A DNA stretch of 34,721 nucleotides, taken from a bacterium (GTDB lineage Bacteria > Patescibacteriota > Minisyncoccia > Minisyncoccales > GWA2-46-15). The DNA lies in contig JAUYCZ010000010.1 in the NCBI GenBank assembly GCA_030704795.1, positions 1 through 34,721 of the forward strand, in the 5' to 3' direction. The translations under genes were made by a program, and so were the position numbers. The notes under the pieces are model-generated. The model saw only the letters and a list, made by a program, of their open reading frames with translations. It had not been told where the DNA came from and ran no database searches. Positions 1-34,721 of this stretch are shown piece by piece; within the stretch, counting starts at the first letter, position 1, and each line of letters opens with the position of its first letter.

Positions 1-16
1 TTAACGAAACACCCAT

Positions 17-139
17 ATGGCAAAAAGAGCGACGGGAGTCGGGAAAGGTAGAAAATCGCACTCTCATAAAACCAAGAAGCGATTGGCGGCCAAACGGCTG
101 ATGCTTGAAGCTAAGGCCAGCCCAAAAAAGCATAAATAA
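17..139 (+). CDS. Small basic protein, 40 aa (MAKRATGVGKGRKSHSHKTKKRLAAKRLMLEAKASPKKHK)
   Basis: ATG to TAA ORF, very Lys/Arg rich, followed immediately by a hairpin terminator; absent from the ORF track because it is short. Confidence 0.55.
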   Translation: MAKRATGVGKGRKSHSHKTKKRLAAKRLMLEAKASPKKHK

Positions 140-143
140 TATT

Positions 144-168
144 GGTTGAGGTCTACCTCAACCGTTTT
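144..168 (+). terminator. Rho-independent-like terminator
   Basis: GGTTGAGGT-CT-ACCTCAACC perfect 9-bp stem followed by GTTTT. Confidence 0.6.
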
Positions 169-215
169 ACAGTGAGCAAGGTGGGTGGGGTCGTGAAAAA
201 ATCGCCCACGAGGCG

Positions 216-242
216 CCTGCCTGCCGGTAGGCAGGGTTTTTT
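216..242 (+). terminator. Hairpin plus T-run; REP-like palindrome CCTGCCTGCCGGTAGGCAGG
   Basis: CCTGCCT-GCCGGT-AGGCAGG 7-bp stem followed by TTTTTT. Confidence 0.5.
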
Positions 243-269
243 GCTTGTCTTGAATTTAGGGTCGAAAGA

Positions 270-299
270 CTCACTGTCGAAAGATTTGTCGAAGTGGTA
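270..299 (+). repeat. 30-bp dispersed repeat, copy 1
   Basis: ctcactgtcgaaagatttgtcgaagtggta is identical to 24373-24402. Confidence 0.85.
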
Positions 300-334
300 G
301 AATAACACAATGATGATAAACTAAGTTTAGTATC

Positions 335-577
335 ATGGACAAAAAACTTTTAGTTTTAGTCTTAGTCGGAACGGTTTTAGCCGTGGCGGCGGGCGTCGGA
401 GGGTATATTTTTGGCTACCAAAAAGGGTACGGCGCCGGCGTGGAGATCGGTCGAGCGGCGGCGAAAACCGGAGCCAAGGACGTCGTGGCTAATCCCCTGG
501 AAAAGCTGCCCGAGATCAATCCGTTTAAAAAGGTGGTCAACCCGTTTGAGGCGGGCTACGTCAATCCGTTTAAATAG
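335..577 (+). CDS. Small single-pass membrane protein, 80 aa, NPF-rich C-terminus
   Basis: N-terminal hydrophobic helix with Gly-rich segment; C-terminal repeats INPFKK/VNPFEA/VNPFK. Confidence 0.6.
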   Translation: MDKKLLVLVLVGTVLAVAAGVGGYIFGYQKGYGAGVEIGRAAAKTGAKDVVANPLEKLPEINPFKKVVNPFEAGYVNPFK

Positions 578-588
578 CCAAAACAGAT

Positions 589-2190
589 ATGAAAAAACTC
601 CTTTTTACCTTCGAGCATAGCGAGAAGGCTAAGATTCCTCTTACCTTCGAGCGTAGCGAGAAGGCTAAGATTCCTCTTATTCTTACTGGAGTCGTTCTGT
701 TTTTTGTCGCTGGCTTTTTTGTTTTCGCGCAAGAGGCGGATCCGCTTTCCCAAATTACCTATCCGGTGGCCGAGTTGGGCGATTGTCAGAGCCGAGAGGC
801 TTGCGAGAGTTATTGCGACCAGCCCGAAAACATGGCGCCCTGCCTGGATTTCGCCGAGTCCCATAACTTGATTTCTCCGGAAGAACTGTCCCTGGCTCGA
901 AAAATGCTGCTGGTCGGCGAAACGGCCGGACCGGGCAATTGCCGCGGCCAGGCGCAATGCCAAGCCTATTGCGATGACATCAATAACATTGAAGAATGCT
1001 TGGCTTTTGGCGAGGAGCACGGTTTGATTCCAGCCGATGAATTGGCCGAAGCCCAGAAGGTGGCCGCCGCCATCAAGCGGGGGGTCAAGCCGCCGAATTG
1101 CCGGAGCAAAAAGGAATGCGGTGTTTATTGCGGCCAGTCGGAAAACATGGAAGAATGCCTGGTTTTTGGCGAAGCGGCCGGCTTGATTCCGCCGGAAGAA
1201 CTGGGCGAGGCGAGAAAAGTTTTAGCCGCCGTGAAAAAGGGCGCCAAGCTCCCGGGCTGCCGGGGCAAGGCCGACTGCGACGTTTATTGCTCCCAAGACG
1301 AACATTTTCAAGAATGTTTGGACTTCGCCGAGGCCGCTGGCTTTATGTCTCCAGAAGAAGCGATCATGGTCAGGAAAACCGGCGGCAAGGGGCCGGGCGG
1401 CTGCCGGGGCAAAGAAGTCTGCGAGGCTTTTTGTGAAGATCCGGCCAACGCCGAAGCCTGCGTTGATTTCGCCGTCCAGTACGGTTTTATGGAAGCCCAA
1501 GAGGCCGAACAGGCCAAGAAAATGATGAAGCTGGGTATCCGGGGCGGACCAGGAGGTTGCAAAGGGAGAGAAGAATGCGAAGCTTTTTGTGATGAATTAA
1601 GCCACTTGGTTGAATGCGTTGACTTTGCCGAAAAAGCCGGTTTTATGAATTCAGAAGAAGCGGTGAGGGCCAGAAGAATGGCCGAACTGGGAATTGTCGG
1701 CGGACCGGGCGGCTGCAAGGGCAAGGAAGAATGCGAAGCGTTTTGTCAGAATCCGGAAAACGGTCAGGCGTGCGTTGATTTTGCCGTCAAGGCCGGCGAC
1801 ATCAGTCCAGAAGAAGCCGAAAGGGCCAGGCAGGGAATGGAAATGATGCAACGGCAGAGATCGTCAGGGCCCGAGGGTTTTCCGGAAATACCGGGTCAAA
1901 TTCCCGGACAATTTCCGGAAGGAATGACGCCGCCAGAAGGAATGAGGCAACCGCCAACGCCAGAAGAGATGGAAAAGATGGAACAAGAAGGCCAGAAAAG
2001 GGCCAGGGAGCAGGTAGAACAAATGATTCCCGGCGCCGGCCCGGTGTCGCCACCGGAAGGAGGACAATCGCCGCTAATGCCCGAAGGAGTGCCGCCGGTC
2101 CAAATTTCGCCCGTGGAGAACCCGCCCCAATCGTTTCTCGAAAGGGCGCAGAACTTTTTGGCCGACACCTTGTTTTTACTCCGTAAATAA
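589..2190 (+). CDS. Secreted or surface cysteine-repeat protein with Pro/Glu-rich C-terminal tail
   Basis: Signal-like N-terminus; seven repeats with C-x5-C-x3-C-x8-C; Pro-rich tail and hydrophobic C-terminal segment. Confidence 0.8.
   Translation: MKKLLFTFEHSEKAKIPLTFERSEKAKIPLILTGVVLFFVAGFFVFAQEADPLSQITYPVAELGDCQSREACESYCDQPENMAPCLDFAESHNLISPEELSLARKMLLVGETAGPGNCRGQAQCQAYCDDINNIEECLAFGEEHGLIPADELAEAQKVAAAIKRGVKPPNCRSKKECGVYCGQSENMEECLVFGEAAGLIPPEELGEARKVLAAVKKGAKLPGCRGKADCDVYCSQDEHFQECLDFAEAAGFMSPEEAIMVRKTGGKGPGGCRGKEVCEAFCEDPANAEACVDFAVQYGFMEAQEAEQAKKMMKLGIRGGPGGCKGREECEAFCDELSHLVECVDFAEKAGFMNSEEAVRARRMAELGIVGGPGGCKGKEECEAFCQNPENGQACVDFAVKAGDISPEEAERARQGMEMMQRQRSSGPEGFPEIPGQIPGQFPEGMTPPEGMRQPPTPEEMEKMEQEGQKRAREQVEQMIPGAGPVSPPEGGQSPLMPEGVPPVQISPVENPPQSFLERAQNFLADTLFLLRK
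607..678 (+). repeat. 36-bp in-frame tandem duplication
   Basis: 607-642 and 643-678 differ at one base (617 a versus 653 g); encodes TFEHSEKAKIPL / TFERSEKAKIPL. Confidence 0.9.
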
Positions 2191-2203
2191 AACGGTATTT
2201 AAT

Positions 2204-3010
2204 ATGACCAAGAGAATAATTGTTTTAACAATATTAATCATATCTATACTTGGTGGTCTTGGGTTTATTCTCTACAGCCAATTCTTTTTAGAGAAAGCCC
2301 CGGCGCCCGGGCTGGGAAGAATCGATGAGATAAAAAAGAGAGGCGAGATTATCATCGGCACCGATGCCACCTATCCGCCCATGGAAAGCCTGGACGAACA
2401 GGGAAACTTCTTCGGCATGGATATAGACATTGCCAGGGAGATTGCCTCAGATCTTGGCGTTAAAGCAAAATTCAAGAATATTATTTGGGAAGAAATTTTT
2501 GATGCGGCCAAGAACGGGGAAGCCGATATGATCATATCGGCCATCACCATCACCAGGGAAAGGACGGAGACTCTGGCTTTTTCTGACCCCTATTTTAATG
2601 CCGGTCAGGTCATTGTCGGCGCGATAGATAAGCAGGGAATCATTAGCGGGCCAAAAGACCTCAAGGAATATAGGGTGGGGGTTCAGGTCGGAACCACCAG
2701 CGAAGTCGAGGCGCGGAAATATGCCGCTAATCCGTCTCTAGTGAACACTTATGAGAATTACGATTTAGCCAAGGAAGACTTACTGAAGGGGAAGATCGAC
2801 GCCATCATTATTGATTATCCGGCCGCGGTGGGAATGATCGCCAAAGAAGAAAGATTACAAATAGCCGGAGAAATCTTTACCCAGGAGTTTTACGGAATTG
2901 CCATTCAAAAAGATCAGCCAGGATTGCTTTCGCAGATTAATAAAACCATCCGGCGGCTCAAGCAGGAAGGGGGACTCCGGAGAATAGAAGAAGGGTGGTT
3001 AGGCCAATGA
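2204..3010 (+). CDS. Family 3 extracellular solute-binding protein (amino-acid type)
   Basis: GEIIIGTDATYPPMESLDEQGNFFGMDIDIAREIA and ERTETLAFSDPYF motifs; N-terminal hydrophobic segment. Confidence 0.85.
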   Translation: MTKRIIVLTILIISILGGLGFILYSQFFLEKAPAPGLGRIDEIKKRGEIIIGTDATYPPMESLDEQGNFFGMDIDIAREIASDLGVKAKFKNIIWEEIFDAAKNGEADMIISAITITRERTETLAFSDPYFNAGQVIVGAIDKQGIISGPKDLKEYRVGVQVGTTSEVEARKYAANPSLVNTYENYDLAKEDLLKGKIDAIIIDYPAAVGMIAKEERLQIAGEIFTQEFYGIAIQKDQPGLLSQINKTIRRLKQEGGLRRIEEGWLGQ

Positions 3011-3936
3011 TGAAATTTAAACCTAATCTTCAATTCGAGTTGCTCATTGTCGTTGCTTTGGTCATTATTTTGACCCTTTCAGTTTTTTATTATTTGAGCG
3101 TCGATAACCAAAATAAGATTTTTCGTGATTCTTTTCGCGGTTCGGCCATCAGTTTGGCCCATGCGCTTGACGCCGGCATTGGCAGCAAGAACGAATTAAA
3201 CGACGTGGCCAAACTGCAATCCAATATTTACAAGATGATATGGCTCAGCTCTAATATTGTTGGCATCAGTATTAGTTTGCCCGTTGAAAACGGTTTAAAA
3301 ATTATCGCCTCTAACGACGCTAGCCTGATTGGAGAAATGGCCATTCCAGAAAGTCTGGCCGTCTATCAAGACGGGACGATTTCCACTAAGGTTGTGACCG
3401 AAGCCGATGGCGCCAAGGTGCTCAGAGTCATTACTCCGGTTTATATTGGCGGCCGAAGAGTCGGCATTTACAATATAAAGCTATCCTTAGACCCCTTAGA
3501 AAAAGTTATCGCCGAAACGAAAAGAGAGTTTTTATTGATTACCTTGATGTCCATCCTGGCCATCATCGGCATCCTTTCTTTTTCAATAAAAATTACCGTC
3601 ATCGATCCGATCAAACAATTGCTGAGCGGAATGGATAAAATTGGCAGCGGCGGATTAGACTATCGGGTTAAGACCAAGAGACAAGATGAAATCGGCGATT
3701 TGTTTTCCAGTCTCAATGTCATGGCGGAAAAATTAAAAGACAGGACCGAAGCCTTGAAGAGAGAAAGAGAGGGGCTGGCCGAAAAAGTCGCGCAAAAAAC
3801 GAAAGAGCTTCAAGAAAAAGTTGATGACTTGGAGAAATTTAACAAACTGACAATCGGCCGAGAAATAAAAATGGTCGAGCTGAAAAAAGAAATCGATAAA
3901 TTGAAGCAAACATCGAAAAGTGACGAATCAAAATAA
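3007..3936 (+). CDS. Membrane sensor with extracytoplasmic domain, HAMP and C-terminal coiled coil; no kinase domain
   Basis: Two TM segments, HAMP-like DPIKQLLSGMDKIGSGGLDYRVKTKRQDEIGDL, coiled-coil tail; ATGA overlap with upstream stop. Confidence 0.8.
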   Translation: MMKFKPNLQFELLIVVALVIILTLSVFYYLSVDNQNKIFRDSFRGSAISLAHALDAGIGSKNELNDVAKLQSNIYKMIWLSSNIVGISISLPVENGLKIIASNDASLIGEMAIPESLAVYQDGTISTKVVTEADGAKVLRVITPVYIGGRRVGIYNIKLSLDPLEKVIAETKREFLLITLMSILAIIGILSFSIKITVIDPIKQLLSGMDKIGSGGLDYRVKTKRQDEIGDLFSSLNVMAEKLKDRTEALKREREGLAEKVAQKTKELQEKVDDLEKFNKLTIGREIKMVELKKEIDKLKQTSKSDESK

Positions 3937-4000
3937 TAAATAGGATAAAAAAATAAACAAGTTTAGCCTTTTTGCTAAACAAAAAGGTAATCTTAAAACC

Positions 4001-5188
4001 ATGATAAAAACAGCCGTCGGTATCAGCGACAATAAAGATTCTTTTGAGGCCGGATCTTCTGCTTGTCAGCAAGCGATGGATAAAGTTGGCGGCCGGGCTA
4101 AATTAATTATCGTTTTTTCTTCGGTCAGTCACGATCAGGAAAAGATGATTAGCGGCGTCCGGTCTGTTTCCAAGGAGATTCCCCTTGTCGGTTGCAGCGA
4201 TTCGGGTGAAATCACCACCAACGGCCCAACCTCGGGACAGGTGGCGGTCATGGCCCTTAACGCCGATAATATAGATTTTGTCATCGGCATTGGCCTGGGA
4301 ACGGATAAGGATTCTTATGCGGCCGGGATGGCTGCGGCTAAAGAAGTAAAAGAAAAATCTACTAAAGAATTATCCTTGCTCATGACATTTTTGGACGGTT
4401 TGGCCGAAAACGGAGCCGCCGTTGTCAGGGGCCTTCAGGAAGTTTTAGGAAAAAACTTACCGATTGTGGGCGGCTCGGCCGGAGACGATTTTCTCTTCAA
4501 AAAGACTTTCCAATATTATAACGATCGAATTATGACGAATGCCGTGATTAGCATTGGTTTTTCCGGTGAATTTTCCTTTGGCGTCGGGGTGCGGCACGGC
4601 TGGGAGCCAATCGGTTTGCCCATGAAGGTTACCGAAGCCAAGGGTTCGAGAATAATCAAAGTGAATGGTCGCCCGGCTCTTTCGATTTATGAAGATTACT
4701 TTGGGAAAAAAGCGGAAGAATTGATTAGGGAACCGATTGCCAAAATGGCCTATACTTATCCTCTCGGCATGAGCGTTGAGGGATCGGAAGAGCTTTTGAT
4801 TCGGGACGTAGTCATTGCCAATGAACAAGGCGAAATCACTTGCGCCGCCGAAATCCCCGAAGGCTCTGATATCCGATTAATGTTAGGGGACGCCGACAAA
4901 GCAATCCGGGCCGCCCGGGAAGCGGCTGAAGGGGCTTTGGATCAACTCAAAGGGAAAAAGCCGGTTGCGATTTTTATTTTTGATTGCATGGCTCGTTGCA
5001 AATTATTAGGCCAGGGCATCAGGACTCAAGAAGAGATTGTGGCTATTCAAGAGGTTTTGGGCAAGGACGTTCCGCTGATCGGCTTTTATACTTACGGAGA
5101 ATTGGCGCCTCTGGCCGGAGAAATTGGTCCAAAGTGCCATTCGGTTTTCCATAACGAAACCATGACTTTAATGGTCTTGGGAGAGTAG
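4001..5188 (+). CDS. FIST-domain sensory protein (FIST N and C)
   Basis: [58 protein letters not shown] motifs. Confidence 0.85.
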
Positions 5189-5192
5189 CGGA

Positions 5193-5648
5193 ATGGACTT
5201 AATTAAGTTAATTAGAGAAAAAATTAGGGGAGTTAAAAGACCTGAATTACCGACGGCGGTGTTTGATATTAATAATGATCAGGCAGATAAAGAAAAGATC
5301 ATTATTGAATTGGATCGCATCGCCAAAATGTTGATTAAGCGGGATTTTTCCTTAATGGAAATTAAGGAAAAACGCGAAGCAGAATTAGTCGAATTAAAGA
5401 AAACCAAGCAAGCGCTGGAAGAAGCTAAAGCAGTCTTAGAGATTAGAGTGGAAGAGAGGACCAAGCAATTACAGGATTTAACCAAGAGTCTCGAAGAAAA
5501 AATTGAAGAAAGAACAAAAGAACTGCAAGAAAAAGTAGCGGACCTGGAAAGATTTAATAAACTAGTTGTCGACCGGGAATTAAAAATGATTGAGCTAAAG
5601 AAAGAGTTGGAGGAATGCCGCGGTAAGCTTTCCAAGCCGCGCCAATAG
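5193..5648 (+). CDS. Coiled-coil protein with tail homologous to the HAMP protein tail
   Basis: Heptad-rich sequence; [25 protein letters not shown]. Confidence 0.7.
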
Positions 5649-5675
5649 CTAAGCCCAATCTTTATCCGCGGAATC

Positions 5676-5696
5676 GCGCTTAAAGCGCATTTTTTT
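5676..5696 (+). terminator. Rho-independent-like terminator
   Basis: GCGCT-TAA-AGCGC followed by T7. Confidence 0.55.
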
Positions 5697-5712
5697 ATCA
5701 TTAATTCAATCT

Positions 5713-7512
5713 ATGGAAATCAGGAACATTGCCATTATTGCCCATGTTGACCATGGGAAAACCAGCCTCACCGACGCCTTGTTGCGCCAGACCGGAATGA
5801 TTGAAGGCGGCGTCAGTATGGATTCTAACGATCTGGAAAAGGAGCGCGGCATTACTATTTATTCAAAAAATGCCTCTATTTTCTATCAGGGCACAAAAAT
5901 AAATCTGGTGGACACGCCCGGCCACGCCGACTTCAGCTCAGAAGTAGAACGCGTTTTAAGGTCGATTGATTCGGTGCTTTTGGTGGTGGACGCCCAGGAC
6001 GGTCCCATGCCCCAAACAAAGTTTGTCCTTAAAAAATCCCTGGAACTCGGATTGAAACCAATCGTCGTTGTCAATAAAATAGATAAGCCAACCGCTCGGC
6101 CAGAATGGGCGCGTGACGAAGTCCTCAATCTTTTCATTGATCTCGGCGCCAATGACGAACAGTTAGATTTTGTCACGGTTTATGCCATCGCCAAAAACGG
6201 AATTTCTAAACTTCATTTAGAAGATGAGTCGAGCGATCTGACGACGCTGTTGGAGACGATCTTAAAAGAAGTTCCGGCCGCTTCTTCTGACGAATTGAAC
6301 CTCAAGCCGTTCCGGTTTCAGCCATTTAATCTCGGCTACGATGATTTTATGGGCCGTCTGGCCATCGGCCGAATCTACGAGGGAGTGATAAAATCAGGCC
6401 GTAATGTTTTTGTCAAAAAACCGGGGAGAGAAGAAGCCGTTCCCGGAAAAGTCACAAAATTATTTACTTTCCGCGGCCTTGAGCGGCAAGAGGTCGAAGA
6501 GGCCGTCGCCGGAGAAATTGTGATGCTGGCCGGTTTGCCCGATATTTATATCGGGGAAACTATTTGCGCCGATCCGTCGCAATCAGCTTTGCCCGCCATC
6601 AACATTGACGAACCGACGATCTCTCTTAATTTTTTAGCCAACAATTCTCCTTTGGCCGGCCAGGAAGGGAAACTCGTCACCAGCCGCCAGATCAGAGAAC
6701 GCCTGGAAAAGGAGATTGAAGTCAACGTGGGGCTGAAAATAGATTTTTCTGCCAGCGAATATTTCAAAGTTTACGGTCGAGGGGAGCTCCACATCGCTAT
6801 TCTGCTGGAAAATATGAGGCGGGAGGGATACGAGTTGCAAGTTTCTCAGCCGCAAGTCATTTTTAAAGAAAAAGACGGCATCAAACTAGAACCCTTTGAG
6901 GAAATCACGATTGACGTTCCGGTCGGAATGACAGGTACGGTTATAGAAAAACTTTCAAAAAGAAAGGGCCGGCTGGTTAATATAAAGCAGGAACAGGGGT
7001 TCTCGAGAATTGTCTTTGAAATACCGACGAGATGTTTTCTGGGCTATCGGGGCGAATTTATCATTGATACGCGCGGGGAAGGGATAATGTGCGGCCAGGT
7101 TATCGGTTTTCGTCCTTACGTCGGAGAAATAGAGCACCGCGTGGTCGGATCGATGGTTTCCATGGCCAGCGGGAAAGCGCTCGGTTATTCGCTTTGGAAT
7201 CTCCAGGAGCGCGGCACTCTTTACATCGGCGCCGGAACCAACGTTTACGAAGGGATGGTGGTCGGCAACGTTTCCAAGGGAAATGATCTGGCCGTCAATC
7301 CGACGAAAGGAAAACACCTCTCGAATATGCGGTCAAAAAGTTCCGACGAGGCGATCGTGCTCGTTCCTCCCATCGAGATTACCCTGGAAAGGGGATTGGA
7401 AATAATGAATGAAGATGAATATCTTGAGGTGACGCCCCGAAGCATCAGATTAAGGAAAAAGTTTCTGACGGAGTTAGACCGGGTCCGCGCAAAAAGACAG
7501 TTGACAAATTAA
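5713..7512 (+). CDS. typA: GTP-binding protein TypA/BipA
   Basis: MEIRNIAIIAHVDHGKTSLTDALLRQTG, DTPGHADF, NKIDKP; EF-G-like C-terminus. Confidence 0.97.
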   Translation: MEIRNIAIIAHVDHGKTSLTDALLRQTGMIEGGVSMDSNDLEKERGITIYSKNASIFYQGTKINLVDTPGHADFSSEVERVLRSIDSVLLVVDAQDGPMPQTKFVLKKSLELGLKPIVVVNKIDKPTARPEWARDEVLNLFIDLGANDEQLDFVTVYAIAKNGISKLHLEDESSDLTTLLETILKEVPAASSDELNLKPFRFQPFNLGYDDFMGRLAIGRIYEGVIKSGRNVFVKKPGREEAVPGKVTKLFTFRGLERQEVEEAVAGEIVMLAGLPDIYIGETICADPSQSALPAINIDEPTISLNFLANNSPLAGQEGKLVTSRQIRERLEKEIEVNVGLKIDFSASEYFKVYGRGELHIAILLENMRREGYELQVSQPQVIFKEKDGIKLEPFEEITIDVPVGMTGTVIEKLSKRKGRLVNIKQEQGFSRIVFEIPTRCFLGYRGEFIIDTRGEGIMCGQVIGFRPYVGEIEHRVVGSMVSMASGKALGYSLWNLQERGTLYIGAGTNVYEGMVVGNVSKGNDLAVNPTKGKHLSNMRSKSSDEAIVLVPPIEITLERGLEIMNEDEYLEVTPRSIRLRKKFLTELDRVRAKRQLTN

Positions 7513-7529
7513 TCTTTAAATGTTAACTT
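7501..7529 (+). promoter_or_regulatory. Possible sigma-70-like promoter overlapping the typA stop, upstream of the cold-shock gene
   Basis: TTGACA with 17-bp spacer to a weak -10 (TAACTT). Confidence 0.3.
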
Positions 7530-7614
7530 TATCACGAGGTAGTTGCCTAACTAAAATGTGGTCGAGTTTTTTCGGGGAACTAAGCTTTAGGATAAAATAT
7601 TAATAACAACCATC

Positions 7615-7827
7615 ATGGAAGGAACAATCAAAACCCTGACTGATAAGGGATTTGGATTCATTACCGTTGACGGTGAAGAAAAAGACTTGTTTTTTCACGG
7701 CAACGAGCTCAAGGGCGTCAGCTACGCCGAGCTGAAGGTCGGCGACAAAGTGTCTTTTGACAAAGCCGATTCTCCCAAAGGACCCAACGCCACCAACGTC
7801 ACCCGCGTCCAAGAACCGACTCAGTAA
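7615..7827 (+). CDS. Cold-shock domain protein
   Basis: KGFGFITVDGEEKDLFFHGNEL ... KVGDKVSFDKADSPKGPNATNV. Confidence 0.9.
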   Translation: MEGTIKTLTDKGFGFITVDGEEKDLFFHGNELKGVSYAELKVGDKVSFDKADSPKGPNATNVTRVQEPTQ

Positions 7828-7840
7828 ACTCAGACAGATG

Positions 7841-7871
7841 AAAATCAAGCTCGTTCTCGAGCTTGGTTTTT
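7841..7871 (+). terminator. Rho-independent terminator of the cold-shock gene
   Basis: CAAGCTCG-TTCT-CGAGCTTG stem followed by a T-run. Confidence 0.75.
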
Positions 7872-7911
7872 CATTGTTGAACCAATTAATGCTGGAAAAA
7901 ACCTGAGAAAT

Positions 7912-7934
7912 GTGCTAAATTCAAAAATTAGCAC
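7912..7934 (+). promoter_or_regulatory. Inverted repeat upstream of the ABC-F gene
   Basis: GTGCTAA-N9-TTAGCAC, perfect 7-bp arms. Confidence 0.5.
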
Positions 7935-7940
7935 CCGTAA

Positions 7941-7978
7941 TAGCGAGTACGATATATCGAGCGGCGTCCCGCTCGCTA
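7941..7978 (+). repeat. Overlapping inverted repeats before the ABC-F start
   Basis: TAGCGAG (7941-7947)/CTCGCTA (7972-7978) and CGAGCGG (7958-7964)/CCGCTCG (7969-7975). Confidence 0.5.
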
Positions 7979-7983
7979 TAACC

Positions 7984-9438
7984 ATGGCTCAAAGAGGAGA
8001 GGTGATAGTCAGGTTCGACAAAGCGTCCTTTGCCTATGGACACAACAAACCAATCTTAGATGAGGTGGATTTTTCCGTTCGGCAGGGGTCGAAAATAACA
8101 TTGATGGGACAAAACGGCGCGGGCAAGAGCACAATCTTGAACCTCATTACGGGAACGATTGAGCCAGACTCAGGACGCGTCCATTGCGCCGCCAGAATTA
8201 CCGTGGCGGCGGCGAGACAGACCATTTCCCAAGATCAATTTTATTTAACCGTCCGCGAGTTTTTCGAGAGGTGTTTTGCCCAAAAAATATATGACATTGA
8301 TCCTCGGATCGATGAGGCGCTTTCAATCGTGAATCTGGTCGCCCCGCACGACCGGATCATCAAATCATTTTCCGGCGGCCAGCAAGCTCGGCTTCTCTTG
8401 GCCTCGGCCCTGATTCAGAATCCCGACCTGCTCCTTCTTGACGAACCGACCAATAATCTTGATCAAGACGGCATCAGCCACCTGACACAATTTCTGATTG
8501 ATTACAGAAAGACGTGCATTGTCATTTCTCACGACGCTGATTTTCTCAATGCTTTTACCGAAGGCGTTTTATATTTAGACGTCTTCACCCGTAAGGTTGA
8601 GTGGTATGTGGGCAACTATTTTGATCTGGCCGCCGAGCTTCTGGCTCGAATTGAAAAAGAAAATAGAAAAAATTCGCAGCTGGAAAGGAAAATTCAGGAA
8701 AAAAAGGATAAAGCGAACTATTTTGCCCACAAGGGCGGGCAACTGCGTTTTGTCGCAAAACAAATGCGGCAGAGAGCTCAAGCAATGGAGGAGGCAAAAG
8801 TTGACGTCCGCAGGGAAGATAAAACCATCCGGGCGTTTATCATCCCCTCGCAACCGGATATCGGCGGGGAAATTCTGAGCATTACTTCTTTTTCTGTGAT
8901 GAAAACAGGCAAGCTGGTGACGCGCCGGGCCGATATTTCTTTGAGGAAGAATCGGCACTTGCTTCTCCTGGGCCCAAATGGCATTGGCAAGAGCACCCTG
9001 CTTGAATCTCTGGCCCAAGGAAAGGCCAAGGGTTCTAAGGTTGCCCCGAACGTCCGGATCGGGTATTATCGTCAAGATTTTTCTACTCTCAGTCTCGAAG
9101 ACACCGTCTACGATTCGCTTAGTTTTGTCGCCGGAGAGCAGACTGAAGAAAGCATTCGTTCCCTGGCGGCGGGATTCTTAATAACCGGCGATTTGATGTA
9201 TGCTAAAATAGGCAGCTTATCTGAGGGCCAAAAGGGCCTGGTCTCTTTTGCCAGGATCTGCCTGCAAAAACCCGGACTGCTCATTTTAGACGAACCGACT
9301 AATCATATTAATTTTCGGCATTTGCCCATTATCGCCGCGGCGCTCAATAAATATGACGGGGCGATGATTCTCGTCAGCCACGTTCCCGGATTTGTTCAAC
9401 AGATTCGTATTGACGAGACCCTCGATTTAGAAAAATGA
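7984..9438 (+). CDS. ABC-F family ATPase (two ABC domains)
   Basis: GQNGAGKST, SGGQQARLLLA, LLLDEPTNNLD; second GPNGIGKST, SEGQKGLVSFA, LILDEPTNH; ATG preferred over the GTG at 7912. Confidence 0.9.
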   Translation: MAQRGEVIVRFDKASFAYGHNKPILDEVDFSVRQGSKITLMGQNGAGKSTILNLITGTIEPDSGRVHCAARITVAAARQTISQDQFYLTVREFFERCFAQKIYDIDPRIDEALSIVNLVAPHDRIIKSFSGGQQARLLLASALIQNPDLLLLDEPTNNLDQDGISHLTQFLIDYRKTCIVISHDADFLNAFTEGVLYLDVFTRKVEWYVGNYFDLAAELLARIEKENRKNSQLERKIQEKKDKANYFAHKGGQLRFVAKQMRQRAQAMEEAKVDVRREDKTIRAFIIPSQPDIGGEILSITSFSVMKTGKLVTRRADISLRKNRHLLLLGPNGIGKSTLLESLAQGKAKGSKVAPNVRIGYYRQDFSTLSLEDTVYDSLSFVAGEQTEESIRSLAAGFLITGDLMYAKIGSLSEGQKGLVSFARICLQKPGLLILDEPTNHINFRHLPIIAAALNKYDGAMILVSHVPGFVQQIRIDETLDLEK

Positions 9439-11252
9439 AATCTAAAAAATCTAACATAATCTATCCCGAAGTACACATTAGAGATGTATTGTTTTTCTTG
9501 TGGCAAGTCGCGCGCCAACATTGGGTTTCATTGTTTTTGACGATATCCGGAGTGGTCGCCGCCAGCCTCTTTGAGATTATCGTCCCAATTTATTATAAAC
9601 ATTTTTTTGACATCCTCTCTTCGGGGCAAAATGAAGAGATTATCGCTCCCCAGCTTTTTCAGACCATTTTTGTCATTTTAGCTCTGGGCGGCGGTGCCTG
9701 GGCATCTTGGCGCCTCGGCTCGTTTGCCAACAGTCATTTTGAGGCAAAAACCATGGCCGGGCTGAGGCAGCAGGCTTATAATTATCTGACCTACCACTCC
9801 TACAGTTTTTTCGTTAATAATTTTGCCGGGGCTTTAGTCCAGCGGGTCGGGCGTTACGCCCGAGCCTTCGAGCGCATTACCGACCGTATCGTTTGGGACC
9901 TTTTATCTCTTCTGGTTCGCATCGTGGGAATTACCATCATTACCTGGACAATTAAACCGGCTCTTTCTGTTTTAATTATCGGCTGGACAATCTTGTATTT
10001 AATCATAAATTATTTTTATTCAACTTGGAGATTGAAATACAGCCTTAAAATGACGGAGGCAGATTCGCGGACAACGGCCACCCTTTCTGACGCCATCGCC
10101 AATCAAAACAACGTCGATGTTTTCTGGCGTCACAAAGAAGAATCCGGCCGGTTTAAAAGAGTGACGGAGGATCAGGCAAAGATAACTCTTTCGAATTGGA
10201 ATACTGATGCCGGGCTTGATTCCATTCAAGCGGCGCTCATCGTCTTGATAGAATTCTTTATCTTTTATTTTTCTATTCGTTATTGGCAGCAAGGCATCGT
10301 CACGCTGGGCGGCTTCGTCCTCATCCAACTGTATATCATCGGGCTGGGTTCCCGGTTATGGGGCTTTAGCCGCATTATCCGCGATTTTTACGAAAGTTAT
10401 GCTGACGCGAAAGAAATGGCAGAGATTATGAAACTGCCGCATGAAATTAAGGATACGCCGCTGGCAAAACCTCTCGACGTCTCTTCGGGCGGTTCCGAGA
10501 TAATCTTCAAAGACGTCAGTTTTTCTTTCAACAAGACCCGGCAGGTACTGAAGAAAATAAATTTAAAAATCAACTCGGGCGAGAAAGTAGCCATCATCGG
10601 TCCTTCGGGAGCGGGGAAAACCACCCTCATCAGATTGATGCTGCGTTTTTACGATTTAACCAGCGGCAAAATCACCATCAACGGACAAAAGATCCATCAC
10701 GTGACGTTAGAAAGCCTGAGGGGAAACATCAGCCTGGTGCCGCAGGACCCTTTGCTTTTTCATCGCACCATCAGGGAAAATATCGGATATGGCCGGCCGT
10801 CGGCGACCAACAAAGAAATTATTGAAGCCGCCCGCCTGGCTCACTGCGATGAGTTTGTCGAATACCTGCCCGATAAATATGAAACTTATGTCGGTGATCG
10901 GGGGATTAAGCTCTCCGGCGGAGAACGACAGAGAGTTGCCATCGCCCGCGCCATCCTTAAGAATTCCCCGATATTGATTTTAGACGAAGCCACCTCTAGT
11001 CTTGATTCTCATTCGGAAGGTTTAATCCAAAATGCCCTTGATGTCCTCATGAAAGGCAAAACGGTTATCGTCATTGCTCACCGCTTGTCGACGATCAGAA
11101 AAATGAACAGAATCATCGTCATAAAAAACGGTTCGGTTTTTGAAGAAGGCACTCACGATGATTTGATCAAAAAAGATGGCAGCCTCTATGGCTACCTCTG
11201 GAATATTCAAGCGGGCGGTTTTCTTCCCAATTCGAGCATTAGCGAGAATTAA
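9435..11252 (+). CDS. ABC transporter, fused permease and ATP-binding protein
   Basis: Six-TM-type N-terminus; GPSGAGKTT, LSGGERQRVAIARA, ILDEATSSLD. Confidence 0.93.
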   Translation: MKSKKSNIIYPEVHIRDVLFFLWQVARQHWVSLFLTISGVVAASLFEIIVPIYYKHFFDILSSGQNEEIIAPQLFQTIFVILALGGGAWASWRLGSFANSHFEAKTMAGLRQQAYNYLTYHSYSFFVNNFAGALVQRVGRYARAFERITDRIVWDLLSLLVRIVGITIITWTIKPALSVLIIGWTILYLIINYFYSTWRLKYSLKMTEADSRTTATLSDAIANQNNVDVFWRHKEESGRFKRVTEDQAKITLSNWNTDAGLDSIQAALIVLIEFFIFYFSIRYWQQGIVTLGGFVLIQLYIIGLGSRLWGFSRIIRDFYESYADAKEMAEIMKLPHEIKDTPLAKPLDVSSGGSEIIFKDVSFSFNKTRQVLKKINLKINSGEKVAIIGPSGAGKTTLIRLMLRFYDLTSGKITINGQKIHHVTLESLRGNISLVPQDPLLFHRTIRENIGYGRPSATNKEIIEAARLAHCDEFVEYLPDKYETYVGDRGIKLSGGERQRVAIARAILKNSPILILDEATSSLDSHSEGLIQNALDVLMKGKTVIVIAHRLSTIRKMNRIIVIKNGSVFEEGTHDDLIKKDGSLYGYLWNIQAGGFLPNSSISEN

Positions 11253-11276
11253 GGTTCTCGCGAAGCGAGGTTCTTA
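11231..11276 (+). repeat. Bipartite hairpin repeat, copy A
   Basis: TTCGAGC...AGCGAGAA then AAGGTTCTCGCGAAGCGAGGTTCTTA; paralogous to 25422-25468. Confidence 0.7.
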
Positions 11277-11288
11277 AAACTAATTACA

Positions 11289-12599
11289 ATGACTCAAGAA
11301 GAAGCATTAGAAATCCTGAAAGGCGGGCAGAACATCTACCTGACGGGACGCCCCGGCAGCGGTAAGACATATCTGCTCAATCAGTTCATTCAGTTTTTGC
11401 GGCAAGAAAATATTCCCACCGGCGTGACCGCCGCCACCGGCATCGCCGCCACCCATCTGAACGGCATGACGCTTCATTCATGGTGCGGCATGGGTTTTCT
11501 CAACGAGCTGGAGGACAAAGACCTTAAAAGAATACTTAAAAAGAGAAACCTGCAAAAACGCCTTCAAAAGAGCCGGGTGCTGATTATCGACGAGGCTTCG
11601 ATGCTTTCGGCCAAGCACCTTGATATTGCCGGCGAAATTGTCCGTAAATTTCGGCAGAGCTGGGAGCCTTTTGGCGGCCTGCAGGTGGTCCTTTGCGGCG
11701 ATTTTTTCCAGTTACCGCCGGTGGGAAATAAAAGCGACCCAAAGACCCGTCTTTTTGCCTATCACGCCCGCGTTTGGCAAGAGTTAAACCTTAAGATTTG
11801 TTATCTGACGGAACAATACCGGCAGACCGACAAAGAGTATCTGACCACCCTGGAAGCCATCCGCACCAACAGCGTCGATGAAAGCATCCGCGGCTTATTA
11901 CAGAAACGAATCGGCGCCTTCCTTCAAATAGGCCCCTCGAAGTCTTTTAAGGTAAGGCCCGAATGCACCAAACTTTACACTCACAATGCCGACGTTGACG
12001 CCGTCAACGCGCAGGAACTGCAAAAACTCCCGGGCAAAGAACGGATATTCCATATGAACAGCCGCGGGTCGGCGGCTTTGGTCGAGGCGCTTCAGCGGAA
12101 CTGCCTGGCGCCGGAGGAATTGATCTTAAAGAAGAGCGCTTTTGTCATGTTCGTCCGCAATAACCCGGAGCAAGGTTTTATCAACGGAACGCTGGGGGTC
12201 GTCCAGGGATTTGAGAAAGACGGTTCTCCCGTCGTCGAAACAAAAGACGGCCAGCGCATTAAGGTATTTTCCGAAAAATGGCGGATCGAAGAGGACGAAG
12301 AGGTGAAAGCCGAAATCCGCCAGTTGCCTTTGCGCTTGGCTTGGGCCATCACCGTCCATAAAAGCCAAGGGATGACGATTGATGCCTGCGAAATCGATCT
12401 TCGCAAATCATTTGAACCGGGCATGGGTTATGTCGCCCTTTCCCGGGCGCCCTCATTCGCAAGTATCCGGCTCATCGGCTTGAACGATCTCGCCTTACGC
12501 GTCAATGAAGAAGTCGTGGAAATGGATAAATTCTTCCAGGCCGCTTCCCGCCAGCTGGCGATGAAAAGGGATATTGACATCAAATCCGGCACGATTTAA
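11289..12599 (+). CDS. PIF1/RecD-like ATP-dependent DNA helicase
   Basis: NIYLTGRPGSGKTYLLNQFI, VTAATGIAATHLNGMTLHSW, VLIIDEASML, AWAITVHKSQGMT, YVALSRA. Confidence 0.92.
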   Translation: MTQEEALEILKGGQNIYLTGRPGSGKTYLLNQFIQFLRQENIPTGVTAATGIAATHLNGMTLHSWCGMGFLNELEDKDLKRILKKRNLQKRLQKSRVLIIDEASMLSAKHLDIAGEIVRKFRQSWEPFGGLQVVLCGDFFQLPPVGNKSDPKTRLFAYHARVWQELNLKICYLTEQYRQTDKEYLTTLEAIRTNSVDESIRGLLQKRIGAFLQIGPSKSFKVRPECTKLYTHNADVDAVNAQELQKLPGKERIFHMNSRGSAALVEALQRNCLAPEELILKKSAFVMFVRNNPEQGFINGTLGVVQGFEKDGSPVVETKDGQRIKVFSEKWRIEEDEEVKAEIRQLPLRLAWAITVHKSQGMTIDACEIDLRKSFEPGMGYVALSRAPSFASIRLIGLNDLALRVNEEVVEMDKFFQAASRQLAMKRDIDIKSGTI

Positions 12600-12602
12600 A
12601 CT

Positions 12603-12627
12603 AAAGGTGACATCACGTGTAACCTTT
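12603..12627 (+). promoter_or_regulatory. Putative operator upstream of the abiE-like operon
   Basis: AAAGGTGAC-N7-GTAACCTTT inverted repeat with one mismatch, 12 bp before the ATG. Confidence 0.4.
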
Positions 12628-12639
12628 GGGTGTATCTCT

Positions 12640-13227
12640 ATGGAAAAAGCTGATATTTTGAGCATTTTAAGGTCAAACAACACCGTTTTCTCTTTTAAAG
12701 AGATACTTTTGTCGTCAGGCGAAACCAATCCTGCCTTATTGAGAAGACGGATTAGTTATTACATTAAAAAAGGAGAGTTATATCCGGTTAGGAGGGGCAT
12801 GTATGCCAAGGATAAGAATTATGAAAAACTGGAGTTAGCGACAAAGATATTCACTCCTTCGTATATCAGCTTTGAGACCGTTTTAGGTAGAGCGGGAGTA
12901 ACTTTCCAGTTCTACGGCCAGATTTTTGCCGCTTCTTATCTGACCAGAGAAATAATTGCCGACGGTCAGACTTACGCCTATAAAAAGATTAAGGACAAGA
13001 TTTTGACCAATCCGGATGGAATCGAAAAAAGAGATAACTACTCCATCGCTTTGCCGGAACGCGCTTTTTTGGATGTCATTTATCTCTGCAAAGATTACCA
13101 TTTTGATAATCTCTCTCCTTTGAATTGGGACAAAGTTTATGAAATCCTGCCGATTTATGGCGGCAACAAGAGAATGGAGAAAAAAGTCAAACAATATCAC
13201 CAATTAGCTAAGGACAAAATCAATTAA
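12640..13227 (+). CDS. AbiEi-family type IV antitoxin (winged-helix transcriptional regulator)
   Basis: N-terminal HTH, GELYPVRRGMYAKD, FTPSYISFETVLGRAGV, ALPERAFLDVIYL; directly upstream of the AbiEii-like gene. Confidence 0.85.
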   Translation: MEKADILSILRSNNTVFSFKEILLSSGETNPALLRRRISYYIKKGELYPVRRGMYAKDKNYEKLELATKIFTPSYISFETVLGRAGVTFQFYGQIFAASYLTREIIADGQTYAYKKIKDKILTNPDGIEKRDNYSIALPERAFLDVIYLCKDYHFDNLSPLNWDKVYEILPIYGGNKRMEKKVKQYHQLAKDKIN

Positions 13228-13231
13228 ACCC

Positions 13232-13963
13232 ATGTCTCTCGATATCACCACGCACAAAAATATTTTGATCAAGATACTCAAAGACATTTATACCGATCAC
13301 GCGCTCGGGCCGTTTCTGGGCTTTAAGGGCGGTACGGCCGCCTATTTATTCTATGGGCTCGATCGTTTTTCCGTTGATTTGGATTTTGACCTGCTTGTCC
13401 CGACGGGATTGGAGGGGCTCGATGTTAAGAAAGAGGATTATGTTTTTGAACAGATCAAGAAGATCTTGGAAAAATATGGCGCGGTGAAAGAAGCAGACAG
13501 AAAAGGGTTTAATCTTTCCTATTTGCTTTCGTACGACAATAAACCCGAAGGCGGCCAGAACGTTAGGGTTGAGGTAAACCGCCGGGGATTCGGCTCAAAG
13601 TATGGAGTGGAATCGTATCTCGGCATCTCCATGAAGATTATGGTGCGGGAGGATATGTTTGCTCATAAGCTTTGCGCGATGTATGAACGAATCACCAAAA
13701 CCAACCGTGATATTTATGACGTTTGGTACTTTCTGGAAAAAAACTGGCCGGTTAATAAAGAAATCGTTGAAACGCGGACCGGCCTGCCGTTCAAGGACTT
13801 TTTACAGAAGTGCATCGATCTTTTGGAAAAAATGGAGGAGAGAAGCATTCTTGCCGGCATGGGCGAGGTCTTGAGCGAAAAACAAAAAGACTGGGCCCGG
13901 GCCAAACTCCGGACCGAAGCCATCTTCCAGCTGAAATTAAAGCAAAAGATCTATTTGTCCTGA
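13232..13963 (+). CDS. AbiEii-family nucleotidyltransferase toxin
   Basis: GFKGGTAAYLFYGLDRFSVDLDFDLL nucleotidyltransferase motif; REDMFAHKLCAMYER, RDIYDVWYFL. Confidence 0.88.
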   Translation: MSLDITTHKNILIKILKDIYTDHALGPFLGFKGGTAAYLFYGLDRFSVDLDFDLLVPTGLEGLDVKKEDYVFEQIKKILEKYGAVKEADRKGFNLSYLLSYDNKPEGGQNVRVEVNRRGFGSKYGVESYLGISMKIMVREDMFAHKLCAMYERITKTNRDIYDVWYFLEKNWPVNKEIVETRTGLPFKDFLQKCIDLLEKMEERSILAGMGEVLSEKQKDWARAKLRTEAIFQLKLKQKIYLS

Positions 13964-13978
13964 GCGAAGTTGAAGGGC
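13954..13978 (+). repeat. Short repeat-like sequence (tttgtcctgagcgaagttgaagggc) overlapping the AbiEii stop
   Basis: Read-through frame gives FVLSEVEGL; resembles short intergenic repeats I associate with this bacterial group. Confidence 0.45.
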
Positions 13979-13991
13979 TAGAAAGCGAAAA

Positions 13992-14705
13992 ATGAAAATC
14001 AAAGATTTACCAAAAATTGAGCATCCGCGAGAAAAGCATATCGGTGCTGGGCATAGAAAAAGATTGCGAGACAGATTTTTGCAGTCAGGGCTTGATGGCT
14101 TTCTTGATTATGAGATAGTGGAATTACTTTTAACCTTGGGAACCCCCATGAAGGATTGTAAGCAAATGGCAAAAGAAGCAATTAAAATGTTTAAAGGATT
14201 GCGCGGCGTACTTGATGCTCCGCTTGATGAACTACGACAGATTAAAGGCATAGGACCATCTAATGCATTTGGCATAAAACTTTTTCAGGCAGTATCTGAA
14301 CGCTTTGCTAAAGAACATATACCAGAAAAAATCACGCTTAATTCATCAGAGGCCGTAGCTGATTTTTTACAAAAATTTATCGGTCGAGAAAAGAAAGAGC
14401 ATTTTGTCATGTTGTCCCTTGATGCACATAATTGTTTGATAAAAATCAGTAATATTTCAGTAGGCTCGCTTAATGCAAGTATCGTCCACCCCCGAGAGGT
14501 TTTTAAAGAAGCGATTCAATCCTCTGCTGCACAAATTATAATTGCGCACAATCATCCATCAGAAAATCCAGAGGCTTCGCCGGAAGATGTAGCGCTTACT
14601 AGACGCCTTATAGAAGCTGCTAAAATCATTGGCATCGAACTTCTCGATCACATTGTTGTTACTAAAGACAAATTTTATAGTTTAAAAGAACAAAATTTAA
14701 TATGA
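13992..14705 (+). CDS. radC: RadC-family JAB/MPN-domain protein
   Basis: HhH region (LRQIKGIGPSNAFGIKL) and JAMM motif HNHPSENPEASPED. Confidence 0.92.
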   Translation: MKIKDLPKIEHPREKHIGAGHRKRLRDRFLQSGLDGFLDYEIVELLLTLGTPMKDCKQMAKEAIKMFKGLRGVLDAPLDELRQIKGIGPSNAFGIKLFQAVSERFAKEHIPEKITLNSSEAVADFLQKFIGREKKEHFVMLSLDAHNCLIKISNISVGSLNASIVHPREVFKEAIQSSAAQIIIAHNHPSENPEASPEDVALTRRLIEAAKIIGIELLDHIVVTKDKFYSLKEQNLI

Positions 14706-14709
14706 ATTT

Positions 14710-15057
14710 ATGTCTGATATAAAAAAACTTACAGAAAAAATTATAAAATTTCGCAACGAACGAGATTGGAAACAATTCCATAATCCAAAAGATGTCGCGC
14801 TTTCACTTATTCTTGAGGCGGGTGAGGTCATGGAACATTTCCAGTGGAAGAACAAAGAAGAGATAGAAAAATATATTGTACATAATAAAACAGAGATAGG
14901 CGAAGAACTCGCAGATGTACTTTATTGGGTTTTACTAATGAGCCATGATCTTAAAATTGATATCCTTGATGCACTTGATAAAAAAATAAAAAAGAACGAA
15001 AAGAAATATCCGCTCAGAAAAGCAAGAGGAAAACATACCAAATACAACAAACTTTAA
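14710..15057 (+). CDS. MazG-like nucleotide pyrophosphohydrolase
   Basis: RDWKQFHNPKDVALSLILEAGEVMEHFQWK ... EIGEELADVLYWVLLM (EExxE and ExxD motifs). Confidence 0.9.
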   Translation: MSDIKKLTEKIIKFRNERDWKQFHNPKDVALSLILEAGEVMEHFQWKNKEEIEKYIVHNKTEIGEELADVLYWVLLMSHDLKIDILDALDKKIKKNEKKYPLRKARGKHTKYNKL

Positions 15058-15059
15058 TT

Positions 15060-16916
15060 ATGATCCTTTACGAAGGGACGATTGAGAAATTTAACGAGGA
15101 TGTAATGCAAAATTGTATTGCGGATCGCGCAGCTGATGGGTACCGGGCTTATTATAAAAGGAATCCAGTTGATCGTGAATACAGGTCATGGGCAATTTCC
15201 CTTGCGATCTTAAATAATAGTTTTCATTACGCTGGCCTTAAAGACAACCATATAATTGTCGAATACGAGCTTCCTTATTCGTCTAGAAGAATTGACGTTT
15301 TGCTTTTTGGTTATGATATTGACGGAGAAGAAAATATTATAATGCTGGAATTAAAACAGTGGTCAAATCAACACGTGCAAGACGCTGAAGCCGAGGGTAA
15401 TGTGCTCGTAGATTATGGACAATTTAAGAAAGAGCAACCACATCCTGCACTACAAGTGCAAGGATATTATTTTGGGCTTAGGGATTTTCTCGAGATTTTT
15501 CAAGAAAAGAATCCGCCAGAATTAAGTGGGTCCGTATATTTGCATAATTATTCAAAGAATAAAGATGCTCTGCTTTTTGCTTCGAAATTTTCCCAGATAA
15601 CCAAAACCTTTCCATTATTTGCAAAAGAAGATGCTATTGAATTAGGAAAGTATTTAAAAAAACGACTTCAAGGTGGTAAAGGGCAAATGATTTATGAACG
15701 ATTTGCAAGAAGCCCGATTGAACCATCTAAGAGATTGCTTGATCATACGTCGGAGATGATAAATAAACGGCAAATCTTTAATTTAATTGATGAACAAATT
15801 GCCGCCTATAATGCGATAATGCACAAAGCTAAGCAATTAGCGAAAATAAAGCAAAAATCAGTAGTTATAATAAGTGGTGGTCCAGGCACAGGAAAGTCTG
15901 TGATAGCGTTAGAAATTATGGGGGAACTTTTAAGACAAGGGAAAAAAGTCGTACACGCTACAGGCTCGTCTGCATTTACAAATACATTAAGAAGTATAGT
16001 CGGTGTTAGAGCAAGAAACCTATTTAAATTCTTTAATAGCTTTATTACGATAGAGCCAGATTCTTTTGATGTGCTTATTTGTGACGAAGCACATCGTATA
16101 AGGGAGTCAAGTATGAGTAGATATACCCCAAGAGCTCAGAGAACAGATCTTCCCCAAATAGATGAATTATTACGGGTAGCAAAGTTAAATATTTTCTTTA
16201 TAGATGAACATCAAATCGTACGACCAAGCGAGGTTGGTGGTATCGCAATGCTTAAGGAGGCTGCCAAGCGCTTCGGTATTAATGATGAAAATATAGTTGG
16301 ATTTGAATTAAAAACACAATTTCGTTGTTCTGGGTCGGATGCTTATTTGCAGTGGCTAGATCATGTTTTAGAAATTCGCGATACAGAAATTACAGAATTT
16401 GATGCAAAAATGGAGTTTCGTATTTTCGACAATCCATCAGATATGATGTCTGAGATTAGGAAGCGAAACGAAGAAAAGCCAAACTTAGCTCGTATAGCGG
16501 CTGGATTTTGCTGGCCTTGGAGCAAGCCTAATCTAGATGGTTCGTTGGCAAATGATGTGAAAATAGGAAGTTTTGAAATGCCATGGGAAAGGAAGGATCA
16601 ATTTTGGAAATGGGCTACAGACAATTCCGGCATGGAACAGGTCGGTACTGTATATACAGCGCAGGGAATGGAGTTTGACTACATCGCTGTTATTTTTGGT
16701 AATGATCTTGTATATGACTTTGAGAAGAATACATGGAAGGCTGTTCCCGGTAATTCTTATGATAGTCAGATTAAGCGCAATAATCCGATCTTAGTTAATC
16801 ATTTGAAAAATGTATATCGTGTTTTGATGTCTCGGGCGCATAAAGGGGTATATGTTTATTTTATGGATAAAAGTACGGAAAAATATTTTAGGAGTCATTT
16901 ACCAGAAATAAAATAA
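15060..16916 (+). CDS. DUF2075-type (Schlafen-like) helicase/ATPase with N-terminal PD-(D/E)XK-like region
   Basis: SGGPGTGKSVIALEIM Walker A, VLICDEAHRIRESS, VYTAQGMEFDYIAVIFG, YRVLMSRAHKGVYVYF; N-terminal RIDVLLFG...IIMLELKQW. Confidence 0.85.
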   Translation: MILYEGTIEKFNEDVMQNCIADRAADGYRAYYKRNPVDREYRSWAISLAILNNSFHYAGLKDNHIIVEYELPYSSRRIDVLLFGYDIDGEENIIMLELKQWSNQHVQDAEAEGNVLVDYGQFKKEQPHPALQVQGYYFGLRDFLEIFQEKNPPELSGSVYLHNYSKNKDALLFASKFSQITKTFPLFAKEDAIELGKYLKKRLQGGKGQMIYERFARSPIEPSKRLLDHTSEMINKRQIFNLIDEQIAAYNAIMHKAKQLAKIKQKSVVIISGGPGTGKSVIALEIMGELLRQGKKVVHATGSSAFTNTLRSIVGVRARNLFKFFNSFITIEPDSFDVLICDEAHRIRESSMSRYTPRAQRTDLPQIDELLRVAKLNIFFIDEHQIVRPSEVGGIAMLKEAAKRFGINDENIVGFELKTQFRCSGSDAYLQWLDHVLEIRDTEITEFDAKMEFRIFDNPSDMMSEIRKRNEEKPNLARIAAGFCWPWSKPNLDGSLANDVKIGSFEMPWERKDQFWKWATDNSGMEQVGTVYTAQGMEFDYIAVIFGNDLVYDFEKNTWKAVPGNSYDSQIKRNNPILVNHLKNVYRVLMSRAHKGVYVYFMDKSTEKYFRSHLPEIK

Positions 16917-17617
16917 TGATTAAAATACGCGACGACATCTTAAGCTATCGCGAAATGTGCGATGCAGAGAATGTTCAGACATTACAACGAGGCATGAATT
17001 TTCGATTGAATCCTAGTTATTCTGTAATTTTAATGTCACGGCGCCCTAACGCTCCATATCAGGATAGAGTTCATGACGATGGGATTACAATTGAATACGA
17101 GGGACACGATGTTTCCCGGAGATCATATGAACATAATCAAAAACACGAAGACCAGCCAGCTAGATTGCCGACTGGTCGTTTAACTCAGAATGGATTATTT
17201 ATCAAAGCGGTAGATAAGTATAAGGAAAATAAGAGCAGACCCGAATTGGTAAAAGTTTATGAAAAAGTTTTCCCCGGCGTTTGGTCCCTTAAAGGCATTT
17301 TTAACTTAACTGACTATAAAATAGTCGATAACGGTAATAGAAAAGTTTTTAGATTTATTCTCAGGCTATCCAATAAGCAATTAGAAGAAAGAGATGTGGG
17401 GGAGGAGCCTCTCCCACATAACCGACTAATTCCATCAGAAGTAAAAAAGGAAGTCTGGAAGCGTGACGGCGGTAAATGTGTACAATGCGGCGCAGCTAAG
17501 AATTTACATTTTGATCACGACTTACCGTTTTCAAAAGGTGGCACGAGCATATCTGCGAAAAATGTACGTTTGTTATGCATGAAGCACAATCTTGAAAAAT
17601 CGGCGAAGATTGAATAA
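16916..17617 (+). CDS. HNH endonuclease with SRA/YDG-like N-terminal domain
   Basis: MSRRPNAPYQDRVHDDGITIEYEGHDV (SRA-like); KCVQCGAAKNLHFDHDLPFSKGGTSISAKNVRLLCMKHN (HNH). Confidence 0.82.
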   Translation: MIKIRDDILSYREMCDAENVQTLQRGMNFRLNPSYSVILMSRRPNAPYQDRVHDDGITIEYEGHDVSRRSYEHNQKHEDQPARLPTGRLTQNGLFIKAVDKYKENKSRPELVKVYEKVFPGVWSLKGIFNLTDYKIVDNGNRKVFRFILRLSNKQLEERDVGEEPLPHNRLIPSEVKKEVWKRDGGKCVQCGAAKNLHFDHDLPFSKGGTSISAKNVRLLCMKHNLEKSAKIE

Positions 17618-17747
17618 ACTCTATGGCCTCCCTCCTACGTTGAAACTACGGACGGGCAAGCACCTCGAAGGAAATAAAAATTATTGAAGGCCCATTAAAT
17701 TAGAAGCGGCGCAAAAGAACAGGGAGCGTTAGGACAAAGTAGTCAGT

Positions 17748-17787
17748 TAGACCAGCGCTTGACACAATTGGTCTACCGGAATAGTAT
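17748..17787 (+). promoter_or_regulatory. Promoter with operator-like inverted repeat
   Basis: TAGACCA (17748-17754)/TGGTCTA (17769-17775); TTGACA (17759)-N17-TAGTAT (17782). Confidence 0.55.
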
Positions 17788-17793
17788 AGAAAC

Positions 17794-18168
17794 ATGGCTA
17801 AGGCAAAAGCAAAAATAACTCTCGCCAACGGCACTCTAGTTGTTGTCGAGGGTAGTCCTTCCGAGGTCGCTAACACTGTGAACCAACTCGCTTTCAAATC
17901 CGAGATGATTTCAAAGGGTGAACACGCGACTGAACGAAAAAGAGCAAAGGATAAGAAAATAACGACTTCTCCGACGGATTTAATTTTATCTCTGGCGGAC
18001 GGAGGATTTTTCAAGTCTTCCAAAGACCTTGCTTCTATAAAGGAAGGGCTTGCGGAAATAGGCCATATATATCCGGTTCAGACTCTCTCTTCTATTGTAT
18101 TCAAAATGGTCCGGAGGAGATATCTACGTCGAGTTAAGCAAGGTGGGCGGTGGGTTTATCTAATATAG
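17794..18168 (+). CDS. Uncharacterised small protein with C-terminal winged-helix-like segment
   Basis: ORF with promoter; C-terminus VFKMVRRRYLRRVKQGGRWVYLI. Confidence 0.55.
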   Translation: MAKAKAKITLANGTLVVVEGSPSEVANTVNQLAFKSEMISKGEHATERKRAKDKKITTSPTDLILSLADGGFFKSSKDLASIKEGLAEIGHIYPVQTLSSIVFKMVRRRYLRRVKQGGRWVYLI

Positions 18169-18173
18169 TTGTT

Positions 18174-18389
18174 ATGAAAAAGAAAAAACAAAAAATAAGT
18201 GTCGCCGAAAAAATTATGAAAGTAATTAATAAATGACCAAAGACTGCTAAGGAAATCAAGAAAGAGCTCAAAGACAGATTTGGACATATCATAAAGCTCG
18301 AGGATATCAGGGTTAATTTACTTTATCTGTTAAGAAGGGGAAAAATTCATCGAAAGAAAGATGGTAGCACTTATAAATATCATATTTAA
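18174..18389 (+). pseudogene. Small winged-helix-like ORF interrupted by an in-frame TGA
   Basis: MKKKKQKISVAEKIMKVINK*PKTAKEIKKELKDRFGHIIKLEDIRVNLLYLLRRGKIHRKKDGSTYKYHI; TGA at 18234-18236. Confidence 0.55.
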
Positions 18390-18400
18390 TTTTTAAACCC

Positions 18401-18733
18401 ATGAACCAAAAAGAAATTAACAAACAGATCTTTAAACGGCTTGAAAAGTTGGAGAAAGCAGCTCCCATTAAAGGGCTTAAACTTAATCAAGGCAAAAAAT
18501 TTAAAATTGGTGGTAAAATCAGCTTACCAAATCTAATCTTGAAATTGCGTGATGATAATAAATTTTTCAGTCAATCTCGGAGTGCAAACGAAGTTCATGA
18601 AAAACTTTTACCAGTTTACTCCTGCAAGATTAATAGAGTTAATATGGCATTGAAAAGATTGGTGGAAAGAAAAAAGCTGAGAATAACAGACAAAATCATT
18701 AAAGGTAAAAAGACTTTAGCTTATGTTTGGTAA
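18401..18733 (+). CDS. Uncharacterised small protein with winged-helix-like C-terminus
   Basis: INRVNMALKRLVERKKLRITDKIIKGKKTLAYVW, similar pattern to the two ORFs upstream. Confidence 0.5.
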   Translation: MNQKEINKQIFKRLEKLEKAAPIKGLKLNQGKKFKIGGKISLPNLILKLRDDNKFFSQSRSANEVHEKLLPVYSCKINRVNMALKRLVERKKLRITDKIIKGKKTLAYVW

Positions 18734-19505
18734 TTCATTAACTAGCGAAACAAAAGTAAAAGTAATTCTCGAACAAAAGTTTGAGAAAATTCATGTTGAA
18801 GCAGCCCTGAAACACTTCGTTTCTTCAAAAAGAAAATATCAAGAGAGTGATTGGGAAGGTTCGATTTCAAAATCTGGAAAATTTGTTGAAGCGGTAACAA
18901 AAGCGCTTTTGAAATTTTGCGGGAAAATATTACCGAAAACAAGGAATTTCCGTGCTAGTAGTTTTTTGCGCAACCTTGAATGCGGATCCGCCTCCGTTGA
19001 CGACACTATTCGAATTGTAATTCCTAAGTGTTGCCTTTTTATTTATGAGATAGCGAGTAATCGCGGGGCTCGCCATGATTCTGATGAAATAAATCCAAAT
19101 GAAATTGACGCAGGCGCTACTGATATACTTAATTCTTGGGTTCTAGGCGAACTCATACGTTTTTCGAGCAAGAGAAACAAGAATCCTGAAGAAGCGCGTG
19201 ATTTAGTAGAAGCGCTTACAGCCAAAACTTATCCCTTCTTTGAGGAAATCGATGGTAAATTTTATATAAACATTAACGGATTGAGTGCTGAAAAAACTGC
19301 CACACTTATTTTATACGGTCGTTACCCTCGCAGAACAAGTGAAAATTTTTTGTGTGAATTAGTTGAAAGGCATGGATTTTCTTCGAAAAATGCAAAAATG
19401 GCCCTTAAGCGTACAAAATACTTATGTGATACGAACGCAACAGGATTGAGACTAAGAGGATTGGGTAGACAAAAAGCAGAGAAAATTTTGGATCAACATC
19501 GGTAA
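18723..19505 (+). CDS. Uncharacterised 260-aa protein, possibly Abi/HEPN-like
   Basis: ORF overlapping the upstream stop; central EIASNRGARHDSDEINPNEIDAGATDILNSWVLGELI. Confidence 0.5.
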   Translation: MFGNSLTSETKVKVILEQKFEKIHVEAALKHFVSSKRKYQESDWEGSISKSGKFVEAVTKALLKFCGKILPKTRNFRASSFLRNLECGSASVDDTIRIVIPKCCLFIYEIASNRGARHDSDEINPNEIDAGATDILNSWVLGELIRFSSKRNKNPEEARDLVEALTAKTYPFFEEIDGKFYININGLSAEKTATLILYGRYPRRTSENFLCELVERHGFSSKNAKMALKRTKYLCDTNATGLRLRGLGRQKAEKILDQHR

Positions 19506-19553
19506 TTTATATAATTTATGAAAACTTGGCCAACAAAAAATTAGGCGAATAAT

Positions 19554-19871
19554 ATGAATAAAAAAGAATTAGAATCAAATTTTGAGACTGGAATGCTTAG
19601 CGATTACAAAGAGGCCCAAAAACTGGGATATAATGCCACTCGCTTTTTAAATATGTTCTATGAATTTGGCGGAGTAACGACGGCCAAAAAGCTATTAGCA
19701 AAAGAAGAGTTTGTCCAAGAAGGTGTTGTGAAATTATGGGAATTAGGCAGATTAGACCTATCAATAGAAGCATTAGTTTTAAAGCCGGAGTATAAAGATT
19801 TATTTAGTAGAACAGAATTAGAAATCGCTAAAGATAGATTAAATAAATTAGATTACGAAATTCCCGAATAA
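19554..19871 (+). CDS. Small conserved-type hypothetical protein
   Basis: YNATRFLNMFYEFGGVTTAKKLL ... LWELGRLDLSIEALVLKPEYKDLFSRTELEIAKDRL, a pattern I recall from small proteins near defence or restriction genes. Confidence 0.6.
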   Translation: MNKKELESNFETGMLSDYKEAQKLGYNATRFLNMFYEFGGVTTAKKLLAKEEFVQEGVVKLWELGRLDLSIEALVLKPEYKDLFSRTELEIAKDRLNKLDYEIPE

Positions 19872-19902
19872 GAAGTCGAAGAATTAATTGAGGAATAAAA
19901 TT

Positions 19903-20117
19903 ATGAAAATAAGTGTTGGCTCGAAAAATCCTGTGAAGATAGCGGCAGTCGAAAATGCTGTTCAAAAGATTTGGCCGGGTGCAGAAGTTATGGGAATAGA
20001 GGTTGATTCTGAGGGGGGAAGGTGTCAGGAACCTTTTATTATGCAGTGACGACGGGGCGGGCAAAAAACAGGGAATTAATTGAGCTCCGAAGTACAGCAA
20101 GGCTGACTACGGGGTAA
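19903..20117 (+). pseudogene. Remnant of a YjjX/DUF84-like inosine/xanthosine triphosphatase
   Basis: MKISVGSKNPVKIAAVENAVQKIWPGAEVMGIEVDS, then a repeat, then frame-shifted AVTTGRAKNR and ADYGV fragments. Confidence 0.6.
20019..20037 (+). repeat. AAGGTGTCAGGAACCTTTT repeat, copy 1
   Basis: Shares aaggtgtcaggaacctttt with 21058-21078 and, inverted, 26827-26847. Confidence 0.85.
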
Positions 20118-20134
20118 AAAGTAAAATTATATTC

Positions 20135-20954
20135 ATGGCATTCGGTAAATTTTTAAAAAAAGAAAAGACTGGTGAAGATCTCACCCTGGGTGATTATAAA
20201 AACATCTGGACCAAGTTTTGCTTTCTGGACGAAAGCGGAAGTTTGAGTAACCCCAAAGATCCGTTTTTTTACAGTCGGTTTTATTAAATGTTCCCAGCCA
20301 TATTACCTTCAAAGCAAAATCATCTACGAACGGCAGAAAAGGAATTTTCACGATGAACTGCATTTCAACAAGCTTTCCAAGAATAATATTGAATTTTGTA
20401 AATTTGCCCTTGATGCCTTCTTTTCAACGAGGAGTTTATCTTTTTCTTCATACTCATTAGATAAGCAGGGGGAGTATTTCAATCGGGAATTTGGCGGCGA
20501 TCCGTGGAAAGCATATGAAAGCATTTCAATTAGGGTTCTTGAGGTCGGTATTTCTCCCAGTGAGATAATAATCGTGAATGCGGATTATGTGTCGGTTCCC
20601 GACAATGTGAGATTTGAAGTTAATGTAAAACGCAAAATAAACGAAAAATTGAATCGGCTTGCAGTAGCTGGAGTATGCCGTTTCAATTCAAAATCTAACG
20701 ATTTATTGCAACTTGCTGACCTTATGGTTGGCGCGATTAATTACGATCTTAAGTTAGCCACTAAAGTTATATTAAGTGGGGATAAATATAAGAGACGATT
20801 TCTTGAGCACTTTAAAGAGAATCTTGGCATAGCAGGTAAAAGTTTTCTGGAACTAGACGACGGCTTTAAAAACTATATGTTTAATATTTTTATAGACAAA
20901 GACGCGAAGCGGCGTTTGTTTTTAGAGGCAAATGAAAAAGGGCCATCGTCCTAA
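20135..20954 (+). pseudogene. DUF3800-family protein, frameshifted at a T7 tract
   Basis: N-terminal FCFLDESGSLSNPKDPFF in one frame (stop 20285-20287), continuing TVGFIKCSQPYY...LLQLADLMVGAI in another frame after T7 at 20264-20270. Confidence 0.7.
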
Positions 20955-20973
20955 CGGTCGACGCCCTTTCTCG

Positions 20974-20991
20974 ATACTGTAATGACAGTAT
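20974..20991. repeat. Perfect stem-loop after the DUF3800 gene
   Basis: ATACTGT-AATG-ACAGTAT. Confidence 0.6.
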
Positions 20992-21057
20992 AGCAAGCGC
21001 TCGCCAAGCGTCAATAGTGTTAATGTAAATGGGGTCAACTCTATTTTTAGAAAAGGG

Positions 21058-21078
21058 AAAAGGTGTCAGGAACCTTTT
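21058..21078 (+). repeat. AAAAGGTGTCAGGAACCTTTT repeat, copy 2
   Basis: Matches the 20019 copy and the inverted 26827 copy. Confidence 0.9.
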
Positions 21079-21087
21079 CTTAAACAT

Positions 21088-21405
21088 ATGAACCAAGCAC
21101 CGTTTTTTCAGACCATTTATGTGTTGACGCGAAAAATTCCTAAGGGGAAAGTGGCCACCTACGGCCAGCTGGCCAGACTGGCCGGCAATCCCAATGCCGC
21201 CCGCGCCGTGGGTGCATGTATGAGAATAAACCCCGACGCACCGCGCACTCCCTGCCACCGGGTGGTAGCGGCAGACGGCAGCCTCACCGGATACTCGGCA
21301 GCCGGAGGGATAACCAAGAAAAAGGCAATGTTGCTTTCTGAGGGCGTCTCATTTGACGGCGACCGAGTCGATCTTTCCCGTTCCGGTTGGCAAGTTGAAG
21401 TCTAA
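21088..21405 (+). CDS. MGMT/alkyltransferase family protein
   Basis: FQTIYVLTRKIPKGKVATYGQLARLAG ... PCHRVVAADGSLTGY. Confidence 0.9.
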   Translation: MNQAPFFQTIYVLTRKIPKGKVATYGQLARLAGNPNAARAVGACMRINPDAPRTPCHRVVAADGSLTGYSAAGGITKKKAMLLSEGVSFDGDRVDLSRSGWQVEV

Positions 21406-21441
21406 GATCAACCAAAGAGATACCCTTTCCGACGGAAGAAT

Positions 21442-22185
21442 ATGATTAAAGATCAGACAAAGAGTAAAACAGATAAAATCGTTTTGGTTGGTGTACTCAG
21501 AAATAAACGAGACCTCGATGTGCTTTTAAAAGAAAACTGGTACCGGATCCCCGTGGCTTATGCGCCGAGGCGGCGATTCGATTACCTCGCTTTCTATCAA
21601 CCCGTTCTATTTGGCCGTCACGGAAAGCGCATTCGATATTATGCCCGGGTTTTAAATTATCGAGTTGCCAAAAGAGAAGATTTATTGCCAGATGAATCAA
21701 ATCATCTTAGAGCTCGCGATTATTATCTTCGGGTTCGTCTTGGTAAAATTAAAGAACTCACTCGGCCAATCAGAAATATAATACCGCGCCGCGTTTCTTT
21801 CGGCTTTACGACCTTAAGTCGTTTGTTAAAATCAGAAAACATTTTACAACTTTACAATGTTGTTCCCACCGAGCAAATGATAGAGGACGGCTTGAGGGGG
21901 GCAGGGATTAAGGCCGTCCCTCAATGTTTTGTTAAAGTGGAACAAAAAAGATATCGTCTTGATTTCGCTATTTTTTGCCAAAAGGGGATGATGGCCATTG
22001 AGTGCGACAATAAAAAAGCTCATTCCAGTTTACGTCAGCGAGAGAAAGATAAAATGAAAAGCACTTTTCTCAAAGAGCATGGTTGGGCCGTTATTCGTTT
22101 GCCAGAAGAGAAAATTACCTCTGATTTAAAAGGTTGCGTCATAAAAATAAAAAAAGCGGTCCGCAAACTCGGCGGGATTGTATGA
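21442..22185 (+). CDS. PD-(D/E)XK-like (DUF559/Vsr-type) protein
   Basis: YRLDFAIFCQKGMMAIECDNKKAHSSLRQREKDKMKSTFLKEHGWAVIRLPEE. Confidence 0.65.
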   Translation: MIKDQTKSKTDKIVLVGVLRNKRDLDVLLKENWYRIPVAYAPRRRFDYLAFYQPVLFGRHGKRIRYYARVLNYRVAKREDLLPDESNHLRARDYYLRVRLGKIKELTRPIRNIIPRRVSFGFTTLSRLLKSENILQLYNVVPTEQMIEDGLRGAGIKAVPQCFVKVEQKRYRLDFAIFCQKGMMAIECDNKKAHSSLRQREKDKMKSTFLKEHGWAVIRLPEEKITSDLKGCVIKIKKAVRKLGGIV

Positions 22186-23141
22186 AAGAGGTTTTTAAGA
22201 AAAACAGATTATTTTGGGCGATCGTCATTGGGACGGTCATCGTCGTCGGGCTGGTTTATTTTTCGGTTCGGAAAGAAAGTTTTTTAAAGCCGACCGCCCG
22301 GGAAACCGGAAGCGTTGAAAACGGTTCTCAGGACTGCGGGAACATTCCCGAGCTGGCGGATTCAAGCCTGAAACTGGCGACCAAGGTCATTGACGGCGAC
22401 ACCTTTTTGATTGAGGGCGGGTCTTCGGTCAGAATTTTGGGGATTGACGCCGACGAAAGGGGTTATCCTTGCTATGAGCCGGCCAAAAACAAGCTGGAAA
22501 AGCTCATTTTAAACAAAGAGGTAAAATTAGAAAAGAGCGTCGAGGATAAAGACCAATATTGCCGCTATTTAAGATATGTTTTTGTTGACAGCCAAAATAT
22601 CAGTTTGGAACTGGTTAAAGAAGGGTTGGCGATTGCCCGGTTTTATCCCGAAAACATTAAATACCGGCAAGAAATTACTCAAGCGGAAAAGGAGGCCAAA
22701 GAGAATAAAATTGGCTGCGAGTGGTCCTCCTCCGTCCCGCCAAGCGTGACTACGGAGGATAAATCCGCTTCGGTGGAGAATTCTGCGGCGGGGCAACCTG
22801 TTTTTCAATGGGAAAAGTTGACTCCGGCCTTGACTGGCCTGGAGGTCGTTGACGCCTGCCAGGCGGGCAACTACTCTGGGAAAGAAGTAATCGTCGAAGG
22901 AAAAGTAGCGGACGCTTACCATGATTCGAAAAGCAACACCGTCTTTTTAAACTTTGAAAAACCCTATCCTAACCAGTGCTTTACCGGCGTAATTTTTAGC
23001 TCTAATCTCGACAAATTTAGCCAGAATCCGGAAAAATATTATTCAAATAAAGCTGTCAGGATTATGGGAGAGGTAAAAGAATACAAAGGCAAGCCGGAAA
23101 TCATCTTAGAAGAACCCTCGCAGATTGAAATTGGAAAATAA
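22182..23141 (+). CDS. Membrane-anchored or secreted SNase-like thermonuclease with C-terminal OB-like domain
   Basis: TM segment, KVIDGDTFLIEGGSSVRILGIDADERGY, VKEGLAIARFYPEN; C-terminal GKEVIVEGKVADAYHDSKSNTVFLNF. Confidence 0.85.
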   Translation: MKEVFKKNRLFWAIVIGTVIVVGLVYFSVRKESFLKPTARETGSVENGSQDCGNIPELADSSLKLATKVIDGDTFLIEGGSSVRILGIDADERGYPCYEPAKNKLEKLILNKEVKLEKSVEDKDQYCRYLRYVFVDSQNISLELVKEGLAIARFYPENIKYRQEITQAEKEAKENKIGCEWSSSVPPSVTTEDKSASVENSAAGQPVFQWEKLTPALTGLEVVDACQAGNYSGKEVIVEGKVADAYHDSKSNTVFLNFEKPYPNQCFTGVIFSSNLDKFSQNPEKYYSNKAVRIMGEVKEYKGKPEIILEEPSQIEIGK

Positions 23142-23163
23142 AGGCACCGAACAAATAAATACG

Positions 23164-23200
23164 AAAAATGGTGTTAACTCTGGTTTTCGACACCATTTTT
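23164..23200 (+). terminator. Terminator-like inverted repeat
   Basis: AAAAATGGTGT-N15-ACACCATTTTT, perfect 11-bp arms. Confidence 0.5.
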
Positions 23201-23268
23201 AGTTAAGATGATCTAATATGTCGCGCGCGTTAAGCATTCCAAGGAGCTTAGCTCCTTTTGGCTAAAAT

Positions 23269-23868
23269 ATGAATGAAAATCAAAAAGACAATTTGCTTTT
23301 GGCGATAAAAGAGGAAGTCATCAAGTGCCAAGAATGCCAACTTTATAAAACTCGGACTTTGCCGGTCATCGGTCAGGGAAACCACAACGCCCAAGTGATG
23401 TTCATCGGTGAAGCGCCGGGGGCCAAGGAAGACAAAACCGGCGTGCCCTTTTGCGGCGAGGCGGGCCAAATTTTAAATTTGCTCCTGTCTTCTATCGACG
23501 TCAAAAGAGAAGACGTCTATATCGCCAACATCTTAAAAGACCGGCCGCCGGCCAATCGGGAACCGGCTCCGGAAGAAGTTAAGGCCTGCGCTCCCTATCT
23601 TTTGAGGCAGATTGCCATTATTGAACCCCAGATTATTGCCACCCTGGGCAACTACTCAACCCATTTTATTTTAGAATACTTTGGCGTGCCGGAGAGCCAT
23701 TTGGGCATCAGCCAGTTAAGAGGCAAGAAATTTGCCGTTCAAGACCCTTTGACCAAAAAACATTACACCATCATTCCCTTATATCATCCGGCCGTGGCAA
23801 TTTATAATCGTCATCGGCTAGATGAGCTCAAAAATGATTTCAAAATCGTTAAAGAGCAGCTAAATTGA
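23269..23868 (+). CDS. Type-4 uracil-DNA glycosylase
   Basis: CQECQLYKTRTLPVIGQG, MFIGEAPGAKEDKTGVPFCGEAGQILNLLL, LYHPAVAIYNRH. Confidence 0.93.
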   Translation: MNENQKDNLLLAIKEEVIKCQECQLYKTRTLPVIGQGNHNAQVMFIGEAPGAKEDKTGVPFCGEAGQILNLLLSSIDVKREDVYIANILKDRPPANREPAPEEVKACAPYLLRQIAIIEPQIIATLGNYSTHFILEYFGVPESHLGISQLRGKKFAVQDPLTKKHYTIIPLYHPAVAIYNRHRLDELKNDFKIVKEQLN

Positions 23869-23882
23869 GGTAAAAAACCACA

Positions 23883-24311
23883 TTGGAAAAGCACCATCAA
23901 GGTTTTGAGGTTTGCGTCAGGGCGGTGATCATGTACCGGGGCCGGATTTTGGTTTGCTGGCACCGGTTGAACAAGCATTACTTTTTTCCCGGCGGCCACG
24001 TCGAACACGGAGAGCTGGCCGAAAAGGCCCTTACTCGGGAGCTGAAAGAAGAACTGAATATTAAAGTTAAGAAAACGTCCTTCATCGGCCTCACGGAAAA
24101 TATCTACCAAGAGAAACACGAGATTAATTTGGTTTTCCGGGTTTTAGCCGATGAGGTTAAGGATAAAAGCCAAGAAGACCATCTTGATTTTGCCTTCCTT
24201 TCGCCGGCCGAATTCAGGACAAAACAGGTTTTACCCGTTTCTTTGCAAAAAAGCGTGGCCAAATGGCTAAAGGACAAAAAGATCTTCCGGGTCTGCGAGG
24301 TGCGCCGTTAA
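23883..24311 (+). CDS. NUDIX hydrolase
   Basis: GGHVEHGELAEKALTRELKEELNIKV NUDIX box; likely non-ATG start (TTG). Confidence 0.88.
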   Translation: MEKHHQGFEVCVRAVIMYRGRILVCWHRLNKHYFFPGGHVEHGELAEKALTRELKEELNIKVKKTSFIGLTENIYQEKHEINLVFRVLADEVKDKSQEDHLDFAFLSPAEFRTKQVLPVSLQKSVAKWLKDKKIFRVCEVRR

Positions 24312-24322
24312 CCGTCATAAAA

Positions 24323-24347
24323 GAAATCGCCAATCAGGCGGTTTTTT
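24323..24347 (+). terminator. Rho-independent-like terminator
   Basis: TCGCC-AATCA-GGCGG stem followed by TTTTTT. Confidence 0.6.
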
Positions 24348-24372
24348 ACACTGAGCAGTTCGACGTCTTGAG

Positions 24373-24402
24373 CTCACTGTCGAAAGATTTGTCGAAGTGG
24401 TA
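24373..24402 (+). repeat. 30-bp dispersed repeat, copy 2
   Basis: Identical to 270-299. Confidence 0.85.
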
Positions 24403-24412
24403 AAATATATAA

Positions 24413-25093
24413 ATGAAAACACCAGACGGGTTATGGAAATTGAGTCCGAGCGGGCTTTACACTTTTGAGGAGTGCCGGGCTTGTTTTTGGATTGACCAGC
24501 ATCTGGGGCGGCTGCCGTCAATCCCGATGAGGCTTAATGACGCCATGGACGAGAAATTAAAAAGAAGATACGACTCTTACAGAAAAGAGGGCAAGCTGCC
24601 GCCGGAGATTGCCGATTTAAAAGGGGTTCATCTTTTTGAGAATCAAGCGCTTTTAGGGGAATGGCGGACAAATACCGCCAGTCTCAGTTATGAAAATAGA
24701 AAAGACGGCTATGTTTTAGTGGGAAAGCTGGATGAAGTTCTCGTGACTGATAAGGAAGAACACATGCCGGCAGACTATAAATCTTCCGGGGACGAACCAA
24801 GAAGCGACAAGCAAAAGTATTACCGTTTGCAATTGCACGCTTACGCCTTGATGCTCAAAGGAAAAGGGTTTTTGCCGGCGAATAGAGCTTATTTATTGCA
24901 CTATTTTACCAAAGACCGCGGTAATTCTTCTTTGAGCATGGAGTTTAACAATCATATTGACGAGGTCGCCCTCGACTTGGCTTCTTTTGAAGAAACCCTG
25001 CGAAAAATGGTTCTTCTGCTCGAGGGAGCGTTTCCCGGCGCCAACCGATTTTGCCAAAAATGTCTTTGGCACGAAAAAAGAAAATCGTATTGA
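24413..25093 (+). CDS. RecB/Cas4-like PD-(D/E)XK nuclease
   Basis: LVGKLDEVLVTDKEEHMPADYKSSG ... YRLQLHAYALML; C-terminal FCQKCLWHE. Confidence 0.8.
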   Translation: MKTPDGLWKLSPSGLYTFEECRACFWIDQHLGRLPSIPMRLNDAMDEKLKRRYDSYRKEGKLPPEIADLKGVHLFENQALLGEWRTNTASLSYENRKDGYVLVGKLDEVLVTDKEEHMPADYKSSGDEPRSDKQKYYRLQLHAYALMLKGKGFLPANRAYLLHYFTKDRGNSSLSMEFNNHIDEVALDLASFEETLRKMVLLLEGAFPGANRFCQKCLWHEKRKSY

Positions 25094-25180
25094 TTTTAAA
25101 TAGTTGAAGGGAAAAAAGAGCTTGATTTTTTAAGAGAATCGGTGTATTGTAAAGACAGAGATTAAGAGTCGGGACACAAA

Positions 25181-25435
25181 ATGATAACGAAAAAACAACA
25201 ATTTTTGTCAGAGCATAACCGATTGTCTCCCCGGGATTTACAATCCACCTTATCCGTGCTTTCTCGTTTTAGAGCCGAAAAAGCCTCACTTTTCAAGAAC
25301 GATGATTGGTCTATCGATAAGTTGCGGAGACCATTTATTCTTTGGCTGACTTCCTTGCCGCTAGAAGAAAGAGAATTGCCAAATATTAAGCAAGAACTGA
25401 AACAAAACTGGCGCCCCTACTTTCGAGCGAAGTGA
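25181..25435 (+). CDS. Hypothetical protein, 84 aa
   Basis: ORF only; C-terminal residues come from repeat sequence. Confidence 0.4.
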   Translation: MITKKQQFLSEHNRLSPRDLQSTLSVLSRFRAEKASLFKNDDWSIDKLRRPFILWLTSLPLEERELPNIKQELKQNWRPYFRAK

Positions 25436-25468
25436 GAAAGACAAGGTTCTGACGAAGTCAGGTTCTTA
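25422..25468 (+). repeat. Bipartite hairpin repeat, copy B
   Basis: TTCGAGCGAAGTGAGAAAGAC then AAGGTTCTGACGAAGTCAGGTTCTTA. Confidence 0.7.
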
Positions 25469-25584
25469 TGTGCGTGATCGCCATGAAAAACAAAAAACAC
25501 AAAAACTACAGTAGACTAAAAAGGCTTCACAAAAAGTTTGTTTTGAAACATCGGCCTCGGGGCGGAAAGAAGAAAAGAAAGTAA
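25468..25584 (+). CDS. Small basic protein (38 aa, or 33 aa from ATG 25483)
   Basis: MKNKKHKNYSRLKRLHKKFVLKHRPRGGKKKRK; TAATG overlap with the next gene. Confidence 0.45.
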   Translation: MCVIAMKNKKHKNYSRLKRLHKKFVLKHRPRGGKKKRK

Positions 25585-26867
25585 TGAAAGAAAAAAACTA
25601 CGACGTCGCCGTGGTCGGGGCCGGCCCGGCCGGAATGATGGCAGGAATTCGGGCGGCTGAATCAGGCGCCAAGGTCATTCTCCTCGAGAAAAATGAAAAG
25701 CTAGGCAAAAAGCTGCTTTTGACGGGCAAGGGACGGTGCAATCTGACCAACGCCGAATTCGATTTAAGAAAACTGGTGGAAAATTATGGCCCGAATGGGA
25801 AGTTTCTCTTCCGCGCTTTTTCTGTTTTTGGGCCAAAAGAGGTGATCGCTTTCTTCGAAAAGCTGGGCCTGAATACCAAGATAGAAAGGGGAAAAAGAGT
25901 CTTTCCCCTGAGCGATCGGGTTGAAGACGTCTTAAAGGCGCTGATCAGATGCTTAACCCAAAACAAGGTGGACATTGTTTACAATGCCGAGGTGATGAAG
26001 GTTGATGGCTCGAATCGCCGGATCAAAAAACTCATTTTAAAAGAGGGGGAGATGGTGGCGGATAATTATATTTTTTGCACCGGGGGCCGATCCTATCCCT
26101 TAACCGGTTCGAGCGGAGATGGATTCAAATGGGCCCGAAGTTTGGGGCATCGTATTAAAGAACCCTCTCCGGCTCTAGTTCCCTTGAAGATAAAGGAAGC
26201 TTGGGTTCCGGCCTTGCAGGGCTTGAGTTTAAAGAATGTGGCCATCACCGTTCTCCAGCAAGACAAAAAAGAAAGGAGAGAATTCGGAGAATGCCTCTTT
26301 ACTCATTTTGGTTTGAGCGGCCCCATCGTTATCGATATCAGCAAAAGAGTCGGGGAGTTGCTGAAAAGAGGAGAGGTTAAGCTTGGGCTTGATCTAAAAC
26401 CGGCTCTAGACTCCGCCAAATTAGACGAAAGGATCCAAAGAGATTTTAAAGCCGGCCAGAATAAATCATTCAAAAACTCTCTGGCTGATCTTTTGCCGCG
26501 CAAGCTGATTCCCGTCATCGTCAAATTATCCCGGATTGATCCCGAAAAGAAAGTTAACAATATCACCCGGTTAGAGAGGCTTGGCCTGGTCAAACTCCTG
26601 AAGAATCTGGAAATGACGCCGACCGGGCTTTTGAGTTTTAACTCGGCGATTGTCACCAGCGGCGGCATCTGCCTCGAAGAGATAGACCACCAGACGATGA
26701 AATCAAAGATCGTTGATAACCTTTTCTTTGCCGGCGAGATTATTGACGTTGATGGTCCGACCGGCGGCTTTAACCTTCAGATCTGCTGGGGCACGGGCTA
26801 TTTGGCCGGTCAAAGCGCCGCCGAAAAAAAGGTTCCTGACACCTTTTCACAAGACATTCATGGTTAA
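25584..26867 (+). CDS. HI0933/BaiN-family FAD-dependent oxidoreductase
   Basis: DVAVVGAGPAGMMAGIRAAESGAKVILLEKNEKLGKKLLLTGKGRCNLTN; GPTGGFNLQICWGTGYLAG. Confidence 0.93.
   Translation: MKEKNYDVAVVGAGPAGMMAGIRAAESGAKVILLEKNEKLGKKLLLTGKGRCNLTNAEFDLRKLVENYGPNGKFLFRAFSVFGPKEVIAFFEKLGLNTKIERGKRVFPLSDRVEDVLKALIRCLTQNKVDIVYNAEVMKVDGSNRRIKKLILKEGEMVADNYIFCTGGRSYPLTGSSGDGFKWARSLGHRIKEPSPALVPLKIKEAWVPALQGLSLKNVAITVLQQDKKERREFGECLFTHFGLSGPIVIDISKRVGELLKRGEVKLGLDLKPALDSAKLDERIQRDFKAGQNKSFKNSLADLLPRKLIPVIVKLSRIDPEKKVNNITRLERLGLVKLLKNLEMTPTGLLSFNSAIVTSGGICLEEIDHQTMKSKIVDNLFFAGEIIDVDGPTGGFNLQICWGTGYLAGQSAAEKKVPDTFSQDIHG
26827..26847 (-). repeat. AAAAGGTTCCTGACACCTTTT repeat, copy 3 (inverted)
   Basis: Reverse complement of the 21058-21078 copy; encodes KKVPDTF at the flavoprotein C-terminus. 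Confidence 0.9.
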
Positions 26868-27387
26868 CATTCTTTTAATCGCCCTGTTCTTTTTGGTTTT
26901 TGATCTCTTCTTTCTTTTATTTTTGCTCTGGCAGAGCCTTCGGCCGGTTTTAGCCGGCGGCGCTTTTTATGCTTCGACTCGGGAAGAGGCGGTTAAAAAG
27001 ATGGTGGCGCTGGCTCAGATTAAACCCGGCGAGAAAGCGGTCGATTTGGGCTCGGGCGACGGCCGGCTGGTGATCGCCCTGGCCCGGGCCGGCGCTCAAG
27101 CTTCCGGCTATGAGATCGATCCTCTTTTGGTTTGGTTGAGCCGGCGCAAGATCCGTCAGGCCGGGCTCGAGAAACAAGCCTTTATTTATCGGCAAAGCTT
27201 TTGGAACGAAGATTTGTCCGGGTTTAATGTGGTGACCGTCTATGGCATCAGCTATATGATGAAAAGGCTGGAAAGGAAATTAAAAGAGGAGCTTAAAACC
27301 GGAGCCCGGGTTGTTTCCAATTATTTCACTTTTCCGGATTGGGCCGAATCGAAAAAAGAAGGCCGACTCCATCTGTACCAAAAATGA
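26860..27387 (+). CDS. Membrane-anchored class I SAM-dependent methyltransferase
   Basis: N-terminal TM; KAVDLGSGDGRLVIALARAGAQASGYEIDP. Confidence 0.85.
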   Translation: MVNILLIALFFLVFDLFFLLFLLWQSLRPVLAGGAFYASTREEAVKKMVALAQIKPGEKAVDLGSGDGRLVIALARAGAQASGYEIDPLLVWLSRRKIRQAGLEKQAFIYRQSFWNEDLSGFNVVTVYGISYMMKRLERKLKEELKTGARVVSNYFTFPDWAESKKEGRLHLYQK

Positions 27388-27416
27388 TGCCGAAAGCGAG
27401 AAAGCGTTAAACCGGT

Positions 27417-28367
27417 CTATTCGAACTCTTCAAAGATTTCGTTCCTTTTGACAAAACTCCTCAGCAGGTCGCTCGGAGTGGCCAGAGTGAGCTGGGAGGC
27501 GTTCTCTTCGATCGCCTGCAGTTTCCGGTTTTCCTGCTCGATCGAGAGGTCGAGGCTGTACCAGCCCTCGCCGGAAAACAGCTTCTTGGGCGGAGACAGA
27601 AAGTCGTTCATCTTTAATTTCTTTTTTGGCGGCCAGAAGCGGAAATGGACGAGGTAAGCGTAGAGCCTGGCCTCGTTTTCTTTTTCCTCGAGGATCTTCT
27701 CCAAGAACTGGAACAGGGCGCGGTGGTCCGGATGGTTGTCTCTCGGGTGCGGGGCGATGATCAAAGTGGGGCGAAAGTCCTCGATGATCAGTTCCAGGTC
27801 GTCGCAAAGATGGCTGCCGCTGTAGGGTTGTCCTGTCCGGTAAGTTCCCCGATAGGGATTGTGATTGAAGCGGGTGCCGCGGGCCGTGTAGGGCAGGCCG
27901 GGGTCAAAAAAGCGGTGCCGCATCGGGCCCAGGCCGCCGTCGGGATAGCCCAGGAAAAGAGAATTCTTTTTTTCCAGGCCGAGCCGGGCCATAGCCTTTA
28001 AACCTTCTTTCATTCGGTTTTCGCCGAGAGTGATAAAATCGTTCGGATCAAAGACGCGGCTTTGGCCCCAGAGGGAAAGGGGGTTGTCGTCGCCGTTGGT
28101 GGCGTAAACGACGAGGATTTCGGCGTAGGCCTGTCTGGCTTGCTGAATCAGGCCGGCGGCGCCTAGAACTTCGTCATCGATGTGCGGCGCCAGAATTAGA
28201 AGACGATCCGACTTTTTAATCTTGGGGAAAGGGGAAAGCGTTCCCTTGGAAAGGAACCAGCCGCCGAGCAAACCCAAGCCAAAAGTCCACAGCGACCAAA
28301 GCGCAAAGAGGCCGACGAGAATCGAGCCGAAGTCGCCGATGGTTTCGATGGCTTTGACGATCAACAT
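27417..28367 (-). CDS. PIG-L family deacetylase with N-terminal TM
   Basis: LLILAPHIDDEVLGAAGLIQQA, LFLGYPDGGLG, HPRDNHPDHRALF. Confidence 0.92.
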   Translation of the reverse strand: MLIVKAIETIGDFGSILVGLFALWSLWTFGLGLLGGWFLSKGTLSPFPKIKKSDRLLILAPHIDDEVLGAAGLIQQARQAYAEILVVYATNGDDNPLSLWGQSRVFDPNDFITLGENRMKEGLKAMARLGLEKKNSLFLGYPDGGLGPMRHRFFDPGLPYTARGTRFNHNPYRGTYRTGQPYSGSHLCDDLELIIEDFRPTLIIAPHPRDNHPDHRALFQFLEKILEEKENEARLYAYLVHFRFWPPKKKLKMNDFLSPPKKLFSGEGWYSLDLSIEQENRKLQAIEENASQLTLATPSDLLRSFVKRNEIFEEFE

Positions 28368-28402
28368 GAGTTTATTGTACCATGTAAGCGAGTGTTTTCT
28401 AT

Positions 28403-29551
28403 ATGAAAAAAACATTGTTTACGGCCGAATCGGTGACACCCGGACACCCTGACAAGGTGGCGGATCAAATCGCCGATGCCATTCTCGACGCCATCTTAAA
28501 GAAAGACAAATACGCCCGCGTGGCCTGCGAGGTTTTTGTCAGCCGGGGATATGTTATCGTTGGCGGAGAAATCACCACCAAGACCTGGGTGGATACTAAT
28601 GAAATTGTCAGGAGAGTGATTTTAGACATTGGCTATAACAAGCCAGAGCATGGCTTTGACGGCAATACGGTGGCGGTTTTAAACACCATCAGCAAGCAGT
28701 CTCCTGATATCGCCTTAGGGGTCAGAAAAACCGGCAGCCAGAAACAGGGGGCCGGGGATCAGGGTTCAATGGTAGGTTATGCCTGCGACGAGACTCCGGA
28801 GCTAATGCCTTTGCCGGTCATGACCGCCCATAAATTGGTAAAAAGGCTGGCCAGTTTAAGAAAAACCAAGGTTTTAGCGTATCTGAGGCCGGATGGAAAA
28901 TCCCAGGTAACCTTTGAATATGAAGATGGTAAAGCCAAAAGACTGAATAATGTCGTCATCGCCGCCCAGCACGATCCCGAAGTTTCTTTAGAAAAACTTA
29001 AAAAAGACATTATTGACAAGGTTATCAAGCCTGTTTGCGGCCGGTTTTTAGACAAAAAAACTAAGTTTTTTATTAATAACACGGGTAGATTTATTGTTGG
29101 CGGACCAGTGGCAGATACGGGCATGACGGGCAGAAAGGCGGCGGTGGATGGCTATGGCGTGGGCGTGCCGGTGGGCGGCGGCAGTTTCTCCGGAAAAGAC
29201 CCGACCAAGGTTGATCGGGCGGGAGCCTATATGGCTCGCTACATCGCCAAAAACGTGGTGGCGGCGGGCCTGGCGGAAAAGTGCCTGGTGAGATTGGCTT
29301 ATGTTATTGGCGGATTAAAGCCGACGGAAGTCAGCCTGGATACTTTTGGCACGGGTCGGGTTTCGGAAGAAAAGCTGCGGCAAGCGATTCTTCGCGTTTT
29401 TGATCTTTCGCCCGGCGGATTGATCAAACAGCTGAAGCTTTTGCGGCCGATTTATTACCCAACCGCCTGTTTCGGCCATTTTGGCCGGCCGGGATTCAGT
29501 TGGGAGAAAACCGATAAAGTTAAAGAGTTGAAAAAGTATCTCAAATTGTAG
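28403..29551 (+). CDS. metK: S-adenosylmethionine synthase
   Basis: [67 protein letters not shown]. Confidence 0.97.
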
Positions 29552-29562
29552 CGCAGAGCGAT

Positions 29563-30120
29563 ATGAGAAAACATCTTTCCGAAGCCGCTCAATGGTTTCT
29601 CAAGGATTTCCAGAAGATCCTGGATGACTTTGCCGATGGTCTGGGAGTTCAGGTCGTGGTCGTGGACCGGGAGGGGAATCTGATCAACAAAACCTACGGC
29701 GTGCAGAAAGCCTGTCAAATGATTATGGCCACCGAGATTGGCAAGATGAGGTGTCATGATCATTTCAAATCAGCCGTTTCTCTGGTGGAAAACAAAGAAG
29801 GGCCGATTTTTACCCAATGCTATGCCGGTTACGCTTCTTTGTGGCTGCCCATTATTATCAAGGGAAGCCTCATCGGCGCCGTGATCAGCTGCGGCGGAAA
29901 ATATGACAAGGGAGAGAGCCGGAAAAAGTTAGTTGAAAAATTTACCAAATTGATTGACGAGATCGGCATTACCTATCGGGAAGGCTTTTTAGAGGTCGCC
30001 ATCGACCAGCCTTTAATTGTCACCAAGAAAGAAATGGTTCAGAGGGCGGATAAATTAAAGGAATTGTTTGACATCCTTTCCCGCACCGCCTACACCCCCT
30101 TGAAAGAAGTCTTTGAGTAA
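29563..30120 (+). CDS. Stand-alone PocR-domain sensory protein
   Basis: VQKACQMIMATEIGKMRCHDHFKSAV ... FTQCYAGYASLWLPIIIKGSLIGAVISCGG. Confidence 0.8.
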   Translation: MRKHLSEAAQWFLKDFQKILDDFADGLGVQVVVVDREGNLINKTYGVQKACQMIMATEIGKMRCHDHFKSAVSLVENKEGPIFTQCYAGYASLWLPIIIKGSLIGAVISCGGKYDKGESRKKLVEKFTKLIDEIGITYREGFLEVAIDQPLIVTKKEMVQRADKLKELFDILSRTAYTPLKEVFE

Positions 30121-30150
30121 TTTAAGATTAACTAAATAAAGCCCTAGCGT

Positions 30151-30402
30151 ATGAAAAAAATCATCCCCCTCCTCATTGTTTTAATCCTGGCTTTGATTTT
30201 GCTTTCTTTTCTACTCATGGGAAAGCTTGAGTTTTTAAAGCCCGGGCCGGCTAGCGAGGCGCGCGACAGCCAAGGCTGCTTGGCGGCAACGGAAAGCTGG
30301 TGTGAGACAAAACAGAAGTGTTTGCGGGCCGGAGAAGAGAATTGTGAAGGATCTTCTGTTGACGAGCGCATTCCCACGCCCCAGCCGCGATCTCGCAATT
30401 AA
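30151..30402 (+). CDS. Small secreted or anchored protein with Cys motif
   Basis: N-terminal hydrophobic helix; CLAATESWCETKQKCLRAGEENC. Confidence 0.6.
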   Translation: MKKIIPLLIVLILALILLSFLLMGKLEFLKPGPASEARDSQGCLAATESWCETKQKCLRAGEENCEGSSVDERIPTPQPRSRN

Positions 30403-31015
30403 TTTCACTCTCTTGACCGAAGAAATTCTTAATCAAGAAATTATTCATCATCTGCTTGAGATCAAGGGACAATGCCGGGGACTGGCCCTGATCGATAACT
30501 TAGCTTTTATTAAGTCCAGAGAAGCCGAGGGAGGGCTACAGAGGCTTGAGAAAACAATGACCGAGGCCGGTTACCCCTTTCGTTGTCGGGATATCAAGCC
30601 GATGAATTTCTATCCGGTGGGGCTGGAGGCGGTCATTCTCCTGGCGATTAAAAAAGCCTTCAATTACAGCGACGAGAAGTTTGAAGAAGTGGGTAGCATT
30701 AATGCGCGGCAGTCTTTGGTGGTTCGTCTCTTTGCCAAATATTTTGTCTCTTTAAAAAAAGTGCTGAGCGAGGCCCAGAAAATGTGGAATCGCTATTATA
30801 CCGTGGGCCGTCTTGATCCGGTTGAACTCGACGAAAAAGAAAGGCGGATTATTTTGAAGGTGGAAGGCTTTAAGACACATCCTCTTCATTGCCAGGTTCT
30901 CAAGGGTTATTTCTCCGAGGTGGTCAAAATGATCGTTGTTTCTTCGGCCGTCTGCCAAGAAACCAAGTGTCCTTTTCGCGGCGACAATCATCACGAATTC
31001 GTCATATCGTGGTAA
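30302..31015 (+). CDS. V4R/heme-NO-binding-like sensory protein (start uncertain)
   Basis: Conserved-looking C-terminus VEGFKTHPLHCQVLKGYFSEVV ... CQETKCPFRGDNHHEFVISW; 5' part overlaps the preceding gene so the true start is probably downstream. Confidence 0.45.
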   Translation: MRQNRSVCGPEKRIVKDLLLTSAFPRPSRDLAINFTLLTEEILNQEIIHHLLEIKGQCRGLALIDNLAFIKSREAEGGLQRLEKTMTEAGYPFRCRDIKPMNFYPVGLEAVILLAIKKAFNYSDEKFEEVGSINARQSLVVRLFAKYFVSLKKVLSEAQKMWNRYYTVGRLDPVELDEKERRIILKVEGFKTHPLHCQVLKGYFSEVVKMIVVSSAVCQETKCPFRGDNHHEFVISW

Positions 31016-31025
31016 CTTAAAAAGC

Positions 31026-31367
31026 ATGATGGCTATTTTTGCTTCACCAGAATTAAACTTGTTTATTTTCATTGCGGGGTTTGGCGGCGGCCTGGTGAGA
31101 GGTCTGGTCGGTTTTTTGAAATACTATTATTCCTATAAAAGCGTTCCCTTTAACCCGCTTTATTTCTTTGCCACCACCTTTCTTTCGGGCGTGGTCGGAT
31201 TGTTGACGGCCGGAGCCATCAAGGAATCGAGCATAATTTTAGAGGGTTTGTCGGGCTTGACCCCACCCTTGGCTTTCATTGTCGGTTATGCCGGCGGTGA
31301 TTTTATCGAAAACATTTATAAAATTCTACTCAAGAGGCCGATTCTTTTTCCCGATAAAAGAGCTTAG
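31026..31367 (+). CDS. Small integral membrane protein
   Basis: Several hydrophobic, Gly-rich helices. Confidence 0.6.
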   Translation: MMAIFASPELNLFIFIAGFGGGLVRGLVGFLKYYYSYKSVPFNPLYFFATTFLSGVVGLLTAGAIKESSIILEGLSGLTPPLAFIVGYAGGDFIENIYKILLKRPILFPDKRA

Positions 31368-31380
31368 CCCCTTAACTAAA

Positions 31381-31410
31381 ACAGCCCCGCTAAAAGCGGG
31401 ACTGTTTTTT
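31381..31410. terminator. Hairpin terminator between convergent genes
   Basis: ACAG-C-CCCGCT-AAA-AGCGGG-A-CTGT followed by T6. Confidence 0.75.
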
Positions 31411-31418
31411 AACATCAA

Positions 31419-31757
31419 TTACCACTCGTTCCGGCGGCCTCTACCGAAGCCACCACCACTACCACTACCACGATTGTCGTGGCCAAAATCTCGGCGGGGA
31501 GGTCGAGCCTCTAGAGGTCGAGCTTCGGCCACGGTCAGAGTGCGGCCCTCGAGTTCCTTGCCGTTCCAGAGCTCAATCCCTTTCTGCGCCTCTTCCTCGG
31601 AAGACATTTCCACAAAACCAAAACCCTTTGATCGGCCCGACATCTTGTCGATGATGATCGTGGCCGTTTCCACGGCTCCGGCTTGGGCAAACATTTCCTT
31701 CAAGGAATCTTCGGTGGCGCTGTAGGGTAAGCCCCCAACGTATAGTTTTTTTGCCAT
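31419..31757 (-). CDS. RRM-domain RNA-binding protein with Gly/Arg-rich tail
   Basis: KKLYVGGLPYSATEDSLKEMF ... RSKGFGFVEM; tail GSGSGGGFGRGRRNEW. Confidence 0.93.
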   Translation of the reverse strand: MAKKLYVGGLPYSATEDSLKEMFAQAGAVETATIIIDKMSGRSKGFGFVEMSSEEEAQKGIELWNGKELEGRTLTVAEARPLEARPPRRDFGHDNRGSGSGGGFGRGRRNEW

Positions 31758-31810
31758 CTAACTAAATTCACTGCTTAATTTGTATTATGTTGTAAGGCGA
31801 CCGGTCTCTG

Positions 31811-31829
31811 GTCCCGCTTGTAGCGGGAC
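31811..31829. repeat. Stem-loop upstream of the RRM gene
   Basis: GTCCCGCT-TGT-AGCGGGAC, perfect 8-bp stem. Confidence 0.6.
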
Positions 31830-31908
31830 GGGGGAGAAACACTTACGAGTAGAGTATAACTTATTTCCCGGGATAAAGCAATAGTTCGTGAAAAAATGAG
31901 GTCTATGA

Positions 31909-31914
31909 TATAAT
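31909..31914 (+). promoter_or_regulatory. -10 box directly before the UvrD-like gene
   Basis: Consensus TATAAT 7 nt before ATG 31922. Confidence 0.5.
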
Positions 31915-31921
31915 ACAAGGC

Positions 31922-34721
31922 ATGTTGGATTTATCTCATCTTAACCAGAATCAGAAAGCCGCCGTCACCTACGGAGAAGGACCGGTTTCGATCGTGGCCG
32001 GGGCCGGTACCGGCAAGACCACGGTCATCACCCATCGCCTGGCTTATTTGGTTGAGAAAAAGAAGATCAAGCCCGAAGAGATTCTGGCTTTGACTTTCAC
32101 CGACAAGGCGGCCACGGAAATGGCCGAAAGGGTGGATCAACTGCTTTCCCGCGGCTACGCCGATCTCTGGATTTCGACTTTCCATTCTTTCTGTGAAAGA
32201 ATTCTTAAAGAACACGGCCTGGACATCGGCCTTTCTACGGATTTCAAATTGGTGGATCAGACGGCCGCCTGGCTTTTGGTTCGACAGAATCTGGACCAGT
32301 TCAAGCTTGATTATTACCGACCGATTGGTCAGCCAACCAAGTTCATTCACGCTTTGGTTTCTCACTTTAGTCGTTGTAAGGACCAGGCCATTTATCCCGA
32401 AGACTATCTGAAATACAGTCAGAAAGCTTCTGAAGACAAGGAAAGGCTTAAAGAAATTGCTTTAGCCTATGAGAGATATCAGAAATTGCTTTTGGGGGCC
32501 GGACTTTTGGATTTCGGCGATCTGATTAATTACTGTTTAAAGTTGTTTCAGAAAAGACCCCAGATTCTGGAGAAATACCGTCAGCAGTTTAAATACATTT
32601 TAGTCGATGAATTTCAGGATACCAATTGGGTTCAGTATGAGCTGGTGAAGCTGCTGGCCGCGCCGAGAAATAATTTGACCGTTTCGAGTGATGATGACCA
32701 GGCTGTTTATCGTTGGCGAGGCGCCTCCTTCAGCAATGTCGTCCAATTCAAAAAAGACTTTCCTAAAGCCAAAGAAGTGGTTTTAATTGAAAACTATCGC
32801 TCTCGGCAGAACATCTTGGACTCGGCCTATCGATTCATCCAGGCCAACAATCCCAACCGACTGGAGCACATCAGTAATATTGATAAGAATCTAAGGGCGG
32901 CTAAGAAGGGCAAGGGAAAGATCGGGCATTTGCACTTTAAGTCGGGCGAACAAGAAGTCTCCGGCGTCATTGAAAAGATTATCGAGCTTTTACAGGAAGA
33001 CAAAGACGCCACTTTCAGCGATTTTGCCATTTTGGTCAGAGCCAACAATGAGGCCTCCTCGTTCATCCGGGGCTTGGAAAGATCAAACATTCCTTACCAG
33101 TTCATGGCCCTGCGGGGTCTTTATGCCAAACCCGTCATTTTAGACATCGTTTCCTATTTCAAGTTTCTCGATAACTATCACGAAAGCTCGGCCGCTTTTC
33201 GGATTCTGAGCCTACCATTTTTGAACTTGCTTCCCGAAGACATTGCCCAGATTACCCGCTATAGTTCCCGCCGCTCGAAATCGATTTTTGAGTCGCTCCA
33301 AGAACTATCCCTGATCCCCGGCCTTTCCACCCAGACGATTAACGGGGTCAACCAGATTTTGAGCTTGGTCAAAAAACACACCGCCCGGGCTTTAGAAAAG
33401 AATGTTTCCGAGATTCTTCTTTCTTTCTTGGAGGACTCGGGCTATCTCGAATACCTGGTGAAAAAAGAAAGGAAAGAAGATTTGGATCTGATTTCTCAGT
33501 TTCACAGCCGGATCAAGAACTTTGAGGAAACTCATCTTGATTCTCGCCTCCGAGCTTTTATGGAGGAATTGAATCTGGAGCTGGAATCCGGAGAAGAGGG
33601 GAAGATGAATTTTGACGTGGAACAAGGTCCGGCGGTGGTTAAAATCATGACCCTACACTCGGCCAAAGGATTAGAGTTTAAATATACCTTTTTGGTTAAC
33701 CTGGTGGACAAGCGGTTTCCCAGCCTCGAGAGAAAGGATCCGATCGAGATCCCGGAGAAATTAATCAAGGACATTCTGCCCGAAGGCGATTTTCACCTTC
33801 AGGAGGAAAGAAGGCTGTTTTACGTGGGCATGACCCGGGCCAAGGACGGCTTATTCCTGACCTCGGCCGAAGATTATGGCGGCGTGACCAGAAAAAGGTT
33901 GTCCCGCTTTCTGATTGAACTGGGCTATGATCAAGCCCTCACCCCTTTAAAAAGCCGAGGCGTCAGAGTCAATCAGAAAAAGTTTGAAAGAGTCAAAGAA
34001 TTTTTACTGCCCGAGAGGTTTTCTTTTACTCAGCTGGCCGCTTTTGAAAAGTGTCCTTTGCAGTATAAGTTTGCCCATATCTTAAAAATCCCGGTTAAGG
34101 GCAAGTCGGTTTTCTCTTTCGGCAAAACCATGCACCAGACCCTGCAGGAGTTTTTACTGGCTTCAACCTCGGGTCCAGCGGATTTTGTAAATCTCCTAGA
34201 GATTTACCGAAGAGAATGGTTGGACGAATGGTATGAGAGTCCGGCGCAAAAAAAAGAGTATTTCGAACTGGGTCAGAAGAGCTTAAAGAAGTTCTATCAG
34301 GATTTTGTTAAAGATAAACCAAAACTCTTCTTCTTTCATGGTCATCCGGCCCTGGAACAGGATTTTAATATCAAGATTGGCGGTTACACCCTCATCGGCA
34401 AGATTGACCGGATTGATGACAAAGGCGATGGCGTCGAGATCATTGACTACAAAACGGGTTCGGCCAAGGAAAGATTAAGGCCCGAAGACAAAAAACAGCT
34501 TTTGATTTATCAGATGGCCGCCGAAGAAGCTCTCGGCTTAAAACCCCAGAAGCTGACTTACTATTATCTTGACGAAGGAAAGAGCCTTTCCTTTTTAGGA
34601 CGCCCTTCGGATCTGGAGAAGGAAAAAAAAGAGATTATTAACGAGATCGAGCAAATCAAGAGAAGCGATTTTAAAGCCACGCCCGGCTGGCAGTGCGACT
34701 GGTGCGACTTTAAAAACATCT
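31922..34721 (+). CDS. UvrD/Rep-family helicase with C-terminal RecB-like PD-(D/E)XK domain, truncated by window end
   Basis: LNQNQKAAVTYGEGPVSIVAGAGTGKTTVITHRLAYL, ALTFTDKAATEMAERV; C-terminal LIGKIDRIDDKGDGVEIIDYKTGSAKERL; not in ORF track because it is open at the edge. Confidence 0.92.
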   Translation, partial: MLDLSHLNQNQKAAVTYGEGPVSIVAGAGTGKTTVITHRLAYLVEKKKIKPEEILALTFTDKAATEMAERVDQLLSRGYADLWISTFHSFCERILKEHGLDIGLSTDFKLVDQTAAWLLVRQNLDQFKLDYYRPIGQPTKFIHALVSHFSRCKDQAIYPEDYLKYSQKASEDKERLKEIALAYERYQKLLLGAGLLDFGDLINYCLKLFQKRPQILEKYRQQFKYILVDEFQDTNWVQYELVKLLAAPRNNLTVSSDDDQAVYRWRGASFSNVVQFKKDFPKAKEVVLIENYRSRQNILDSAYRFIQANNPNRLEHISNIDKNLRAAKKGKGKIGHLHFKSGEQEVSGVIEKIIELLQEDKDATFSDFAILVRANNEASSFIRGLERSNIPYQFMALRGLYAKPVILDIVSYFKFLDNYHESSAAFRILSLPFLNLLPEDIAQITRYSSRRSKSIFESLQELSLIPGLSTQTINGVNQILSLVKKHTARALEKNVSEILLSFLEDSGYLEYLVKKERKEDLDLISQFHSRIKNFEETHLDSRLRAFMEELNLELESGEEGKMNFDVEQGPAVVKIMTLHSAKGLEFKYTFLVNLVDKRFPSLERKDPIEIPEKLIKDILPEGDFHLQEERRLFYVGMTRAKDGLFLTSAEDYGGVTRKRLSRFLIELGYDQALTPLKSRGVRVNQKKFERVKEFLLPERFSFTQLAAFEKCPLQYKFAHILKIPVKGKSVFSFGKTMHQTLQEFLLASTSGPADFVNLLEIYRREWLDEWYESPAQKKEYFELGQKSLKKFYQDFVKDKPKLFFFHGHPALEQDFNIKIGGYTLIGKIDRIDDKGDGVEIIDYKTGSAKERLRPEDKKQLLIYQMAAEEALGLKPQKLTYYYLDEGKSLSFLGRPSDLEKEKKEIINEIEQIKRSDFKATPGWQCDWCDFKNI

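Follow-up and report, generated by a model that had tools for sequence, protein, structure and literature searches.

Genes and features of the locus

Two adjacent genes on the + strand lie near the start of the window, that is, the whole 34,721-nucleotide stretch of DNA analysed here (Table 1). The upstream gene (335..577) encodes a small protein and ends 11 bases before the gene of a cysteine-repeat protein, which is single copy in the source genome. The first-pass annotation had reported seven tandem C-x5-C-x3-C-x8-C units in a protein with a signal-like N-terminus and a Pro/Glu-rich C-terminal tail. At the base level the spacing was exact in all seven motifs (starting at 784, 940, 1099, 1258, 1402, 1558 and 1714), the units measured 48-53 amino acids (52, 53, 53, 48, 52, 52 and about 52, in order from 1 to 7), and none of the 28 cysteines fell outside them, as had been claimed. 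The hydrophobic segment followed by VFA-Q was likewise present, and the tail was as described. The span given for the array, 772-1815, fitted closely, but the array reaches about 1860 when the third helix of the last unit is counted. What has to be revised is the reading of the gene as that of a lone protein: together with the gene at 335..577 it makes up a conserved two-gene unit. Neither this partner gene nor the short hydrophobic C-terminal helix at 2134..2184 had been mentioned.

Table 1. Features of the two-gene unit, in window coordinates.
Feature	Position	Strand	Evidence
Partner gene, product of 80 aa: transmembrane helix at N-terminus, NPL/NPF motifs in tail (ANPLEKLPEINPFKKVVNPFEAGYVNPFK), end NPFK	335..577	+	ORF; conserved upstream
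Cysteine-repeat protein gene	589..2190	+	ORF, 533 aa, 28 Cys; family alignments
Signal-peptide-like N-terminus, hydrophobic segment then VFA-Q, residues 1-47	589..729	+	sequence
In-frame tandem copies TTCGAGC(A/G)TAGCGAGAAGG (protein TFE[H/R]SEKAKIPL), within signal segment	610..664	+	genome motif search
Conserved N-terminal cap I-x-[YF]-P-[VI]-x-E-L-G ahead of first Cys	754..783	+	family alignments
Unit 1 (helices 69-76, 79-91, 97-110)	775..930	+	motif and model
Unit 2	931..1089	+	motif and model
Unit 3	1090..1248	+	motif and model
Unit 4 (48 aa)	1249..1392	+	motif and model
Unit 5	1393..1548	+	motif and model
Unit 6	1549..1704	+	motif and model
Unit 7	1705..1860	+	motif and model
Pro/Glu-rich tail, model mostly low confidence, one helix (residues 458-479)	1861..2127	+	sequence and model
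C-terminal hydrophobic/amphipathic helix, residues 516-532, within SFLERAQNFLADTLFLLRK	2134..2184	+	model

More than one C-x5-C-x3-C-x8-C motif was found in none of 20,000 residue shuffles of the protein, which rules out a chance origin of the repeats. Recent tandem amplification was also ruled out, because the units have 12-24 of 40 residues in common and stand in a conserved order across species. A small duplication of another kind is seen within the signal segment, where the DNA motif TTCGAGCRTAGCGAGAAGG occurs at 610-628 and again at 646-664, with no third copy in the genome; the encoded insert, TFE[H/R]SEKAKIPL, is missing from the homologues of the cysteine-repeat protein. In the N-terminal cap, P59 and L63 are invariant or nearly so in the family alignments.

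Downstream of the pair, at 2204-5648, is a run of sensory-type genes, encoding a family 3 solute-binding protein, a HAMP membrane protein with weak Cache matches, a FIST-domain protein and a coiled-coil protein, with no kinase among them. The solute-binding, HAMP and FIST genes were not conserved beside the pair at the family loci and were, for this reason, rejected as parts of the device proposed below. Farther on, an AbiEi-like gene (a weak match, below the Pfam cut-off) and an AbiEii nucleotidyltransferase gene (12574-13963) probably form a type IV toxin-antitoxin pair. The region 15060-17617 encodes a Schlafen-group-3-type helicase protein and then a protein of 233 amino acids with an HNH-like C-terminus, for which no Pfam match was found.

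Structure model and database searches

The first-pass annotation recognized no named domain in the protein and stated that a confident match to a described domain would refute its reading. No such match was found in Pfam, NCBIfam, PHROGs or PDB sequences and folds, and the family as a whole had no credible match in Pfam, NCBIfam or PDB. A structure prediction, which had been suggested as a check, gave a confident all-helical array: in the AlphaFold2 model, residues 60-420 were almost entirely helical with a pLDDT of about 90-97. Each modelled unit has three helices: C2 and C3 sit on a short first helix, C4 sits on the second, and the PEE..AR segment makes up the third; C1 directly precedes the first helix. 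A second family member was modelled with the same three-helix pattern. In Foldseek comparisons of both models with solved structures, nothing was detected at E <= 0.001; the insignificant top matches were mostly alpha-solenoids, with best probabilities of 0.08-0.30. A description of the family was not found in the literature searched. The cysteine-repeat unit is thus undescribed in the libraries and literature that were covered.

Several known systems resemble the pair in part. Sel1-like proteins and the Helicobacter cysteine-rich (Hcp) proteins are exported or surface proteins built of short helical repeats with disulfides, and the large proteins of the present family are likewise built of short helical repeats, with probable export and probable disulfides. 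Its unit differs, with four cysteines, about 52 amino acids and three helices, where a Sel1 unit has two helices, and the family has an obligate partner with an NPF tail. No match to Sel1 or another repeat-family profile was found for 66 members in Pfam at E 0.01. The alpha-solenoids in PDB (PPR, TPR, HEAT) are similar to the model in general architecture but lack the invariant four-cysteine pattern. The C-x3-C spacing gave weak summed scores to the AtDEF-like plant defensins (PF25052) in 12 of the 66 members, with partial cover of the profile and, where shown, no single stretch that passed. We rejected this identity as a coincidence of cysteine spacing, since defensins have a cystine-stabilised alpha-beta fold whereas the model is all-helical with high confidence.

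A parallel for the partner is provided by the eukaryotic EH domain, made of paired EF-hands, which pairs with NPF peptides. A tail of repeated NPF motifs beside a helical partner suggests a similar peptide-binding mode. In contrast to the EH system, our pair is predicted to be extracytoplasmic and no binding was seen in a co-fold (below); EH or EF-hand similarity was not found in the repeat protein by Pfam searches or PDB fold comparison. By overall class, the large protein would be an exported helical-repeat surface protein, a known type, and we can only hypothesize how it acts together with its partner.

Spread and conservation of the family

We defined the family by two features. One is a tandem array of C-x5-C-x3-C-x8-C units, each followed by an F-[AG]...G-[LF]-[MI]...E-E helix; the other is an immediately preceding gene, on the same strand, for a protein with a single transmembrane segment and a tail that ends in NPF. 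The window has both, the array with its following helices and the upstream partner at an 11-base distance.

Homologues were present in 13 of 60 relatives and in 15 of 381 genomes sampled across the phylum, 3 of the latter being weak (E 1e-8 to 6e-6). A scan of 85,462 species, with one genome each, gave 79 homologue loci. The named bacterial hosts belong nearly all to Parcubacteria lineages, for example, Nealson-, Wildermuth-, Kaiser-, Jorgensen-, Giovannoni-, Uhr- and Liptonbacteria. Outside Patescibacteria (CPR) and DPANN archaea, the scan found the family only on a single 1.9-kb contig binned as Saganbacteria. No relatives were found in the viral contigs of IMG/VR, and on this ground a viral origin was ruled out.

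The cysteines are the most constant part of the unit. All four were kept in 589 of 589 complete unit hits across the family, and the 5-3-8 spacing was exact in 521 of 604 units. A Tyr or Phe precedes C3 in 98% of the units, an Asn or His lies five residues past C3 in 95%, and a Phe lies three residues past C4 in 93%. The order of the units is conserved as well. In comparisons between species, the first unit best matched a first unit in 3150 of 4830 cases (about 17% expected by chance), and in the six-unit proteins the diagonal dominated unit-versus-unit matching. This conserved order argues for an old repeat array whose units have separate identities.

All 78 complete members have a hydrophobic N-terminal segment, with AxA in 32 of them. 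Many family members, among them archaeal ones, have a hydrophobic C-terminal end similar to that of the window's protein: the median hydropathy of the last 20 amino acids was +0.31, versus -0.92 for the 40 before them. Other ends also occur. In many members (for example, L004, L008 and L012, and not the window's) the array is followed by a conserved helical module with two cysteines (CL...G...I..G...P...G...CF). Several (L106 at 3797-6571 on the + strand, L035, L082, L109 and L110) share another cysteine-containing C-terminal end, VPSC.Y...C..C, which at L106 accompanies a LamG/ConA-like domain.

The small NPF-tail partner

Clustering of neighbouring ORFs revealed one recurrent companion, the small NPF-tail protein, at 60 loci. 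Its family members, of roughly 63-120 residues, begin with a Lys-rich stretch and have a single transmembrane helix; their tail repeats NP motifs and ends in NPF and usually one more residue. When all loci were considered whose contig reaches far enough upstream, each of them, about 93 distinct loci (99 detected by script plus 4 with a split ORF, minus about ten that had been fetched twice), had an NPF-tail ORF immediately before the cysteine gene. The gap between the two genes was mostly 0-30 bases, with a median of about 10.

All the cases of apparent absence could be explained. At L056, L104, L112 and L115 the small gene stands ahead of the first half of a split repeat ORF; L124, L131 and L132 are situated at the ends of contigs; and at the archaeal loci L125 and L127 the small gene is present with extra residues after NPF. 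The locus L122 has, besides the upstream copy, another small protein with an NPF tail, encoded downstream of the repeat gene (8444-8683, + strand).

A profile of the small protein matched in 58 of the 60 relatives overall. Matches that reach the tail (E <= 1.9e-10) were found in exactly the 13 genomes with the cysteine protein, adjoining its gene. The matches in the other genomes were dismissed as generic, none being better than E 5e-7 and their cover being mainly of the membrane segment. The two genes thus occur in the same 13 of 60 genomes (Fisher p 2e-13, uncorrected for kinship, the 13 genomes falling in 12 genera). Within this sample the gene pair is obligate.

In the alignment, the NPF end was the only part of the small protein that is invariant from bacteria to archaea. 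Given this invariance and the constant company of the two genes, we hypothesize a physical contact in which, most likely, the tail binds the repeat protein. The number of NPF motifs showed no relation to the number of units (rho 0.006), and the number of NP motifs was weakly related to it (rho 0.24, p 0.016). When the NPF tail and the repeats of L061 were modelled as one chain, from two in-frame genes with the stop codon read as Ser purely as a modelling device, the tail had a pLDDT of 37-47 and did not dock. We consider this model mildly negative at most for tail-repeat binding. The Lys-rich N-terminus suggests that the small protein has its N-terminus inside and its tail outside.

Archaeal members and horizontal transfer

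Besides Patescibacteria, the pair was present in four DPANN archaea. In L125 (Pacearchaeota) and L127 (an uncultured archaeon) the neighbouring genes look archaeal in their sequences when judged by eye; those of L125 include RuBisCO-like and ribosomal-protein-like genes. Their small genes end in KLNPF plus a few residues. A search through 238 genomes belonging to the same archaeal phylum as L125 added two further pairs, in G627 (L143) and G629 (L144). In a tree of 81 members, rooted at the midpoint and built on a repeat alignment that is a poor basis for deep branching, the archaeal copies lay inside bacterial (CPR) diversity in two places, and two changes were needed even with the strongly supported branches alone. 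The two changes point to transfer between bacteria and archaea at least twice.

Another archaeal protein, at L145 (1159-2739, - strand), is of secreted type and has two units after a region that appears leucine-rich-repeat-like from its sequence. Both units are degenerate, and an NPF partner was not found near it in the fetched stretch.

Export and the state of the cysteines

The hydrophobic segment at the N-terminus of all 78 members checked makes export of the large protein likely; a point against it is that a clear AxA cleavage site was seen in only 32 of them. The source genome encodes a VKOR with a CxxC (CTWC) and a DsbA-like protein with a CPFC. In CPR, an MdbA-like oxidoreductase has been reported to adjoin VKOR (Meheust et al. 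2019, PMC6744442). Predicted export, the retention of four cysteines in every complete unit, and the presence of VKOR and a DsbA-like protein lead us to favour two disulfides per unit. A link between VKOR and the pair was significant within the order (6 of 13 pair-bearing genomes versus 4 of 47 others, p 0.004) but was lost across the phylum (7 of 12 versus 155 of 369, p 0.37), so the distribution of VKOR lends weak support to the disulfides. The pairing could not be read from units that lose cysteines, since no complete unit has lost any. Our guess is that C1 pairs with C3 and C2 with C4, given that a single helix carries C2 and C3 at a distance of four residues.

A possible cell-surface device and its alternatives

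We propose, at roughly even chances, that the two genes encode one cell-surface device, probably for cell contact, with a helical-repeat protein probably stapled by disulfides and an NPF-tail membrane partner. The large protein would leave the cytoplasm through Sec and then fold into a chain of three-helix units, in each of which the VKOR/DsbA-like pathway probably forms two disulfides. It would be a stiff helical rod that continues into a flexible Pro/Glu-rich tail and finishes with a hydrophobic C-terminal helix. The small protein would span the membrane, N-terminus inside and NPF-repeat tail outside, and would most likely bind the large one through NPF-type peptides as an anchor, an assembly partner or a chaperone; we infer export, topology and disulfides alike. 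What computation establishes is the two reading frames, the repeats, the helical model of high confidence, the obligate pairing and the occurrence in CPR and DPANN. For bacteria and archaea that live on other microbes, the likeliest use would be to contact neighbouring cells or attach to them.

This role in adhesion is a guess that we draw from the predicted export, a fusion to a lectin-like domain, and the reported life of Paceibacteria on methanogens. The fusions to LamG/ConA-like (L106) and leucine-rich-repeat-like (L145) regions suggest that the units sit in surface-type proteins; the window's own protein has no adhesin domain, which speaks against the role. Paceibacteria, including Nealsonbacteria, have been reported attached to methanogens (PMC10936435). 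The pair is missing from 47 of the 60 relatives, however, and is therefore no general requirement of this lifestyle.

Other readings were weighed against this device. The four cysteines of each unit might instead bind a metal ion or cluster, in an extracellular store or an electron-transfer wire anchored by the NPF protein. The invariance of the four cysteines as a set is what a Cys4 site would also give; no other ligand is conserved, however, with Asn or His at position 16 and Tyr or Phe at position 10, no metal-binding family was matched, and both predicted export and the VKOR and DsbA-like proteins of the genome favour oxidised cysteines. We regard metal binding as rather improbable. Similarly low is our estimate for a secreted antagonist, in which the large protein would act on a host or competitor, perhaps by inserting its C-terminal helix, with the small protein protecting the producer or serving export. 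A tight two-gene operon with a small membrane protein first, the hydrophobic C-terminal helix, the patchy distribution and the transfer between bacteria and archaea would all suit such an antagonist. There was, however, no match to a toxin, peptidase or pore-forming family, the unit order is conserved with no variable C-terminal effector domain, and the NPF end stays invariant from bacteria to archaea, unlike immunity proteins, which are usually variable.

A structural component of the envelope with no binding role, in which the array would be a stiff spacer of the cell coat assembled with the help of the NPF protein, is unlikely in our view. It would agree with the regular, apparently ancient and order-conserved array, with the helical-repeat model and with the Pro/Glu/Gln-rich tail. 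It is less easily reconciled with the single copy in the source genome, with the member fused to a lectin-like domain, and with the lack of the pair in 47 of the 60 close relatives.

For the surface device itself, a more specific form can be offered tentatively, as a possibility we rather doubt: a so far undescribed two-protein system specific to the ultra-small CPR bacteria and passed at least twice to DPANN archaea, in which a membrane-held NPF tail would capture a disulfide-stapled four-cysteine rod of a new repeat fold and display it to make contact with a host cell.

The strongest new fact is an obligate two-gene unit common to CPR bacteria and DPANN archaea, apparently by transfer, with a large protein that is confidently folded in the model yet unlike solved structures. 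For the question of how CPR and DPANN organisms attach to and recognize their hosts, the pair provides a concrete target. With a profile of the family, databases could put a name to a widespread protein group that now has none.
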